Assembly (NCBI RefSeq): GCF_018905915.1
Contig: NZ_CP064782.1
Span: 2,294,001 to 2,358,000 of the forward strand
Source: Azospira inquinata
GTDB taxonomy: Bacteria > Pseudomonadota > Gammaproteobacteria > Burkholderiales > Rhodocyclaceae
Direction of reading: 5' to 3'
Length of the DNA: 64,000 nt
In this document: piece after piece, positions 1-64,000 of the stretch
Layout of the letters: each line of letters begins with the position of its first letter
Numbering within the stretch: position 1 is the stretch's first letter
Notes under the pieces: generated by a model
Databases searched by the model: none
Told to the model about the DNA's origin: nothing
The model's input: only the letters and a program-made list of their open reading frames with translations
Program-made: the position numbers and the translations under genes

Positions 1-325
1 CGCCAGCGCCATGACAGCCCTGAGCCGCTATGCCTTTCCCGGCAATGTGCGGGAGCTGGAAAACGTGCTGGAGCGGGCCTTGGCCCTGCACAACGGCCAG
101 GCCATTCTGGCCGACGATTTGCGCCTTTCCCGGGACGACGGGGAGGCGCCGGAAGGCCCGGACCTGGCAGCGGAAACCCTGGATGCCTATCTGGCCCGGG
201 TGGAGCGCCAGGCTATCGGGGAGGCGGTGGCCAAAACCCAGGGCAACCGCACGGCGGCGGCCCGGCTGCTGGGGGTGACCTTCCGTTCCCTGCGCTACCG
301 CATGGAACGCCTGGGGATGGACTGA
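1..325 (+). CDS. C-terminus of a sigma-54-dependent response regulator, PilR-like (partial)
   Basis: The reading frame is open from the window edge, so the N-terminus is missing. The visible part holds the end of the AAA+ sigma-54 activator domain (PGNVRELENVLERA, residues about 14-27 of the visible frame), a short linker and a Fis-type helix-turn-helix (NRTAAARLLGVTFRSLRYRM) ending in GMD. Such proteins bind enhancer sites and drive sigma-54 RNA polymerase. The C-terminal helix-turn-helix resembles PilR, the type IV pilus regulator; that identification is inference from the tail only, and another NtrC-family regulator is possible. ampD starts one base after its stop, so the two may be cotranscribed. 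Confidence 0.8.
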   Translation, partial: ASAMTALSRYAFPGNVRELENVLERALALHNGQAILADDLRLSRDDGEAPEGPDLAAETLDAYLARVERQAIGEAVAKTQGNRTAAARLLGVTFRSLRYRMERLGMD

Positions 326-326
326 C

Positions 327-956
327 ATGGACAAGTCACAAGCGCCCCGTGAGGCCCCCGACTGGCAGTGGGATGGGGCGGGCTGGCTGGAGGGGGTACG
401 GCATACCCCTTCCCCCAATTTCGATCTTCGCCCGGAGGGGGGCCGGGTGCATCTGGCCGTGGTCCATTCCATCAGCCTGCCTCCGGGGGAATTCGGTGGC
501 CCCTGGGTGACGGATTTCTTTACCAACCGGCTGGACCCGGCCGCCCATCCCTATTTTGCCCAAATCCACGGCATGGAAGTGTCATCCCACTTTTTCGTAC
601 AGCGGGACGGCCAGGTGGTCCAGTTCGTCTCCTGCGATGCTCGGGCCTGGCACGCGGGAAAGTCAGAATGGCAAGGGGTTTCCCGCTGCAACGATTTTTC
701 CGTGGGCATTGAACTGGAAGGCTATGACAGCGACCGCCAGGGCTTTACCCCGGCCCAGTATGGGAGCCTCAACCGCCTCCTGGGGGCCCTTGCCCGGCGC
801 TACCCCCTTACGGGAGTGGCGGGCCATAGCCACATTGCTCCGGGGCGGAAAAACGATCCCGGGCCCTGCTTCGACTGGACTCGGGTTTACGAAGCTTTTC
901 CCGATTTGATCTATCCGGAAGTCCTGTTTACCGAGAAAATCCTTGCCCCCAGATAA
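327..956 (+). CDS. ampD: AmpD, cytosolic 1,6-anhydro-N-acetylmuramyl-L-alanine amidase
   Basis: AmpD cleaves the amide bond between 1,6-anhydro-N-acetylmuramic acid and L-alanine in cytosolic peptidoglycan recycling products. The 209-residue protein is slightly longer than enterobacterial AmpD and has no signal peptide. The Amidase_2 fold is recognisable: zinc ligands His47 (VVHSIS), His167 (GHSHIAPGRK) and Asp177 (DPGPCFDW), with Glu129 and Lys175 where the family has catalytic residues. All these sit at a constant offset of 13 from the Citrobacter numbering. The ATG follows the preceding regulator stop by one base, which implies translational coupling. No ampG or ampR is visible nearby. Confidence 0.95.
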   Translation: MDKSQAPREAPDWQWDGAGWLEGVRHTPSPNFDLRPEGGRVHLAVVHSISLPPGEFGGPWVTDFFTNRLDPAAHPYFAQIHGMEVSSHFFVQRDGQVVQFVSCDARAWHAGKSEWQGVSRCNDFSVGIELEGYDSDRQGFTPAQYGSLNRLLGALARRYPLTGVAGHSHIAPGRKNDPGPCFDWTRVYEAFPDLIYPEVLFTEKILAPR

Positions 957-1421
957 AGGGCCCCCTAGAATTAGCCGAATTTCATATCTGGCACACAACA
1001 TTTAGTGGTTGCTGCGTGGTGAATTCCTCCACCGTTCTTCTTTGGCGCCCCCGTAAGGGCTCGGCGCCCATCCGCCCCCGCTCCCTGGGGGCCAGGCCTG
1101 CGCCCGTTCTGGGCGCCCGCTGACGGAGGCCGGGAAATGATCCGTCTTTTCCCGCCTGTTCCTTTCCCGGAGCTTTTCCGTCTCCGCCGCTTTTCCCTGG
1201 TATTCCCCGTTTCCTTGAGGTCCTGTTCTCCCATGGGGGGAGCGGATGTGCTTTGGCCTTTGGGCCCGGTGTTCGACGCCGGATCTGGGCCTTGTTTTTC
1301 CCATTCTTTGCCGCCGTCCGGGGACGACGGCATGAATGATCCGCGCCGCTTTGGCCGGGTCGGACAGTGGGTGTCGGTCATACGTTTTCGAATCCGGAAA
1401 ATCTGGAAAAGGAGGTAGTTC
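957..1421. other. 465-bp intergenic region upstream of the H1-like gene
   Basis: No convincing gene was seen. The stretch is GC-rich with short inverted repeats such as GGCGCC copies near 1045-1070. The final 40 bases turn purine-rich and carry a strong ribosome binding site (AAAAGGAGG) just before the ATG at 1422. Small open frames on both strands lack a ribosome binding site and family resemblance. The region probably holds the promoter and a long 5' leader of the H1-like gene. Confidence 0.4.
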
Positions 1422-2393
1422 ATGGCAGCAAAAAAAAGCAAAAGCGATGGGGATAAGGAAAAGAAATCCCTGACCAAGGCGGCGAAGGTGGAAAAAGCGG
1501 AAAAGGGGGATAAAACCCCCGCCAAAGCCGCCACCAAAAAGGCGGCCACGGCGGCGCCCAAGAAGGTAGAGAAAAAGGCGGAAAAGAAAGCCGAGGACAA
1601 AAAGGCGGTGAAAAAGGCGGACAAGCAGGAAAAAGCACCGAAAGGGGAAAAAGCGGCCAAAGCCCCCAAGGCGGAAAAGCCCGCCAAAGCGGTGAAAGCT
1701 GCCAAATCCGCCAAGCCCGCCAAGCCCGTGGCGGCGGCCAAGGTAACGGAAGCCGCCAAGGCCCCGGTGAAGGCGGTGAAAGCCGCTCCGGTGAAAAAAG
1801 CGGTAACGGCCAAAGCGGCTCCCAAGCCCGCTGCCAAGGCCGTGGCAAAACCGGCTGCCGCCAAGGCTCCGGCCAAAGCGGCGAGCAAGGCTGCCCCTAA
1901 ACCTGCTGCCAAGGCCGCTGTGACCAAGGCTCCTGCTACCAAAGCCAAAGCCCTTGGCAAAGAGGCCCCTGCCGCCAAGCCTGCCAGTAAGGCCAAGGCG
2001 GTAACTCCGGCCAAAAGCGCGGCTAAACCGGCGCCAAAGCCAGTCGCTAAAGCAGCTCCCAAGCCGGCGGCTAAGAGTGAAGTAAAGGCAGCCCCCAAGG
2101 CTGCTACCAAGGCCACTCCCGCTAAAGCTCCGGCGGGGAAAAAGGCCACTCCAGCCAAGGCGGTGAGCAAGACGGCCAAGGCCCCTGCTCCGGCCAAGGC
2201 GCCCGCTGCGGCCAAGAGTGCTGCTCCCAAGGCGGCTAAGGCTGCTCCAGCTGCGAAGAAAGCCGGGGAGAAAAAGCCCGCCAAGGCGGAAAAGGCGGCG
2301 ACGCCTCCTTCCACTGCCGCTGCTCCGGGCCGCAAATCCGTGCTTAACCCGGCCGCTGCCTGGCCCTTTCCCTCCGGCTCCCGGCCGAAGTAA
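1422..2393 (+). CDS. Histone H1-like, Ala/Lys/Pro-rich DNA-binding protein (AlgP/HctB type)
   Basis: A 323-residue, extremely basic low-complexity protein built from degenerate PAKAA, KPAAK and KAA repeats. The N-terminal ~80 residues are richer in Lys/Glu/Asp and the middle is almost pure Ala/Lys/Pro. It ends in a non-repetitive tail (SVLNPAAAWPFPSGSRPK), which from memory is similar to the tails of H1-like proteins of related betaproteobacteria. Family members (Bordetella BpH1, Pseudomonas AlgP, chlamydial HctB) bind DNA nonspecifically and compact or regulate the nucleoid. The start is firm because AAAAGGAGG lies nine bases upstream. The gene is single, with its own terminator. The repeat number probably varies between strains, as in relatives. 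A long antisense frame across it is a composition artefact. Confidence 0.88.
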   Translation: MAAKKSKSDGDKEKKSLTKAAKVEKAEKGDKTPAKAATKKAATAAPKKVEKKAEKKAEDKKAVKKADKQEKAPKGEKAAKAPKAEKPAKAVKAAKSAKPAKPVAAAKVTEAAKAPVKAVKAAPVKKAVTAKAAPKPAAKAVAKPAAAKAPAKAASKAAPKPAAKAAVTKAPATKAKALGKEAPAAKPASKAKAVTPAKSAAKPAPKPVAKAAPKPAAKSEVKAAPKAATKATPAKAPAGKKATPAKAVSKTAKAPAPAKAPAAAKSAAPKAAKAAPAAKKAGEKKPAKAEKAATPPSTAAAPGRKSVLNPAAAWPFPSGSRPK

Positions 2394-2410
2394 GGGGGAA
2401 CGCTCCTGAC

Positions 2411-2443
2411 AAAAAAGCCTTTCCCTCGGGAAAGGCTTTTTTT
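2411..2443 (+). terminator. Intrinsic terminator of the H1-like gene
   Basis: Perfect inverted repeat AAAAAAGCCTTTCCC / GGGAAAGGCTTTTTT with a two-base centre, followed by a T run, 17 bases after the stop codon. The A-rich 5' arm could make it act in both directions. Confidence 0.93.
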
Positions 2444-2583
2444 ATGGGGGGGCCGAAGCCTTCGTTGCGGAGGCTGGATGGCTCGATGATTGGGGAAAGG
2501 GGCGGGCGGTGGGGCGGGTATGCGGACCTTTTTACCCCTCAAGCCCTGGGGGGAACGGAGCTAGGAGGTAAGAGGACCGGCTA

Positions 2584-2605
2584 AATCCGGGCTACCGCCC
2601 GGATT
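2584..2605 (-). terminator. Hairpin just downstream of the aminotransferase stop
   Basis: Perfect 9-bp stem AATCCGGGC / GCCCGGATT with a TACC loop, 16 bases past the aminotransferase stop on the minus strand. The U tract is poor (ATTTAG), so it may be a weak terminator or a 3'-end stabiliser. Confidence 0.5.
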
Positions 2606-2620
2606 CTGATGACTCCCGTC

Positions 2621-3781
2621 CTATCGGCCGAGAAAGCGCCGGATGCGGGCGACTCCTTCCAGGAGCCGCTCCCGGTCCGCCGTGTAGGCTAGGCGTATGT
2701 GGCGAGCCGCCTGGTGCTGGCCGAAGTCGATGCCGGGGGTAACGGCCACCCCCCCTTCTTCCAGCAGATTCCGGGCAAAGCTGAAGCTGTCGTCCGTAAA
2801 GGCGCTGCAATCCGCGTACAGGTAGAAGGCGCCCTGGGGCTGGGTGGCTAGGCGGAATCCCGCCTCCTGCAGGGCGGGCATGAGGGCGTCCCGGCGCAGG
2901 CGGAATTGCTCCCGGCGGGCTTCCAGGATGGCGATGGTTTCGGGCTGGAAGGCCGCCAGGGCAGCGTGTTGGGCCGGGGTGGAGGCGGCAATGAAGAGAT
3001 TCTGGGCCAGCTTCTCCACGTCCCGGACAAAGCGGGGGGGCATGACCAGCCAGCCCAGGCGCCAGCCGGTCATGTGGAAGTATTTGGAAAAGCTCTGCAC
3101 CACGAAAATATCTTCTCCCTGGGCCAGGGCCGTGGGGGCGTCCAGGCCGTAGGTGAGGCCGTGGTAAATCTCATCCACGATGAACTGTCCGCCCCGCTGG
3201 CGGATGAAATCCGCCATGGTGCGGAGCTGATCGGCGCTGAGCAGGGTGCCCGTGGGATTGGCGGGGGAGGCGAAGAGGGCCCCGTCCGTACGGGGCGTCC
3301 AATGGCGTTCCAGGTCTGCCAGGGTCGGTTGGTAGTCGCTCTCCGGGCCCACCGGGATACTTACCGGCACGCCCTCGAAGGCCCGAATGAAATGGCGGTT
3401 GCAGGGGTAGCCCGGATCGGTGACCAGCCATTCCCGCCCGGGGGTGGCCAGACAGGCCAGGGCCAGGGTGAGGGCACCGGAAGCCCCGGCGGTCACGGCA
3501 ATGCGTTCCGGTGCCACCGTAACCCCGTAACGGCTCTGGTAGAAGCCCGCGATGGCTTCCCGCAGCTGGGGCAGGCCCAGGGCCGGGGTGTATTGCACCT
3601 GACCCCGGCTCAGGAAGTCCTGGGCGGCGGCCAGGATGGGGGCGGGAGTGGGAAAGTCCGGTTCCCCCACTTCCATATGCACGATGTCCCGCCCCTGGGC
3701 TTCCAGTTCTCGGGCCCGGGAAAGGAGTTCCATGACGTGGAAGGGGGCGATGTCGGCGAGGCGGGGGGCGGAGGCAAGCAT
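2621..3781 (-). CDS. PLP-dependent class I/II aminotransferase
   Basis: A fold-type I aminotransferase of 386 residues, the normal length for this family. Visible landmarks are Asn175 (SPANPTG), Asp203 and Tyr206 (DEIYHGLTYG), the Schiff-base lysine Lys233 (SFSKYFHMTGWRLGW) and Arg241; a C-terminal HIRLAYT region holds the usual carboxylate-binding arginine. The protein would transfer amino groups between an amino acid and a 2-oxoacid in the cytosol; the substrate cannot be read from sequence. The frame is open for 73 codons upstream, but family alignment favours this ATG (MLASAPRLADIAPFHVMEL). No clear ribosome binding site is seen, so the start is less certain than the identity. pckG lies upstream in the same direction but has its own terminator. 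Confidence 0.9.
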   Translation of the reverse strand: MLASAPRLADIAPFHVMELLSRARELEAQGRDIVHMEVGEPDFPTPAPILAAAQDFLSRGQVQYTPALGLPQLREAIAGFYQSRYGVTVAPERIAVTAGASGALTLALACLATPGREWLVTDPGYPCNRHFIRAFEGVPVSIPVGPESDYQPTLADLERHWTPRTDGALFASPANPTGTLLSADQLRTMADFIRQRGGQFIVDEIYHGLTYGLDAPTALAQGEDIFVVQSFSKYFHMTGWRLGWLVMPPRFVRDVEKLAQNLFIAASTPAQHAALAAFQPETIAILEARREQFRLRRDALMPALQEAGFRLATQPQGAFYLYADCSAFTDDSFSFARNLLEEGGVAVTPGIDFGQHQAARHIRLAYTADRERLLEGVARIRRFLGR

Positions 3782-3862
3782 GGGCGGACAGCGGTCCGGG
3801 ATGGACCCGGGCAAAGGATGGGAAAGGGGGAGAATTTTACTCCCCCGGGGCTGGCTCCATGA

Positions 3863-3888
3863 AAAAGCCGCCCCGGAGGGCGGCTTTT
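3863..3888 (-). terminator. Intrinsic terminator of pckG
   Basis: Inverted repeat AAAAGCCGCCC-CGGA-GGGCGGCTTTT lying 21 bases beyond the pckG stop. On the minus strand it reads as a GC stem followed by a U run. Confidence 0.9.
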
Positions 3889-3909
3889 GAGGGGAAGGGA
3901 AGACGGAGA

Positions 3910-5757
3910 TCAGACCGCCGTCTTGTCCAGACCCAGTTCGAACAGTTCCCGCTTGATGGCCAGTTCCCGGGGCAGACGGTCGCCCATTTTGTCGAACCAT
4001 TCTTTGTGGGAGGCCAGTTCGGTCTTCCAGGCATCCCCGTCCACCGTGGTCAGGGCGTCGAACTGTTCCTTGGAAATATCCAGATCGGTCCAGTCGATGT
4101 CGCTGAACTTAGGCATCCAGCCCAGCACGGTTTCCTTGGCGCCAACCTTGCCTTTGACCCGTTCGATGATCCACTTCAGCACCCGCATGTTGTCGCCGAA
4201 GCCGGGCCACATGAATTTGCCGTCCTGATCCACCCGGAACCAGTTCACGCAGAAAATGTGGGGCGTGTGTTCCACCACGTGACCCATCTTCAGCCAATGG
4301 TTGAAGTAATCGCCCATGTGGTAGCCGCAGAAGGGCAGCATGGCGAAGGGGTCGCGGCGCACCACGCCTTGCTTGCCGGCGGCCGCAGCGGTGGTTTCGG
4401 AACCCAGGGTGGCGGCCATGTAGACGCCGAAGTTCCAGTTGAAGGCTTCATAGACCAGGGGCACGGTGGTGGCCCGCCGACCGCCGAAGATAAAGGCGGA
4501 GATGGGCACCCCTTGGGGATTTTCCCAGGCCGGGTCGATGGACGGGCATTGGGAGGCGGGGGCGGTGAAGCGGGAGTTGGCGTGGGCGGCCTTGCGACCG
4601 TTTTTGCCGTCTTCCGGGGTCCAGTCCTTGCCTTGCCAGTCGATCAGATGGGCCGGGGCTTCCTTGGTCATGCCTTCCCACCACACGTCCCCGTCATCGG
4701 TGAGGGCCACGTTGGTGAAAATCACGTTCTGACGCAGGGTGGCCAGGGCGTTGAAGTTGGTCTTTTCGGAGGTGCCGGGGGCCACGCCGAAGAAGCCGGC
4801 TTCCGGGTTGATGGCGTAGAACTTGCCGTCTTTCCCGGGCTTGATCCAGGCGATGTCGTCACCGATGGTGGTGATTTTCCAGCCGTTGAAAGTCTTGGGC
4901 GGGATCAGCATGGCGAAGTTGGTCTTGCCACAGGCGGAGGGGAAAGCCGCCGCCACGTAGGACTTTTCGCCTTCCGGGGATTCCACGCCCAGGATGAGCA
5001 TGTGTTCGGCCAGCCAGCCTTGGTCCCGGGCCATGTTGGAAGCGATGCGCAGGGCAAAACACTTCTTGCCCAGCAGGGCGTTGCCACCGTAACCGGAACC
5101 GTAGGACCAGATTTCCCGGGTTTCCGGGTAATGGACGATGTACTTGGTGGTGGGGTTGCAGGGCCAGCGGGAATCTTTTTGCCCGGCTTCCAGGGGAGCG
5201 CCCACGGAATGGACGCAGGGCACGAAAGTGCCGTCGCTACCCAGCACGTCGAAGACGCCCTTGCCCATGCGGGTCATGATGCGCATGTTGGTTACCACGT
5301 AGGGGCTGTCGGTCAGTTCGATGCCGATGTGGGCGATGGGGGAACCCAGGGGGCCCATGGAGAAGGGCACCACGTACAGGGTGCGGCCCTTCATGGCGCC
5401 TTGGAAGAGGCCATTCAGCGTTTCCCGCATCTTGGCCGGTTCTTCCCAGTTATTGGTGGGGCCCGCATCTTCCTTCTTGGCGCTACAGATGAAGGTGCGG
5501 TCTTCCACCCGGGCCACGTCGGAGGGATCAGAGCAGGCCAGGTAGGAGCCGGGGCGCTTTTCCTGGTTGAGGCGGGTCAGCATGCCCGCTTCCACCATCT
5601 GATTGCACAGCCGGTCGTACTCTTCCTGGGAACCGTCGGCCCAGTAGACGGCTTCAGGCTGGGTCAGGTTGGCGATGTCCGCGACCCATTGTTTGATCCC
5701 CTCATGTTTGACATAGGCGGGGGCGTTGATGTTGGTGATGGTAAACGTGTTGCTCAT
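3910..5757 (-). CDS. pckG: Phosphoenolpyruvate carboxykinase (GTP)
   Basis: Converts oxaloacetate plus GTP to phosphoenolpyruvate, the entry step of gluconeogenesis. The 615-residue protein has the hallmarks of the GTP-dependent family: [15 protein letters not shown] (218-232), the kinase-1a P-loop PSACGKTN (273-280) with active-site Cys276, and GDDIAW (299-304). The start has AGGAG upstream at a somewhat long spacing. It faces maeB head to head across 345 bp, so the two enzymes linking C4 acids with C3 metabolites share a control region. GTP-type PEPCK is typical of betaproteobacteria, whereas enterobacteria use the ATP type. Confidence 0.97.
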
Positions 5758-5770
5758 AGCTTCCGAATCT

Positions 5771-5782
5771 CCTAGTTCTAGG
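5771..5782. promoter_or_regulatory. Short palindrome in the pckG leader
   Basis: CCTAGTTCTAGG is a 5-2-5 palindrome 14 bases before the pckG ATG, beside an AT-rich TTAAATATT segment that could supply a -10. A regulator site is possible but not established. Confidence 0.3.
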
Positions 5783-6016
5783 AATATTTAAGGAAACGGG
5801 TGACACGGGGAGACATCCCAGGATGGGCGGCTAGCAGGGAGGCGCCAGGGATGTTCGGCAAGGGCGGTTGAAACTTCCGTCGCCCTATGGTGGTATGCGG
5901 GTTCGCGCATGATAGGCGGTCAGGAGGGAGACCGGGGCCGGGTGGCATTGCGCCGTGGCGCACTCCGAATTCCCCCTCGAAAGAGGGCTGGATTATGCCA
6001 TAAGAGCCATTTGATA

Positions 6017-6037
6017 GGAACTCGCCAGAAGAGTTCC
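6017..6037. promoter_or_regulatory. Inverted repeat upstream of maeB, possible operator
   Basis: GGAACTC-gccagaa-GAGTTCC, a perfect 7-bp dyad with a 7-base spacer. It lies immediately before the AT-rich putative promoter (TTTATACTTGG...CATAATACG). The position suits a regulator of maeB; the protein is unknown. Confidence 0.4.
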
Positions 6038-6102
6038 CGGCCTTTATACTTGGTCTACAAATTTCATAATACGAGACATCATTGTATATAGTGAATCCCA
6101 CC

Positions 6103-8379
6103 ATGGAAAAAAACCAATTGAGCGAGGCGGCGCTGGCTTATCACCGCCAACCCCATCCGGGGAAAATCTCGGTCCAGCCCACCAAACAGCTGACCAACCA
6201 ATATGATCTGTCCCTGGCCTATTCCCCCGGGGTGGCGGCGGCCTGCGAGGAAATTGTCGCCAATCCGGCGGAAGTGTCCGCCATGACCTCCCGGGCCAAT
6301 CTGGTGGGGGTCATCACCAATGGCACCGCCGTGCTGGGCCTGGGCAACATCGGGCCTTTGGCGGCCAAGCCGGTGATGGAAGGCAAGGGGGTGCTGTTCA
6401 AGAAATTCGCCAACATTGACGTCTTCGACCTGGAAATTCAGCAGCCCAACCCGGACCTGCTCATCGAGACCATCGCCAGCCTGGAGCCCACCTTCGGCGG
6501 CATCAACCTGGAAGATATCAAGGCCCCCGAGTGCTTCTATATTGAGAAGAAGCTGCGGGAGCGGATGAAGATCCCCGTCTTCCACGATGACCAGCACGGC
6601 ACCGCCATTGTGGTGGGGGCGGCCATCCTCAACGGTCTCACCTATCTGGGCAAGGACCCGAAAAAGATCAAGCTGGTGACCTCCGGCGCCGGGGCCGCGG
6701 CCCTGGCCTGCCTGGACCTGCTGGTGATGCTGGGCATTCCGGTGGAAAACATCTGGGTGACGGACATCAAGGGGGTGGTCTATGAGGGCCGCACCGAGGA
6801 AATGGATGACATCAAGGCCCGCTACGCCAAGGTGACGGACGCCCGGACCCTGGGTGAGGTGATTGCGGACGCGGACGTTTTCCTGGGCTTGTCCGCGGGC
6901 GGGGTGTTGAAGCCGGAGATGGTGGCCAAAATGGCGGCCAAGCCCCTGATTATGGCCCTGGCCAATCCCACCCCGGAAATTTCCCCGGATGAGGTGAAAA
7001 AGGTGCGGGACGACGCCATTATTGCCACGGGCCGTTCCGACTATCCCAATCAGGTGAATAACGTCCTCTGCTTCCCCTTCATTTTCCGGGGGGCCCTGGA
7101 CGTGGGGGCCTCTACCATTACGGAGCAGATGAAGCTGGCGGCGGTCCAGGCCATCGCCGAACTGGCCCGGGCCGAGCAGAGCGAAGTGGTGGCGGCGGCC
7201 TATGGGGAGGAAGCCACGGGCTTTGGCCCGGAATATCTGATTCCCAAGCCCTTCGATCCCCGCCTCATCGTCAAGATTGCCCCGGCGGTGGCCCAGGCGG
7301 CCATGGATTCCGGGGTGGCCACCCGGCCCATCAAGGATTTCAACGCCTATGTGCAGAGCCTGAACGAGTTTGTGTACCACTCGGGCCTGATCATGAAGCC
7401 CGTCTTCACCGCCGCCAAGAAAAACCCCAAGCGCATCGTCTATGCGGAAGGGGAAGATGAACGGGTGCTGCGGGCCGTCCAGGTGGTGCTGGACGAAGGC
7501 ATCGCCAAGCCCATCCTGGTGGGCCGGCCCCAGGTGATCGAGCAGCGCATCGAGCGGGCCGGGCTGCGCCTCAAGGCCGGGGAGGATTTCGAAATCATCA
7601 ACCCGGACTACGATCCCCGCTTCAAGGAATACTGGAGCGAGTACCACCGGCTCATGGAGCGCAAGGGGGTGTCCGTGGATTACGCCAAGCGGGAAGTGCG
7701 GCGCCGTTCCTCCCTCATTTCCGCTATGACCGTGCGCCTGGGCTACGCTGACGGCATGATCTGCGGCACCTTCGGGCGCCACCAGCTGCACCGCTTCTAC
7801 GTCTCCAACATCATCGATCTGGAGCCGGGGGCCACCAGCTATTACGCCATGAACCTGGTGATGCTGCCGGGTCGTACCGTGTTCATTGCGGACACCTATG
7901 TGAATTACGATCCCACGGCGGAGCAGCTGGCGGAAATGACCATCCTGGCGGCTTCGGAAATCCGCCGCTTTGGCATTACCCCCAAGGTGGCCCTCCTGTC
8001 CCATTCCAGCTTCGGCACGGAAAATACCCCCACCTCTCTGAAAATGCGGGAAGTGCTGCGCCTTCTCAATGAGCGGGAGCCGGGTCTGGAAGTGGAAGGG
8101 GAAATGCACGGGGACGCGGCCCTGGACGAGGAAATCCGCCTGCGGGTGTTCCCCAATTCCCGGCTCAAGGGCCAGGCCAACCTGCTCATCATGCCCACCC
8201 TGGATGCGGCCAATATTTCCTTCAACCTGCTCAAGTCCGCCGCTGGGGACAATCTCACCGTGGGGCCCATTCTCCTTGGGCCTTCCAAGGCGGTGCACAT
8301 CCTCACCCCCACGGCCACGGTGCGGCGCATTGTGAATATGACCGCCCTCACCGTGGTGGATGCCCACCTGCACGGTTAG
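6103..8379 (+). CDS. maeB: NADP-dependent malic enzyme with C-terminal phosphotransacetylase-like domain (MaeB)
   Basis: Oxidatively decarboxylates malate to pyruvate, supplying NADPH. With this ATG the protein has 758 residues, matching the usual ~759, and its N-terminus ([24 protein letters not shown]) aligns with known MaeB starts. Upstream GTG (6091) and TTG (6082) codons are in frame but less likely; no good ribosome binding site is visible. Domains in order: malic N-terminal domain (~1-160), NAD(P)-binding domain (~165-420, with [16 protein letters not shown]), then a PTA_PTB-like domain (~430-755). In this enzyme class the PTA-like domain mediates acetyl-CoA control and is not known to be catalytic. 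It is divergent to pckG and has its own terminator. Confidence 0.95.
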
Positions 8380-8710
8380 GGTTTCCTGCCGAAAGCCGCT
8401 TTTTCGGAGGGGCGGGTATTTTTCCGCGCCGTTATTTCGGAAGGGCGGCCTTTCCCTAGCCCGGGAACGGGGGGTAAGACTTAAAAGGGACCGCTTCGGC
8501 GGTCCCTTTTTTTCAGCCGTTCTGCCTTCGTGGGCGGGCGCCGAAATATTAAGCCCCTCATGCCTATGGGGTTTTTGTGGGCCGTCGGCTTTTGAATTTG
8601 TTGGGGAAATTACCTCATAAAAGCTTTCTATCCTATTGGTTCAATTAATGTATTCAGGTAAAGCCCCAAACTGACGTAAAATAAAGGTAATAACACTGCA
8701 GGAGAGATCA
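8380..8710. other. maeB-pbpG intergenic region (331 bp)
   Basis: Apart from the terminator at 8483-8513, a weaker stem (AAGCCCC/GGGGTTTTT, 8551-8576) is visible. From 8590 onward the DNA is AT-rich and probably carries the promoter of the next gene. No coding sequence was recognised. Confidence 0.45.
8483..8513 (+). terminator. Intrinsic terminator of maeB
   Basis: AAAAGGGACCGC-TTCG-GCGGTCCCTTTT with a UUCG tetraloop and a T tail, about 105 bases after the maeB stop. Confidence 0.92.
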
Positions 8711-9772
8711 ATGCGGAAGCATCTCGTCAGAGCCATGCTGCTGGGACTTTCTGTCGCCGTCGGCACTGGTGCGTACGGCCCGGCTGAAGCCGCCAGCCAT
8801 CACAAGGCCAAGAAACACCCGGCGACCGTCGCCGCCAAAGCCCCCGCCAAGGCCACCAAAACGGCCAAGGCGGAAAAGTCCAGTAAACTGGCCCGCTCCA
8901 CCAAGACCGGCGCCAAGCTGGCCCTGGCCGGCAGCGCCGCCGTGGTAACCCACCACGCCATCCGCCACGCTTCCGCCGCGCCGGACGATCTGGGGGCCGC
9001 CCGCCGTTTGGCTGTCCAATCCAGCGCCGCCATGGTGCTGGATCAGAGCAGCGGTGAGGTGATTTACCAGAAGAACGCCTCCTCCATCATGCCCATCGCT
9101 TCCATTTCCAAGCTGATGACGGCCATGGTGGTGCTGGATTCCAAGCCGGACATGTCCGCCCCCATCACCATTGCCGCCAACGACGTGGATACCCTGCGCA
9201 ACAGTCGCTCCCGTCTGCCCGTGGGCACGGTGCTGACCCGGGAACACGCCATGCTGCTGGCCCTCATGTCTTCCGAAAACCGGGCCGCCCACGCCCTGGC
9301 TCGTAGCTACCCGGGTGGTCTGCGCGCCTTTGTGGATGCCATGAACCGCAAGGCCCGTTCCCTGGGCATGAACGAAACCCACTTTGAAGATCCCACCGGC
9401 CTGACCAGCAACAACGTGTCCACCGCCGCCGATCTGGCCAAGATGGTGGCCGCGGCCCACAACTATTCCCAAATTCGGGACTTCACCACCACCTCCGGTG
9501 CCACCGTGGAAATTCACGGCCGGGTGGAAGAGTTCCATAACACCAATGCCCTGATCCGCAACCACAACAGCGCCTGGGATATCGGCCTGTCCAAGACCGG
9601 CTACATCCAGGAAGCGGGCAAGTGCCTAGTGATGCAGGCCCGGGTGGCGGAAAAGCCCGTGGTCATCGTGCTGCTGGACTCTGCCGGTGCCATGACCCGG
9701 ATCGGCGACGCCCAACGCATCAAACACTGGATGGAAAGCGCCTCCCTGGGCCGTCGTTCCAGCCCGGTGTAA
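8711..9772 (+). CDS. pbpG: D-alanyl-D-alanine endopeptidase, PBP7/8-like
   Basis: A periplasmic serine peptidase of the S11 family that cuts DD-crosslinks in peptidoglycan. The 353-residue precursor has a Sec signal peptide (cleavage probable after AEA, residue 28). It is followed by an unusual Ala/Lys-rich basic stretch (residues 30-70) that may contact the cell wall or membrane. Active-site motifs are all present: SISK (Ser131, Lys134), SEN (188-190) and KTG (295-297). The lack of the large C-terminal domain of PBP5-type carboxypeptidases favours the PbpG endopeptidase subgroup. GGAGAG provides the ribosome binding site. Confidence 0.92.
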   Translation: MRKHLVRAMLLGLSVAVGTGAYGPAEAASHHKAKKHPATVAAKAPAKATKTAKAEKSSKLARSTKTGAKLALAGSAAVVTHHAIRHASAAPDDLGAARRLAVQSSAAMVLDQSSGEVIYQKNASSIMPIASISKLMTAMVVLDSKPDMSAPITIAANDVDTLRNSRSRLPVGTVLTREHAMLLALMSSENRAAHALARSYPGGLRAFVDAMNRKARSLGMNETHFEDPTGLTSNNVSTAADLAKMVAAAHNYSQIRDFTTTSGATVEIHGRVEEFHNTNALIRNHNSAWDIGLSKTGYIQEAGKCLVMQARVAEKPVVIVLLDSAGAMTRIGDAQRIKHWMESASLGRRSSPV

Positions 9773-9782
9773 TCCTGCTTCC

Positions 9783-9804
9783 GACCGGAGATTGGCCTCC
9801 GGTC
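9783..9804 (+). repeat. Inverted repeat between pbpG stop and terminator
   Basis: GACCGGAG-attggc-CTCCGGTC, an 8-bp perfect stem 11 bases after the stop and just before the T-tailed hairpin. The pair may form a double-hairpin 3' end. Confidence 0.5.
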
Positions 9805-9810
9805 TCCATA

Positions 9811-9840
9811 AAAAAAAGCCGCAGTATTGCGGCTTTTTTT
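9811..9840. terminator. Bidirectional terminator between pbpG and the iclR-type gene
   Basis: AAAAAAAGCCGCA-GTAT-TGCGGCTTTTTTT has A and T runs on both arms, so it can end pbpG (plus) and the converging regulator gene (minus). Confidence 0.92.
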
Positions 9841-9987
9841 ATGGGCGGATGGATGGCGCTCCGGCTGGGAGAGGGGGGGCGGAGAGGCGCTCCATGAGCT
9901 TTTGCCTTCTGTAGCCCCAGAGGCACTTCCCCCGTGCCGCCCTCTCAAGCCCCGCTTTTCTTCCGGTGCCGCCCAGATGGGCGCGGC

Positions 9988-10791
9988 TTAACGCTGGGGC
10001 CGGAGATAGCCCAGGGCCTGGGAAATGGCGTCGGCGAAGTTTTTCACCTGGATGGCCCAGTCCTTGTTGTGCCGGTCCGCCGGGGCGGAAACGGAGAGGC
10101 CGGCCACCAGAACTCCCTCGTCGTCCCGGATGGGGGCGGCGACACAGCGCAGGCCCACTTCCGCCTCCTCGTTGTCGAAGGCCACGTGGTGGCGGCGAAT
10201 CCAGTCCAGTTCCTTTTCCAGGGCGGCCAGGGTGGTCAGGGCGTGGGGGGTCTTGCCGGGCAGGCCGGTACGCTTGGCGTAATCCCGTACTTCCTGGGGT
10301 GTGGCTTCCGCCAGGTAGAGCTTGCCTACGGAGGTGGTGTGGAGGGGGGCGCTGCCTCCCACCAGATACACCACCCGCACCAGGGAGCGGCCCCCGGAGG
10401 TGCGCTCGATATAGACCAGTTCGTCGTCCCGCCGCACCCCCAGATTAATGGCTTCCCCGATGACCTCATGGAGCTGCTGCATGAAGGGCAGGGCCACTTC
10501 CCGCAGATTGATGCGGGACTTCACCAGATTGCCCAGTTCCAGCAGGCGGATACCCAGGCGGTAGCTGCCCGGCTCCTGCCGTTCCACAAAGCGGGCGTGG
10601 GTCATGGCCGCCAGGATGCGGTGGGCGGTGGAGGGGTGGAGCTGGGTAGCCTGGGCCAGCTGCTTCAGGCTCACCGGGTCCGGCGTGGCCGCCAGGGCGT
10701 CCAGCAGGGACATCATGCGGTCGATGACCTGGATGGAGTTGCGATGTTCCCCGGATTTTTCCTGGGCTTTTGCTGCTGTGTTCTCCGCCAT
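9988..10791 (-). CDS. IclR-family transcriptional regulator
   Basis: A 267-residue repressor/activator with an N-terminal winged helix (about residues 20-85: IDRMMSLLDAL...SLKQLAQATQLHPSTAHRILAAM) and a C-terminal IclR effector domain that senses small organic acids in characterised relatives. The ATG at 10791 gives MAENTAAKAQEK; an upstream in-frame ATG at 10833 exists, but GGAAAG precedes the chosen start. It diverges from the aldehyde-dehydrogenase-like and hydroxyacid dehydrogenase genes, the usual geometry for an IclR regulator and its targets. Its effector is unknown; hydroxypyruvate/glyoxylate-type acids are a guess from context. Confidence 0.92.
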   Translation of the reverse strand: MAENTAAKAQEKSGEHRNSIQVIDRMMSLLDALAATPDPVSLKQLAQATQLHPSTAHRILAAMTHARFVERQEPGSYRLGIRLLELGNLVKSRINLREVALPFMQQLHEVIGEAINLGVRRDDELVYIERTSGGRSLVRVVYLVGGSAPLHTTSVGKLYLAEATPQEVRDYAKRTGLPGKTPHALTTLAALEKELDWIRRHHVAFDNEEAEVGLRCVAAPIRDDEGVLVAGLSVSAPADRHNKDWAIQVKNFADAISQALGYLRPQR

Positions 10792-11089
10792 GATGTTTTT
10801 GTCGCTTTCCGTGTCGCGCCGGGGTGAAGGCACCCACTATAATTCGGGCTTGGTTTTTTGAAAGGCGCCTAATTTTCGCATTATGGAATTGTGCGCTGCA
10901 ATACGTAGAAACCCGATAAGGGGAAAAAAGTGGGGTTTCCGGCGCAAAAAAGCGGTCTATGGTGGGGATGCTTGCCTTTGCCGGAAAGGAAACTGCCCCT
11001 GTCCGCTCCCCCACCGGCTATCCGCCGATGGGGAGCCCCGCCGCCTTTGCCCCGCCCCTGGACCGGTCTAACCGAAAGGATGTTTGCCC
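10792..11089. promoter_or_regulatory. Divergent control region, IclR gene and dehydrogenase genes
   Basis: 298 bases with no gene seen. The half nearer the regulator is AT-richer (10840-10910, including TTTTCGCATTATGGAATTGTG), a plausible location for overlapping promoters and the IclR operator. I could not fix a convincing dyad. Confidence 0.35.
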
Positions 11090-11836
11090 ATGCTGCTCAA
11101 TGCTGAAGACGCTCCCGCCCTGCCGTTGTGGATTAATGGCCGGGCCTTTCTCACCATGGCGCCCAGTTTCCTCGATGTGGTGGGCGGTCCGGACGGTCAG
11201 GTGCTGCGCAAGATTCCCCTGTGCGGGGCGGACGAGGTGGAAACCGCCGTGTCCGGCGCCCGCCTGGCCCTGGGGGCCTGGAACGGCAGCGACGGGGAAA
11301 CCCGCCGGGGCTGCCTGACTCAGCTGGGGGAAAGCCTGGGCCGTTACCGGGACCACTTCGCCAAATTGCTGGGGGAAGAAACCGGGCGGGACGGGGCGGA
11401 CTGCGCCGCTGAAGTGGATCGGGCCCTGGCCCTGCTGGCCCGGATCGAGCCCCGGGACGCCGCGCCCCAGGTGGCGGGGTTGCTTTATGACCATCAGGCG
11501 CCCCTCTTGGCCCCCCTGGTGCTTTCCGCCCAGGTGCTGGCCGATGGCGGGGTGGCGGTGCTGAAACCCAGTACCAAAGCTCCTTCCTGTGGGGTGGCCC
11601 TAGCCGAACTATGGACTCGGGCCGGTCTGCCCGACGGGGTGTGCAACCTGGTTCAGGGGGACGAAGCGGCGGTGCTGGCCCTGGCCGCCCACCCGGGGGT
11701 GGATCGGCTGGCCCTGGCCGGGGCGGCGGGCTGGCGGGAAAAGGTGAAGCAGCGCCTGGGGGCCAAGCCCGCCTTTGAGGCGGAGGCGGATGAGGTCCTG
11801 GGGGCCGCCTGGGCCGGGGCCCTGGCCGGAAACTGA
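11090..11836 (+). CDS. Aldehyde-dehydrogenase-like protein reduced to part of the fold, catalytic domain missing
   Basis: 248 residues that follow the N-terminal half of an NAD(P)-dependent aldehyde dehydrogenase. A recognisable cofactor-domain segment is present (AQVLADGGVAVLKPSTKAPSCGVALAELWTRAGLPDGVCNLVQGD). The protein ends before the segment that would hold the catalytic cysteine and glutamate, so ordinary dehydrogenase activity is not expected. The frame is clean, GC3 is normal and GAAAGGA precedes the ATG, so it looks like an expressed short protein rather than recent decay. No ALDH C-terminal half follows; the next gene is a hydroxyacid dehydrogenase. It could be a scaffold or regulator, or an old remnant; the function is unknown. 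Confidence 0.75.
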   Translation: MLLNAEDAPALPLWINGRAFLTMAPSFLDVVGGPDGQVLRKIPLCGADEVETAVSGARLALGAWNGSDGETRRGCLTQLGESLGRYRDHFAKLLGEETGRDGADCAAEVDRALALLARIEPRDAAPQVAGLLYDHQAPLLAPLVLSAQVLADGGVAVLKPSTKAPSCGVALAELWTRAGLPDGVCNLVQGDEAAVLALAAHPGVDRLALAGAAGWREKVKQRLGAKPAFEAEADEVLGAAWAGALAGN

Positions 11837-11942
11837 GGCGCCACGCCCCGGGGCGCGGGGTTCCCTCCCCCACCACCGGGAAATTTCCAGGGAAGCCGGA
11901 CTTCCCTGGAAGGCTTGCCCCCTGTCAGGGGAAGGGATTGCC

Positions 11943-12902
11943 ATGGAACACATCGTTTATCTGGAAGGGGACGGCCTGCCCGTGCCCCTGCGTCGCCCGG
12001 CCTTTCCCCATGAATGGCGGGAATATCCCCGCACGGCGCCGGAAGAGGTGGCCGAACGGCTGGCGGACGCCACCGTGGCCATTGTGAACAAAGCCCCCTT
12101 GAGCGCCGCCGTGCTGGCCCGCCTGCCCCGGCTCAAGCTGGTGGCCGTGGCCGCCACGGGCACCAACAACGTGGATTTGGCCGCCGCCCGGGAGCGGGGT
12201 ATTCGGGTTACCAATATCCGGGGCTACGCGGAACATACGGTGCCGGAACACGTGCTGGCCATGCTTCTGAGCCTGTTCCGCAACCTGCCTGCCTATGGGG
12301 CCGCCATGGCCCGGGGGGCCTGGAGCGCCGCGCCCCAGTTCTGCTGGTTCGGCCCCCCCATCCGGGACCTGCATGGCGCCACCCTGGGCCTGGTGGGCCG
12401 GGGCAGCCTGGGTCAGGGCGTGGCCCGGCTGGCGGAATCCTTTGGTATGACCGTGCTGTTTGCCGAACACCGGGGCGCTTCCCTGATCCGCCCCGGCTAC
12501 ACCCCTTTTACCGAAGTCCTGGCCCGGGCCGACGCCCTGAGTTTGCACTGCCCCCTCACCGACGCTACCCGCCACCTCATCGGCCCAGCGGAACTGGCGG
12601 CCCTGAAGCCCGGCGCCGTGGTCATCAATACGGGGCGGGGCGGCCTGGTGGATGAAGTGGCCCTGGCGGCCGCCCTGCGCTCCGGCCATCTGGGGGGCGC
12701 CGGGGTGGATGTGCTGAGCCAGGAACCGCCCCAGCCGGATCATCCCCTCCTGGCCCCGGACCTGCTGGCCAATCCCCGCTTCATTCTCACGCCCCACGTG
12801 GCCTGGGCCAGCCTGCCGGCCATGGGGGCCCTGGCGGAACAGCTCATGGCCAATCTGGAAAAGGCCATTCTGGACAACCAATATCCGAATCGGGTGGCGT
12901 AA
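11943..12902 (+). CDS. hprA: D-2-hydroxyacid dehydrogenase, hydroxypyruvate reductase (glycerate dehydrogenase)-like
   Basis: A 319-residue NAD(P)H-dependent enzyme expected to interconvert hydroxypyruvate (or glyoxylate) and D-glycerate (or glycolate). The nucleotide-binding loop is GRGSLG (152-157), a GxGxxG variant. The catalytic triad of the family is visible as Arg232 (NTGRGGLVDE), Glu261 (DVLSQEPP) and His285 (TPHVAWAS). The N-terminal FPHEWREY and MARGAWS...QFCWF segments resemble glycerate dehydrogenases of methylotrophs, from memory of that family. AGGGGAAGGGA supplies the ribosome binding site. It follows the ALDH-like gene by 106 bp and faces the IclR regulator, so it is the likely regulated target. 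Confidence 0.88.
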   Translation: MEHIVYLEGDGLPVPLRRPAFPHEWREYPRTAPEEVAERLADATVAIVNKAPLSAAVLARLPRLKLVAVAATGTNNVDLAAARERGIRVTNIRGYAEHTVPEHVLAMLLSLFRNLPAYGAAMARGAWSAAPQFCWFGPPIRDLHGATLGLVGRGSLGQGVARLAESFGMTVLFAEHRGASLIRPGYTPFTEVLARADALSLHCPLTDATRHLIGPAELAALKPGAVVINTGRGGLVDEVALAAALRSGHLGGAGVDVLSQEPPQPDHPLLAPDLLANPRFILTPHVAWASLPAMGALAEQLMANLEKAILDNQYPNRVA

Positions 12903-12977
12903 AGCCTAGAGGGCGTCGGCCAGTCCTTGGGGCCGATCCCCGGGCGGGCCTGGCGCTATCAGGCATAAGGACAGTCA

Positions 12978-13445
12978 ATGCGTATCGTCTTGCAACGGGT
13001 GGCCCGGGCGCGGGTGACCGTGGATGGCCGGGAAACGGGGGCCGTGGGCCGGGGCTACCTGCTCCTGGTGGGCTTTGAGACGGCGGACGGGGATAACCCG
13101 GATCTGGGCCGGGAAATGGATGCCCTGGCGGCCAAGATATTGAAGCTGCGCCTCTTTCCCGACGGGGAGGGGGTGATGAATCGGAATCTGGCGGAGGCGG
13201 CGGGAGGCCTGCTGGCGGTGAGCCAGTTCACCCTCTTTGCTGCCACCCGCAAGGGTAACCGGCCCTCCTGGAGTCGGGCCGCTCGCCCTGAGGTGGCCGC
13301 CCCCCTGTTCCAGGACTTCGTCGCCCGTCTCTCCGCCGCCTGGGGCCAGCCCGTGGCCACCGGCGTGTTCGGCGCGGACATGGCCGTGGAGCTGGTGAAT
13401 GACGGCCCGGTGACCCTGATCCTGGACAGCCGGGCGCCGGAATAG
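12978..13445 (+). CDS. dtd: D-aminoacyl-tRNA deacylase
   Basis: Proofreads tRNA by hydrolysing D-amino acids (and glycine) from mischarged tRNAs. The 155-residue protein shows both active-site signatures: SQFTL (82-86) and the cross-subunit NDGPVT motif (141-146). The family works as a homodimer in the cytosol. It sits 75 bases after the hydroxyacid dehydrogenase in the same direction and may be read through from it. No terminator is visible behind it. Confidence 0.96.
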
Positions 13446-14075
13446 GCGGAATTGGGGCGGGACCCCGGGTTGCTGGGAAAGCTCCGGGAAACCCTCGGGC
13501 AGGGTGGGGGATGGCTCGCGGGCCGTTTTCGATGGGCCAAAAAACTGCCTGGAGAGGGGCGTGCTTTGGCGTTCTATGTTTCCCCTGGCTGGATAAGCCC
13601 GAACCAGGCCCCTCTCCAGCCCCCCACTCCCCTGGGGCCGGGGGGACGGACGTGGTAGCCTATGCCTGGAGGATAGGCCCGTCCCCGGCCCGATGAGCGG
13701 CCCCAGGGATCGGGGGCAAGAGGGAAGCCGGTTCCCGGGCAAGTTGGGCCCGGACGAGTCCCAAAGGCTGGGGCGCCCACGGCCCCCTCTGCTGCTTCCC
13801 TCCGCCCTTGACGCCTTTGGGCTGGGGCGGTTTTCTTGACGGCCCCGGCCCCGGCCCCGGCTACGCCTACGGCTACGGCTACGGCTACGGCCCAGGCCCA
13901 GGCCAAAGCCAAAGCCAAAGCCAAAGCCAAAGCCAAAGCCAAAGCCAAAGCCAAAGCCAAAGCCAAAGCCAAAGCCAAAGCCAAAGCCAAAGCCAAAGCC
14001 AAAGCCAAAGCCACCCCCGGCCTGCCCCTCCGCCCCTTCCCTCGGGCGCCTGTCCCCCGCCCTCTGGAGACTGCC
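13446..14075. other. 630-bp non-coding region with a hexanucleotide satellite
   Basis: The first 400 bases are GC-rich without a recognisable gene. The rest contains the compound hexamer tract at 13843-14010. A TTG at 13836 could extend the downstream ATPase frame through the tract as Ala-X dipeptides, but no ribosome binding site supports it. Other frames across the repeat (Ser-Gln, Gly-Phe, Ala-Leu) are artefacts. Confidence 0.6.
13843..14010. repeat. Compound hexanucleotide satellite, 28 units in one register
   Basis: Reading from 13843 in steps of six: 3 x CCCCGG, CTACGC, 4 x CTACGG, 2 x CCCAGG, then 18 perfect CCAAAG units (13903-14010). All 168 bases keep the same hexamer phase, so the sub-blocks look like divergent products of slipped-strand expansion. 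The tract ends 65 bases before the ATPase ATG. Because the unit is divisible by three, length changes would alter leader spacing or the length of an Ala-Lys extension, not the reading frame. Confidence 0.95.
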
Positions 14076-17000
14076 ATGACCCCCATCCCTCCTGCTTCCC
14101 CCAGTTCCCCCGCCCGTCCCGCTCCGATCCTGTGGCATGCCCTGAGTCCGGAAGAGGCCCTGGCGGCCCTGGAGGGGGACGGGGAGGGGGGTCTGTCCTT
14201 GGCCCAGGTGGCGGAGCGGCGCGCCCGCTATGGGGAAAACCGGCTGCCCGAGCGGGCCGGGGCGGCCCCCTGGCGTCGCTTCCTGGCCCAGTTCGCCGCG
14301 CCCCTGGTGCTGGTGCTCCTAGCCTCCGCCCTGATTACGGCCCTGCTGGGGGAATGGGTGGATGCGGGGGTGATTTTTGCCGTCACCCTGGTCAATGGGG
14401 TGATCGGCTACCTTCAGGAAGGCAAGGCGGAGGCGGCCCTGGCGGCCCTGGCCCGGAGCGTGGCGAGCCAGGTGCCCGTGCTCCGGGAGGGGCGGCGCCA
14501 GACCGTGGCGGCGGCGGAGCTGGTACCCGGGGACCTGGTGCTCCTGGCCGCCGGGGACCGGGTACCGGCGGACCTGCGCCTGCTCCGGGCCCAGGAACTG
14601 CGGGCCATGGAAGCCGCCCTTACCGGGGAATCCCTGCCCGTGGCCAAGTCCGTGGCCCCCCTGGCTCCGGGAACCCTGCTGGCGGACCGGTCCAATCTGG
14701 CCTACGGGGGCACGGTGGTGGTGGCGGGGAGCGGCCTGGGCCTGGTGGTGGCCACCGGCCTGGAAACAGAAACCGGGCGCATCTCCCGCCTCCTGGCGGA
14801 GGCCGTGTCCCTGGACACGCCCCTGACCCGGCGCATGGCCCGGTTTTCCTCCCTGTTGCTGTGGATCATCGGCGCCCTGGCCCTGGGCACCTTTGCCATC
14901 GGCCTGGCCCGGGGGGAGCGGGCCTTCGACATGTTCATGGCAGCGGTGGCCTTGGCCGTGGGAGCCATTCCGGAAGGTCTGCCCGCCGCCATCACCGTCA
15001 CCCTGGCCATCGGCGTGGGGCGCATGGCCCGGCGCCGGGCCATCGTGCGCCGTCTGCCCGCCGTGGAAACCCTGGGCAGCACCACGGTGATCTGCACGGA
15101 CAAAACCGGCACCCTGACGGAAAACCAGATGACGGTGCGGGAGCTCTGGGCCGGCGGCCGCCGCTGGCAGGTGAGCGGCACCGGCTATGCTCCGGAAGGG
15201 CGCATTACGCCCCTGGACAATCGGGCGGAAGAAATGGCCGGGGCGGGGGCAATGGGGGCTTTCCAGGTTCAAAGGGGGGCGGGGAAGCCGGGAGTGCTGG
15301 AAAACGCGGAAAACGCGGATAAGGCGGATAAGGCGGATAAGGCGGATAAGGCGGAAGCTCCCTCCCTCTCTCTGGCTTCAGACCAGCCCCAGGCCGCCAG
15401 CGCGGTGGCCAATTCCTCCCCCTCCGCCCCAGTCTCAAGCCTGCCCGGGCTGGGGCAGGCGGGGGCCAACCTGGGCGCTCCGGCTGACTCCGCGGACGCT
15501 GGGACGTCCGTCCCGGCGGGGGGGCTGCCCCCCGTTGTGGAAACCTGCCTCCTGGCCGGGCTGCTCTGCAATGACGGGGCCCTGGTCCAGCAGGAGGGGC
15601 GCTGGGCCATCAGCGGCGATCCCACGGAAGGGGCCCTCATCGTTGCCGCCCGCAAGGCCCGGCCCGACTGGGCTGGCTTAAGCGGCACGGCTCGGAGCGG
15701 CGCCTATGCCCGGCTGGACGAAATCCCCTTCACCTCAGAGCGCCAGTTCATGGCGACCCGCCACGCTACCCCGGCCGGGCCCCGGCTCTTCGTCAAAGGG
15801 GCGGTGGAGCGCCTGCTGGGCCGTTGTGCCAGCCAGATGGGGCCCCAGGGGCAGCCCCAGCCCCTGGATACGGAGGTGGTGCTGGCCCAGGCTCGGGAAA
15901 TGGCGGCCCAGGGCCTGCGGGTGCTGGCCCTGGCCCAGGGGGAGGGCCAGGAGGGGCCCCTCACGGAAGCCAGCCTGGCCGGGCTTTGCCTCCTGGGGCT
16001 GGTGGCCATGATCGACCCGCCCCGGCAAAGCGCCGCCCGGGCCGTGGCCGCCTGCCGCCGGGCGGGCATCCGGGTCAAGATGATTACCGGGGACCAGCCC
16101 GGCACCGCCCTGGCCATCGCCCGCCAGGTGGGCATCGCCGACCCGGGGGACGGGGTGCTCAGCGGTCGGGACCTGGGGGAAATGGAGGCCGCCGAATTGG
16201 CCCAGGCTGCCGGGCGCATCCACGTGTTCGCCCGGGTGGCCCCGGAACAGAAACTGGATCTGGTGCGGGCCCTCCAGGCCAGCGGCCAGGTGGTGGCCAT
16301 GACCGGGGACGGGGTCAATGACGCCCCGGCCCTGAAACAGGCGGACATCGGCGTGGCCATGGGGCAGGGGGGCACGGAGGTGGCCAAGGAGGCGGCGGCC
16401 ATGGTGCTCACCGACGACAATTTCGCCACCGTGGAAGCGGCGGTGGAAGAGGGCCGGGGCATTTACGACAATCTGGTGAAATTCATCACCTGGACCCTGC
16501 CCACCAATTTCGGGGAGGGGCTGGTGATCGTGGCCGCCATTGTGGCGGGGGTGACCCTGCCCATCACCCCCCTGCAAATCCTCTGGATCAACATGACCAC
16601 CGCCGTGCTCCTAGGCCTCATGCTGGCCTTTGAGCCGGTGGAAGGGGCGGTCATGGAGCGGCCCCCCCGGCCCCCCCGGCCCCCCCGGGCGCCCATTCTG
16701 GACCGGGTGCTGCTGTGGCGCATTGTGCTGGTGTCCGTTTTGCTCCTGGCCGGGGCCTTCGGCCTCTTTCTCCTGGAACAGGCCCGGGGCCATTCCCTGG
16801 CCTTGGCCCGCAGCGTGGCGGTGAATGTGTTTGTGCTGGTGGAAACGGTCTATCTTTTCAACTGCCGTTCCCTGACCCGCCCGGCCTTTGCCCGGGACCA
16901 GGGCAACAATCCGGCGGTATGGTGGGGCGTGGGCCTGATGCTGGTGCTCCAGGGCCTGCTCACCTACTGGCCCCCCCTCCAGTCCATTTTCGCCATGGCC

Positions 17001-17093
17001 CCCCTGGGCTGGCAGGAATGGGGGGAATGCCTGGCCGTGGCCCTGGTGGCCGGGGGGGTGGTGGAAGGGGAAAAGGCCTGGCGCCGGCGCTGA
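14076..17093 (+). CDS. P2-type cation-transporting ATPase with an inserted low-complexity loop
   Basis: A 1005-residue P-type ATPase in the inner membrane. Visible parts: TGES actuator loop, PEGLP in M4 (IPEGLPAAITVTLAIG), phosphorylation site DKTGTLT with Asp342, TGDGVNDAPAL hinge, and four to six C-terminal membrane helices. PEGLP places it with P2 Ca/Na/K-type pumps. However, M6 reads ILWINMTTAVLLGLMLAFEP and lacks the SERCA aspartate, as I recall for CtpF-like bacterial pumps, so the ion is uncertain. Between the phosphorylation and nucleotide domains is a ~100-residue Ala/Ser/Gly-rich insertion carrying ADK repeats (about 414-425). CTGGAGA precedes the ATG. A TTG start 80 codons upstream would add an (Ala-Lys)n N-terminus. 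Confidence 0.92.
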   Translation: MTPIPPASPSSPARPAPILWHALSPEEALAALEGDGEGGLSLAQVAERRARYGENRLPERAGAAPWRRFLAQFAAPLVLVLLASALITALLGEWVDAGVIFAVTLVNGVIGYLQEGKAEAALAALARSVASQVPVLREGRRQTVAAAELVPGDLVLLAAGDRVPADLRLLRAQELRAMEAALTGESLPVAKSVAPLAPGTLLADRSNLAYGGTVVVAGSGLGLVVATGLETETGRISRLLAEAVSLDTPLTRRMARFSSLLLWIIGALALGTFAIGLARGERAFDMFMAAVALAVGAIPEGLPAAITVTLAIGVGRMARRRAIVRRLPAVETLGSTTVICTDKTGTLTENQMTVRELWAGGRRWQVSGTGYAPEGRITPLDNRAEEMAGAGAMGAFQVQRGAGKPGVLENAENADKADKADKADKAEAPSLSLASDQPQAASAVANSSPSAPVSSLPGLGQAGANLGAPADSADAGTSVPAGGLPPVVETCLLAGLLCNDGALVQQEGRWAISGDPTEGALIVAARKARPDWAGLSGTARSGAYARLDEIPFTSERQFMATRHATPAGPRLFVKGAVERLLGRCASQMGPQGQPQPLDTEVVLAQAREMAAQGLRVLALAQGEGQEGPLTEASLAGLCLLGLVAMIDPPRQSAARAVAACRRAGIRVKMITGDQPGTALAIARQVGIADPGDGVLSGRDLGEMEAAELAQAAGRIHVFARVAPEQKLDLVRALQASGQVVAMTGDGVNDAPALKQADIGVAMGQGGTEVAKEAAAMVLTDDNFATVEAAVEEGRGIYDNLVKFITWTLPTNFGEGLVIVAAIVAGVTLPITPLQILWINMTTAVLLGLMLAFEPVEGAVMERPPRPPRPPRAPILDRVLLWRIVLVSVLLLAGAFGLFLLEQARGHSLALARSVAVNVFVLVETVYLFNCRSLTRPAFARDQGNNPAVWWGVGLMLVLQGLLTYWPPLQSIFAMAPLGWQEWGECLAVALVAGGVVEGEKAWRRR
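15306..15350 (+). repeat. In-frame 9-bp repeat inside the ATPase gene
   Basis: Four perfect GCGGATAAG units (15315-15350), preceded by one degenerate GCGGAAAAC unit, encode an Ala-Asp-Lys tripeptide repeat in a loop of the cytoplasmic domains. It looks like another slippage-prone tract in the same gene as the upstream hexamer satellite. Confidence 0.9.
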
Positions 17094-17264
17094 GGGCCTG
17101 ACCCTGAAGTTTTTTAAACGGAGGGAGGAGGGGACCGGCTACTATGCCGCCCAGCCGCCCAGCCCAGCCAGCCCCTCCCCGGAGCCTGCCGAAGCCCATG
17201 GTAAACTCAGGCCTCCCCCGCCGCTTTTCCCCTGGGGGCCTTTTTTTTGAGCCCTTTGCTGCCC

Positions 17265-18593
17265 ATGTCTTTTTCCCTGTTGCGTCCCCGGTTGGTGGGC
17301 GGGCTGCTGGCCCTGGCCGCCACGCCTGCCCTGGCTGCCCCCTTCGCTCCCCTGACTCTTGCCGGGATTCCCACCGAATTTCTCCTTTTCGGACTGACCC
17401 TCCTGGGGGTGGCCCTGTTCCAGAACCATTCCCTGGCCGTGGGCCTTTCCGGACTGACCGCGGTGTCCCTCTACAAGGGCCTGTGCACCGATTTTGTGGC
17501 CGGGCCTGGGCTGTCCGGCTGGCTGGGGCAGGTGGGTCGGGAATGGGTGACCCTGGTGAATCTGCTCGCCCTGCTCCTGGGCTTTGCCCTTCTCTCCCGG
17601 CATTTTGAAAAGACCCGGCTGCCGGCCCTGTTGCCCCGCTTTTTGCCCCGGGATTGGAAGGGGGGCTTTCTGCTCCTGGTCATGGTGTTTGTGCTTTCCA
17701 GCTTTCTCGACAATATCGCCGCCGCCCTGATCGGTGGGGCCATGGCCCACCAGCTGTTCCGGGCCAAGGTCCATGTGGGTTATCTGGCGGCCCTGGTGGC
17801 CGCTGCCAATGCGGGGGGGGCGGGGAGCGTGGTGGGAGATACCACCACCACCATGATGTGGATCGACGGCATTGCCCCCGCCGTGGTGCTGGACGCCTAT
17901 GTGGCCGCCGGGGTGGCCCTGGTGCTGGTGGGGGTGGTGGCGGCCCGGCAGCAGCACGCCTATTCCCCCATCCTCCACCACGCCCACCAGCATGTGCAGG
18001 TGGATTGGCTGCGCTTGGCCCTGGTGGGGGCCATTCTGCTGGCGGCGGTGGGCACCAATGTGGTGGTGAATACGGCTTTCCCCGCCCAGGCGGACCGGTT
18101 CCCCTTCCTGGGGGCGGCGGTGTGGTTGGCTATTCTGGTGACCGCTGGCCTGCGCCGCCCGGACTGGGAAGTGCTGCCCCAGGCCTTTACCGGCGCCCTG
18201 TTCCTCCTTTCCCTGGTGCTTTGCGCCTCCATGATGCCGGTGGCCAATCTGCCGCCGCCCTCCTGGCAGACTGCCTTTGGCCTGGGCTTTGTTTCCGCCG
18301 TTTTCGACAACATTCCCCTGACCGCCCTGGCCCTCAAGCAGGGAGGCTATGATTGGGGTTTCCTGGCCTTTGCCGTGGGTTTCGGCGGTTCCATGGTGTG
18401 GTTTGGTTCCTCCGCCGGGGTGGCCCTCTGCAATCTCTTTCCGGAAGGCCGATCCGTGGGGCGCTGGCTGCGCTACGGCTGGCCCGTGGCGGTGGCTTAC
18501 GTGGTGGGTTTTGCCACTCTGCTACTGGTGCTGGGCTGGCATCCGGATACGCCCCATAAGGCGGCTCCCACGGCGGTGGCGCTGCGTAACTGA
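17265..18593 (+). CDS. Sodium:proton antiporter / ion transporter superfamily permease, NhaD-ArsB-like
   Basis: A 442-residue polytopic inner-membrane protein with about ten to twelve hydrophobic helices and a signal-like first helix ending ALAAPFAP. Two half-site motifs typical of the ion transporter superfamily are visible: SFLDNIAAALIGGAMA in the first half and AVFDNIPLTALALK in the second. NhaD-type Na+/H+ antiport is the best guess; dicarboxylate or arsenite transport cannot be excluded. The ATG follows a T-rich stretch with no clear ribosome binding site; a TTG six codons upstream is possible. Neighbouring genes also encode cation pumps and antiporters. Confidence 0.85.
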   Translation: MSFSLLRPRLVGGLLALAATPALAAPFAPLTLAGIPTEFLLFGLTLLGVALFQNHSLAVGLSGLTAVSLYKGLCTDFVAGPGLSGWLGQVGREWVTLVNLLALLLGFALLSRHFEKTRLPALLPRFLPRDWKGGFLLLVMVFVLSSFLDNIAAALIGGAMAHQLFRAKVHVGYLAALVAAANAGGAGSVVGDTTTTMMWIDGIAPAVVLDAYVAAGVALVLVGVVAARQQHAYSPILHHAHQHVQVDWLRLALVGAILLAAVGTNVVVNTAFPAQADRFPFLGAAVWLAILVTAGLRRPDWEVLPQAFTGALFLLSLVLCASMMPVANLPPPSWQTAFGLGFVSAVFDNIPLTALALKQGGYDWGFLAFAVGFGGSMVWFGSSAGVALCNLFPEGRSVGRWLRYGWPVAVAYVVGFATLLLVLGWHPDTPHKAAPTAVALRN

Positions 18594-18754
18594 GTTTTCG
18601 GCGCTCCCTGGCCCAGGGACGGCATGAAGGCGGGCCCCCCGGCATTTTTCTCTGAAAATCCGGGGGCTGTAGGGCAAAATGTCCCCGTAAGTGGCGATAT
18701 TTCTGACGCGGGGCTGACGAATGGCCTCCATTCCTTATAATGGGAGCCATTCCC

Positions 18755-20737
18755 ATGCCCGATTTCTCCCCCGCCATGCTCACCCCCCTCTCCAGCGTCC
18801 TGCTGCTGCTCACCCTGGGGGTGGCCTTTGTGGCCCTGGCCCGGGCCCTGCGCCTGCCCTCCCTGCTGGCCTATCTCTCCATCGGTATGTTGCTGGGTCC
18901 CCACGGCTTGGGGCTCCTGGTGGAGACGGAGCAGACCAGCGATGTGGCTGAATTCGGGGTGGTCTTCCTGATGTTTTCCATCGGCCTGGAATTCAGCCTG
19001 AGCCGGCTCTTCTCCATGCGCCATCTGGTCTTCGGCCTGGGGGGTGCCCAGGTGCTGATTACCCTGGGGGGCACGGTGCTGGTGACCCTGCTGGTCTATG
19101 GTCAGGACTGGCGGGTAGGAGTGGCGGTGGGGGCGGCCTGCGCCATGTCTTCCACGGCCATTGTCAGCAAGGTGCTTTCCGAACGTCTGGAACTCCACTC
19201 CCAGGCCGGGCGCCAGACCATGGCCGTACTCCTCTTCCAGGATCTGGCCGTGGTGCCCCTGTTGATCCTCATTCCGGCCCTGGGGGCCCGTTCCGAACAC
19301 CTGGGGGAAGCCCTGTCCATCGCCATGGGCCAGGCAGCTCTGGTGCTGGTGGCCATGGTGCTGGTGGGTCAGCGCCTGGTGGGGCGCTGGTTCAACGCCA
19401 TCGCCCGCTTGAAATCCGCCGAACTGTCCATGCTCAATGTGCTGTGGATAGTGGTGGGCCTCTCCTACCTCACCTTCCACGCCGGGCTGTCCATGGCCCT
19501 GGGGGCCTTTATCGGCGGCATGCTCATTGCTGAAACCCTCTACCGGCATCAGGTGGAAGCGGACATCCGGCCTTTCCGGGACGTTTTCCTGGGCCTCTTT
19601 TTTGTCACCATCGGCATGTTGCTGGACCTGCCCTATGTGCTGCGCAACCTGCCCGCCGTGCTCCTCGCCCTGGTGCTCCTGATCCTGGCCAAGGCCGGGG
19701 TGGTCCTGGTGCTGGGCCTACTTAAGCGCAACAGCCCGGAAGTGGCCCTGCGTACCGCTTTCCAACTGGCCCAGGGGGGGGAATTCGGCTTCGTGCTCCT
19801 GGATTTGTCCCAGGATAACCGGCTGATCCCGGGGGATATTTTCCAGGTCACCATGGCCGCCATGCTCCTTTCCATGTTCCTCGCCCCCCTGCTCATCGCC
19901 CGGGCGGCCCACTGGGGCGGTCGTCTGTCGGCCCGGGAATGGCAGCAGCGCACCACCATGGTCCATCAGGTGGCGGTACGCAGCATGGGCATCGAAGACC
20001 ATGTGATTCTCTGCGGCTTCGGCCGCACCGGCCAAAGCCTGGGCCGTTTCCTGGACCGGGAGCAGATTCCCTTCATCGCCCTGGACATCGACGAGGCCCG
20101 TATCCACCAGGCCGTGGAAGCGGGGGAAAACGTGGTGTTCGGCAATGCGGACCGGCGGGAAATTCTGGTGGCGGCAGGCATCGAGCGGGCCCGGGCCCTG
20201 GTCATCACCTACGGGGATCTGCCCGCCACGGAGCGGGTGCTGGAGCTGGTGCGGGATCTGCGGCCCCAGCTGCCGGTGATTGTCCGGGCCCATGACGACA
20301 GCCAGCTGGAACACCTGAAAACCCTGGGGGCCACGGAGGTGATTCCCGAGGTGCTGGAAGGCAGCCTGATGCTGGCGGCGGAAACCCTGTCCCACCTGGG
20401 GGTGCCCACGGAGCGCACCATGGAACAGGTGCGGGAGGTCCGTTCCCACCGTTACGACACCATGCGCTCCTTCTACCGGGGGGAATCGGACCGGCTGAAA
20501 AAGCTGTCCCTGAGCAAGGCCGTGTTTCCCGTGGAGCCGGGTAGTTTTGCCGTGGGCAAGAGCCTGACGGAACTGGAACTGGGCAACGTGGTGGTGGCCG
20601 CTATTCGCCGCCACGGGGTGAAGGGGGAGGCCCCCAGCCCAGAAACCCGGGTGGCGGCGGAAGATATCCTGATCCTGGAAGGTCACCCCAACGCCCTGGG
20701 GGCGGCGGAACGCTATCTGCTGAGCGGCAAGCGCTAA
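18755..20737 (+). CDS. KefB/KefC-like monovalent cation:proton antiporter with RCK domain
   Basis: A 660-residue CPA2 antiporter. Residues ~1-380 form the Na_H_Exchanger membrane domain with about twelve helices. A TrkA-N/RCK domain follows (DHVILCGFGRTGQSLG near 415-430, a Rossmann GxGxxG loop), then a TrkA-C domain at the end. Such systems export K+ in exchange for H+, gated by nucleotide or glutathione adducts; no KefF/KefG partner lies next to it. GGGAG eight bases upstream favours this ATG over in-frame ATGs at 18740 and 18776. Transcription ends at the hairpin at 20795. Confidence 0.93.
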   Translation: MPDFSPAMLTPLSSVLLLLTLGVAFVALARALRLPSLLAYLSIGMLLGPHGLGLLVETEQTSDVAEFGVVFLMFSIGLEFSLSRLFSMRHLVFGLGGAQVLITLGGTVLVTLLVYGQDWRVGVAVGAACAMSSTAIVSKVLSERLELHSQAGRQTMAVLLFQDLAVVPLLILIPALGARSEHLGEALSIAMGQAALVLVAMVLVGQRLVGRWFNAIARLKSAELSMLNVLWIVVGLSYLTFHAGLSMALGAFIGGMLIAETLYRHQVEADIRPFRDVFLGLFFVTIGMLLDLPYVLRNLPAVLLALVLLILAKAGVVLVLGLLKRNSPEVALRTAFQLAQGGEFGFVLLDLSQDNRLIPGDIFQVTMAAMLLSMFLAPLLIARAAHWGGRLSAREWQQRTTMVHQVAVRSMGIEDHVILCGFGRTGQSLGRFLDREQIPFIALDIDEARIHQAVEAGENVVFGNADRREILVAAGIERARALVITYGDLPATERVLELVRDLRPQLPVIVRAHDDSQLEHLKTLGATEVIPEVLEGSLMLAAETLSHLGVPTERTMEQVREVRSHRYDTMRSFYRGESDRLKKLSLSKAVFPVEPGSFAVGKSLTELELGNVVVAAIRRHGVKGEAPSPETRVAAEDILILEGHPNALGAAERYLLSGKR

Positions 20738-20794
20738 GCTTTGCCGGGAAAGCTCCCGAGGGGGCGGCGGGGAAACCGGGCCACGCAATCCCGT

Positions 20795-20825
20795 CGCTTC
20801 GGCCTTGGGCGAAGCGGCCTTTTTT
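20795..20825 (+). terminator. Intrinsic terminator after the KefB-like gene
   Basis: CGCTTCG ... CGAAGCG with an 8-base loop, then GGCC and six T residues. Confidence 0.8.
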
Positions 20826-20839
20826 GAGGAGAGAAAACT

Positions 20840-21352
20840 ATGGCGGGGCAGCCCAGGGGCTGGTGGATTTTTTTCCTGATCTTGACGGCCCTAGGGGGCC
20901 TGGTGGTTTGGGAAGGGGCGGGGCTGCCTAGCCAGGTAGCCTCCCATTTCGGACCGGGGGGTGCCCCGGATGGCTACTCTTCCCGGGCGGTCTACCGGAG
21001 CCTCATGCTGGCCCTGGTCTGGCTTGGCCCCTTGCTCATGGCCGGGGGCAGCGCCTTGGTCCTGGGGCGTCCCGGCATTCCCATCCATATTCCCCGGGGG
21101 GATTACTGGCTGGCTGCCCCCCGGCGTTCCGCTACCCTGGCCTATCTCACTGCCCACATGCAGGCGGCTGCCCTGTTTCTGGCCGGCTTTCTCGCCTATG
21201 CCAATCATCTGGTGGTGACCGCCCAGGGACGTCAGCCGGTGGCGCTGGATAACGCCTCACTCTTCCTGGGGGTGGGCCTGTTTTTTGGGGCCCTGCTGGT
21301 GCTGTTTGGCACATTGAACCGTCATTTCCGTCGGGTCCCCGGGGACGCCTAG
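20840..21352 (+). CDS. DUF1648-type small membrane protein
   Basis: A 170-residue protein with four predicted hydrophobic segments. The DUF1648 signature lies after the first helix: LPSQVASHFGPGGAPDGYSSR, a periplasm-facing loop found in SdpI-like immunity proteins and other small membrane proteins. The biochemical function is unknown. GAGGAGAG lies just before the ATG. It sits directly behind the terminator of the antiporter gene, so it probably has its own weak promoter or depends on read-through. Confidence 0.8.
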   Translation: MAGQPRGWWIFFLILTALGGLVVWEGAGLPSQVASHFGPGGAPDGYSSRAVYRSLMLALVWLGPLLMAGGSALVLGRPGIPIHIPRGDYWLAAPRRSATLAYLTAHMQAAALFLAGFLAYANHLVVTAQGRQPVALDNASLFLGVGLFFGALLVLFGTLNRHFRRVPGDA

Positions 21353-21457
21353 TCTGGCGCCGGGAGGCCGACGCTTCCCTGGTGTGCCGTGCCGGGAGCG
21401 GAGCGGCGGGGGACACTTCTAGGAAGCCCTGGGGCGAGGGAACTTCTTGAGTCTATT

Positions 21458-21473
21458 GTTATATTAGTATAAC
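21458..21473. promoter_or_regulatory. AT-rich palindrome upstream of the sulfide/RND operon
   Basis: GTTATA-TTAG-TATAAC, a perfect 6-4-6 dyad ten bases before the operon ATG. It overlaps the likely -10, since TTGAGT (21447-21452) lies 15 bases before TATAAC. A repressor binding here would block initiation. ArsR-family sulfide sensors (BigR/SqrR) use AT-rich palindromes of this style; that link is inference. Confidence 0.6.
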
Positions 21474-21482
21474 CTTATATTC

Positions 21483-22568
21483 ATGAAGACCCAGACACCC
21501 CAAGCCGCCCTGCAAGCCCTGTCGCCCCGTCTCCGCAAGGGGGCGTGGCTGGCCTTGTCCGTCCTCGGCCTAGGGGCTGCCGTCTGGGCGATGTCCCCCA
21601 GTGGTCGGGCCCATGCGGCCAACGGCGCCCAGACCCTGCCGGCTCTGCCCTTGCGCACCGTCCAGTTGCGCCCCGTGGCTCTCAGCTTCCCCGCCGATGG
21701 GGTGGTGGAGGCTTTGCGTCAGGCCACGGTGGCGGCCCAGGTACCGGGCCGGGTGCTGGAAGTGAAGGTGGATGCGGGCCAGCCGGTGAAGGCGGGACAA
21801 CTCCTGATGCGCCTGGATGTGCGGGAAGCGGCGGCTTCCACCGCCGCCGCCCGGGCCACGGCCATTAACGCCCAGGCCAATTACGAGCGCATGGTGAAGC
21901 TGCACCAGCAGAACTTCATTAGCCGGGCCGGGCTGGACAAGGCCAAGGCGGATTACGACGCGGCCCGGGCTAATCTGGGGGCCGCCGGGGCTACCGCCAG
22001 CCACGGGGCGGTGACTGCGCCCCTAACGGGCATGGTGGCCCAGCGCCTCACGGAACTGGGGGAAATGGCCGAACCCGGCCGTCCTCTCTTTATTCTTTAC
22101 GATCCGGCGGCCCTGCGGGTCACGGTCAATGTGCCCCAATGGCGCCTGAGCCAGGTGCGGGCCACGGGCCAGGCCATGGTGGAATTTCCGGAATTGGGGC
22201 GGCGCCTGCCCAGCGCCTCGGTGCAGCTGCTGCCCGCCGCCGATCCGGCCACCCACACCGCCCAGCTGCGGGTGAATCTGCCCGCCGGGGCCGGTCGGGA
22301 CATTGTGCCCGGCATGGCCGCCCGGATTCATCTCACCGTGGGCCGGGCCAATAAATTGACCGTGCCCCCCGCCGCCGTGGTGCGCCGGGGCGAGGTGGCC
22401 GCCGTCTATGTGCAGAGCGGCGGCAGTCTGCGGCTGCGCCAGTTGCGCCTGGGCGAGCCGGTGGCGGACGGGGAACTGGAAGTGCTGGCCGGGCTGGCTC
22501 CCGGCGAAACCATTGTGCTCGATGCGGTAAAGGCGGGAATTGCGCTGAAGCAGGCGACGGGCCGGTAA
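21483..22568 (+). CDS. RND efflux periplasmic adaptor (membrane fusion protein)
   Basis: A 361-residue HlyD/AcrA-type adaptor that bridges an inner-membrane RND pump and an outer-membrane channel. An N-terminal signal/anchor helix (residues ~19-46) is followed by a lipoyl half-motif (ATVAAQVPGRVLEVKVDAGQPVKAGQLLMRLD), a short alpha-hairpin, the second lipoyl half (APLTGMVAQRLTELGEMAEPG) and a beta-barrel region. It is the first gene of a four-gene operon with sulfide:quinone oxidoreductase, RND pump and DUF2892 protein. No TolC-type gene is present, so the channel must be encoded elsewhere. The leader is short and carries the palindrome at 21458. Confidence 0.93.
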   Translation: MKTQTPQAALQALSPRLRKGAWLALSVLGLGAAVWAMSPSGRAHAANGAQTLPALPLRTVQLRPVALSFPADGVVEALRQATVAAQVPGRVLEVKVDAGQPVKAGQLLMRLDVREAAASTAAARATAINAQANYERMVKLHQQNFISRAGLDKAKADYDAARANLGAAGATASHGAVTAPLTGMVAQRLTELGEMAEPGRPLFILYDPAALRVTVNVPQWRLSQVRATGQAMVEFPELGRRLPSASVQLLPAADPATHTAQLRVNLPAGAGRDIVPGMAARIHLTVGRANKLTVPPAAVVRRGEVAAVYVQSGGSLRLRQLRLGEPVADGELEVLAGLAPGETIVLDAVKAGIALKQATGR

Positions 22569-22623
22569 GGTTTTTCCAGGCGGCAGAGACCGCCCCTTTC
22601 CACAAGCCACTGGAGGAGACACC

Positions 22624-23895
22624 ATGGCCCATATCATCATCGTCGGCGCCGGTCTGGGGGGGATGCCCATGGCCTATGAAATGCGCGCCCAGTTGCGTCC
22701 CGGGGATAAGCTCACCGTGGTCGCCAACACGGACCGCTTCCACTTCGTGCCCTCCAATCCCTGGGTGGCGGTGGATTGGCGCCAGCGCTCGGAAATTGAG
22801 CTGGAACTGGCGCCCCTCCTGGCCCGCAAGGACATTGGTTTCATTCCCGTGGGGGCCAAGCGGGTCCATCCCGGGGAAAACCGCCTGGAGCTGGAAGACG
22901 GGCGCTGTCTCGATTACGACTTTTTGATTCTGGCCACGGGCCCGGAGCTGGCCTTTGACGAAATCCCCGGCCTGGGCCCAGGGGCCCACACCCAGTCCAT
23001 TTGCCACGTGGCCCACGCGGAAAAGGCGGCCCAGGTGTGGGAAGACTTTGTCGCCGCCCCCGGCCCCATCGTGGTGGGAGCGGTGCAGGGGGCTTCCTGC
23101 TTCGGTCCGGCCTACGAATTCACCATGATCATGGAAACGGATCTGCGTCAGCGCAAGCTGCGGGACCAGGTGCCCATGACCTTCGTCACCTCCGAACCCT
23201 ATTTGGGCCACCTGGGCCTGGCCGGGGTGGGGGACTCCAAGGGCATGATCGAATCCATGTTCCGCCAGCGCCACATCAAGGCCATCTGCAACGCCAAGGT
23301 GGACCGGGTGGAGGCGGGCAAAATGTTCGTTACCGAGCATGACGAGGAGGGCAAGCCCCGCAAGCAGCACGAGCTGCCCTTCGCCTATTCCATGATGCTG
23401 CCCGCCTTCCGGGGCGTGGGGGCGGTGCGGGGCGTGGAAGGCCTGGTCAATCCCCGGGGCTTTGTCCAGATCGACCCCCACCAGCGCAATCCGGCCTATC
23501 CCAATATTTTCGCCGTGGGGGTGTGCGTGGCCATTCCCCCGGTGGAAACCACCCCGGTGCCCACGGGCACCCCCAAGACTGGCTACATGATCGAATCCAT
23601 GGTCACCGCCACGGCGAAAAACATCCGGGCCGTGCTGGACGGTCGGGAGCCGGTGGCCAAGGCCACCTGGAATGCGGTGTGTCTGGCGGACTTTGGCGAC
23701 AACGGTGCGGCCTTCGTGGCCCTGCCCCAGATTCCACCCCGTAATGTGAGCTGGTTTTCCGAAGGCAAGTGGGTCCATCTGGCCAAACAGGCTTTCGAAA
23801 AGTATTTCCTACGCAAGATGAAAAACGGGACCACCGAGACGGTGTACGAAAAAATCGTCATGGAGGCCCTGGGCATCATGAAACTGAAAAAATGA
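22624..23895 (+). CDS. sqr: Sulfide:quinone oxidoreductase-like flavoprotein
   Basis: A 423-residue FAD protein that should oxidise sulfide to sulfane sulfur and pass electrons to the quinone pool at the membrane surface. The N-terminal dinucleotide fold is VGAGLGG; ILATGPEL is the second family motif. Three cysteines occupy the positions of the catalytic trio in characterised enzymes: Cys127 (SICHVAHA), Cys159 (GASCFGP) and Cys353 (AVCLADFGD). The C-terminus carries Lys/Phe-rich amphipathic segments suited to membrane attachment. GAGGAG precedes the ATG. Its place between the adaptor and pump genes of an RND system is unusual and suggests the pump handles a sulfur product or supports sulfide tolerance. 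Confidence 0.9.
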   Translation: MAHIIIVGAGLGGMPMAYEMRAQLRPGDKLTVVANTDRFHFVPSNPWVAVDWRQRSEIELELAPLLARKDIGFIPVGAKRVHPGENRLELEDGRCLDYDFLILATGPELAFDEIPGLGPGAHTQSICHVAHAEKAAQVWEDFVAAPGPIVVGAVQGASCFGPAYEFTMIMETDLRQRKLRDQVPMTFVTSEPYLGHLGLAGVGDSKGMIESMFRQRHIKAICNAKVDRVEAGKMFVTEHDEEGKPRKQHELPFAYSMMLPAFRGVGAVRGVEGLVNPRGFVQIDPHQRNPAYPNIFAVGVCVAIPPVETTPVPTGTPKTGYMIESMVTATAKNIRAVLDGREPVAKATWNAVCLADFGDNGAAFVALPQIPPRNVSWFSEGKWVHLAKQAFEKYFLRKMKNGTTETVYEKIVMEALGIMKLKK

Positions 23896-24029
23896 ACCCG
23901 CCCCGGGGCGGACGGTATTGACCGCCCGCCGCCGGGGTCCGGCTGCATCCGGCTGTCGGGCGTCCCCCAGGGGAGCGCCCAGATGGCGGGGGAGGTCGGA
24001 CTCCGGTGGGGACCAACTGCGGAAACACC

Positions 24030-27000
24030 ATGAGTCTAGGAATTTCCGGGCGTATCGCCCAAACCTTCCAGGCGTCACCCATGACGCCCCTGCTGGCCCT
24101 GGTGCTCATGCTCCTGGGCCTGTTCGCCGTGCTGGTGACGCCCCGGGAAGAAGAGCCCCAGATCGACGTCACCATGGCCAATGTGCTGGTGCCCTTTCCC
24201 GGCGCCTCCAGCAAGGACGTGGAAAACCTTATCGCCACCCCGGCGGAGCAGGTGTTTTCCCGCATGGAAGGGGTGGATCACGTCTTTTCCGTGTCCCGGC
24301 CGGGCATGGCGGTGATTACGGTGCAATTCAAGGTGGGGGTGAAAAACAAGGACGCCCTGGTGCGCCTTTACGATACCTTCCACTCCAACCAGGACTGGCT
24401 GCCCGCCAACCTGGGGGTGGGCCAGCCCGTGGTCAAGCCCCGCAGCATTGACGACGTGCCCATTGTCTCCCTGACCTTCTGGACCCCGGACCCCCACCGC
24501 TCTGCCTACGATCTGCAACAGATTGCCCGGGCCACGGAGGTGGAATTCAAGCATCTGGCGGGCACCCGGGACGTGACCACCATCGGCGGCCCGGACCATG
24601 TGATCCGGGTGGCCATGGACGGGGAAAAGATGAACGCCTACGGGGTCACGGCCCAGGATATCCGGGATACCCTCCAGGTCTCCAACAGCCTTCAGCCCTC
24701 CGGTTCCCTGGTGCAGAACAACAAGGAACTCCTGGTGCATACGGGCACCTACCTGGAATCCGCCAAGGATGTGGAACAGCTGGTGGTGGCGGTGCGGGGG
24801 GAAGGGGATCTGCGTAAGCCCATTTACCTCTCCGACGTGGCCCGGGTGGAGGATGGCCCGGATCAGCCCAAGCATTACGTCTGGCTCGGCCTGGGCCGGG
24901 CGGCGGGGGATGAGAGCGGGGCCGCCGGTGCGGGGGGCAAGGTGCTGGGTGGGGCCCGGGCCCAGTCTCTGGACGGCACCTTTCCGGCGGTGACCCTGGC
25001 CGTTTCCAAAAAGCCCGGTACCAACGCGTCCGATGTGGCGGATTCGGTCATTGCCCGGGCTAACGCCTTGAAGGGCACGGTGATCCCGGACGGGGTGGAA
25101 GTGACGGTGACCCGCAATTACGGCCAGACCGCCACGGAAAAAGCCCAGAAGCTGATCGGCAAACTGATTTTTGCCACCTCTTTTGTGGTGCTCCTGGTGT
25201 TTTTCGCCATGGGGCGGCGGGAAGCCCTGATTGTGGGGGTGGCCGTGTCCCTGACCCTGGCCGCCACCCTGTTTGCCTCCTGGGCCTGGGGCTTCACCCT
25301 GAACCGGGTTTCCCTCTTTGCCCTGATTTTTTCCATCGGCATTCTGGTGGATGACGCCATTGTGGTGGTGGAAAACATCCACCGTTGGAAAGCCCTCCAT
25401 CCGGATAAGCCCCTGCTGGAGCTGATTCCCCCGGCGGTGGACGAGGTGGGAGGGCCCACCATCCTGGCCACCCTCACGGTGATAGCTGCCCTTTTGCCCA
25501 TGGCCTTCGTCACCGGCCTGATGGGGCCCTACATGAGCCCCATTCCCATCAATTCCTCCATGGGCATGGCCATTTCCCTCACCGTGGCCTTTGTCATTAC
25601 CCCCTGGCTGGCAGGCAAGCTGCTCAAGGGGCATGGCCATGGGGCGGCGGAAAGTTCCGTATCCACTGGGTCTCCAGCCACTCCCGCCCGGGGCCTGGGC
25701 CGGGTGGCGGCCGTCTTTTCCCCCACGGCCTTAAGCGCTTTTTTCCACCGCATCCTCTTGCCCTTCCTGGATGAGAGGACCGGGGCCCGGGCCCGGCGCA
25801 AGCTCTTTCTGGGGGTGGCGGTGGCCATTCTGGTTTCCGTCTCCCTGCCCGTCTTCCAGCTGGTGGTGCTGAAGATGATGCCCTTTGACAACAAGAGCGA
25901 ATTCCAGGTGGTGCTGGATATGCCCGTGGGCACCCCGGTGGAAGACACGGCCCGGGTGCTCAAGGAAATCGGCGGCCGTCTGCAACAGGTGCCGGAGGTG
26001 ACGGATTACGAGGCCTATGCGGGCACCGCCAGCCCCATCAATTTCAACGGTCTGGTGCGCCAGTACTACCTACGGGCCAACCCGGAAATGGGGGACATCC
26101 AGGTGAATCTGGTGGGTAAGCACGAGCGCTCCCGCCAGTCCCACCAGATCGCCATGGCCGTGCGCCCGGATGTGGAAGCCATCGCCCGCCGCTACGGGGG
26201 CAATGCCAAGGTGGTAGAAGTGCCCCCCGGACCCCCGGTGATGAGCCCCATTGTGGCCGAGGTGTATGGGCCCGAGGAGCCGGGGCGGATTGCGGTGGCC
26301 AAGCAGGTGCGCCGGGTCTTCGAGCAAACCCCGGATTTCAATTCGGTGGATGATTCGGTGGAAGCGGATGGGGGCAAGGCCGTGCTCCATGTGCTTCAGG
26401 CCAAGGCCGCCCTGCTCGGGGTGAGCCAGAAGGACATTGTGGAGGTGGTGCGCATGGGCCTGTCCGGGGAGGATGTGACCCCGGTCCATAACCAGGATTC
26501 CAAGTTTGAAATCCCGGTGCGGGTCACCTTGCCTGCCAACACCCAGAGCACCCTGGAAAACCTCATGAAGCTCAAGGTGCGCAGCCGCAGCGGTGCCCTG
26601 GTGCCGGTGTCCGAACTGGTGGAGATCCGCCCCCAATCCCGGGAAAAGGCCCTCTACCACAAGGATTTGCTGCCCGTGGTCTATGTGTATGGGGACTTAG
26701 GGGGCCATCTGGATTCCCCCCTGTACGGCATGTTCGAAGCCCGGGCTAAACTGGTGGGCCATTCCCTGGCCCAGCTGCCCGGCGCCGGGGGTACCCTGTC
26801 CGATTACTTCATCCGCCAGCCCGCCGATCCCTATGCGGGATTTGCGGTGAAGTGGGACGGGGAATGGCAGATCACCTATGAAACCTTCCGGGACATGGGG
26901 GCGGCCTACGGGGTGGGGCTGATCCTCATCTATCTTTTGGTGGTGGCCCACTTCAAGAGCTACAAAGTGCCCCTGGTGATCATGGCCCCCATCCCCCTCA

Positions 27001-27371
27001 CCATTATCGGGGTCATGCCCGGCCATGCCCTGTTGGGGGCCCAGTTCACCGCCACCTCCATGATCGGCATGATCGCCCTGGCCGGGATCATTGTGCGCAA
27101 TTCCATTCTCCTGGTGGATTTCATCAAGGAAGAGACCGCCGACGGTATGCCCTTCAAGGAGGCCATCGTGGCCGCCGCTGCCATCCGGGCCAAGCCCATC
27201 GCCCTGACCGCCCTGGCCGCCATGCTGGGCGCTCTCTTCATCCTGGACGACCCCATTTTCAACGGGCTGGCCATCAGCCTCATTTTTGGCATCCTGGTTT
27301 CCACCATGCTGACCCTGGTGGTGATTCCGGTGCTTTATTTCGCCGCCTTCAAAAAGGAGCACACACTATGA
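24030..27371 (+). CDS. RND-family efflux pump, inner-membrane subunit
   Basis: A 1113-residue AcrB-like proton-driven transporter with two large periplasmic loops and twelve membrane helices. Recognisable segments include GILVDDAIVVVENIHR (M4, with the paired aspartates used in proton relay), PINSSMGMAISLTVAF and a C-terminal GIIVRNSILLVDFIKEE motif. The N-terminus differs from drug pumps (TPREEEPQIDVTMANVLVPFPGAS), as in the broader uncharacterised RND clade. The ATG at 24030 is preferred over the in-frame GTG at 24006. The stop overlaps the next start (ATGA). Substrate unknown; operon context points to sulfide-derived or reactive sulfur compounds. Confidence 0.93.
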   Translation: MSLGISGRIAQTFQASPMTPLLALVLMLLGLFAVLVTPREEEPQIDVTMANVLVPFPGASSKDVENLIATPAEQVFSRMEGVDHVFSVSRPGMAVITVQFKVGVKNKDALVRLYDTFHSNQDWLPANLGVGQPVVKPRSIDDVPIVSLTFWTPDPHRSAYDLQQIARATEVEFKHLAGTRDVTTIGGPDHVIRVAMDGEKMNAYGVTAQDIRDTLQVSNSLQPSGSLVQNNKELLVHTGTYLESAKDVEQLVVAVRGEGDLRKPIYLSDVARVEDGPDQPKHYVWLGLGRAAGDESGAAGAGGKVLGGARAQSLDGTFPAVTLAVSKKPGTNASDVADSVIARANALKGTVIPDGVEVTVTRNYGQTATEKAQKLIGKLIFATSFVVLLVFFAMGRREALIVGVAVSLTLAATLFASWAWGFTLNRVSLFALIFSIGILVDDAIVVVENIHRWKALHPDKPLLELIPPAVDEVGGPTILATLTVIAALLPMAFVTGLMGPYMSPIPINSSMGMAISLTVAFVITPWLAGKLLKGHGHGAAESSVSTGSPATPARGLGRVAAVFSPTALSAFFHRILLPFLDERTGARARRKLFLGVAVAILVSVSLPVFQLVVLKMMPFDNKSEFQVVLDMPVGTPVEDTARVLKEIGGRLQQVPEVTDYEAYAGTASPINFNGLVRQYYLRANPEMGDIQVNLVGKHERSRQSHQIAMAVRPDVEAIARRYGGNAKVVEVPPGPPVMSPIVAEVYGPEEPGRIAVAKQVRRVFEQTPDFNSVDDSVEADGGKAVLHVLQAKAALLGVSQKDIVEVVRMGLSGEDVTPVHNQDSKFEIPVRVTLPANTQSTLENLMKLKVRSRSGALVPVSELVEIRPQSREKALYHKDLLPVVYVYGDLGGHLDSPLYGMFEARAKLVGHSLAQLPGAGGTLSDYFIRQPADPYAGFAVKWDGEWQITYETFRDMGAAYGVGLILIYLLVVAHFKSYKVPLVIMAPIPLTIIGVMPGHALLGAQFTATSMIGMIALAGIIVRNSILLVDFIKEETADGMPFKEAIVAAAAIRAKPIALTALAAMLGALFILDDPIFNGLAISLIFGILVSTMLTLVVIPVLYFAAFKKEHTL

Positions 27372-27598
27372 CCGTGGATCGGGCCATTCGCATTATGGCC
27401 GGCAGCTTCATCCTCATTTCCCTCGCCCTGGGAGTGGAAGCCAGCCCCCTATTTGTTTCCAAGTACTTTCTCTGGCTCACCGCCTTTGTGGGGGCCAATC
27501 TGCTGCAAAGCGGCTTCACCCGCTTCTGCCCCGCTGAGCTGGTGATGGTGAAGCTGGGCTTGAAGCGCAGCGAAGAAGCCTGCTGTGGTAAAAAGTAA
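27368..27598 (+). CDS. DUF2892 / YgaP-type small membrane protein
   Basis: A 76-residue protein with two hydrophobic helices and a short cytoplasmic tail ending EEACCGKK. It resembles the DUF2892 domain that forms the membrane part of the rhodanese YgaP, with Cys in TRFCPAELVM. It overlaps the RND pump gene by four bases (ATGA), so translation is coupled. The rhodanese half is absent. Adjacent cysteines near the C-terminus could carry sulfane sulfur or metal. Its presence strengthens a sulfur-handling role for the operon. Confidence 0.85.
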   Translation: MTVDRAIRIMAGSFILISLALGVEASPLFVSKYFLWLTAFVGANLLQSGFTRFCPAELVMVKLGLKRSEEACCGKK

Positions 27599-27632
27599 GC
27601 CTGGACCCGAGGACCGGGGAAAGGGAGAGAAC

Positions 27633-27657
27633 AGGGGGCTCAGGCCCCCTTTTTTTG
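27633..27657 (+). terminator. Intrinsic terminator of the SQR-RND operon
   Basis: AGGGGGC-TCAG-GCCCCCT followed by a seven-T run, 35 bases after the last stop of the operon. Confidence 0.92.
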
Positions 27658-27828
27658 CGCCATTTTTCCAGAGCTCCCCACCCTAATGGGGCCGCAATGA
27701 CGCCGAACAGAGGCCTGGGAATTAGGGAAATCCACTAGGCCTCCACCCTGGGGGGACCGCCCGGTTTCCGCTAGACTGGACGCCCTTTTCCGTCTTTCCC
27801 TTCTTTCCCCCGCCTGAGGAGACGACCT

Positions 27829-28719
27829 ATGCACATTGGCTTTATCGGTCTGGGCATCATGGGTCGGCCCATGGCCCTCAACCTCCTTAAAGGCGGGCAT
27901 AGGCTCACGGTCTGGGCCCGGCGCCCCGAATCCCTGACGCCCTTACTGGAGGCCGGGGCCAGCGCCGGGGAAAGTCCGGCGGACTTGGGCGCTCGCTGCG
28001 ATCTGGTGATTTCCATGGTGGCGGATAGCCCGGACGTGGCGGAGGTAATGCTGGGGGAACAGGGGGTGGCCAGCCATCCCGCCCCCGGTCTAGTGGCGGT
28101 GGATATGAGCACCATTTCCCCCCTGGCGGCTCGGGACATTGGCCGCCGCTTGGCGGAGAAAGGCGTGGCCTTTGTGGATGCTCCGGTCTCCGGGGGGGAA
28201 GTGGGGGCCATTGCCGGCAGCCTGTCCCTCATGGTGGGAGGGACTGAGGCGGCAGTGGCCAAGGCCATGCCCGCCTTCCAATGCCTGGGCAAGAACATCG
28301 TCCACGTGGGGGATTCGGGGGCGGGGCAGGTGACCAAGGCCTGCAACCAGATCTGTACCGGGGTGGGGGTGCTGGCGGTGGCGGAAGCCTTTAACTTCGC
28401 CCGCAAGGCCGGGGTGGACCCGGCCCGGGTGCGGGAAGCCCTGCTGGGGGGCTTTGCTGCCAGCCGCATTCTGGAAAACCACGGCCAGCGCATGCTGGAT
28501 CGCAATTTTCAGCCCGGTTTCAAGGCCTGGATGCACCAGAAGGATTTGCACATCGTCATGGAAAGCGCCCACCAGCTGGGCCTGGCCTTGCCCGCCGCGG
28601 CGGCCACGGCCCAGATGTTTAACGCTCTGGTGGGCAGCGGCCGGGGGGAAGCGGATTCCATCGCCGTGCTCCAGTTGCTGGAAAGCCTCTCTGGAGGAAA
28701 TTCGGAGGCGGGGGACTGA
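27829..28719 (+). CDS. Beta-hydroxyacid dehydrogenase (HIBADH/tartronate semialdehyde reductase family), copy 1
   Basis: A 296-residue NAD(P)-dependent enzyme. The Rossmann motif is GFIGLGIMGRPMA (4-16), the substrate-binding signature DAPVSGGEVGA (118-128) and the catalytic Lys170 (GAGQVTKACNQ). The family reduces tartronate semialdehyde, succinic semialdehyde or 3-hydroxyisobutyrate-type substrates; the sequence alone does not decide. GAGGAGA precedes the ATG. A paralogue follows after 87 bases, so the pair probably arose by tandem duplication and then diverged. Confidence 0.9.
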   Translation: MHIGFIGLGIMGRPMALNLLKGGHRLTVWARRPESLTPLLEAGASAGESPADLGARCDLVISMVADSPDVAEVMLGEQGVASHPAPGLVAVDMSTISPLAARDIGRRLAEKGVAFVDAPVSGGEVGAIAGSLSLMVGGTEAAVAKAMPAFQCLGKNIVHVGDSGAGQVTKACNQICTGVGVLAVAEAFNFARKAGVDPARVREALLGGFAASRILENHGQRMLDRNFQPGFKAWMHQKDLHIVMESAHQLGLALPAAAATAQMFNALVGSGRGEADSIAVLQLLESLSGGNSEAGD

Positions 28720-28806
28720 GGCTTCTGGCCCCGTTTCCCCCTAGTTCGAGCGGTGGAAACCGGGGCTAGCCCTTCCTTTTCCGATCTTTAGCCAGCCAGG
28801 AATTTC

Positions 28807-29700
28807 ATGGAAAACGTCGGTTTCATCGGCCTGGGCGTCATGGGGCGCCCCATGGCGGAACATCTGCTGCAGGCCGGATACGCCCTCCACGTCTGGGCCC
28901 GGCGCCCGGAAAGTTGTGGGCCCCTAGTGGCGGCGGGCGCCCAGGTCTGTGCCTCTCCGGCGGAGCTGGCGGCCCGCTGTTCCCGGGTCATTACCATGGT
29001 GACGGGCAGCGGGGATGTGGCCAGCCTAGCGGAAGGGCCGGAGGGGCTGGCCGCCCATTTGGCGCCGGGCAGCGTCTGGATGGATATGAGCACCATCGCC
29101 CCGACCACCGCCCGCCAGGTGGGCGCCCTGCTGGCCGCCCGGGGCGTGGATTTTCTCGATGCCCCCGTGTCCGGTGGGGAACAGGGGGCCCGGGACGCCA
29201 GCCTCTCCATCATGGTGGGCGGGGAGACCCGGGTGCTGGCCTCGGTACAGCCCCTGTTGGCTTGCCTGGGCCGCACCGTGACCCACATCGGCGGTATCGG
29301 CGCCGGGCAGGTGGCCAAGGCCTGCAATCAGATGATTATGGTGGCCGCCATCCAGGCCTGTGCCGAGGCTATGCACCTGGCCCAGGCCTTTGGCCTGGAT
29401 CTGGCGGCGGTACGCCAGGCCCTGGGCGGTGGCTCGGCGGCCAGCCGGGTGCTGGAAGTAATGGGGGCGCGCATGGTTCGGGGCGATTACGCCCAGGGGA
29501 TCGAAGCCCGGCTGCACCACAAGGATTTCGGCATTCTGCTTCAGGCCGCCCATGACCTGGGGGCGCCCCTGCCCGTGGCGGCCCAGGTGGAGCAGCAGCT
29601 CAACGCCCTGATGGCCCGGGGCTGGGGGCGGGAGGACACGGCGTCTTTGCTGCGGGTGCTGGCCGCCACCGACGGAGATAACGGCCCGGCGCGGGTCTGA
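28807..29700 (+). CDS. Beta-hydroxyacid dehydrogenase family, copy 2
   Basis: A 297-residue paralogue of the gene before it, with GFIGLGVMGRPMA, DAPVSGGEQGA (118-128) and catalytic Lys171 (GAGQVAKACNQ). The two proteins keep the same length and motif spacing but differ widely in the C-terminal half (for example GGSAASRVLEVMGARM against GGFAASRILENHGQRM), so they have probably taken different substrates. AGGA lies before the ATG. A glyoxylate/glycerate role would fit the hydroxypyruvate reductase at 11943, but they are 15 kb apart. Confidence 0.9.
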   Translation: MENVGFIGLGVMGRPMAEHLLQAGYALHVWARRPESCGPLVAAGAQVCASPAELAARCSRVITMVTGSGDVASLAEGPEGLAAHLAPGSVWMDMSTIAPTTARQVGALLAARGVDFLDAPVSGGEQGARDASLSIMVGGETRVLASVQPLLACLGRTVTHIGGIGAGQVAKACNQMIMVAAIQACAEAMHLAQAFGLDLAAVRQALGGGSAASRVLEVMGARMVRGDYAQGIEARLHHKDFGILLQAAHDLGAPLPVAAQVEQQLNALMARGWGREDTASLLRVLAATDGDNGPARV

Positions 29701-29912
29701 GAAGGATAGGGGGCCGTGGCTCCGGGGAAAACTTTTAGCGGAAGAAGGGGAAAAAGGGGCCAGGAGCGGTCGCCTTTTTCTTCTACCACCATGACGGGCC
29801 CATAGGCGGCCCCGGGGGAGCGGGGGAGGCGTCGTTTTCCCCTTCTGGAGCGGGTTTCCGCCCGGGGCCAGAATTAGGAAATCCTTGCCGGGCGCCGGGG
29901 CGGTAGGCTATC

Positions 29913-29931
29913 GTTGCTCAAGTTGAGCAAC
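29913..29931. promoter_or_regulatory. Perfect 19-bp palindrome upstream of the winged-helix gene
   Basis: GTTGCTCAA-G-TTGAGCAAC is a 9-1-9 dyad 42 bases before the start at 29974. Its symmetry and position make it a strong candidate operator, most simply for autoregulation by the small DNA-binding protein that follows. Confidence 0.7.
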
Positions 29932-29973
29932 ATGTAGCCTGAAAGCCCGTTTTCAGACCGTAAAATCCGCCCC

Positions 29974-30309
29974 ATGGAAATCAAGAACCTGCGCAAATTT
30001 CGGTCTCTGGTCCGAAATCAACTGCCATTTATCGACACCTTGTCCGACTACGACATCGTGGTGGAAATCGGCTATCACCAAGAGCTGCGCCGGCCTTTTT
30101 CCCTCAAGCAACTGCTCCTCTCCGAATTTGCCCCTCCCGCCACCATCCGCCGTCGTCTGTCCCGGCTGGTGAGCCTGGGGGTAGTGGTGAAGCGGGTGGA
30201 TCGGGATGATGGTCGTTTCGTCCGCCTTACCCTGGAACGGGAGCCTTACCGGCGTTTACGCCACATGGCCCGTCTGGTGGAACCGGTGGGCGTCCGGGTC
30301 GCTACCTGA
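29974..30309 (+). CDS. Small winged-helix (MarR-like) DNA-binding protein
   Basis: 111 residues, mostly one winged helix: FSLKQLLLSEFAPPATIRRRLSRLVSLGVVVKRVDRDDGRFVRLTL (about 45-90) gives a recognition helix rich in arginine and a beta wing. The N-terminal LSDYDIVVEIGYHQELRRP may form the dimer helix. It is shorter than classic MarR proteins and has no effector domain, so it may act as a simple repressor or sense only through dimer contacts. The gene stands alone, with a perfect palindrome just upstream. The ribosome binding site is weak. The targets are unknown. Confidence 0.75.
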   Translation: MEIKNLRKFRSLVRNQLPFIDTLSDYDIVVEIGYHQELRRPFSLKQLLLSEFAPPATIRRRLSRLVSLGVVVKRVDRDDGRFVRLTLEREPYRRLRHMARLVEPVGVRVAT

Positions 30310-30513
30310 GCGTTCCCGGGATTTGGTGCGGCTGAGCGGCGGGAGCTCCCCGGCCGCCGGAGGATGTGTGCTCCAGCAAGGGGCAGGCGCCCCGTTTTCC
30401 CCATGCTTTACCCGCCCCTGGTTTGGCCATCGCGGGTGCCCGACCCTTCCGTTCCCAAGGGGTTTGGGGTGTACCGCTCTTTTCCCCCGGGCCCCGATGT
30501 CCCTTTTCCCCGC

Positions 30514-31206
30514 CTAATCCTGCTTGCCGTAGCTGGCGAATTTTTCCAGGGCTTCCTCCATTTGGGCCGGGTCCAGCAAAACCGGCTGGCCCAGCTGGCA
30601 GGCGCGCCAGTATTGCTCGCACAGGGTTTCCAATTCCACCCCTAGGCCCAGGGCCTGTTGTAATTCCCCTCCGAAAACCAGCATGCCGTGATTGGCCAGC
30701 AGGCAGGCCCGGCGTCCCGTCATGGCCTCCACGGCGGTGTCAGACAGGGCCTGGGTGCCGAAGGTGGCGTAGGCCGAGCAGCGCACCGTGTCGCCGCCGA
30801 AGCGGGCGATCATGTAGTGAAAGGGCGGAACATCCCGGCGCAGGCAGGCCAGGGCCACGGCAAAGGGGGAATGGGCGTGGAGCACGGCACCCGCTTCCGG
30901 CCGGGCCAGGTACACATCCCGGTGCATGCGCCATTCGGAGGAGGGTTTGCGGGGCCCGGTGGGGGCGCCCGAGGCCAGGGCCACGAAGGGAATGTCCTGG
31001 GCCGTGAGGCCGCCGTAGTCCATGCCCGTGGGGGTGATGTAAAAGCCATCTTCCCCCGCCAGACGAGCCCGGCAGGAGAGATTGCCGGCGCTACCCTTAT
31101 TGAGGCCCGCCGCCACCATGGCCCGGGCCGTATCTGCCAGGGCCTGACGCTGGGCGGTCTGGGCGGCCCAGTCCGGGGGCAGGGGGGTGGGGTCAGAAGG
31201 GTTCAT
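30514..31206 (-). CDS. Class II (zinc) aldolase, probable 5-deoxyribulose/5-methylthioribulose 1-phosphate aldolase
   Basis: A 230-residue class II aldolase/adducin protein. Expected metal and catalytic residues are visible: Glu91 (SSEWRMHRD), His110 and His112 (LHAHSP) and His173 (LLANHGM). The segment FGGDTVRCSAYATFGT...LLANHGMLVFG looks like fuculose-phosphate-type aldolases rather than MtnB dehydratases. The start overlaps the mtnA stop by 14 bases, so the two are coupled. MtnA plus such an aldolase (Ald2) defines the dihydroxyacetone-phosphate shunt, splitting the ribulose phosphate into DHAP and an aldehyde. MtnB function remains the alternative. Confidence 0.85.
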   Translation of the reverse strand: MNPSDPTPLPPDWAAQTAQRQALADTARAMVAAGLNKGSAGNLSCRARLAGEDGFYITPTGMDYGGLTAQDIPFVALASGAPTGPRKPSSEWRMHRDVYLARPEAGAVLHAHSPFAVALACLRRDVPPFHYMIARFGGDTVRCSAYATFGTQALSDTAVEAMTGRRACLLANHGMLVFGGELQQALGLGVELETLCEQYWRACQLGQPVLLDPAQMEEALEKFASYGKQD

Positions 31207-32284
31207 GGTTTTCTTCCGGATAAAGGGCCAGCAGGCCTTCCCGGCTGGCGGGGCAACTGCCCCGTTCCGTGATCAGGGCCTGAACCAGGCCATGGGGGGT
31301 CACGTCGAAGGCCGGATTGGCTACCTGGCAATCGTTATCCAGCTGGCGCAGGCGTTGGCGATGGCCCTGGTTGTCCAGGCCCGTCACCAGGCGCAGTTCG
31401 TCCCCGTGCCGTTCTTCAATGGGAATATGGGCGCCGGAAGGGCAGGCGAAATCCACCGTGGAACGGGGGGCGGCCACGTAAAAGGGCACCCCCGCCTCCC
31501 GGGCTGCCAGGGCCTTGAGGTAGGTGCCCACCTTGTTGGCCACGTCCCCGTTGGCAGCGATCCGGTCGGCCCCGACGATGGCCCCATCCACCCGGCCCTG
31601 GGCCAGGAGCAATCCCGCCGCGTTGTCGGCGATGACCGTGTGGGGCACCCCATGCTGGGCCAGTTCCCAGGCGGTGAGCAGGCCCTGGTTGCGGGGCCGG
31701 GTTTCGGAGACCCAGACGTGGATTGGCCAACCGGCGTCAAAGGCCGCATAGACGGGGGCCAGGGCCGTGCCCTGATCCACGGTGGCGAGCCAGCCCGCGT
31801 TGCAGTGGGTCATGATTTCCAGGGGCCGGTCTGCCGGGCGCAGGTTGCGCAGCAGGGCCAGACCGTGCTGACCCAGGGCTCGGTTCTGGGCCACGTCTTC
31901 CTCCGCAATGGCCCCCGCTTCCTGCCAGGCCGACTCAATGCGCCGTTCCGGCGCCAGGGGGCGCAGGCAGCGTTCCATGCGGGCCAGAGCCCAGTGGAGA
32001 TTGACGGCGGTGGGCCGGGTGGCGGCCAGGGTGGCTAGGGCCGCGTCCAGGGCCGGGTCCCCGTTGTCCCGCACCATGGCCAGGGCTACCCCGTAGGCGG
32101 CGGTGGCGCCGATCAGGGGGGCGCCCCGCACCTGCATGGTCCGGATCGCCCGAGCCACTTCTTCCAAGGTGACCAGACGCCGCTCCCGGTAGCGCTGGGG
32201 CAGCTCGGTCTGGTCGATGATGTCCACCGCCATGGCGCCGGGCACGGGGCGGATGCAACGGGTGGGAATGCCGTGGATATTCAT
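31193..32284 (-). CDS. mtnA: S-methyl-5-thioribose-1-phosphate isomerase
   Basis: Isomerises 5-methylthioribose 1-phosphate (and 5-deoxyribose 1-phosphate) to the ribulose form in salvage of S-adenosylmethionine by-products. The 363-residue protein carries RGAPLIGATAAYG (53-65), catalytic Cys161 (THCNAGWLAT) and Asp240 (VGADRIAANGDVANKVGTY). It is the first gene of a two-gene unit with the class II aldolase. No mtnC, mtnD or mtnK is nearby, which argues against a full methionine-regenerating pathway at this locus. It diverges from ccoI across about 260 bases. Confidence 0.96.
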   Translation of the reverse strand: MNIHGIPTRCIRPVPGAMAVDIIDQTELPQRYRERRLVTLEEVARAIRTMQVRGAPLIGATAAYGVALAMVRDNGDPALDAALATLAATRPTAVNLHWALARMERCLRPLAPERRIESAWQEAGAIAEEDVAQNRALGQHGLALLRNLRPADRPLEIMTHCNAGWLATVDQGTALAPVYAAFDAGWPIHVWVSETRPRNQGLLTAWELAQHGVPHTVIADNAAGLLLAQGRVDGAIVGADRIAANGDVANKVGTYLKALAAREAGVPFYVAAPRSTVDFACPSGAHIPIEERHGDELRLVTGLDNQGHRQRLRQLDNDCQVANPAFDVTPHGLVQALITERGSCPASREGLLALYPEENHEPF

Positions 32285-32543
32285 GGATGCAATTATTGTC
32301 CCATTCGGTTCAGGGGAAAACGCCGGCCCCCCGGGGAAAGGCCGGGCCGGGGGCGCATTGAACCCGGAAACGGTGGCCTGGGCAAGGGTAGGGGGCCGCC
32401 AAGGGAGGGCATTCTCCCTCCCCTAGGGCGGAGAATGAGGCGGGGTGGGGCTCCTAGACCCGGCGTCGCCGGAAGGCCCATAAGCCTCTATACTTCCAGC
32501 CCTCCATCCAATTCCGGTGCGACATTCGGACGCATCCTCCTTC

Positions 32544-34994
32544 ATGGCCCAATGCAATTGTTACCACTGCGGTCTCCCGGTTCCCGAAGGGAGTGATTTC
32601 CACGTGACCATCCAGGGAGAAGCCCGGGACATGTGTTGTCTGGGCTGCCAAGCGGTAGCCCAGGCCATTGTGGAGAACGGCCTGGAGGATTATTACCGGA
32701 CCCGGGACGCCCTGCCCGAGTCCCCCCGGGAGGCGGTGCCCGAGGTGCTGGAAGGGCTGCGCCTCTACGACCACGCGGAATTCCAGAAGAGCTTCGTCAA
32801 AGAATTGGGGGACCATGAGCGGGAGGCCTCCCTATTGCTGGAAGGGATTACCTGCGCCGCCTGCATCTGGCTGAACGAACGCCATCTGGCCCAATTGCCC
32901 GGGGTGACGGCGGTGGATATTAATTATGCCAACCGCCGCGCCCGGGTGCGCTGGGATGAAGAGCGCATCCATCTTTCCGACATTCTCGCCGGGGTGGCGG
33001 CCATCGGTTTCCGGGCCTATCCCTATGATCCGGCCCGGTCCGAGCAGCTGGCCAAAAAGGAACGGCGTACCGCCCTGTGGCGGGTCTGGGTGGCGGGTTT
33101 CAGTTCCATGCAGGCCATGATGTACGCCGTGCCCATGTACCTGGCCAATGGTGACATGACCGGGGATATCCAGTCCCTGCTGCGCTGGGCCAGCCTGCTT
33201 CTTACCCTGCCCGTGGTGCTTTATTCCTCCGCGCCCTTTTTTAAGGGCGCCTGGCGGGACCTGCGCCTCCTGCGCATGGGCATGGATGTGCCCGTGGCCC
33301 TGGGGGTGGCGGTGGCTTTCGGCGCCAGCGCCTGGGCCACGGTGAGCCAGAGCGGGGAAGTCTATTTCGATTCCGTGGCCATGTTTGTCTTTTTCCTCCT
33401 GGGAGGCCGTTACCTGGAAATGACCGCCCGCCAGAAAGCGGTGGGGGTGACGGAGGCCCTGGCCAAGCTGTTACCCGCCTTCGCCGAGCGCCTAGCGGGA
33501 TTCCCCGGGGATCGCCAGGTGAGCCAGTGCGTGGTGGGAGAACTCCAGCCCGGGGATTACGTCCAGGTACGGCCGGGAGAACCTATTCCTGCTGACGGGG
33601 TGGTGGTGGAAGGGCGCTCTTCCGCCAACGAATCCCTGCTCACCGGGGAAAGCCTGCCCGTTTCCAAGAACGTGGGGGACGGGGTGACCGGTGGTTCGGT
33701 CAATGGGGAAAGTCCCCTGGTGGTGAAGGTGGAGCAGGTGGGGGAAGGCACCCGCTTGTCCGCCATCGTGCGGCTCATGGAGCGGGCCGCCATGGAAAAG
33801 CCCCGGATCGTGGAAGTGGCGGACCGGATCGCCTCCTATTTTGTTCTGGTACTCCTGGTCATTGCGGTGGCCACCGCCATTGGCTGGTATTTTGTGGATC
33901 CCCAGAAAGCCTTGTGGATCACGGTTTCCGTGCTGGTGGTGACCTGCCCCTGCGCCTTGTCCCTGGCCACCCCCATTACCCTGACCGTGGCCAGTGGCGC
34001 CCTGGCCCGTAACGGGGTGCTGGTGACCCGGGGCCATGCCATCGAAACCCTGGCCCGGGCTACCCATTTCGTTTTTGACAAAACCGGCACCCTCACCACT
34101 GGCCGTATGGCGGTCCAGGAGGTGCTGGTGCTCGGGGAACGGAACCGGGAGGCCTGCCTGGCCTTGGCTGCGGCCCTGGAACGGGCCACGGAACACCCGG
34201 TGGGCCTGGCGATCCGTCAGGCGGCCCGGGCCGCCGGGGCAGCGGAAATCGATGCGGGGGAAACCGCCAATGTGGCTGGGGAGGGTATCCGGGCCCGGGT
34301 GGATGGGGTGGAATACCGGATCGGCCGCCCCGAATTTGTCGCCGCCCTGACGCCCGCTCCCCTCACCGAAGCGGCCCGGGAATGGGCGGGGCGGGAGCAG
34401 ACCGTGGTGGCCCTGGGTTCCCAGGACGGCTGGCTGGCCCTGCTGGCCATCGGCGACGACCTGCGCCCTGAAGCCCGCTCCCTGGTGCACACCTTGCTGG
34501 CTGCCGGACGCCAGGTGGTACTGCTCTCCGGAGACGCCCCCGCCGTGGTACAGCGGGTGGCCCGGGAATTGGGCATTAAGGAAGTCCATGGCGGTGTTTC
34601 GCCCCAGGGGAAACATGATTACGTGGCGGCGCTGCAAGCAACCGGTGGGGTGGTAGCCATGGTGGGCGACGGCATTAACGATGCCCCCGTCCTGGCCCAA
34701 GCCCAGGTTTCCATTGCCATGGGGGGTGGCTCCCAGCTGGCCCGCACCCAGGCGGATCTGGTGCTGCTCTCGGAAAACCTGGATCACCTGGCAGGCGGTT
34801 TGGCCCTGGCGGCCAAGAGTCTGGCCATCATCCGGGAAAACCTGGCCTGGTCCGTGATCTACAATGTGGTGGCCATTCCCCTGGCTATCGCCGGTTATGT
34901 GACCCCCTGGCTGGCAGGCATTGGCATGTCCGCCAGTTCCCTGCTGGTGGTACTGAATTCCCTGCGCCTGCAAAAAGGCCAATCCCAATCTTAG
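32544..34994 (+). CDS. ccoI: CcoI/FixI-type copper-transporting P1B ATPase for cbb3 oxidase assembly
   Basis: An 816-residue copper pump that exports Cu(I) to the periplasm for loading of the CcoN CuB site. The N-terminus has a Cys-rich metal-binding segment (CNCYHCG...CCLGCQAV) and an HMA domain with GITCAACIW. The translocation motif is CPC ([11 protein letters not shown]), the phosphorylation site DKTGTLT, and the hinge [13 protein letters not shown]. It is followed after nine bases by ccoS, as in most cco assembly clusters. The start is set at MAQCNC; a GTG nine codons upstream is in frame. A TATACT element at 32489-32494 could be the -10. Confidence 0.94.
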
Positions 34995-35003
34995 GTCCCC
35001 GTC

Positions 35004-35213
35004 ATGGATATTCTCTATTTGCTGGTCCCCGTTTCCCTGCTGTTGGTGGTGGCCATTGCGGTGGTGTTCTGGTGGTCGGTGAAAAGCGGCCAGTTTGATG
35101 ACCTGGAAGGCCCGGCCTACCGGCTGATGATGGAGGACGATGACCGGCCCGCGGAAGACAACAGCCCGGTCAAAAAGGAATCGGGTGCTCCCGTAGCTCA
35201 TAAAACAAAATAA
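35004..35213 (+). CDS. ccoS: CcoS, cbb3 oxidase maturation protein
   Basis: A 69-residue single-helix protein, MDILYLLVPVSLLLVVAIAV followed by FWWSVKSGQFDDLEGPAYRLMMEDD. This is the CcoS/FixS signature with the GQFDDLEGPA motif. It is needed for insertion of heme and copper into CcoN in studied bacteria. It lies directly behind ccoI and ends eight bases before an FNR box. Confidence 0.95.
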   Translation: MDILYLLVPVSLLLVVAIAVVFWWSVKSGQFDDLEGPAYRLMMEDDDRPAEDNSPVKKESGAPVAHKTK

Positions 35214-35220
35214 TGAGGGT

Positions 35221-35262
35221 TTGATCTGGGTCAAAAGCCCGGGTTCGGCCTTTCGCAATAAT
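35221..35262 (+). promoter_or_regulatory. FNR-dependent promoter behind ccoS with no coding gene downstream
   Basis: FNR box TTGAT-CTGG-GTCAA (35221-35234) and -10 AATAAT (35257-35262). The box centre to -10 distance is exactly that of a class II FNR promoter (centre at -41.5 from a start near 35269), the same geometry as at hemN in this window. Confidence 0.75.
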
Positions 35263-35268
35263 CTCATC

Positions 35269-35366
35269 CGTTGAATTCATTGCGGTGCCTCGTTTTGAGG
35301 GGCCGTGTTGAGCCGATTGTTTCTCTGTTGGGGTTGGGGTGCGTCTCGTTACGCACCCTTTTTTTT
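35269..35366 (+). ncRNA. Candidate FNR-activated small RNA between ccoS and ccoN
   Basis: Predicted transcript of about 98 nt from the FNR promoter to an intrinsic terminator. It begins with an imperfect hairpin (35283-35305, CGGTGCCTC/GAGGGGCCG around GTTTT). A ~30-base U/G-rich unpaired linker (TGTTGAGCCGATTGTTTCTC...) follows, and the RNA ends with an 8-bp stem plus eight U residues. No open frame with a ribosome binding site fits inside. The architecture and FNR control recall FnrS of enterobacteria, but no sequence relation is claimed. The alternative is that the hairpin is only a distant terminator for ccoIS. Confidence 0.6.
35337..35366 (+). terminator. Strong intrinsic terminator (end of candidate sRNA / ccoIS)
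   Basis: GGGTGCGT-CTCGTT-ACGCACCC then eight T residues, 124 bases downstream of the ccoS stop. Confidence 0.93.
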
Positions 35367-35575
35367 GCCTTGTCCCCGGAGCCTGAATCCGGGGTGTCCC
35401 GCCAGGCTCCCATGCCCCCCGTATCAGACCCGACAAAAAAATCCGACCTCTCCGTTTCCGAATCGGCTTCGGAAAAAGCCTTCTCCTAACCCCCTGAAAC
35501 AGTGTGGCAAAATGCCTCTTGCGGAGAATGTCAATTGGCCTTTTGGCTAGGATTGACGGGCTTTTTGGGGCAGGG

Positions 35576-35617
35576 TTGATCTATGTCAAAAAGGGGGGGG
35601 CTCGGCTACAATAGCAT
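35576..35617 (+). promoter_or_regulatory. FNR-dependent promoter of ccoNOQP
   Basis: FNR box TTGAT-CTAT-GTCAA (35576-35589). A -10 TAGCAT (35612-35617) sits at the class II distance; TACAAT (35607-35612) is an alternative. The implied start near 35620 gives a leader of about 80 bases before ccoN. Confidence 0.85.
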
Positions 35618-35700
35618 CCTCGCGATGCTGCCTAGTGGGTTTGTAGTACTTGGGAGGCAGCATATAAGAGATTTTCTTTTCCTAGTCGAGAGGTGGGTCC

Positions 35701-37128
35701 ATGTCGGAAACGCAATCCACATACAACTACAAAGTAGTACGGCAATTTTCAATAATGGCCGTTGTTTGGGGCATTGTTGGCATGCTGGTTGGTGTCATCA
35801 TTGCTTCTCAATTGGTTTGGCCGGAGCTTAATTTCGCGCCTTTCCTCACTTATGGACGTCTGCGTCCGCTGCACACCAACGCGGTGATTTTTGCGTTCGG
35901 TGGCTGCGCGCTGATGGGGACTTCCTATTACGTCGTACAACGTACCTGCCACACCCGGCTGTTTGCGGGTGGCCTGGCCGCCTTCACCTTCTGGGGTTGG
36001 CAGCTGGTAATTCTGCTGGCGGCTCTTTCCTTGCCCATGGGTTTCACCACGGCCAAGGAATACGCCGAACTGGAATGGCCGATTGATATCCTGATCACCC
36101 TGGTGTGGGTTTCCTACGCCGTGGTCTTCTTCGGTACCATCGCCATCCGTAAGGTCAGCCACATTTATGTGGCCAACTGGTTCTACGGTGCCTTCATCAT
36201 CGCTGTGGCTCTGCTGCACGTGGTGAACAGTGCTGAAATCCCCGTCACCCTGACCAAGTCCTACTCCGCCTACGCGGGTGTGCAGGATGCTATGGTGCAG
36301 TGGTGGTACGGCCACAACGCGGTGGGCTTCTTCCTGACCGCCGGCTTCCTGGGCATGATGTACTACTTCGTGCCGAAGCAAGCAGGCCGTCCGGTGTATT
36401 CCTACCGTCTGTCCGTGGTGCACTTCTGGGCGTTGATCTTCACCTACATGTGGGCGGGTCCTCACCATCTGCACTACACCGCTCTGCCTGACTGGACCCA
36501 GTCCGTGGGTATGGTTTTCTCCCTGATCCTGTTGGCTCCCTCCTGGGGCGGCATGATCAACGGCATCATGACCCTGTCCGGCGCCTGGAACAAACTGCGG
36601 GATGACCCCATCCTGAAGTTCCTCATCACCTCCCTGTCCTTCTACGGTATGTCCACCTTCGAAGGCCCCATGATGTCCGTGAAGTCCGTGAATGCCCTGT
36701 CCCACTACACTGACTGGACGGTCGGCCACGTTCACTCCGGCGCTCTGGGTTGGGTGGCCATGGTGTCCATTGGCTCCATCTACTACATGATCCCCCGGCT
36801 GTTTGGCCAAAAGGAAATGTATAGCACCAAGCTGGTGACGGCCCACTTCTGGATCGCCACCATCGGTGTGGTGTTGTATATCGCTTCCATGTGGATTGCC
36901 GGTGTGATGCAAGGTCTGATGTGGCGCGCCGTGAATCCGGACGGGACCCTGACCTACAGCTTCGTTGAAGCGGTGAAGGCCTCCTACCCGTTCTGGACCA
37001 TCCGTCTGGTGGGCGGCATCATGTTCCTGAGCGGTATGGTTCTGATGTTCTTCAACGTGCTGAAGACCATTGCCGGCAACAAGGCTGTGGATGCCCCGGT
37101 TCTGGCTCCTGCTGCGCATCACGCCTAA
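35701..37128 (+). CDS. ccoN: cbb3-type cytochrome c oxidase subunit I
   Basis: Catalytic subunit of the high-affinity cbb3 terminal oxidase; it reduces O2 at a heme b3-CuB centre and pumps protons. The 475-residue protein has twelve predicted helices and family-specific histidine motifs: [40 protein letters not shown] and [14 protein letters not shown]. It opens the ccoNOQP operon behind an FNR promoter, so expression should rise when oxygen falls. GAGAGGTGGG precedes the ATG. The codon mix is somewhat less GC-biased than in neighbouring genes, as often seen for highly expressed genes. Confidence 0.98.
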
Positions 37129-37145
37129 TTAGGGGGGATTAAATA

Positions 37146-37769
37146 ATGAAACTGACACAAGACTTTGTTGAACGTCATGTCGGCTGGTTGATCGTCCTGA
37201 CGCTGTTGGCCGTGAGTGTGGGCGGTGCTTTGGAAATCATTCCGCAGTTCTTCCAAAAATCCACCACCCAACCGGTCGAAGGTCTGAAGCCCTATGACGC
37301 GGTGCGTTTGGCCGGTCGTGACGTGTTCATCCGGGAAGGCTGCTACAACTGCCACTCCCAGATGGTTCGTCCCTTCCGGGCTGAAACCGAACGCTATGGC
37401 CACTACTCCGTGGCTGGTGAGTCCGTCTATGACCACCCCTTCCAATGGGGTTCCAAGCGGACCGGGCCGGATCTGGCTCGGGTGGGCCAACGCTATTCTG
37501 ATGAATGGCACACCGCTCACTTGAACAATCCTCGTGACGTGGTTCCTGAGTCCAACATGCCCGCTTACGCTTTCCTGGCCAATAACAAGGCTAAGGATTC
37601 TGTAGGTGCCGATATCGAAGCCAAGATGCGTGCTCTGCGCATGGTGGGTGTTCCTTACACCGATGAGGACATCGCCGGTGCCAAGGCTGCCATTGGCGAC
37701 AAGACTGAACAGGAAGTTCTGATTGCCTACCTGCAAGGTTTGGGTACGGCGCTGAAGAACACCAAGTAA
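37146..37769 (+). CDS. ccoO: cbb3-type oxidase subunit II, mono-heme cytochrome c
   Basis: A membrane-anchored c-type cytochrome of 207 residues that passes electrons to CcoN. One N-terminal helix (residues ~14-34) and one heme site, CYNCH within [14 protein letters not shown], are visible; the axial methionine probably lies in SNMPAYAFL. It starts 18 bases after ccoN in the same operon. Confidence 0.98.
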
Positions 37770-37773
37770 AGTC

Positions 37774-37965
37774 ATGGATATCAACGATCTGCGTTCCGCC
37801 TTCACGGTGGTTTCCTTCGTGCTCTTCTTGGGCATCGTGTGGTGGGCTTTCGGTAAGCACAGCCGTCGCAATTTCGATGAGGCGGCCAAGCTGCCGTTCG
37901 CAGATGACGAAACGGACGAGGCGACTCTTCGCCTCGACCGCGAGGATCAAAGGAAAAAATCATGA
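37774..37965 (+). CDS. ccoQ: cbb3-type oxidase subunit CcoQ (FixQ)
   Basis: A 63-residue single-helix protein (FTVVSFVLFLGIVWWAFG) with an acidic/basic tail. CcoQ stabilises the CcoNO-CcoP complex. It starts five bases after the ccoO stop and overlaps ccoP by four bases (ATGA). Confidence 0.93.
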   Translation: MDINDLRSAFTVVSFVLFLGIVWWAFGKHSRRNFDEAAKLPFADDETDEATLRLDREDQRKKS

Positions 37966-38954
37966 GCGATTTCGTCAACGAGTTTTGGAACTTGTACGTA
38001 ATTGTCATCGTATTGGTGTCCGTGATCGGTTGCGGGGTCTTCCTGAAGACTCAAAGCGTCCGGCCTGAAGGCACTGTTACGACGACTGGTCACGAATGGG
38101 ATGAAACCCTGGCTGAATACAACCATCCTCTGCCGGCCTGGTGGAGCTGGTTGTTCTACATCACCGTGGTTTTCGCCCTGGTTTATCTGACCCTGTTCCC
38201 TGGGTTGGGTAGCTTCAAGGGGGTGCTGGGTTGGACCTCTATTGGTCAGTACAAAGCGGAAGTGAAAAAGGCCGATGAAACCTACGGCCCCATTTTCGAC
38301 AAGTACATGAAGATGGATCTGCGTGCCGTGGCTGCCGACAAGGAAGCCAATGAAATGGGCAAGCGCCTCTTCCTGACCTACTGCTCCCAATGTCACGGTT
38401 CCGATGCGCGGGGCGCCAAGGGCTTCCCCAACCTGACCGACCACGATTGGCAATGGGGTGGTGATCCGGAAACCATCGAAAAGACTATCCTGGATGGCCG
38501 TACCGCCATGATGCCTAGCCACGCTCCTCTGGGCGCGGATACCATCAAGAATCTGGCTAACTACGTCCGTTCCCTGTCTGGTCTGCCTCACGATGACGCT
38601 TTGGCCGCCAAGGGTAAGGAAACCTTCATGACCGCCGGTTGCACCGGCTGCCACGGTCCCGATGCTCATGGTACCCATGCGGTGGGCGCTCCCAACCTGA
38701 CCGACAAGGTCTGGCTGTACGGTAGCTCCGAAAACACCATCATCGAAACCATCACCAAGGGCCGTAACAACCGCATGCCCGCCTGGCGTGAATTCCTTGG
38801 CGAACCCAAGGTTCACCTGCTGGCTGCCTATGTGCTGAGCCTGAGCGGCGGCGAACCGTCCCCCCAACCGGCTGCGGCTCCTGCTGCCCCGGCTGCTGCG
38901 GACGCCCAACCGGCTGCTGATCAACAACCGGCTGCTGACGCGGCTGCCAAGTAA
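37962..38954 (+). CDS. ccoP: cbb3-type oxidase subunit III, di-heme cytochrome c
   Basis: A 330-residue protein with membrane helices near residues 10-27 and 60-82 and two c-type heme sites, CSQCHGSDARG and CTGCHGPDAHG. It takes electrons from soluble cytochromes and hands them to CcoO. The C-terminus carries an Ala/Pro/Gln-rich tail of ~35 residues, longer than usual, made of PAA and ADQ(Q)PA repeats. It is the last gene before a strong hairpin. Confidence 0.98.
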   Translation: MSDFVNEFWNLYVIVIVLVSVIGCGVFLKTQSVRPEGTVTTTGHEWDETLAEYNHPLPAWWSWLFYITVVFALVYLTLFPGLGSFKGVLGWTSIGQYKAEVKKADETYGPIFDKYMKMDLRAVAADKEANEMGKRLFLTYCSQCHGSDARGAKGFPNLTDHDWQWGGDPETIEKTILDGRTAMMPSHAPLGADTIKNLANYVRSLSGLPHDDALAAKGKETFMTAGCTGCHGPDAHGTHAVGAPNLTDKVWLYGSSENTIIETITKGRNNRMPAWREFLGEPKVHLLAAYVLSLSGGEPSPQPAAAPAAPAAADAQPAADQQPAADAAAK

Positions 38955-38961
38955 TTGGCTG

Positions 38962-38995
38962 AAAAGCGGGGTGGCGCAAGCCGCTCCGCTTTTTC
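38962..38995 (+). terminator. Terminator after ccoP
   Basis: Fourteen-pair stem (two G-U pairs) AAAAGCGGGGTGGC / GCCGCTCCGCTTTT closed by a GCAA tetraloop, then T residues, starting seven bases after the stop. It separates ccoNOQP from ccoH. Confidence 0.85.
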
Positions 38996-39085
38996 TCCAA
39001 GTCTTTATTTCCGAATTAAAGCAATTAAAGTCCTTAATTCCGAAATGCGGATTTATCTGTAGTTCAAAATCGAGAGGTCATTTTC

Positions 39086-39604
39086 ATGGCGTTTTCCCTG
39101 CATAATACCGATGGACGTCCCTGGTATCGGGAACCTTGGCCGTGGATATTGATGACCGGTCCGGCCATCGTCGTGGTGGCAGGCTTTACCACCGCTTTCC
39201 TGGCAGTGAAAAGCAACGATGGACTGGTGGAAGACGATTATTACAAACAGGGTTTGGAAATCAATCAAACCCTGGATCGGGACCACATGGCCGCCAATAT
39301 GGGGCTACGCGGAGAGTTTTCCTTGAGCAGCGATAAAGGTTCTCTGGTAGGGACCCTGACCTCTAGCCAGGGCAAGCCGCTGCCGGAAGTTTTGTCTCTG
39401 CACTTGAATCATCCGACTCGGGCTGGCTTGGATCAGGATTTGACGCTGGTGCGTGTTGGGGATGGTAAATACAGCGGTAAACTGGAAAACCCTATCTCAG
39501 GGCGTTGGTATGTGACCATTGAAGATGGACAGAAACAGTGGCGGCTGACGACCGAGTGGAATATGGAGAAACAAGCATCCGTTAATTTGGATGCAAAAAA
39601 ATAA
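39086..39604 (+). CDS. ccoH: CcoH/FixH-family cbb3 oxidase assembly protein
   Basis: A 172-residue protein with one N-terminal membrane helix (PWPWILMTGPAIVVVAGFTT) and a periplasmic FixH domain. The conserved DDYYKQGLEINQ follows the helix. CcoH stays associated with the oxidase and stabilises it in Pseudomonas. It lies behind the ccoP terminator, so it is expressed by partial read-through or a promoter in the AT-rich 39000-39060 stretch. Confidence 0.92.
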   Translation: MAFSLHNTDGRPWYREPWPWILMTGPAIVVVAGFTTAFLAVKSNDGLVEDDYYKQGLEINQTLDRDHMAANMGLRGEFSLSSDKGSLVGTLTSSQGKPLPEVLSLHLNHPTRAGLDQDLTLVRVGDGKYSGKLENPISGRWYVTIEDGQKQWRLTTEWNMEKQASVNLDAKK

Positions 39605-39642
39605 TAACTTCTTTTTCTAATCGTTGAACGGGAGGTAACACC

Positions 39643-39780
39643 ATGGTTGCTTTGAAAATTTTGTTCGGTAGCGACATTGGCTTGTTGAGCGTTTTCACCA
39701 TCGGCTTCATCCTGATCATGGCTATTTTCTACGTTGCCTATTTCATGAAAAAGATGAATAGCAAGGAAGAAAATAAGTAA
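39643..39780 (+). CDS. DUF3149-type small membrane protein (45 aa)
   Basis: A short gene with an excellent ribosome binding site (GGGAGGTAACACC) coding for MVALKILFGSDIGLLSVFTI, a single hydrophobic helix, and a charged tail ending KKMNSKEENK. The LLFGSDIGLLS start is characteristic of DUF3149 proteins of betaproteobacteria, to my recollection. Its place behind ccoH and before a shared terminator suggests a small accessory subunit or assembly factor of the oxidase. No function is established. Confidence 0.85.
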   Translation: MVALKILFGSDIGLLSVFTIGFILIMAIFYVAYFMKKMNSKEENK

Positions 39781-39796
39781 AAGAGTTTCCGCTTTC

Positions 39797-39832
39797 AAAA
39801 AAATAAGCCCGGATATTCCGGGCTTATTTTTT
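39797..39832. terminator. Bidirectional terminator between the cco genes and uspA
   Basis: AAAATAAGCCCGGA-TAT-TCCGGGCTTATTTT with A and T runs on both sides, between converging genes. Confidence 0.93.
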
Positions 39833-39852
39833 GTGTTCTAAATTACGGACTC

Positions 39853-40296
39853 TTAACGATAGACCAGGACGGGAATCTTGGAATGGGTCAGCACCTTATT
39901 GGTTTCGCTACCCAGGAGCAAGCCACTGATGCCACGCCGACCGTGGGATGCCATGAAAATCAGGTCGCAGCCCGCCTGGGTGGCGGCGTCAATGATGGCT
40001 TCGTAGGGCACGTCGCTGGTGACGGCGACTTTTTTCACCGTTACCCCCGCGTCACTGCCCAGCTTTTGAATTTGGGCCAGGAATTCGTCGGCCTGCTTGT
40101 CGGCCAGTTCGGCAAACTTTTCCGGGGTGGTGGGGTCGATCAGGGCCCCTTCTCCGTAGTAAGTCACAGGATATTCGGGCTTGGCGTAAAAGGCGGTGAT
40201 GATGGCGTCGTTCTCTTTGGCGAACATCACGGCATGCTTGGCAGTTTCCAGGGAAATGGGGGAGCCGTCCGTGGGGACGAGGATGTGCTTGAACAT
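39853..40296 (-). CDS. Universal stress protein UspA family, FNR-controlled copy
   Basis: A 147-residue single Usp domain with the nucleotide-binding loop ASHGRRGISGLLLGSETNKVL near the C-terminus and ILVPTDGSP at the N-terminus. Proteins of this type support survival under energy or oxygen limitation. AAGGAGG precedes the ATG. A perfect FNR dyad with a -10 at the class II distance drives it on the minus strand. Confidence 0.94.
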   Translation of the reverse strand: MFKHILVPTDGSPISLETAKHAVMFAKENDAIITAFYAKPEYPVTYYGEGALIDPTTPEKFAELADKQADEFLAQIQKLGSDAGVTVKKVAVTSDVPYEAIIDAATQAGCDLIFMASHGRRGISGLLLGSETNKVLTHSKIPVLVYR

Positions 40297-40325
40297 GTAA
40301 CCTCCTTGGTCAGTCTGTAGGACCT

Positions 40326-40367
40326 ACTTTAGGCTGCCGATGCTACGTCAGTTTTGACGGATGTCAA
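40326..40367 (-). promoter_or_regulatory. FNR-dependent promoter of uspA (divergent from the beta-CASP gene)
   Basis: Perfect dyad TTGAC-GGAT-GTCAA (40354-40367). On the minus strand TAAAGT (40331-40326) is at the exact class II -10 distance, giving a start near 40319, 23 bases before the uspA ATG. The site could also affect the gene at 40417. Confidence 0.75.
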
Positions 40368-40416
40368 ACCGCGTCCCGCGCCAGCCTTCACAATGGACCC
40401 AAAAGAGGAGAGTGGT

Positions 40417-41850
40417 ATGACGGAAAAAAACAAAGTGGATCAGACCAAAATCACCTTCTGGGGTGCGGCCGGGGAAGTGACCGGTTCCTGCTATCTGGTG
40501 GAGACGCCCCAGGTGAGGTTTCTGGTGGATTGCGGCATGTTCCAGGGGGGCGGCGATGCCTACCGGAAAAATCAGCAGGCCCTGGCCTTCGACGTGCGCA
40601 CCCTGGATTTTGTCTTGGTCACCCACGCCCACATCGACCACTCCGGGCTCCTGCCCCGCCTGGCCATGCTGGGCTACCGGGGCCCGATTTACACCACGGC
40701 GGCTACGGCGGATTTGCTCCAGGTGTTGCTACTGGACTGTGCCCATATCCAGGAGAAGGAAAGCGAGTGGCAGTTGAAGCGCCAGCACCGCCGGGGCCGG
40801 GGAATTCGGGGGGTGCAACCGCCCCTCTATTCGGTCATCCAGGCCCAGGCCTGTTTGCAGCAGGTGCGGGCGGTGGGCTATGGAGAAAATGTCCATCCCC
40901 ACGCCGCTGTGCGGGCGGTATTCCGGGACGCGGGCCACATTCTGGGCTCGGCTATTATTGAACTGTGGCTGCAAACCGGGCGGGGGACTAAGAAGCTGGT
41001 GTTTTCCGGAGACCTGGGTCAGCCGGGGCGCCCCGTGCTGCGGGACCCGGAATTTATTCAAGAGGCGGATGTGCTGCTGGTGGAATCCACCTACGGCAAT
41101 CGTCTGCACCGTTCCCTGACGGAAACGGATACGGAAATTGTTCAGGCCTTCCACCGTACCTTTGGGGAAAAGCGGGGCAATATCATCATTCCCGCTTTCG
41201 CCGTGGGGCGTACCCAGGAAATCCTCTATGTACTGGCCCGCTTGGTAAAGGAGGAGCGCCTGCCTGCCCTCCAGGTTTATGTGGATTCCCCCATGGCCTA
41301 TGCTGCGACCCAGATCACCATGCGCCACCAGAATCTTTTGGATGACGAAACCGAGGCCCTGATTGCCTGGCATGAAGCTAACCCCCACCAGATGCGGGTA
41401 ACGTTCACCAAAGATGTGGCTGAATCCATCGCCCTCAACGACATCCGGGAAGGGGCGGTGATTATTTCCGCCAGTGGCATGTGTGATGCCGGGCGGATTA
41501 AGCACCATCTCCAATACAATCTGCCCCGGCCTGAATCGTCCATCCTGATTACCGGCTTCCAGGCTGCCGGCACTCTGGGCCGGCGTTTAGTGGATGGGGC
41601 CCGGATGGTGAAGATTTTTGGCGAACCGGTGCCGGTGAAGGCGGACATTTACACCATTGGCGGTTTGTCTGCCCACGGGGATCAGGCGGCCATTCTGGAC
41701 TGGCTGGGCCATTTCCGTCGCCCGCCGGAGCATACGTTTGTGGTTCATGGGGAAGCAGAAGCCGCCACCGCCCTCCGGGAAACCATTGAGCAGCGTCTGG
41801 GCTGGACCGGGGTGAGCCAGCCAAAACCCCATGAGGAAGTGGTGCTCTGA
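40417..41850 (+). CDS. Metallo-beta-lactamase / beta-CASP RNA nuclease (YSH1/CPSF-like)
   Basis: A 477-residue zinc enzyme. The metallo-beta-lactamase motif HAHIDHSG (70-77) follows GAAGEVTGSCYLV. The later SGMCDAGRIKHHL and AHGDQAAILDW segments with VVHGE at the end are typical of the beta-CASP and RMMBL regions. Relatives act as RNA endo- or exonucleases, so a role in RNA turnover is likely. GAGGAGAG supports this ATG; in-frame upstream starts (40393, 40354) fall in the FNR box region and are less likely. Sharing a control region with uspA suggests oxygen-linked expression. Confidence 0.9.
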   Translation: MTEKNKVDQTKITFWGAAGEVTGSCYLVETPQVRFLVDCGMFQGGGDAYRKNQQALAFDVRTLDFVLVTHAHIDHSGLLPRLAMLGYRGPIYTTAATADLLQVLLLDCAHIQEKESEWQLKRQHRRGRGIRGVQPPLYSVIQAQACLQQVRAVGYGENVHPHAAVRAVFRDAGHILGSAIIELWLQTGRGTKKLVFSGDLGQPGRPVLRDPEFIQEADVLLVESTYGNRLHRSLTETDTEIVQAFHRTFGEKRGNIIIPAFAVGRTQEILYVLARLVKEERLPALQVYVDSPMAYAATQITMRHQNLLDDETEALIAWHEANPHQMRVTFTKDVAESIALNDIREGAVIISASGMCDAGRIKHHLQYNLPRPESSILITGFQAAGTLGRRLVDGARMVKIFGEPVPVKADIYTIGGLSAHGDQAAILDWLGHFRRPPEHTFVVHGEAEAATALRETIEQRLGWTGVSQPKPHEEVVL

Positions 41851-41971
41851 TTCGGGAACACGGGGGAAGATTGGCGGTCTACGGTCAGGTAAGTGGCCGT
41901 TCCGGTCCTTTCTTTCCTCCTCCTGCCGTTTTGGACCCCGGCCCAAAACGGGTTTGTTATCAACGATTGTT

Positions 41972-42011
41972 TTGATCTATTTCAAACCAAATCAAGAGGA
42001 TTGTGTTATCT
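41972..42011 (+). promoter_or_regulatory. FNR-type promoter of the nitronate-monooxygenase-like gene
   Basis: FNR box TTGAT-CTAT-TTCAA (41972-41985), then an extended -10-like TGTGTTATCT ending at 42011. The spacing is within two bases of the class II arrangement. Confidence 0.7.
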
Positions 42012-42039
42012 TGGCCGGCTTTATTTTTAGGTTTCCCTC

Positions 42040-43212
42040 ATGAGTAACACCCCCCTTCCTCCGCTCAAGCTCAAAGGCAAGACCTTGCTGCCCATTGTCC
42101 AGGGCGGCATGGGGGTGGGGATTTCCGCCCACCATCTGGCGGGTACGGTCGCCTCCTTTAACGGAGTGGGGACCATCGCCAGCGTGGATTTGCGTCGTCT
42201 CCATCCTGACTTGATGGCGGAAACCGGTCGTTCCCGGGATAAGGAGGCCATCGATCGGGCCAACCTGGTTGCCCTGGAACGGGAAATTCGTGGGGCCCAA
42301 GCCATCGCCCAGGATCGGGGCGTGGTGGCCGTGAATGTGATGCGGGCCGTATCCCAATATAAGGACCATGTCCGGGTGGCCTGCGAAAGCGGCATCGGCG
42401 CCGTGGTCATGGGGGCCGGTCTGCCCCTGGATCTGCCTGAACTGGCGGAAGATTTCCCTAGTGTGGCCCTGATTCCTATCCTTTCCGATGTGCGGGGGGT
42501 GGTGCTGCTCCTGAAGAAGTGGATGCGCAAGAACCGGCTGCCCGACGCCATCGTCATTGAGCACCCCAAATATGCGGGGGGCCACCTGGGGGCGGCCAAG
42601 AAGGAAGATTTGGACGATCCCCGCTTCGACTTTTCCGTGGTCATTCCCGGGGTGCTGGACGCCTTTGAAGAACTGGGTATCGCCTCCGAACGCATTCCCC
42701 TGATTCCCGCCGGTGGCATCAACAGCCACGAGCGTATTCGGGAGTTGCTGAATCTGGGGGCTTCCGCCGTCCAGATGGGTACCGCCTTTGCCGTCACCGA
42801 AGAAGGGGACGCGGACATGGAATTCAAGAAGGTTCTGGCCGGCGCCAAGCCCCAGGACGTGGTGGAATTCATGAGCTGTGCTGGCCTTCCCGCTCGGGCG
42901 GTGAAAACCCCCTGGCTGGAAAAATACCTGTCCCGGGAAAGCAAGCTCATGGCGGCCGCCGCCGGCCGGGAACACAAGTGTACCCTGGCCTGGGACTGTC
43001 TTATCCAGTGCGGTCTGCGGGACAGCAATCCTAAACACGGCCAGTTCTGTATCGACAACCAGCTGGCTGCTGCCGTGGGCGGAGATGTGAGCAAAGGCCT
43101 GTTTTTCCGGGGCGCCGCCACCCTGCCGTTCGGCGCCGCCATCCGGCCGGTCAAGGAATTGATCGAATATCTGACCACGGGCATCAAGCCGCCCCTGCTG
43201 GCAGGCGTCTGA
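42040..43212 (+). CDS. Nitronate monooxygenase (2-nitropropane dioxygenase)-like FMN enzyme
   Basis: A 390-residue TIM-barrel flavoprotein. Recognisable regions are PIVQGGMGVGIS at the N-terminus and the phosphate-binding IPAGGINSHERIRELLNLGASAVQMGTAF. The C-terminal third contains a Cys-rich segment (CTLAWDCLIQCGLRD...FCIDNQL) longer than in the simple family, which could bind a metal or disulfide. Family members oxidise alkyl nitronates or act on enoyl substrates; the true substrate is not known. It is monocistronic, between an FNR-type promoter and its own terminator, so it is predicted to be induced at low oxygen. Confidence 0.87.
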   Translation: MSNTPLPPLKLKGKTLLPIVQGGMGVGISAHHLAGTVASFNGVGTIASVDLRRLHPDLMAETGRSRDKEAIDRANLVALEREIRGAQAIAQDRGVVAVNVMRAVSQYKDHVRVACESGIGAVVMGAGLPLDLPELAEDFPSVALIPILSDVRGVVLLLKKWMRKNRLPDAIVIEHPKYAGGHLGAAKKEDLDDPRFDFSVVIPGVLDAFEELGIASERIPLIPAGGINSHERIRELLNLGASAVQMGTAFAVTEEGDADMEFKKVLAGAKPQDVVEFMSCAGLPARAVKTPWLEKYLSRESKLMAAAAGREHKCTLAWDCLIQCGLRDSNPKHGQFCIDNQLAAAVGGDVSKGLFFRGAATLPFGAAIRPVKELIEYLTTGIKPPLLAGV

Positions 43213-43231
43213 CCCCTGCCGGAGAGACTGG

Positions 43232-43267
43232 AAAAGCCGCAGCCTGAAAAGCCTGCGGCTTTTTTTC
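43232..43267 (+). terminator. Terminator of the nitronate-monooxygenase-like gene
   Basis: AAAAGCCGCAG-cctgaaaagc-CTGCGGCTTTT followed by T residues, 19 bases after the stop. Confidence 0.93.
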
Positions 43268-43279
43268 CACCCGGGATTT

Positions 43280-43320
43280 TTGATAGGGGTTAAGGAAAGC
43301 CCGGGGGCGATCCGGACAAT
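43280..43320 (+). promoter_or_regulatory. FNR-type promoter of nnrS
   Basis: Box TTGAT-AGGG-GTTAA (43280-43293) with a one-base departure in the second half, and -10 GACAAT (43315-43320) one base short of the class II distance. A dedicated NO regulator of the same superfamily (Dnr/NnrR) could also use this site. Confidence 0.65.
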
Positions 43321-43353
43321 GGGGGCCGTCCATCCCCCCGGGAGTGTTTTGCC

Positions 43354-44553
43354 ATGAAGCTGCCAGCCTTGTTTAGCGCCCCCCATCGCATCTTTTTCTG
43401 GGAAGCTATTGTCCTGGCCCTGCTGCTCATGGGGGCCTGGGCCTGGGATATGGCTGCCCGTTATGGCGGCTGGGGAACGCCCCCGGTCTGGACCCTGCCA
43501 CCCCTGTGGTGGCATGGCTTGTCCATGGTCTACGGCATGCTGCCCTGTTTCATGTTCGGTTTTCTCATGACCGCCCTGCCCAAGTGGGTGGGGGGCCCGG
43601 CCCTGACTCTTCCCCGCTACCTACCTGCGGCCTTGGCCGTGGGCGGAGGATGGCTGTTGCTCCTGATGGCTCCGGCGGCCCTCCTGGTGGGCGGCGCCCT
43701 GGTTATGGCGGGTTGGGCCTGGGGGCTTTACCAACTGGCCCGTAGCGCCTGGATCGGCCCCAAGGGGCGGCATGACGGCTACGTTTATGGGGTGCTTCTG
43801 CCCCTGGCCTGGGGCTGGCTGAGCGGTGCCCTGGCCCTGGGCGCCCTGGCCGAAAAGGCGGGGAATGGGGTGGATATTGCCCTCCAGGCCGGATTGTGGG
43901 GCTTTGCCCTCCCTATTTTCTTCGTCGTGGCCCATCGCATGGTGCCCTTTTTTACCCAATCTGCCTTGGCCCATTACCGGGCTGAACGGCCTCGCCTGCA
44001 CCTATTCCTGGGGCTGGGTGCCCTGATGCTCCATGGGCTGCTGCAAATACTCGGCGCCTGGTATTGGACCTGGTTGCCTGACGGGGTGGGGGCGGTGGCG
44101 GTGGGGCTGCTGGCCTGGCGCTGGCAGCCCTGGCGGGTGCGAAAAATCCCCATGCTGGCCATGCTTCACCTGGCTGTGGTGTGGCTGGCTCTGGGCCTTG
44201 CGCTCAGCTGTCTCCAATCCCTCCTGCAACTGGCCGGGGTGGCCTGGGCGGGGTGGGGGCCTCTCCATGTGCTGACCCTGGGGTTTATGTGCTCCCTCCT
44301 GCTGGGCATGGGGACCCGGGTTAGCCTGGGCCACTCCGGCCGCTCCTTTTCCTGGGATCGCCGGATTTGGCCCCTGTTCCTGATTTTTCAGTTTGTTCCC
44401 CTGCTACGTCTGGCGGGGGATTTCCTGGCGTCGGGAGCCTGGTGGCATCCCTTTGTCCTGGCCAGTGTGCTCTGGCTGATGGTCTTTGCCGTCTGGGGCA
44501 TTCCCTATCTGGGCATTTATTGCCGCCCCCGCCCGGACGGCCAGCCGGGGTAA
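43354..44553 (+). CDS. nnrS: NnrS family membrane protein
   Basis: A 399-residue heme/copper membrane protein with about twelve helices, associated with nitric oxide tolerance in denitrifiers and Vibrio. Visible conserved features: PHRIFFWEA at the N-terminus, GFLMTALPKWVGGPALT, VAHRMVPFFTQSAL and HVLTLGFMCSLLLGMGTRVSLGHSGR. It leads a three-gene unit with a SirB-like protein (7-base gap) and a hemerythrin (overlap). No nitrite or NO reductase genes occur in the window. Confidence 0.93.
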   Translation: MKLPALFSAPHRIFFWEAIVLALLLMGAWAWDMAARYGGWGTPPVWTLPPLWWHGLSMVYGMLPCFMFGFLMTALPKWVGGPALTLPRYLPAALAVGGGWLLLLMAPAALLVGGALVMAGWAWGLYQLARSAWIGPKGRHDGYVYGVLLPLAWGWLSGALALGALAEKAGNGVDIALQAGLWGFALPIFFVVAHRMVPFFTQSALAHYRAERPRLHLFLGLGALMLHGLLQILGAWYWTWLPDGVGAVAVGLLAWRWQPWRVRKIPMLAMLHLAVVWLALGLALSCLQSLLQLAGVAWAGWGPLHVLTLGFMCSLLLGMGTRVSLGHSGRSFSWDRRIWPLFLIFQFVPLLRLAGDFLASGAWWHPFVLASVLWLMVFAVWGIPYLGIYCRPRPDGQPG

Positions 44554-44560
44554 TTCCGCC

Positions 44561-44941
44561 ATGACCCCTTTGAAACTTTTCCACATCGCCTGCGTCAGCC
44601 TTTCCGGGGCGGGATTCCTTTTCCGGGCCCTGTGTCTGGCCCCTGATTCTCCCTGGCGTCGCCATTGGACGGTGCGCTGGTTGCCCCATGGGGTGGACAG
44701 CGGTCTGCTCCTCAGCGGTCTGGGGCTGGCCTGGAGCACGGGCCAGTACCCGGGGGCCCAGCCCTGGCTAACGGCCAAGCTGGTGGGCCTAGTGCTCTAC
44801 ATTTTCAGCGGCCGCTTGGCCCTGCGTGGTGCCAGCCCTCGGAGGCGGCGTCTTGGGGTTGTCCTGGCGGTCTTGTGTTTTGCCTACATTGTTTCGGTGG
44901 CCCTGACCAAACAGGCCGCCGGTTTTTGGGGAGTATTGTGA
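44561..44941 (+). CDS. SirB2-like small membrane protein
   Basis: A 126-residue protein with four hydrophobic helices beginning MTPLKLFHIACVSLSGAGFLFR, the SirB signature of LKxxH and xFxxR. SirB-like proteins are found with respiratory and heme-related genes, but their biochemical role is unclear. It starts seven bases after nnrS and its stop overlaps the next start (TGATG). Confidence 0.85.
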   Translation: MTPLKLFHIACVSLSGAGFLFRALCLAPDSPWRRHWTVRWLPHGVDSGLLLSGLGLAWSTGQYPGAQPWLTAKLVGLVLYIFSGRLALRGASPRRRRLGVVLAVLCFAYIVSVALTKQAAGFWGVL

Positions 44942-45501
44942 TGTTGTCCTTTTCCCTCCCCGGGACGGAAAGCCCGTCCTGGGACGATCCCCTGGAAATG
45001 CTCCAGGCCTGCCACGAGCGTATTGAGGCCCAGCTTGCCCTGCTGGAGCGCCTCCGGACCCATCTGGCGGAACACGGAGTGGATCAAGCCGCCCAAGAGG
45101 CGATTGCCGGGATTCAGCGTTATTTCACCCTGGCGGCCCCTCTTCACCACCAAGACGAGGAGGAAGACCTGTTCCCCGCCATGGCGGACCGGGTGTCCCA
45201 GGAGGGGCGGGGGGAATTGGGGGCCCTGGTGGGCCAGTTGCTGGTGGATCACTACTGGATGGACCGGGAGCGGCAATGGCTACTGGGTGCCCTGGCCAAA
45301 ACCCGGGATGAGGGCCGGGACCAGCTGGATTGGCCCCGGGTAGCAGCCTTTGCCGCCCGGTATCGGGCCCATATTCTCAAGGAAAATACCCAGCTTTTGC
45401 CCTGGGCCCGGCGATTGTTGCCGGAGGATATGTTGCGGCGCCTGGGTATTCCCATGGGCGCTCGCCGGGGCGCGGGGAGCCAGGGGCCTGAGGGGGGCTA
45501 A
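44941..45501 (+). CDS. Hemerythrin HHE domain protein
   Basis: A 186-residue four-helix-bundle protein predicted to bind a di-iron centre. Ligand candidates are His25 (QACHERIE), His59-His60-x-Asp-Glu-Glu (LHHQDEEEDLFP), His100 (VDHYWMDRE) and His143 (YRAHILKENTQLLPWA). Related proteins sense or scavenge O2 or NO, or repair iron centres. Coupling with nnrS points to NO handling. The start overlaps the SirB stop. A nested inverted repeat lies after the stop. Confidence 0.9.
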   Translation: MLSFSLPGTESPSWDDPLEMLQACHERIEAQLALLERLRTHLAEHGVDQAAQEAIAGIQRYFTLAAPLHHQDEEEDLFPAMADRVSQEGRGELGALVGQLLVDHYWMDRERQWLLGALAKTRDEGRDQLDWPRVAAFAARYRAHILKENTQLLPWARRLLPEDMLRRLGIPMGARRGAGSQGPEGG

Positions 45502-45511
45502 AAGGGAGGGG

Positions 45512-45539
45512 AAGCCCGGTGGCCCGGGCCTTCGGGCTT
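45512..45539. terminator. Nested inverted repeat between converging hemerythrin and fnr genes
   Basis: AAGCCCG-gt-GGCC-cg-GGCC-tt-CGGGCTT is a perfect dyad spanning the fnr stop. U runs are absent on both sides, so it may be a weak or Rho-assisted terminator. Confidence 0.4.
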
Positions 45540-46281
45540 AGCTGGCCTGATGGGTCATGAGCCGTTTCAGGCCCGGGGTATTGAGAATGCGGATGTGCTT
45601 TTGCTGGACGCTGATCAGGCCTTCTTCCTGGAAGCGGGAAAAGGCCCGGCTTACGGTTTCCAACTTGAGGCCCAGATAGCTGCCGATTTCCTCGCGGGTC
45701 ATACGCAGGTAGAACTCGGCGGGGGAATAGCCCCGGGCAGTAAAACGCTGGGAAAGGTTGAGCAGGAAGGCGGCCAGCCGCTCTTCCGCCCGCATGGTGC
45801 CCAACAGCATCATGACCCCGTGATCCCGGACAATTTCCCGGCTCATGACTTTGTGGAAATGGTGCTGGAGGGAAACCACTTCCCGGGACAAACCTTCCAG
45901 GCGAGGGTAGGGGATAATGCAGACTTCGCTGTCTTCCAGGGCCACCGCGTTACAGGAGTGGGCTTCCGTGCTGATGCCGTCCAGCCCCAGCAGTTCCCCG
46001 GCCATTTGAAAGCCGGTGACCTGATCCCGGCCGTCTTCTAGGATGACGTCGGTTTTGAAAAAGCCGCTGCGAATGGCATAAATCGCATCAAAAACCTCGC
46101 CGGCCCGATAAAGGTGGTCGCCGCGCTTGATTTTACGACGTGCACTCACTAGCTCGTCTAGCTTGGCCATCTCCGCCTCATTCAGCCCCAGGGGCAGGCA
46201 GAGCTCTTGCAGGTTACAGTTGGAGCAGGCTGTCTTGATGATGGACAACGTGATTTCTTTGGCGTTGCTGTTCAACGGCAT
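45538..46281 (-). CDS. fnr: Fnr, oxygen-sensing 4Fe-4S transcription regulator
   Basis: A 247-residue Crp/Fnr protein. Cluster ligands Cys19, Cys22, Cys28 (CSNCNLQELC) and Cys110 (AHSCNAVAL) fit an oxygen-labile [4Fe-4S] Fnr. The C-terminal helix-turn-helix (EEIGSYLGLKLETVSRAFSRFQEEGLI) carries the E-x-x-S-R recognition pattern that reads TTGAT-n4-ATCAA. GAGGA supports the ATG at 46281; an upstream in-frame ATG at 46320 is less likely. It is the probable master regulator of the boxes mapped in this window. The box upstream serves hemN; no matching -10 faces fnr. Confidence 0.96.
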   Translation of the reverse strand: MPLNSNAKEITLSIIKTACSNCNLQELCLPLGLNEAEMAKLDELVSARRKIKRGDHLYRAGEVFDAIYAIRSGFFKTDVILEDGRDQVTGFQMAGELLGLDGISTEAHSCNAVALEDSEVCIIPYPRLEGLSREVVSLQHHFHKVMSREIVRDHGVMMLLGTMRAEERLAAFLLNLSQRFTARGYSPAEFYLRMTREEIGSYLGLKLETVSRAFSRFQEEGLISVQQKHIRILNTPGLKRLMTHQAS

Positions 46282-46355
46282 GTCGTTCCTCGCTGGGGCG
46301 GCATAGAGGGCTTTGGGCACGGAATCGGGAACCTCATAGGGGACCTATTGAGCGT

Positions 46356-46397
46356 TTGATCCAGGTCAACGTGAAATAATTCACCCACCACCATAAT
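46356..46397 (+). promoter_or_regulatory. FNR-dependent promoter of hemN
   Basis: FNR box TTGAT-CCAG-GTCAA (46356-46369) and -10 CATAAT (46392-46397) exactly at the class II spacing, predicting a start near 46404 and a leader of about 20 bases. Confidence 0.88.
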
Positions 46398-46424
46398 TAG
46401 CCGTACTTAAAGCGCTTTCCTGCA

Positions 46425-47819
46425 ATGACTTTCGCTACCGACAACCTCGTCTTCGACCCCCAGATCATCCGCCGATTCGACATCAGCGGTCCTCGCTATA
46501 CGTCTTATCCGACGGCGGATCGCTTCGTCGAAGCCTTTGATGCGGAAGCCCTCAAGCTGTGGCTGGGGAAACGCAATATCGGCGGAATCAGCCGACCGAT
46601 CTCATTATACTTCCACATCCCTTTCTGCAACACCATCTGCTATTACTGCGCCTGTAACAAGATCATTACCAAGGATCACGGGCGTAGCGCCAAGTACATC
46701 AAGTACCTGGGCAAGGAGATGGCCCTCCAGGATCAGTACCTGGATGGGGACCGGGAAGTGACCCAGTTGCACTGGGGCGGTGGTACCCCCACCTTCCTGT
46801 CCCACGACGAAATGCGCCAGCTTATGGCCATGACCCGGCAGCATTTCAAGCTGGCGGACAACGCGGAAATTTCCATTGAAGTGGATCCCCGCAAGGTGGA
46901 CCGGGAAACCGTGGCCCTGCTGGGGGAGCTGGGTTTCAATCGCATGAGCCTGGGGGTGCAGGATTTCGACGAGCGGGTCCAGGTGGCGGTGAACCGGGTC
47001 CAGTCCGAAGAAGAAACCTTCAATGTGATGGACGCGGCCCGGAAAAACGGCTTCCAGTCCATCAGCATTGACCTGATCTACGGCCTGCCCCAGCAGACCC
47101 TGATGGGCTTTAACCGGACCCTGGAGCGGGTGTTGGCCATGGACCCGGATCGGCTGTCCATCTACAACTATGCCCACCTGCCCAACCATTTCAAGCCCCA
47201 GCGGCGCATCCACGAGGACCAGCTGCCCCACCCGGACACCAAGCTGCAAATCCTCTCCCTGGCGATTCGCAAGCTTACCGAAGCGGGCTATGTGTTCATT
47301 GGCATGGACCACTTTGCCAAGCCCAATGACGAGCTGGCCATTGCCCAGCGCCAGGGGCGGCTACACCGGAATTTCCAGGGCTATTCCACCCACGCGGATT
47401 GCGACATGCTGTCCTTCGGCATTTCCTCCATCGCCAAGGTGGGGCCCACTTATAGCCAGAATGTGCGCACCCTGGACGAGTATTACGACAGCCTGGATAA
47501 CGGCATTCTGCCCGTGCTGCGGGGCATTGAGCTGACCGCCGATGATCTGCTGCGGCGCTCCATCATCCAGGCCTTGATGTGCCACTTCGAAATTTCCATC
47601 GAATCCATTGAAATCGCCCATCTCATCGACTTCAAACACTATTTCGCCGAGGAGCTGTCTGACCTGGCGGAGATGGAGCGGGCCGGTCTGGTGAAGGTGG
47701 ACGATAAATGGATTACGGTACTGCCCCCGGGACGTCTCCTGGTGCGGGCCATTTCCATGGTGTTTGATAAATATCTGCGCGCCGACCGGCAGCGCACCCG
47801 TTATTCCAAGGTGATCTGA
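46425..47819 (+). CDS. hemN: Oxygen-independent coproporphyrinogen III oxidase
   Basis: A 464-residue radical SAM enzyme that decarboxylates coproporphyrinogen III to protoporphyrinogen IX without O2, feeding heme synthesis for cytochromes at low oxygen. The cluster motif is Cys68-x3-Cys72-x2-Cys75 (CNTICYYCACNK); GGGTPTFL is the SAM-binding glycine motif. Length and the RYTSYPTADRF N-terminus match true HemN rather than HemW. It is divergent from fnr and carries a class II FNR promoter. Confidence 0.97.
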   Translation: MTFATDNLVFDPQIIRRFDISGPRYTSYPTADRFVEAFDAEALKLWLGKRNIGGISRPISLYFHIPFCNTICYYCACNKIITKDHGRSAKYIKYLGKEMALQDQYLDGDREVTQLHWGGGTPTFLSHDEMRQLMAMTRQHFKLADNAEISIEVDPRKVDRETVALLGELGFNRMSLGVQDFDERVQVAVNRVQSEEETFNVMDAARKNGFQSISIDLIYGLPQQTLMGFNRTLERVLAMDPDRLSIYNYAHLPNHFKPQRRIHEDQLPHPDTKLQILSLAIRKLTEAGYVFIGMDHFAKPNDELAIAQRQGRLHRNFQGYSTHADCDMLSFGISSIAKVGPTYSQNVRTLDEYYDSLDNGILPVLRGIELTADDLLRRSIIQALMCHFEISIESIEIAHLIDFKHYFAEELSDLAEMERAGLVKVDDKWITVLPPGRLLVRAISMVFDKYLRADRQRTRYSKVI

Positions 47820-47885
47820 GTAAGGCCGTCCTCAGGGGGGAGCCGGGCACAGCCGCAAGTGTCCGGATAAAAGCCGAAGCTGGCA

Positions 47886-47912
47886 CGCACGAACGGGAAT
47901 CCCGTTCGTGCG
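47886..47912. repeat. Strong hairpin in the hemN 3' region
   Basis: CGCACGAACGGG-AAT-CCCGTTCGTGCG, a perfect 12-bp stem with a three-base loop, 66 bases after the hemN stop. No U run follows. It could be an RNA-stabilising element or a protein-binding site. Confidence 0.7.
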
Positions 47913-47952
47913 CATCCAGCGCCGGATATCGTGGGAAATAAGCTGTCTTGCT

Positions 47953-47979
47953 GCCCGGCGCCCTGGTGCCGGGCTTTTT
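47953..47979 (+). terminator. Terminator of hemN
   Basis: GCCCGGCGCC/GGTGCCGGGC stem followed by TTTTT, about 130 bases after the stop. Confidence 0.78.
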
Positions 47980-48074
47980 CTTGGGGCCGAACGGCGCCCC
48001 CGGGCCTACCATGCCATTTCCCCGCCTGGCCCGAGCCGCTACAATTCCCACCCTTCTTCCCCTTTCCCCCGCCC

Positions 48075-48773
48075 ATGCCTGATCCTGCCCTGTCTTCCTT
48101 GCCCGGTGCCCTGACCGTCTTTATTGTGGGCCTGTTGGGGGGGGTGCATTGCGTCGGCATGTGTGGCGGCATTGTGGGGGCTTTGTCCCTGGGCACTGCC
48201 CCCGGGGTGCGCCGCTGGCCTCTGCATCTGGCCTACAACGGGGGGCGACTGACCAGCTATGGATTGGCCGGTGCCCTGGCCGGTGCTCTGGGGGGCGCGG
48301 GTCTGGCCTTGAGCGGCCAGATGCCCGTGCGTATCGCCCTCTACTGCCTAGCCAATCTGATGCTGGTGGCCTTTGGCCTTTATCTCCTGGGGGCCACCCG
48401 GGTTCTGGCGGTGACGGAAGGGGCAGGGCAGCTACTGTGGCGGCGGCTCCAGCCCCTCAGCCGACGTTTTTTGCCCGCCCGCCGGGTCTCCCAGGCATTT
48501 CCCCTGGGCCTGGTGTGGGGCTGGTTGCCCTGTGGTCTGGTTTATAGTGTGCTGGCCACCGCCCTGGTGAGCGGCAGCCCCTGGAAAGGGACCGGCTTAA
48601 TGCTGGCTTTCGGCTTGGGCACCCTGCCCAATCTGCTGCTCGCCGGCCTGCTGGCCGCCCGTTTGCAAGGCTTTGTCCGGCGTCCCCTGGTGCGCCGGGG
48701 CGCTGGCTTGCTGGTGCTGGGCTTTGGTGTCTGGGGGCTGGTGGGGGCGGTGCGTCTGGCCCTGGCCCTTTGA
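48075..48773 (+). CDS. TauE/SafE (DsbD_2)-like membrane protein, probable metal or cytochrome biogenesis role
   Basis: A 232-residue protein with six or so helices. The first helix is followed by HCVGMCGGIVGA, a paired cysteine/histidine motif repeated in style by WLPCGLVYSVLATAL in the second half. Proteins of this type often sit in cco clusters and are annotated as sulfite exporters, although a copper or thiol role seems more likely to me. The ATG at 48075 gives MPDPALSSLPGALTV; longer in-frame extensions lack support. It is followed by a uspA gene after 32 bases. Confidence 0.85.
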   Translation: MPDPALSSLPGALTVFIVGLLGGVHCVGMCGGIVGALSLGTAPGVRRWPLHLAYNGGRLTSYGLAGALAGALGGAGLALSGQMPVRIALYCLANLMLVAFGLYLLGATRVLAVTEGAGQLLWRRLQPLSRRFLPARRVSQAFPLGLVWGWLPCGLVYSVLATALVSGSPWKGTGLMLAFGLGTLPNLLLAGLLAARLQGFVRRPLVRRGAGLLVLGFGVWGLVGAVRLALAL

Positions 48774-48805
48774 TTCTTGTGCAGCCTTTGCGGCGGGAGA
48801 AAGCG

Positions 48806-49234
48806 ATGCCGACGTTTTTATTGGGGGTGGATGGCTCCGAGTGCGCTCTGCGGGCGGTGGACCGGTTGGTGGAACAGGCGGCCTGGCTTAAGGAAACGCC
48901 GGTTATCCATTTGCTCCACGTCCATGCCCCGGTGCCCGTGGGGCTGGTGCAGGCCTACGTGGGCCATGAGGCCCTCCAGCACTATTACCGGGAAGAGGCG
49001 GAAGCCGTTCTGGGCGCCGCGGAAGACCGGCTGAAGGCGGCCCATCTGGCCTTCGAACGCCACCTCCGGGTGGGCCAGGCGGCGGAAGTGATCGTGGAAG
49101 AAGCTGCCGCCCTGGGTTGCCACCAGATTGTGCTGGGTTTTCAGGGCCGGGGCGCCCTGGCCGCCGCCGTGCTCGGTTCCGTCGCTAGCCGGGTATTGCA
49201 ACGGGCCGTTTGTCCCGTGTTGCTGGTCAAATAA
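48806..49234 (+). CDS. Universal stress protein UspA family, second copy
   Basis: A 142-residue Usp protein beginning MPTFLLGVDGSECALRAVDRLV, with the C-terminal segment IVLGFQGRGALAAAVLGSVASRVL in the place of the nucleotide loop (GxxGxxxxGS pattern kept approximately). GGGAG supports the ATG. It follows the TauE/SafE-like gene closely and precedes copA, so it may belong to the same metal/redox unit. Confidence 0.9.
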   Translation: MPTFLLGVDGSECALRAVDRLVEQAAWLKETPVIHLLHVHAPVPVGLVQAYVGHEALQHYYREEAEAVLGAAEDRLKAAHLAFERHLRVGQAAEVIVEEAAALGCHQIVLGFQGRGALAAAVLGSVASRVLQRAVCPVLLVK

Positions 49235-49311
49235 CCCTACCGGCCGTCGGGTTGAGGGGCCCCCAATTTGGGCCATAATGGGGGCGTCAGCCCTCTCCGT
49301 CTTACCCGCTT

Positions 49312-51819
49312 ATGGCTCTTTCTCCTCCTTCCCCTTCCTCCCGTCGTCTGGACCTGCCCATTGGGGGCATGACCTGTGCCGCCTGCTCGGCACGTCTGGA
49401 AAAGGTGCTGAACCGGCTGCCCGGGGTGGAAGCCAGCGTTAACCTGGCGGCGGAAACCGCCACGGTGCGGTTGGCGGAGGAGGGGGCCACCACGCCGGTC
49501 CAGGTGGTGGCGGCGGTGGACCGGGCGGGCTTTTCCGTGTCCCCGGGCACCCTGGAACTGGCGATTACGGGCATGACCTGTGCTGCCTGCTCGGCGCGCC
49601 TGGAAAAGGTGCTGAACCGGTTGCCCGGGGTGGAAGCCAGCGTCAATCTGGCCGCCGAACGGGCCCGGGTGCGCTATGTCCCCGGCCTGTGTGACGGGGA
49701 GGCCCTGGTGGCGGCGGTGGAGCGAGCCGGTTTTGGCGCCACCCTGGCCACGGACCGTTCCCGGGAGGAGGAAAAGGCCCGCAAGGCGGCCCGCTACGCC
49801 CGGGACCGGGGCCGTTTCTTCATCGCCGCCCTGCTCACCCTACCTCTGCTGGCCCAGATGGGCACCATGCTTTCCCCCGCCGCCATGGCCTCCATGGCCC
49901 ACGGTGGAGAATGGCTGCCCCGCTGGTTGCAACTGGCTTTGGCCACCCCGGTTCAGTTCTGGATCGGCTGGCGTTTCTACGACGGCGCCTACAAATCCCT
50001 GCGGGGCGGGGGCGCCAACATGGATGTGCTGGTGGCTTTGGGGACCTCCATGGCCTACGGCTTTTCCCTGGTGGTGACCCTGGCCGGCCTGGAGCACCGG
50101 CACGTCTATTTTGAAGCCAGCGCCGCGGTGATTACCCTGGTGTTGCTGGGCAAACTCCTGGAATCCCGGGCCAAGGCCCGCACTACGGCGGCCCTGGAAG
50201 CCCTGGTGGGACTCCAGCCCCGGACCGCCCGGGTGCAACGGCCCGGCCCGGAAGGGGCCACCTGGGAGGAGGTGCCGGTAGATACCCTGGTGCCCGGGGA
50301 TATTTACCTGGTCCGGGCCGGGGAAGGGGTGCCGGTGGATGGGGAGGTGGTGGAAGGAAGCTCCAGCGTCAATGAAGCCATGCTGACTGGAGAATCCATG
50401 CCCGTGGCCAAGGGGGTGGGGGACCGGGTTTTCGCTGCGGCGCTCAACGGCCCCGGGTTGCTGCGCTGCCGGGCCACCGGGGTCGGGGAACACACCCTGC
50501 TGGCGGGCATCATCCGCCAGGTGGGAGAAGCCCAGGGCTCCAAGGCCCCGGTGCAGCGTCTGGCGGATCGGATTGCGGGGATTTTTGTCCCCGCCGTATG
50601 TGCCGTGGCCGCCCTCACCTTCGTCCTCTGGTGGTGGCTGGGGGGGGACTTCACCACCGCCCTGGTGAATGGGGTGGCGGTGCTGGTCATCGCCTGTCCC
50701 TGCGCCCTGGGTCTGGCGACTCCTACGGCCATCATGGTGGGCACGGGCCGGGGCGCCAATGCGGGCATTCTGGTGAAAAATGCGGAAGCCCTGGAGCGGG
50801 CGGAGAAAATTGCCGTGCTGGCGGTGGATAAAACCGGCACCCTGACCCAGGGCCAGCCGGCGGTCACGGACTGTCTGCCCCTGGCCGGGGCGGGCGCTCC
50901 CTCCGCGGAAGAATTGGTCGCCTGGGCCGGTGCTTTGGAACAGGGCTCGGATCATCCCCTGGCCCGGGCGGTGTTGGCCGAATTGGACAACCGGGGCCTG
51001 GAACTCCCCGAGGTACAAGGCTTTCAGAACTTCCCGGGCCACGGGGTCCAAGGCACGGTGTCTGGCCGGTCCCTGGCCCTGGGAAGCCCGTCCTGGCTGA
51101 AGGAGCGGGGGGTGGAAGGGAACATGACCGTCCTGTCTCAGCTCCAGGCCCAGGGTAAGACAGTGGTGGGGCTGGCCCAGGGGGGCGATGCCGCAGGCGC
51201 CGGGGAGACGGGCATAGCTCTGGCCCCCTGGCGCCTCCTGGGCTGGATCGCCATTGCCGACCCCCTGCGTTCTTCTTCCGCCGCCGCCGTGGCTCGGCTG
51301 CGGGCTTTGGGGGTGGAGGTGGTGATGCTCACCGGGGACAACCCGGCCACCGCCGCCGCCATTGCCGAGGCGGCGGGCATCAGCCGCTTCCAGGCCCAGG
51401 TGCTGCCCGGGGACAAGGCGGCGGCGGTCCAGGCCCTGAAACAGGGCGGTCGTCTGGTGGCCATGGCGGGGGACGGCATCAACGACGCTCCGGCCCTGGC
51501 CGCCGCCGATGTGAGCTTTGCCATGGGGGCCGGTTCGGATGCGGCCCTGGAGGCGGCGGACCTGACCCTCATGAAAAATGACCTGGGGGGAGTGGCGGAC
51601 GCCATCTCCCTTTCCCGGGCTACCCTGGGAAAAATCCGCCAGAACCTGTTTTTCGCTTTTATCTACAACGTGCTGGGCATTCCCCTGGCGGCCCTGGGTT
51701 GGCTTAACCCGGTGGTGGCCGGGGCGGCCATGGCCATGAGTTCGGTCTCCGTGGTGAGCAATTCCCTGCTGCTGCGCCGCTGGCGGCCCGATCCCCTTTC
51801 TACGAACAGGAGTGCATGA
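49312..51819 (+). CDS. copA: CopA, Cu(I)-exporting P1B ATPase with two near-identical metal-binding domains
   Basis: An 835-residue inner-membrane pump removing Cu(I) from the cytoplasm. Two N-terminal HMA domains carry GMTCAAC (Cys22/Cys25 and Cys90/Cys93). Later come [11 protein letters not shown], the phosphorylation site DKTGTLT, the TGES loop and [17 protein letters not shown]. The 30 residues 19-48 and 87-116 are identical between the two HMA domains. CATAAT at 49274-49279 with TTGAGG 16 bases before is a possible promoter; a CueR-type operator is not clear. copZ overlaps its stop by one base. Confidence 0.96.
49366..49659 (+). repeat. Recent internal duplication in copA (49366-49455 and 49570-49659)
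   Basis: Two 90-base blocks encode identical 30-residue metal-binding segments and differ at only a few synonymous positions (for example GTGCCGCC/GTGCTGCC). The surrounding HMA sequence is more diverged, which suggests gene conversion between the two domains. Confidence 0.85.
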
Positions 51820-52025
51820 TGGAAACCACAACCCTTAAAGTGGGCGGCATGAGCTGCCAGAAATGCGTCGCCTCCCTCACCAGCGTGCTGTCCAAGCTGC
51901 CCGGGGTGGCCCAGGCGGAGGTAGTGCTGGAGCCGGGCCAGGCCACGGTGACCTACGACCCGGCCCAGGTGGGAACGGAACAATTGCGTCAGGCGGTGGA
52001 AGACGCAGGCTTCGATGCCCTGTAG
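51819..52025 (+). CDS. copZ: CopZ-like copper chaperone
   Basis: A 68-residue HMA-fold protein with the Cu(I) site GGMSCQKC (motif CxxC) and a C-terminal DAGFDAL. It would deliver Cu(I) to CopA. AGGAG favours ATG 51819, whose first base overlaps the copA stop; an ATG three bases earlier is also in frame. A terminator follows. Confidence 0.93.
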   Translation: METTTLKVGGMSCQKCVASLTSVLSKLPGVAQAEVVLEPGQATVTYDPAQVGTEQLRQAVEDAGFDAL

Positions 52026-52063
52026 GGGCGAGGGAATTGGCTCCCTAGACCAAGTAAGTAGCT

Positions 52064-52097
52064 AAACAAAAGCCCGGCATAGTCCGGGCTTTTGTTT
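52064..52097. terminator. Bidirectional terminator between copZ and feoB
   Basis: AAACAAAAGCCCGG-CATAGT-CCGGGCTTTTGTTT, with A and T runs on both arms between converging genes. Confidence 0.93.
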
Positions 52098-52132
52098 GGG
52101 GGGGACCGGGGAAACCCGGCCCATGGGGTCGG

Positions 52133-53923
52133 CTAAAAGCCCAGGGCCCGGGCGCCCTGATAAAAGAGGAAGGACACCCCCCAGGCCAGGGCCAGGGGCC
52201 AGACCACGGCCAGGGTGGCAAAGCCCAGACTGCGGCTTTCCGCCTTGAGGGTGGCGATGGTGGAGAGGCAGGGGGTGTAGATCAGGGTAAAGAGCATGAA
52301 GCTGTAGGCCTGAACCCAGTCCATGTGGCCCGCCAGCTGGTGGGCCAGGCCGGAGCCTTCGGCGCCGAAAATCACCGCCAGGGAGCCGATCACCACTTCC
52401 TTGGCGACAAAGCCGAAAATCAGGGCCACGGCCAGCTGGGCGCTGATGCCGATGGGACTCAGGATGGGTTCCATGGCATGGCCGATCATGCCTGCATAGC
52501 TGGCGTCGCTAGCCGGCACCACGCCCACCGGAAAGTGGGTCAGGGCCCACACCAGCACCACCCCGGCGATGATGATTTTGCTGGCCCGTTTGAGGAAGTG
52601 CTGTACCTCCAGCCAGCCCCGTACTAGTACCTGGCGCAGGGTGGGTAGCCGGTAAGGGGGCAGTTCCAGAACGAAGGGTTCGGTGGAAGGGAAGCGGCGC
52701 TTGAAGAGGAGTGCGGTAATGATGGCGGTGGCGAAGCTGAACAGGTAGAGGCTGAAAAGCACTCCCCCGGCGTGGCTGGGCGAGAACAGGGCGGCGATGA
52801 TGAAGAGGAAGACCTGGAGCCGGGCGGAGCACAGGGACAGGGGAATGATCAGCATGGACAGGAGGCGCAGGGGCCGGGAGCGCATTACCCGGGTGCCCAT
52901 GGCCGCCGGCACATTGCAGCCGAAGCCCATGAGGAGCATGACGAAACTGCGCCCATCCAGGCCCAGCTTGGCCATCAGGGCATCGGTGAGATAGGCGGCC
53001 CGGGACAGGTAGCCCGTGTCCTCCACCACGGCCATGAAGAGGAAAAAGAGCACGATGATGGGCACGAAGGCGGCCACGGTGGACAGGCCGCTATAAACGC
53101 CGTCCAGCAGGAAGCCCCGGGCCAGTTCAGGCAAGGGCGCCAGGAGGGGCTCCAGGGCCAGATGCTGAACTTGGTCGAAGAGCCAGGCCATGCCGTCCTG
53201 CAAAGGCTGGCCGAGGAAAAACACCGCCTGGAAGAGGAGGAACATGGCCAGGAAAAAGAGGGGCAGGCCCAGCCAGGGGTGGAGAACGACCCGGTCCAGC
53301 TTATCCGTCAGATTGTCCGAGAGCCGGGCGGGCACCTGCACCGTGTCCGCCACGATGCGGGCCATGTCCGCCTCAATGGCGTGGTCCGTGTGCAGGGCTT
53401 GCCGCACCTTTTCCGGCGGCACGGCCGGACGCTCCGCCCCCAGGGCCTTGGCCATGGTCGCCAGGACATCCTTTTGCGCATCGCCGTATTTGGCGCTGAA
53501 TAGGACCACGGGCATGCCCAGAGCCTGGGCCATGGCGGCGGTGTTGATGTGGATGCCGAACTGGCGGGCTTCATCCGCCATATTCAGGAGCAGGATGGCC
53601 GGTAGGCCCAGGGCCTGGAGCTGGAGTACCAGGGACAGCTGACGCTCCACCTGGACCGCATTGACCAGGAGTACGGCCAGATCCACCGGATTGTCTTCGA
53701 GGAAATGGCGCACCACCTTCTCGTCGTCGGAAAAGCCGTGGAGGTCATAGATGCCCGGCAGATCCACCACCTCCGCCATGGCGCCTCCCACCAGGATTTT
53801 GGCGGAGAGCAAATCCACCGTGACGCCGGGCCAGTTGCCCACCCGGGCGGAAGCGCCGGTGAGCCGGTTGAAATAGGTGGACTTGCCCGTATTGGGCATC
53901 CCCAGCAGAACAATGCGTTTCAT
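52133..53923 (-). CDS. feoB: FeoB, ferrous iron transporter with N-terminal GTPase
   Basis: A 596-residue protein, shorter than E. coli FeoB (773). The GTPase domain shows G1 GMPNTGKS (8-15), G3 DLPG (54-57) and G4 NMAD (114-117, NxxD). It is followed by the helical linker and two Gate-type transmembrane repeats with GFGCNVPA. It imports Fe2+ under low oxygen. It is three bases downstream of feoA on the minus strand. No FeoC gene is seen. Confidence 0.96.
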   Translation of the reverse strand: MKRIVLLGMPNTGKSTYFNRLTGASARVGNWPGVTVDLLSAKILVGGAMAEVVDLPGIYDLHGFSDDEKVVRHFLEDNPVDLAVLLVNAVQVERQLSLVLQLQALGLPAILLLNMADEARQFGIHINTAAMAQALGMPVVLFSAKYGDAQKDVLATMAKALGAERPAVPPEKVRQALHTDHAIEADMARIVADTVQVPARLSDNLTDKLDRVVLHPWLGLPLFFLAMFLLFQAVFFLGQPLQDGMAWLFDQVQHLALEPLLAPLPELARGFLLDGVYSGLSTVAAFVPIIVLFFLFMAVVEDTGYLSRAAYLTDALMAKLGLDGRSFVMLLMGFGCNVPAAMGTRVMRSRPLRLLSMLIIPLSLCSARLQVFLFIIAALFSPSHAGGVLFSLYLFSFATAIITALLFKRRFPSTEPFVLELPPYRLPTLRQVLVRGWLEVQHFLKRASKIIIAGVVLVWALTHFPVGVVPASDASYAGMIGHAMEPILSPIGISAQLAVALIFGFVAKEVVIGSLAVIFGAEGSGLAHQLAGHMDWVQAYSFMLFTLIYTPCLSTIATLKAESRSLGFATLAVVWPLALAWGVSFLFYQGARALGF

Positions 53924-53926
53924 GGG

Positions 53927-54169
53927 CTAAACCTGAGCCACGTCGATGCGCTGGGCGTCCAGGCGGCGAATGATGACGTCGGTGGTGCCCAGGCGAACGT
54001 GGAGGGGGCCGGAGAGAAAGCCCCGGCGCATGACCTGGATGGGCTTGCCGATGCGAAAGCCCAGGGCGGCCAGGCGGGGATAGAGATCCGTGCCGGCGTG
54101 AATGGCGGCGATGACGCCTTCCTGCCCGGGCTGGAGTTGGGAGAGCTGGATGGGTTTAAAAGCTTTCAT
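53927..54169 (-). CDS. feoA: FeoA, SH3-like partner of FeoB
   Basis: An 80-residue protein with the FeoA fold: LSQLQPGQEGVIAAI, LAALGFRIGKPIQVMRRGFLSGPLHVRLGTTDVIIRR. The start at 54169 (MKAFKPIQL) fits family length; the open frame extends far upstream without meaning. A Fur-like box lies about 85 bases before it. Confidence 0.93.
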   Translation of the reverse strand: MKAFKPIQLSQLQPGQEGVIAAIHAGTDLYPRLAALGFRIGKPIQVMRRGFLSGPLHVRLGTTDVIIRRLDAQRIDVAQV

Positions 54170-54252
54170 CGGCGCGCTAAAAGTGGATTCCCGCCTGACT
54201 GGCCGGGAAGGGGCGCGGCTGGGTGTTCCCTGTCCCACAACCAATCGAATGC

Positions 54253-54271
54253 TGAGAATAATTCTTATCTC
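54253..54271 (-). promoter_or_regulatory. Fur-like box upstream of feoAB
   Basis: On the minus strand GATAAGAATTATTCTC matches the Fur pattern GATAATnATTATC in most positions. Its distance to the feoA start fits an iron-repressed promoter. Confidence 0.75.
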
Positions 54272-54316
54272 TGCCGATAATACCCGAATCCCCCGGGCCT
54301 GGGGAGGGATTTTTAC

Positions 54317-54342
54317 CCCGGGGCCCGGGAAAGGGCCCCGGG
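54317..54342 (-). terminator. GC hairpin after ftrD
   Basis: Perfect 10-bp stem CCCGGGGCCC/GGGCCCCGGG with a GGGAAA loop, four bases past the ftrD stop on the minus strand. It lacks a U run, so its terminator strength is doubtful. Confidence 0.45.
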
Positions 54343-54345
54343 CTT

Positions 54346-55758
54346 TCAGAAGCTGACGAAGTGATCCAGCTTGCCGCTGTAGAAAAAGACCATGATCCAG
54401 ACCGTGGCCATGAGGGCCGGGCCCAGGGCGTAGCAGAGGAATGCCAGGAGACGGCGCCACCAGGATGGGGTGGCGTCCCACACTAGGCGCAGCCCGAGCC
54501 AGAGGGCGAAGGTCGCTCCCAAGCTGAGGAGGGCCACCCGGGCGTCGGAAACCCAGCCCAGGAGAAAGCCTTCCCCCCGCAGCAGGGTCACGGTGAGCAT
54601 GGACAGGCCGAGAAAGACGCTAATACCTCCCAGGGGCACCAGGCCCATAGAAAGGCGCTGCCAGGTCAGGCGGGGGCTGGCGGTCAGGCGGGACGCCAGG
54701 GCGTTGGCCAGGAGCAGCAGGCTGCCCAGGATCAGGCCGCCCCCCAGGATGAAGGTGAGAATGGCCAGGCCGTCCAGCCAGGTGAATACATCCCCTGCGT
54801 CCGGGTAGTGGGTGAGCAGCCACCAGGGGGCGTTGTCCTGGAGCAGGGTCCAGGAATCGTGGGCGATCAGCCAGTTGGCGCCAGCGGTTTTCAGGGCCAC
54901 GAACCAGGGGCTGGCGGTCCATTGGAAGGCTGCCGTGGCCACTCCCAGCACCCCATAGAGCAGGGTCAGGGCCGGGCCGCTGCTGATGTCCTGGGGGCGG
55001 CTGGCGAGAATTTCTGCGTCCGGGCGGCGCAAAGCCAGTTGCACCGCGTCCCGGTGCCCGGCGCAGCGCCCGCAGCTGTGGCAGTCGGAGGTGCTGGTCA
55101 TGCGCCGGATATCCACCAGGGGCGCGCAATTCACCGGGGCTTCCGGTCCGTGCCGGTCCCAGGCCGCCCGATCCACCTGGAAGTGGAGGGGCGCCACCTT
55201 GGCCAGCAGGGCGAACACGCCGGAGGCCGGGCACAAATGTCGGCACCACACCCGTTTGCCCTTGCCGTAAAGGAGGCCGACGATCACCGCTGCCACGCTG
55301 GAGCCCCCCAGCACCAGCAGGGCTGCCTGGGCGTATTCATAAACGCTCACCAGCTGACCGTAGACCGTGGTGCAGACAAAGGCCAGAAAGGGCCAGCCCC
55401 CCCATTTCAACCAGCGGGGCACGGGTTTGCCCCGGCCGTGGCGGCTGGCCCATTCGCTTAAGGTGCCTTCCGGACAGAAGACGCCGCACCAGAGGCGACC
55501 GAAGAGGAGCATGGAGACCATAACAAACGGCCACCAGATGCCCCAGAACAGGAACTGGGCGAAAAGCACCAGGTTATTGACCAGATGGGCGCCCTGGGGC
55601 GGTAGGGGGAGAAAGGCGGGGACGGTGACCAGTCCCAGGTAAAAGACCACCACGGCCCATTGAATGGCGCGAATGGTGGCCCCGTGCCGCCGCATCCCTT
55701 CCCCCAGGCGCTGCAACCAGGTGCGGCGGGGGGAAAGGAAGCGGATCGGTTGGGTCAT
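54346..55758 (-). CDS. ftrD: FtrD-type 4Fe-4S membrane protein of the ferrous iron uptake system
   Basis: A 470-residue polytopic protein with ferredoxin-like cysteine motifs: WCGVFCPEG (Cys91, Cys95), WCRHLCPASG (Cys172, Cys176) and CHSCGRC (Cys226, Cys229, Cys232), plus Cys211. It resembles NapH/CcoG-like electron-transfer proteins. In FtrABCD systems (Brucella, Bordetella) the FtrD component is thought to accept electrons released when the cupredoxin oxidises Fe2+ for the FTR1 permease. Its start overlaps the ftrC stop (ATGA); an ATG three codons upstream is an alternative. Confidence 0.88.
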   Translation of the reverse strand: MTQPIRFLSPRRTWLQRLGEGMRRHGATIRAIQWAVVVFYLGLVTVPAFLPLPPQGAHLVNNLVLFAQFLFWGIWWPFVMVSMLLFGRLWCGVFCPEGTLSEWASRHGRGKPVPRWLKWGGWPFLAFVCTTVYGQLVSVYEYAQAALLVLGGSSVAAVIVGLLYGKGKRVWCRHLCPASGVFALLAKVAPLHFQVDRAAWDRHGPEAPVNCAPLVDIRRMTSTSDCHSCGRCAGHRDAVQLALRRPDAEILASRPQDISSGPALTLLYGVLGVATAAFQWTASPWFVALKTAGANWLIAHDSWTLLQDNAPWWLLTHYPDAGDVFTWLDGLAILTFILGGGLILGSLLLLANALASRLTASPRLTWQRLSMGLVPLGGISVFLGLSMLTVTLLRGEGFLLGWVSDARVALLSLGATFALWLGLRLVWDATPSWWRRLLAFLCYALGPALMATVWIMVFFYSGKLDHFVSF

Positions 55759-56603
55759 GGCTGGCATGATTCGGCTCGCGAGACAGAGGATTTGGAGGAA
55801 AAGGGGCGATACAGGCGTAGCAGGACAAAGGCCCAGTAGAGACCGTAGGCCAGCAGCACCATGCCGCTGGGCTGGGCCCGGTAACCGGCAAAGCTGGCCA
55901 GGAAAGCGCCCAGGCCCTGGCTGTCATCCAGCAAGGCGGAGCTGTCCCAGAGGGCGTCTCCCAGGGTGGGCAGGCGGTCGATGCCGATCAGCTTGTCCAC
56001 CCCGGTGCCCAGGAGGGCGCCGGCGGTCACCAGCAGCACCACTTCGCTGATGCGGAAAAAGGTCCGATAGGAGAGAAAACGGGCGCCCCGGGCCACGGCC
56101 CAGGCGGTGAGGGCGGCCAGGACAAAGCCCAGCAGGGCCATGGCGTAGATGCGGCCCAGGGCCGCGCCCTGGGCTTCGGCGGCGATGCCGTAGAGGAAGA
56201 CCACCGTTTCCATGCCTTCCCGGGCAATGGCCAGGGCCGCCACCACCGCCACGCCGAGCCGGTTGCCTGCTTCCACGGCCCGGGCTGCTCCGGCTTCCAG
56301 TTCCCGTTTCAGGGAGGCGCCGTGACGGCGCATCCAGAACACCATCTGGGTCATCAGGGCGCAGGCCAGGAACACCATGCCAGCCTGGAACCAGTCCTGG
56401 GCTTCTCCAGCCAGCCAGGTTTCCGCCCCGTAGGCTAGGGAGGCCAGCCCCAAGGCCAGTACTACCCCGGCGGCGGCACCGCCCCAGAGCACCCGGGTCA
56501 GGGACCGGGCGTCCGGCTGGCGGACAATCCAGGCCAGCAGGACGCCGATGACCAGCATGGCTTCCAGGCTTTCCCGCCAGACGACGATGAGGGCATTCAA
56601 CAT
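55755..56603 (-). CDS. ftrC: FTR1-family iron permease (FtrC/EfeU-like)
   Basis: A 282-residue permease with seven helices and the two iron-binding motifs REXXE: Arg10-Glu11-Ser-Leu-Glu14 and Arg128-Glu129-Gly-Met-Glu132. It transports iron after oxidation by the partner cupredoxin. It overlaps ftrD by four bases and follows ftrB after ten bases, so the three are one operon. Confidence 0.93.
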   Translation of the reverse strand: MLNALIVVWRESLEAMLVIGVLLAWIVRQPDARSLTRVLWGGAAAGVVLALGLASLAYGAETWLAGEAQDWFQAGMVFLACALMTQMVFWMRRHGASLKRELEAGAARAVEAGNRLGVAVVAALAIAREGMETVVFLYGIAAEAQGAALGRIYAMALLGFVLAALTAWAVARGARFLSYRTFFRISEVVLLVTAGALLGTGVDKLIGIDRLPTLGDALWDSSALLDDSQGLGAFLASFAGYRAQPSGMVLLAYGLYWAFVLLRLYRPFSSKSSVSRAESCQP

Positions 56604-56613
56604 GGACGGGTCC

Positions 56614-56952
56614 TTATTTGGCGATGATCAGGCATTCCGCCGTGGTGGGATGGAAGTCCCCGAAAATCCGGTAGGTACCCGGTTTCAGGGGCTGAACAAC
56701 GCGAAAGGAGCTGGTGCCTGGCCCCAGCACCTTTTCCATGCGGGGATTGGCGCTTTCAAACTCCTCCGGCCCGGCCCCGTCGTTGCGCATCAAAAGCTTG
56801 AAACGCTTACCGGCGGGGACTTCTAGACGATTGGGGGTGAAATGCCCGTCCTTCGCCACGATCTGGTAGCTGGGCAGTTCTTCCGCCGGGGCATGGGGAG
56901 AGAACAGGGCGGCCCCCATGACCAGGGCGGCAATGAGCAGAGATCGGCACAT
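56614..56952 (-). CDS. ftrB: Periplasmic cupredoxin-like protein (FtrB)
   Basis: A 112-residue exported protein with a signal peptide (MCRSLLIAALVMGAALFSPHAPA) and a cupredoxin_1-type domain: YQIVAKDGHFTPNRLEVPAGKRFKLLMRN and PLKPGTYRIFGDFHPTTAECLIIAK. The classical His/Cys/Met copper set is not obvious, as is common in FtrB/EfeO-type domains. AAGGAGG precedes the ATG. It lies between the porin gene and ftrC. Confidence 0.88.
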   Translation of the reverse strand: MCRSLLIAALVMGAALFSPHAPAEELPSYQIVAKDGHFTPNRLEVPAGKRFKLLMRNDGAGPEEFESANPRMEKVLGPGTSSFRVVQPLKPGTYRIFGDFHPTTAECLIIAK

Positions 56953-56962
56953 GGCGGCCTCC

Positions 56963-58543
56963 TTAGAAGGTGATCTGTGCCCGCAGGCCCAGGATCTTGG
57001 TGGCCTTGGCGTCCGGATCACCGCCCGGCCGGGCCAGATACTGGAAGTCCGGGGACACTTCAAACTGCTTGTTGATGCGGTAGCGGTAATAGGTTTCCAG
57101 CACCTGTTCCGCCCCCATGGCGGTAAAGCCATAGTCGGAAATCCCGGCGGAATCCCGGTTGAAATCGCTGCTGGTGTGCAGCCAGGCGTAGGCTAGACCG
57201 ATGGAGTCTCCGCCCCGATCCCAGTAGGAGCCGTTGATTTCCGTCCCCAGGGTGAGAGCCCGGTTAAAGCGCACGTGGCCGGTGAGCTGGTGGCCGTAAC
57301 GGCCAAACAGGGTGAGCCCGTCCCCCACCCGCTGATCCGCGGAAATACCGATCCCGGAATGGGATTCCACCTGGGAGTCGTAGGCGGTGGCTTGGCCGTT
57401 GTGCCAGTAATAGACCCGGTAATTGCCCGTCAGCCCGTCAAAGAACTTGCGCTGGGTTTCTGCCTGGAGAATGACCATGGGGGAACTGAAGAAGCGGGTG
57501 TAATTGGCCCCCTGGCCTGCACCGAAGACCCCGCCGGAGAGGCGCCAGGTTTCGGGCTTTTCCGTCTCGTTCAGATAGGACATGCGGAAGCCCGGGGCAA
57601 AACCGTTGGCATCCACCCCGATGTCGCCTCCCGCATCCAGCAAGGGGTTGTGCACAAAGACCGTGTTCAGGAATTGCTTGGTTTCGTCATTGGCCGCCGC
57701 GTTCTGGTCAAAGAACACGAAGGGGTCCATCTTGCCGAAATTCACTTCCAGCTTTTCCCTGGAACGGGGTTTATAGCCGCCGAAGGGCAGGGGAATGGTG
57801 GCCTGGTACCAGGCCTGGCCCAGCACCGCCACCGAATTGTCCGGATCGGTCCCTAGCACCCGGAAGGCACTGGCGTTGGGCTTGGAATAAGAGGGCATGG
57901 CATTCAACCCGCTGCCCTGGCCCACCCGAATCTGGGCAAAGATGCGGCTTTCCACGTCGCCGATATTGTCCAGGGGCAGGGAGACGAAAATGTCGCCCCG
58001 GTAGTTCAACTGACTGTTGTTCACCGTAGAGCTGGCGGGCATGCCGGAAGGCTTCTGGGCCACGGTGGTGAAGCTGACCCCGGCGGTGATGCCATCCAGG
58101 GCTTCCACGGTCCGGGCCATTTTCAGCATGTCCAGGGATTGGTATTCCACCGCCTTCAGCCGGGCGGTGAGTTCCGGTTCGTTTTCGCTAACCTCTTCGC
58201 TTTCCAAACCCTGGGCCACCCGGGTGTTCTGAGCCTCCAGGGCCTCCACTCGTTTTTCCAGTCCTTCTTCCTGATGGCCTTGCACCTTATCCATGACGGC
58301 AGCGGCCAGAGGGGATTGGGGCTGACGTTTTCTGCTGGTGGTGCCCTGTTGTGCCACCTGCTTTTCCAATTGGGCGTTACGCTGTTCCAGCTTCTCCAGG
58401 CGCTGATTCATTTGTTTGAGCAGCTGAATCAATTCCTTCTGGGAAGGATCGGTCGGCAGGTCCTCCGCCAGCGCCGGTCCGGAACCGGCCAGGAGGGCAG
58501 CAACCAGCAGAGCCAGGGGGCGGCGACGGGCGGAGGGCTGCAT
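56963..58543 (-). CDS. OprB-like outer-membrane porin with N-terminal coiled coil, inside the ftr operon
   Basis: A 526-residue outer-membrane protein. The signal peptide (ending ALAEDLP) is followed by a coiled coil (about 35-115: LLKQMNQRLEKLEQRNAQLEKQ), which may contact peptidoglycan, then a beta-barrel domain of OprB type ending in Phe (LGLRAQITF). The segment YRYRINKQFEVSPDFQYLARPGG is typical of the family's last strands. The gene is two bases behind the ftrA stop and ten bases ahead of ftrB, so it belongs to the operon. It may let Fe2+ or a small iron complex cross the outer membrane. Confidence 0.9.
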   Translation of the reverse strand: MQPSARRRPLALLVAALLAGSGPALAEDLPTDPSQKELIQLLKQMNQRLEKLEQRNAQLEKQVAQQGTTSRKRQPQSPLAAAVMDKVQGHQEEGLEKRVEALEAQNTRVAQGLESEEVSENEPELTARLKAVEYQSLDMLKMARTVEALDGITAGVSFTTVAQKPSGMPASSTVNNSQLNYRGDIFVSLPLDNIGDVESRIFAQIRVGQGSGLNAMPSYSKPNASAFRVLGTDPDNSVAVLGQAWYQATIPLPFGGYKPRSREKLEVNFGKMDPFVFFDQNAAANDETKQFLNTVFVHNPLLDAGGDIGVDANGFAPGFRMSYLNETEKPETWRLSGGVFGAGQGANYTRFFSSPMVILQAETQRKFFDGLTGNYRVYYWHNGQATAYDSQVESHSGIGISADQRVGDGLTLFGRYGHQLTGHVRFNRALTLGTEINGSYWDRGGDSIGLAYAWLHTSSDFNRDSAGISDYGFTAMGAEQVLETYYRYRINKQFEVSPDFQYLARPGGDPDAKATKILGLRAQITF

Positions 58544-58545
58544 GC

Positions 58546-59100
58546 TTAGTACCCGCCCTTCTTGCCGATGCCGACGAAGGTAAATTCGTTATCCACTTCG
58601 AAGGGCTTGAACCAGGGGCGAACGCCAGTGAGCCGGTCCGTATGGCGTCCGAAATGGGAATGGGCATTGGCGGAAGGCGGATAAATCATGTACTTCACCT
58701 TGTACTTGCCCGGCCCGAAGAGCTTGATGTTGTCCCCGTAATGGGGACCGTCATTGGCCACCATGGGCATAAATTCGCCGCTGACCTTTTGGTCGGAGCC
58801 AACTTTGCTCACTTCGTACTTCACCACCAGATAGGGAATCCAGTGCCCTTCCTCAAAGCCGTTGGGATTGCTGGACAGGGCCCGAATATCGGCTTCGATG
58901 TGAATGTCCGAATCCTGGACCTTGCGCATCATGCCTTCCGGTTCCATGGTCACCGCTTGCAGATAAACGGCAGAGATTTCCATGCCGTAACGTTGCTGGG
59001 GGGTACCAATGGGGTATTCCACGGCCTGGGCGGAAAGGGAGAAGGCGGCGGCGGTAAGACTGCCAGCCAGGGTGAGGGCACGGGCGAACTTGAGATTCAT
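58546..59100 (-). CDS. ftrA: P19/FtrA-type periplasmic ferrous iron-binding protein
   Basis: A 184-residue exported protein of the P19/Tp34 family that binds Fe2+ and Cu2+ as a dimer. The signal peptide ends at SAQA (~27). Candidate metal ligands are Glu41, His67 (DSDIHIEAD), Met113 (MPMVAND), His120 and the His147/His149/His153 cluster (ANAHSHFGRHTD). AGGAG supports the ATG. It is the first gene of the operon and has a Fur-like box upstream. Confidence 0.93.
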   Translation of the reverse strand: MNLKFARALTLAGSLTAAAFSLSAQAVEYPIGTPQQRYGMEISAVYLQAVTMEPEGMMRKVQDSDIHIEADIRALSSNPNGFEEGHWIPYLVVKYEVSKVGSDQKVSGEFMPMVANDGPHYGDNIKLFGPGKYKVKYMIYPPSANAHSHFGRHTDRLTGVRPWFKPFEVDNEFTFVGIGKKGGY

Positions 59101-59201
59101 ATTGGCTCCTGAGCTAGATTCCAAAAAAAGGACGGACTCAGGAAAGTGGCGAAACGGCTACTTTGGTGAGCCCTTGATCGTTGTGTTTTTAATAATCTAA
59201 A

Positions 59202-59216
59202 CGATAACGATTCTCA
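59202..59216 (-). promoter_or_regulatory. Fur-like box upstream of the ftr operon
   Basis: Minus-strand TGAGAATCGTTATCG resembles the Fur core GATAATnATTATC, lying about 100 bases before ftrA in an AT-rich stretch that should hold the promoter. Confidence 0.7.
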
Positions 59217-59280
59217 CGTCAAATTTCGTTTCCAATTTTTTGGGGCGTTGGATTTTGGTAGGAATGCAGGGACCAAATGA

Positions 59281-59312
59281 AAAAAACCCCCGTATCTCCT
59301 GGAGATAGGGGG
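59281..59312 (-). terminator. Terminator of piuC
   Basis: On the minus strand CCCCCTATCTCC pairs with GGAGATACGGGGG (one bulged C), followed by a U run. It ends about 20 bases after the piuC stop. Confidence 0.85.
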
Positions 59313-59331
59313 CCAGATGGGGGGACAGGGC

Positions 59332-60012
59332 TTAGGTTTCCGCCCAGAGTCGCAGAAGGTTGTGGTAGTGGGCGGTAAGGGCCAGGACCTCTTGGCTATC
59401 ACCGATCTGGAGACGCAGCTTTTGGATGGTGTTATCCAATTCGTAGAGTTGGGTGCGCTGCCAGTCGCTGCGCACCATACTTTGGGCCCACAGAAAGCTG
59501 CAGAGGCGGGCGCCCCGGGTGACGGGCTCTACCCGATGCAGGCTGGTAGAGGGATAGACGATGGCGTCCCCGGCGGGCAGCTTGGCTTCATGAACCCCGT
59601 AGGTATCTTCCACCACCAGCTCTCCGCCGTCGTATTCGTCCGGATCGCTGAAAAACAGGGTAGTGGAGACGTCAGTCCGCAGGCCCAGGCTGCCACCGTG
59701 GGCGTAACGGATGGCGTTATCCACGTGGTTGCCGTAATGACCGCCGCCTTCGTAGCGGTTGATGAAGGGGGGCAGGATGCGGTGGGGCAGGGCGGCGGAA
59801 AAGAATTGGGGATGGTGGGTAAGGGCCTGAACAATGATGCTGCGCAATTGGGCCAATACCGGGGAGTGCTCCGGAATCTGGCGATTATCCTTGCTGCCGG
59901 CAGCTTGGACTCCGGCGGTGGCAAGGCCATTTTCCCATTCCGCTTGCTGAAGTAGGGTCCGGCAATGGGCGAGCTGTTCCTGGCTGAGAACTTCGGGAAT
60001 ATGCAACATCAT
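59332..60012 (-). CDS. piuC: PiuC/YbiX-type Fe(II)/2-oxoglutarate-dependent hydroxylase
   Basis: A 226-residue PKHD-type dioxygenase. The iron triad appears as His96 and Asp98 (GNHVDNAIR) and His159 ([13 protein letters not shown]), with Arg169 for 2-oxoglutarate. PiuC/YbiX genes are regularly linked to Fiu-type siderophore receptors, as here; the hydroxylation target is unknown. AGGAG with seven bases spacing selects ATG 60012 over 60009. It lies 72 bases behind the receptor gene in the same direction. Confidence 0.94.
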
Positions 60013-60043
60013 GATGAAGCTCCTGGTATGGCTGGGGAGAGGT

Positions 60044-60066
60044 GGCCCGAAGTCTGGCTTCGGGCC
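60044..60066 (-). repeat. Hairpin between the TonB receptor gene and piuC
   Basis: GGCCCGAAG-TCTGG-CTTCGGGCC, a perfect 9-bp stem without a U run. It may attenuate read-through from the receptor gene into piuC or stabilise the receptor mRNA. Confidence 0.55.
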
Positions 60067-60084
60067 CAAAAGGCGGGGAGGCGG

Positions 60085-62430
60085 TTAGAACTTCAGCTTG
60101 GCCGTAAGAGTGATTTGCCGGGCCGGAGCGACGCTGACCATGTGGGTGGTATAGGCCTGGTTGTAGTACACCTTGTCCGTCAGATTCTGAATGTTGAGTT
60201 GCAGGCTCAGATTCTTGTCCAGATCGTAATTAGCCATGGCGTCGTAACGGGTGTAGGAGGGAATCCACTTGGTGTTGGCCGCATCCCCATAGACCTTGGA
60301 GACGTAATAGGCGCCGCCCCCCACCGTAAGCTTGGGCAACAGCTTGTAGGTGGTCCAGAGGCTGAAACTGTCTTTGGGGGTCATGGGGAATTGATTACCC
60401 TTGTTGGCGGCGTTGTTCGTATAGCTCCAACTGCCGCTGCGCAGGGTCCAGTAGGAGGGGCCCGGGTCCTCCAGCTCGCTATTCATATGGGTGTAGCCGC
60501 CAAACACCTGCCAGGATTTGGTCAGGGCGCCAGCAAAGCCCAGTTCCAGACCGTTAATCTTCTGTTTGCCCGCCGTGGTCATGGTGTTGGCATCCACATT
60601 CACCTTGGCATTGGTTTTTTCCATGGAGAACAGGGCTCCGCTCAAGGAGAGCTGGTTGTTGAGCAGATTCCATTTGGTGCCCAGTTCCAGGCTGCGGGTT
60701 TTTTCCGGTTCCAGATCCTTGTTGGTGACGGAGATGTTGTCCGATCCATCCCCGTTGGAAATGCCGGAGGGATTGGCGGCGGTGGCGTAATTCAGGTAGA
60801 TGCTGCCGTTTTCCCTGGGTTTGAAAATTACACCGGCCTGGTAGCTCCAGAAGCTGGAATCGCTGTTCAGGTTGGCGGTGGTGGGGGTGGCCCCATTGGT
60901 GCTGTAACCCCGCTGGGAGGTGCTGAAATCGTCGTGGCGCAGGCCCAGGTTGACTAGCCAGTAACGGTTCAGGGTTAGGGTGTCAAAGGCGTAAAGACCC
61001 CGGGTGTTGTTGGTCGTCTTGGCCCCCTGGGGATTGCGGGTAATGGTCCCGGACCAGCTGTCGTTGGGGTTGGGATTGGCAATGCTGGCCATAGAGTTGG
61101 GGCCCGTCGCCACATAACCCCGGCTGTCCGTTTCCGTATTGGAGAGTTCTAGGCCGAAGGCCAGAGTGTGCTTGATGCTGCCCGTCTGGATTTCCCCCAG
61201 CAATTCGGTGGCATTGATGATGCCCGTGCTGATGGAATTACGGCTTTTTACCGTGCGGGGCAGGGTGCTGTTTCCAGGAACGAACTGGGAATCCCCCGGA
61301 TTACTGGCTACATAGTTGTTCTGGGACCGGGTGTAGCGGGTGGCGTTGCGCAGCATGAAACCGTTTGCCAGATCGTGCTCGATTTTGAAAGAGGCGCTAT
61401 CCACGCTGGTTTTGCGGAAATCCCGGGATTTCAGTCCGTAGAAATTGCTGCTATCTACGCCCAGAGGGCCCCCATTACCGTTCTTGGCGTAATTGGGATT
61501 GAGGGTGGGGGCGGCCGTGGGGGGGGTGGTGGCGGTGGAACCCCCTTGGCCAGCCCCATAGGCGTTGTATTTGCTCACCGGGTTGTTGTAGGGAATGCCA
61601 TAGTCCGGCATGTCGTTGGTTTCGTAGTGGTACACGCCCGCTACGGCCCGGGTATCCGTGCCCAGCCCCAGGGCCAGGGAGGCATTGACCCCCTGGTGGT
61701 CAATGTCCACGTCATCCCGACCGGGGACGTCCCCCTGTTGCTTCATCAGAGAGATCCGCAGGGCGGCGTGGTCCGAGAGTTGCCGGTTGAAATCAGCGGT
61801 GGCCCGGGCGTAGCGGTCCGTACCTACCCCAAGAGTAGCCTCGTTGGCGTTGCCCAGATGGGCGGTCTTGGTAGTCAGATTGATGCTGCCCCCCACGGCC
61901 CCGCCGCCGCTGAAGGCCGAATCCGCCCCCTTCACTACATCGATCTGCTCCACGGCAAACATGTCCCGGCTTTGGGAACTGGGGTCCCGCAAGCCGTCGA
62001 TGAAGAAATTGGCCTGGGAGTCAAAGCCTCGGATATAGGGCTTGTCTCCCACCGGATTGCCCCCTTCCCCCATGCCGAAGGTGATGCCGGGGGTGGTACG
62101 CAGGGCCTCCTGGAGGCTGGTGGCATTGGTTTCCTGGATCACTTCCCGGGTAATGACGGTGACGGTTTTCGGGGTGTCCACCAGGGGCGCCGTATATTTG
62201 CTGGAAGCGGCGCTATCCGCCTTGTAGCCGGAGGCGGCGGCCATATCGGTCACATTGACCGTGGAGAGCACCTGTTCTTCCTGGGCCGTGACCATCCCGG
62301 GAGTGGCCAGAGCCAAGCCCAGGGCGGCGGGGGCCAGGGCTGTAAGGGGGGAGAGGGAAGGGGCGTTGCCGGCCTTTTTCAGGCCGGGAAAAGCTTGAGG
62401 GGGATGCTTGCGATTCTGGACAAAAGCCAT
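60085..62430 (-). CDS. TonB-dependent catecholate siderophore receptor, Fiu-like
   Basis: A 781-residue outer-membrane receptor. After a long signal region (to about residue 50, TPGMVTAQEEQVLSTVNVTD) comes the plug domain with VDTPKTVTVITREVIQET and GKPYIRGFDSQANFFIDGLRD-like sequence, then a 22-strand barrel ending LTAKLKF. It imports an iron-siderophore complex with TonB energy. The linked piuC points to the Fiu subgroup, which takes up catecholate monomers. The ATG at 62430 has GGAG upstream; a perfect Fur box is ~130 bases away. Confidence 0.93.
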   Translation of the reverse strand: MAFVQNRKHPPQAFPGLKKAGNAPSLSPLTALAPAALGLALATPGMVTAQEEQVLSTVNVTDMAAASGYKADSAASSKYTAPLVDTPKTVTVITREVIQETNATSLQEALRTTPGITFGMGEGGNPVGDKPYIRGFDSQANFFIDGLRDPSSQSRDMFAVEQIDVVKGADSAFSGGGAVGGSINLTTKTAHLGNANEATLGVGTDRYARATADFNRQLSDHAALRISLMKQQGDVPGRDDVDIDHQGVNASLALGLGTDTRAVAGVYHYETNDMPDYGIPYNNPVSKYNAYGAGQGGSTATTPPTAAPTLNPNYAKNGNGGPLGVDSSNFYGLKSRDFRKTSVDSASFKIEHDLANGFMLRNATRYTRSQNNYVASNPGDSQFVPGNSTLPRTVKSRNSISTGIINATELLGEIQTGSIKHTLAFGLELSNTETDSRGYVATGPNSMASIANPNPNDSWSGTITRNPQGAKTTNNTRGLYAFDTLTLNRYWLVNLGLRHDDFSTSQRGYSTNGATPTTANLNSDSSFWSYQAGVIFKPRENGSIYLNYATAANPSGISNGDGSDNISVTNKDLEPEKTRSLELGTKWNLLNNQLSLSGALFSMEKTNAKVNVDANTMTTAGKQKINGLELGFAGALTKSWQVFGGYTHMNSELEDPGPSYWTLRSGSWSYTNNAANKGNQFPMTPKDSFSLWTTYKLLPKLTVGGGAYYVSKVYGDAANTKWIPSYTRYDAMANYDLDKNLSLQLNIQNLTDKVYYNQAYTTHMVSVAPARQITLTAKLKF

Positions 62431-62555
62431 CGGGTTTCTCCGGGGAGGAATAGGGAAGTCGAGGTGGCTGGCTTCCTGTCCGACGGCAAAGGTGGTCCAG
62501 GTGGCTTGCTTTATGGTCTTTTCGACAAAGGTGATGCTTTGTAAAAAGTTGTTGC

Positions 62556-62574
62556 AATGATAATGGTTATCATT
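62556..62574 (-). promoter_or_regulatory. Fur box upstream of the TonB receptor
   Basis: AATGATAA-TGG-TTATCATT, a perfect 19-bp palindrome matching the classical Fur consensus. It is the strongest of the three Fur-like sites in the window and could also affect the gene ending at 62600. Confidence 0.9.
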
Positions 62575-62599
62575 AATCAAGTCAAACCGGAAACTGCTG

Positions 62600-63724
62600 C
62601 TAAGGCCCTGGGGGGGCGGGGTCGGGGAAGAGACTATCCGGGGTGATGTCCGCCAGGGTGGCGCAGCCATTCAGGGCCATGACCACTTCCAGTTCTTCCC
62701 GGAGCAACTTGAGGCAGTGAGCTACCCCCAGGGCGCCCGCCGTAGCTAGGCCGTAAATATAGGGACGGCCGATGAGTACAGCCCGGGCCCCCAGGGCCAG
62801 GGCCTTGAACACATCGCTGCCGCGCCGGATACCGCCGTCTAGCAGCAAGGGCAAGCGCCCTTCCAGGGCTGTTGCGATCCGGGGCAGGGCCTGGATGCTG
62901 GGAGGGACCGTATCCTGGGTGCGCCCCCCGTGGTTGGAGACGATGATGCCATCTACCCCCAGGGCTTCCCCTTGCAGGGCATCTCCGGGATGGAGAACGC
63001 CCTTGAGAAGCAGGGGCAGGGCAGTCTGGCTGCGCAGCCAGGCGATGTCTGCCCAGGTGGGGGCATAGGCCATCAGACCCTGGAAAACCATGCGTTCCCC
63101 CGGCCCCAGGGGGGCGGGTTGGAAAGGTGCCATGGAGCGCAGATTGGCTGCTTCCAGGCCGGGGGACAGGTGGAAACCGGCCCGCTGCTCCCGGTTGCGC
63201 AGACCGAAAATGGGGGCATCCACCGTCACCACCAGGGCCTGATAGCCCGCCGCTTCAGCCCGTCGCACCAGGGACAGGGTGAAATCCCGATCCGGCTGAA
63301 AATACAGCTGAAACCACAGTGGCCCCTCTGCGGCTTGGGCCACCGCCTCAAGAGGCTGGCTGGCCAGGGTGCTGACCACCAGGGGCGCGCCCAGAGCAGC
63401 GGCCCCCTGGGCCGAAGCCAGTTCTCCTGCCGGGTGGTAAAGGCCCTGATGGGCTACCGGCGCCAGGAGCAGGGGATGGTCCAGGGTCTGGCCGAACAGT
63501 TCCTGCTGGGTATGGCCACGGGCCAGATCTCGCAACAGGCGGGGCCAGAGCTGGAGACGGGCGAAAGCCTCCCGGTTGCGGGCCATGGTCAGCTCATCCG
63601 CCGCGCCGCTGTGGAGATAGGCCCAGGCGTTATCGTCCAGCCGCTCCCGGGCGTAGGGCTCGTAGTCGGTCAGACAGACCAGATCAGGGGGAAGGTGCTC
63701 CAGGCGGGGTTTTAGGGGCGACAT
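62600..63724 (-). CDS. FMN-dependent alpha-hydroxyacid dehydrogenase (LldD/glycolate oxidase family)
   Basis: A 374-residue TIM-barrel flavoprotein. The catalytic histidine and FMN-site arginine lie in SNHGGRTQDTVPPSIQALP, and GGIRRGSDVFKALALGARAVLIGRP forms the phosphate-binding end. The family oxidises L-lactate, glycolate or mandelate, giving electrons to quinone or O2. The N-terminus DYEPYARERLDDNAWAYLHSGAADE is typical. ATG 63724 fits family length. The Fur box at 62556 lies downstream of its stop, so iron control is not implied. Confidence 0.93.
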   Translation of the reverse strand: MSPLKPRLEHLPPDLVCLTDYEPYARERLDDNAWAYLHSGAADELTMARNREAFARLQLWPRLLRDLARGHTQQELFGQTLDHPLLLAPVAHQGLYHPAGELASAQGAAALGAPLVVSTLASQPLEAVAQAAEGPLWFQLYFQPDRDFTLSLVRRAEAAGYQALVVTVDAPIFGLRNREQRAGFHLSPGLEAANLRSMAPFQPAPLGPGERMVFQGLMAYAPTWADIAWLRSQTALPLLLKGVLHPGDALQGEALGVDGIIVSNHGGRTQDTVPPSIQALPRIATALEGRLPLLLDGGIRRGSDVFKALALGARAVLIGRPYIYGLATAGALGVAHCLKLLREELEVVMALNGCATLADITPDSLFPDPAPPGP

Positions 63725-63881
63725 GGGATTCCTTGGCAGCAACGGTCAATGGTAAAAGAAGCGAGGGCCGGTCTCCACCTAGGGATGACCTGAGCAAGTT
63801 GGGTTCTCCGATAGGGCAATCATGTCGCCCATTGATTTTTCCATGGGGTAATTCTTGCGGTGGTACTTGTAAAGCGCCTCT

Positions 63882-64000
63882 TTAAGGGGCGGCGGGGCTG
63901 TCCCCTTCCGGTACATAAACCATGGAGCCATCCCGCATCCGGTAGGCCGTTCCTGCTTTGGCCCCCTGGCCAGCGCCGATGCCGCCCCGGGCCTGGTATT
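63882..64000 (-). CDS. C-terminus of an unidentified protein (partial)
   Basis: A minus-strand frame is open from the window edge to a TAA at 63882-63884. It codes for 38 visible residues ending GTAYRMRDGSMVYVPEGD followed by SPAAP. Codon third positions are strongly GC-biased, as in neighbouring genes, which supports real coding. The protein is not recognised; glycine-rich sequence precedes the tail. The start lies beyond the window. Confidence 0.45.
   Translation of the reverse strand, partial: YQARGGIGAGQGAKAGTAYRMRDGSMVYVPEGDSPAAP

Follow-up and report, generated by a model that had tools for sequence, protein, structure and literature searches.

In Azospira inquinata, the interval between ccoS and ccoN probably encodes a trans-acting, base-pairing small RNA (sRNA) of the Rhodocyclaceae sensu lato; we put the probability of this full explanation at roughly 0.78. 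The interval was analyzed within a window of 64,000 nt, by which we mean the whole stretch of DNA under analysis. An FNR-type promoter, a 23-nt core and an intrinsic terminator are conserved together in relatives, and sites complementary to the core are enriched at translation starts elsewhere in their genomes. The best reading is that of a family of FNR-activated sRNAs that would repress genes of aerobic life and would have converged with FnrS of Escherichia coli; the family would be new, FNR-activated sRNAs as a kind being already known. A sequence-only reading had earlier pointed to this place. Its observation is confirmed, beyond the strength that it claimed, and our analysis adds a conserved, putative pairing core and a predicted regulon overlapping that of E. 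coli FnrS, with no sign of common descent.

Bacteria of the Azoarcus, Thauera and Dechloromonas type are common denitrifiers and pollutant degraders at the oxic-anoxic border. In a literature search covering mostly papers readable without subscription, no oxygen- or FNR-controlled sRNA was found for these genera. The available part of a systems study of Aromatoleum aromaticum says only that small RNAs may take part (PMC9765128). The sRNA family supplies a ready list of targets and would clearly illustrate how an sRNA regulon can evolve convergently.

In the mechanism that we propose, FNR would bind the box at -41.5 when oxygen falls and turn on transcription of an RNA of ~98 nt that would end at the terminator. 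The core, GUYUCUCUGUUGGGGUUGGGG, is placed just 5′ of the terminator stem and reaches into it. Its pairing partners would be mRNA stretches of the CCCCAACCCCAACAGAGARAC type that overlap or immediately precede the ribosome-binding site, and the pairing would block translation, probably with Hfq. The predicted targets belong to aerobic life and to redox and cofactor supply: sodB, folE2 and a gene for a wrbA-like quinone oxidoreductase in several genera, as well as cydA, ahpC-like, ferritin-like and other genes in single genomes.

Anatomy of the ccoS-ccoN interval

The region under study is the intergenic stretch between ccoS and ccoN, on the plus strand (Table 1).

Table 1. Features of the sRNA locus and its likely activator, in window coordinates
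Feature	Position	Strand	Basis or remark
ccoS, upstream neighbor	35004..35213	+	NCBIfam TIGR00847 above cut-off; stop codon 35211-35213
FNR box TTGATCTGGGTCAA	35221..35234	+	sequence; class II position (-41.5)
-10 element AATAAT	35257..35262	+	sequence
Predicted sRNA transcript, 98 nt	35269..35366	+	start inferred from class II geometry
5′ hairpin	35276..35312	+	fold; sequence varies among relatives
Conserved core TTGTTTCTCTGTTGGGGTTGGGG, proposed base-pairing region	35317..35339	+	23 nt; alignment
Intrinsic terminator, stem-loop and eight T	35336..35366	+	sequence; pairing conserved
Separate FNR box of ccoN (35576-35589) and -10 TACAAT (35607-35612)	35576..35612	+	sequence
ccoN, downstream neighbor	35701..37128	+	NCBIfam TIGR00780 above cut-off
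fnr, likely activator	45541..46281	-	NCBIfam NF008365 (Fnr) 254.4 bits, cut-off 228

The sequence-only reading had described an FNR box just after the ccoS stop, followed by an AATAAT -10 element at class II distance, and both are there. The box TTGATCTGGGTCAA begins at the eighth base past the stop codon, and the predicted start at 35269 lies 41.5 bp past its center. By the geometry of its sequence, this is an FNR class II promoter of the FnrS type, to which FNR is predicted to bind. The intrinsic terminator with eight U residues is present as well, with a stem of 9 pairs instead of the 8 bp claimed and a loop of 6 (35336-35359, the eight T being 35359-35366). The 23-nt core at 35317-35339 reads TTGTYTCTCTGTTGGGGTTGGGG.

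For the predicted 98-nt RNA the folding energy is -38.6 kcal/mol; shuffled sequences average -26.0 (z -4.2), and none of 200 is as stable. As had been described, it has one 5′ hairpin, which is strong in the fold. The linker behind it had been called single-stranded, which holds in part: its mean unpaired fraction is 0.47 in minimum-energy folds, in which it is at least 70% unpaired in 5 of 95 loci and the core is partly paired.

The likely activator is encoded in the same window, ~10 kb from the sRNA. The N-terminal cysteines of the fnr product lie in CSNCNLQELC. An FNR box at 46356-46369, 75 nt ahead of the fnr start, suggests autoregulation. Two more TTGA-N6-TCAA boxes, at 40354-40367 and 41972-41985, are near genes that look universal-stress-like and metallo-beta-lactamase-like by eye. 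hfq is present in the window's genome.

Conservation of promoter, core and terminator

We searched the window's genome and 60 relatives (36 members of the family and 24 genomes of other families) by BLAST with 35215-35370 as the query. At E<0.005, core and terminator were found in 28 of the 61 genomes, that is, the window's own and 27 of the 36 family members, and in none of the 24 genomes of other families, where the best E value was 0.013. The matches cover the last third of the query. In all 28 loci CTCTGTTGGGGTT precedes a run of T, and most of them are flanked by ccoS and ccoN motifs. When they were aligned, TCTCTGTTGGGGTT was invariant in 28 of 28, with variation in the 5′ part of the RNA and in the loop of the terminator. 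In the terminator, 99.0% of cells over the 28 loci are paired, and two of seven pairs show a change of both partners, each in a single sequence.

An 18-mer scan of species genomes gave at least 119 stretches, of which 80 loci were retrieved. The core followed by a T run was present in 77 of them; the other three (L062, L064 and L117) were discarded as chance matches. According to the record titles among the matches listed, the 77 loci come from Azoarcus, Thauera, Zoogloea, Dechloromonas, Azonexus, Accumulibacter, Denitromonas, Aromatoleum, Uliginosibacterium, Oryzomicrobium, Tepidiphilus and others, and in part from unassigned beta-, gamma- and proteobacterial MAGs. Core and terminator recur in at least 105 examined loci (100 distinct), from Rhodocyclales and unassigned proteobacterial genomes. 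The predicted transcript has a median length of 95 nt in relatives (range 64-147, n=95).

A covariance search, a kind of check that had been proposed, covered 300 genomes of the order and returned strong matches in 10 of them, all in the window's family. Eight of the 300 genomes, outside the family, gave 25-33 bits (33.1 at most); no FNR box was found in the 250 nt before any of these eight matches, and they were taken as ordinary terminators. Within the family, the exact 15-mer of the core is absent from 14 of 61 genomes, and ccoN was found in 11 of these 14. Among their printed ccoN upstream stretches, divergent versions of the sRNA with an FNR box were recognized by eye in L263, L264 and L269, and none was seen in the others.

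The promoter was followed in the 99 of 100 distinct loci with at least 60 nt upstream, by searching for TTGA-N6-TCAA up to 160 nt before the core. An FNR box was found in 95 of the 99 loci, compared with 6 of 4177 background stretches of the same DNA. At an offset of 35-37 from the start of the box, 84 of the 95 loci have a -10-like hexamer, and the other offsets tested gave 0-4% each. The four loci with no box within 160 nt are L016, L026, L102 and L128; in L026 and L128 an FNR box is present farther from the core. In L016, a gene ending VGVGYRF (ompW-looking by eye) is inserted between ccoS and the core, and with no FNR box before the core, the sRNA of this locus may be a 3′ UTR product.

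Box, -10 element, core and terminator are therefore conserved together, and not the terminator alone, the outcome that the sequence-only reading had named as speaking against it. Among the parts of this unit, the 5′ hairpin region alone lacks sequence conservation. An FNR-type promoter of its own, conserved together with a terminator, is what would be expected of an FNR-activated trans-acting sRNA. These data support the interpretation of the interval as an FNR-type sRNA gene, whose expression is predicted.

Complementary sites at translation starts

Twenty side matches of the BLAST search were fetched, and several were on the complementary strand, just 5′ of genes. We turned this complementarity into a test. 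Across 61 family genomes, the 15-mer CCCCAACCCCAACVG occurs at 61 sites, of which 47 fall in sRNA genes (one each in 47 genomes) and 14 elsewhere. The latter, which are complementary to 15 core nucleotides, were judged by an automatic rule that required, within 65 nt, a start codon having an SD motif and opening a frame of 100 codons; 12 of the 14 sit just before such a start. By the same rule, the opposite strand of the same sites gave 0 of 14, and a scrambled 15-mer, the scrambles preserving base counts but not dinucleotides, gave 0 of 13. One of the 12 start sites (L201, with a GTG frame) is doubtful. The two misses are L039, which falls within the opening codons of a pirin-like gene, and L205, which follows an ahpC-like gene; both genes were named by eye. 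The sites precede a wrbA-like quinone oxidoreductase gene in two genera, cydA, a phasin gene and others named by eye. Complementary sites at the starts of genes elsewhere are a property that an FNR-activated trans-acting sRNA would be expected to have.

A short-seed pattern (seed, SD, ATG) had 12 matches in the window's genome (G000) and 24 in a genome of the same genus (G002). Seven of the former and 13 of the latter, picked by eye as likely starts, were fetched, and 19 of the 20 gave an open frame. The genes include those for SodB, FolE2, AhpC-like and ferritin-like proteins, as well as nif and other genes. From these ~19 candidate genes of two genomes, sodB and folE2 were picked because FnrS targets sodB and folE, so that the overlap with FnrS is biased by this choice. 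Complementary stretches are found on or adjoining the ribosome-binding sites of sodB, folE2 and the wrbA-like gene in several genera.

We found 60 sodB genes in 59 of the 61 genomes and located the start in 57, leaving out G065, G015 and G017. The 46 starts from the 45 genomes with the exact core had a mean z of -2.05 against shuffled cores, with 27 at p<=0.05, and the mean was unchanged without the discovery genome. The 11 starts from genomes without the exact core had a mean z of -1.00, with 4 of 11 at p<=0.05; the two groups differed with a p of 0.010 in a one-sided rank test. The tests of this section use nearly one genome per genus, with statistics that ignore phylogeny. For 235 generic genes, taken from 77 loci around the sRNA and including repeated cco genes, the mean z was 0.04, and 18 were at p<=0.05. 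The wrbA-like gene, whose start was located in 20 of 21 loci, had a mean z of -1.91 in 15 exact-core genomes and of -1.33 in 5 without the exact core, so that sodB and the wrbA-like gene lean towards pairing also in genomes of the latter kind. With a mean z of 0.16, the ccoN start, used as a control and located in 21 of 28 loci, showed no complementarity.

Perfect complements of at least 9 nt were present at 8 of the 46 sodB starts from exact-core genomes, at 0 of 11 from genomes without the exact core and at 1 of 235 generic starts. For folE2, 7 of 30 starts had such a complement, six in exact-core genomes and one in G088, which has a strong folE2 site without having the exact core. Shuffled cores reached this length on average at 1.7% of sodB and 1.9% of folE2 starts. 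The folE2 loci come from 30 of 57 genomes with a match; many of the 30 starts show no complementary site, and their positions, set by alignment, are still off for some partial alignments. The best case for sodB is G023, where CCCCCAACCCCGACAGAGAGAC forms a continuous complement of 22 nt (one G-U) over the gene's own ribosome-binding site, and the wrbA-like gene has perfect sites of at least 15 nt in two genera. In the window's genome, pairing at sodB is moderate (z -1.69, p 0.06), and the wrbA-like gene offers the strongest site seen there. Complementarity at sodB and folE2 is thus present and enriched, and repression by pairing is predicted.

The starts of folE2 seem to use two parts of the core according to genus, CCCCCAACCCC in some and ACAGAGAA in others (L389, L390 and L395 versus L392, L400 and L404). 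In G002, a core-like TTTTCTCTGTTGGAGTTGGGGG with no FNR box (L258, C1:1878201-1878281) is found ~0.8 kb before the folE2 start at C1:1879006.

The genome-wide count of the pattern CCCCAAC+SD+ATG showed no excess, with 485 matches against 670 for a scrambled seed that, by its look, is common inside genes. When this count was contrasted between exact-core genomes and the others, the result was rejected as uninformative: it is confounded because the scrambled seed tracks the same genomes. In G020, CCCCAACAGGAGCAAGAGCATG occurs six times, probably as a repeated element, which inflates the seed count of that genome.

Alternative explanations and known small RNAs

It is quite unlikely, in our view, that the interval is a conserved 3′ UTR with the terminator of the operon ending with ccoS and has no RNA activity of its own. 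The ccoS motif is indeed upstream of the sRNA in 92 of the 99 loci with enough DNA (105 scanned), and the terminator would end that operon, but a terminator does not need the invariant 14-nt stretch 5′ of its stem, and the loci keep a class II FNR promoter in the space separating ccoS from the core. The interval could also be a cis-acting leader or attenuator of ccoN, given that the ccoN motif follows the sRNA in 87 of the 92 loci with enough DNA. However, ccoN has a separate FNR promoter after the terminator, which argues that the interval is no ccoN leader; of the 95 loci long enough to be scored, 85 have a second FNR box at 40-400 nt past the start of the core. Together with the 5 of 92 loci that have no ccoN motif within 1 kb behind the sRNA, and the absence of complementarity at the ccoN start, this makes a leader function very unlikely.

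The main activity of an FNR-activated sRNA might instead be titration of a protein, either Hfq or a CsrA-like factor, and not pairing with these targets. The core is invariant, rich in G and U and not wholly unpaired, and the broad short-seed count is without excess, all of which would fit titration; the long complementary sites at starts, found on the mRNA strand only (12/14 versus 0/14), point to pairing and make titration as the main activity unlikely. A short protein or a dual-function RNA is extremely unlikely. The sequence-only reading saw neither a ribosome-binding site nor a credible open reading frame. The transcript has no ATG, in agreement with that claim, but a GTG at 35305 follows GAGGGG, which qualifies it. 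The GTG frame has no stop before the terminator and is thus not a credible gene, and the 5′ part of the RNA is conserved neither in sequence nor in length. We therefore retain the base-pairing sRNA as the preferred explanation.

The sequence-only reading had likened the locus to FnrS, and the likeness stands for the logic of the system, that is, the class II promoter and the predicted targets sodB and folE2, but not for descent. FnrS, which is among the Rfam families, had no match up to E=5 in an Rfam search of 35100-35750. Direct local alignment to E. coli FnrS recovered only the T run, and without it 286 of 500 shuffles were as good. Sequence or structure homology to the FnrS family was thus found neither by Rfam nor by local alignment. 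The folE2 product here is Pfam GCHY-1, and FolE2 (GCHY-1) is a different enzyme family from E. coli FolE. E. coli FnrS has a class II FNR promoter (PMC3032703), and its targets in a benchmark table are cydD, folE, folX, gpmA, maeA, metE, sodA, sodB and yobA (PMC4086111). The present sRNA is similar in its promoter, in being a short RNA with a terminator and in having sodB and folE2 among its predicted targets; in contrast to FnrS, it sits at the cbb3 oxidase genes, and there is no detectable sequence similarity. We see an even chance that Rhodocyclales independently evolved an FnrS-like sRNA beside the genes of a high-affinity oxidase, and that it came to share with E. coli FnrS the control of central genes, namely sodB, one for a folate GTP cyclohydrolase and one for cytochrome bd. 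If so, the loss of oxygen would repeatedly select the same post-transcriptional programme.

The Neisseria sRNA FnrS/AniS is FNR induced and consists of a 5′ stem-loop, an unstructured middle and a terminator (PMC3032703). The build of the present sRNA is similar, the two being likened by description only, whereas its covariance model scores strongly only in the window's family among the 300 genomes of the order. No Rfam family reached its gathering score anywhere in the window. A weak match to SorY (RF02651) at 35300-35366, with 21.7 bits against a gathering score of 111, was taken as chance, as were three other weak matches in 35100-35750.

The BTSR family RF02278 (S17 in Bordetella, bdhR1 in Burkholderia) has a conserved stretch 5′ of the terminator, which pairs at ribosome-binding sites. 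RNase E trims S17, leaving a 3′ part that carries the pairing sites, and a counterpart of S17 is described in Aromatoleum (PMC11722255). The present RNA resembles this family as a betaproteobacterial sRNA with a conserved stretch 5′ of the terminator. No match to RF02278 was found in 35100-35750, and the window's genome has one copy elsewhere, at C1:1023055-1023120 (locus L217; 62.5 bits, cut-off 50), with a different core. The presence of this separate copy indicates that the RNA between ccoS and ccoN belongs to a different family. Conservation confined to its 3′ half may find an explanation in S17, as the 5′ part might here be trimmed off in a similar way. TTTGTCTC is common to the RF02278 copy of the window's genome and to many relatives of the present sRNA.
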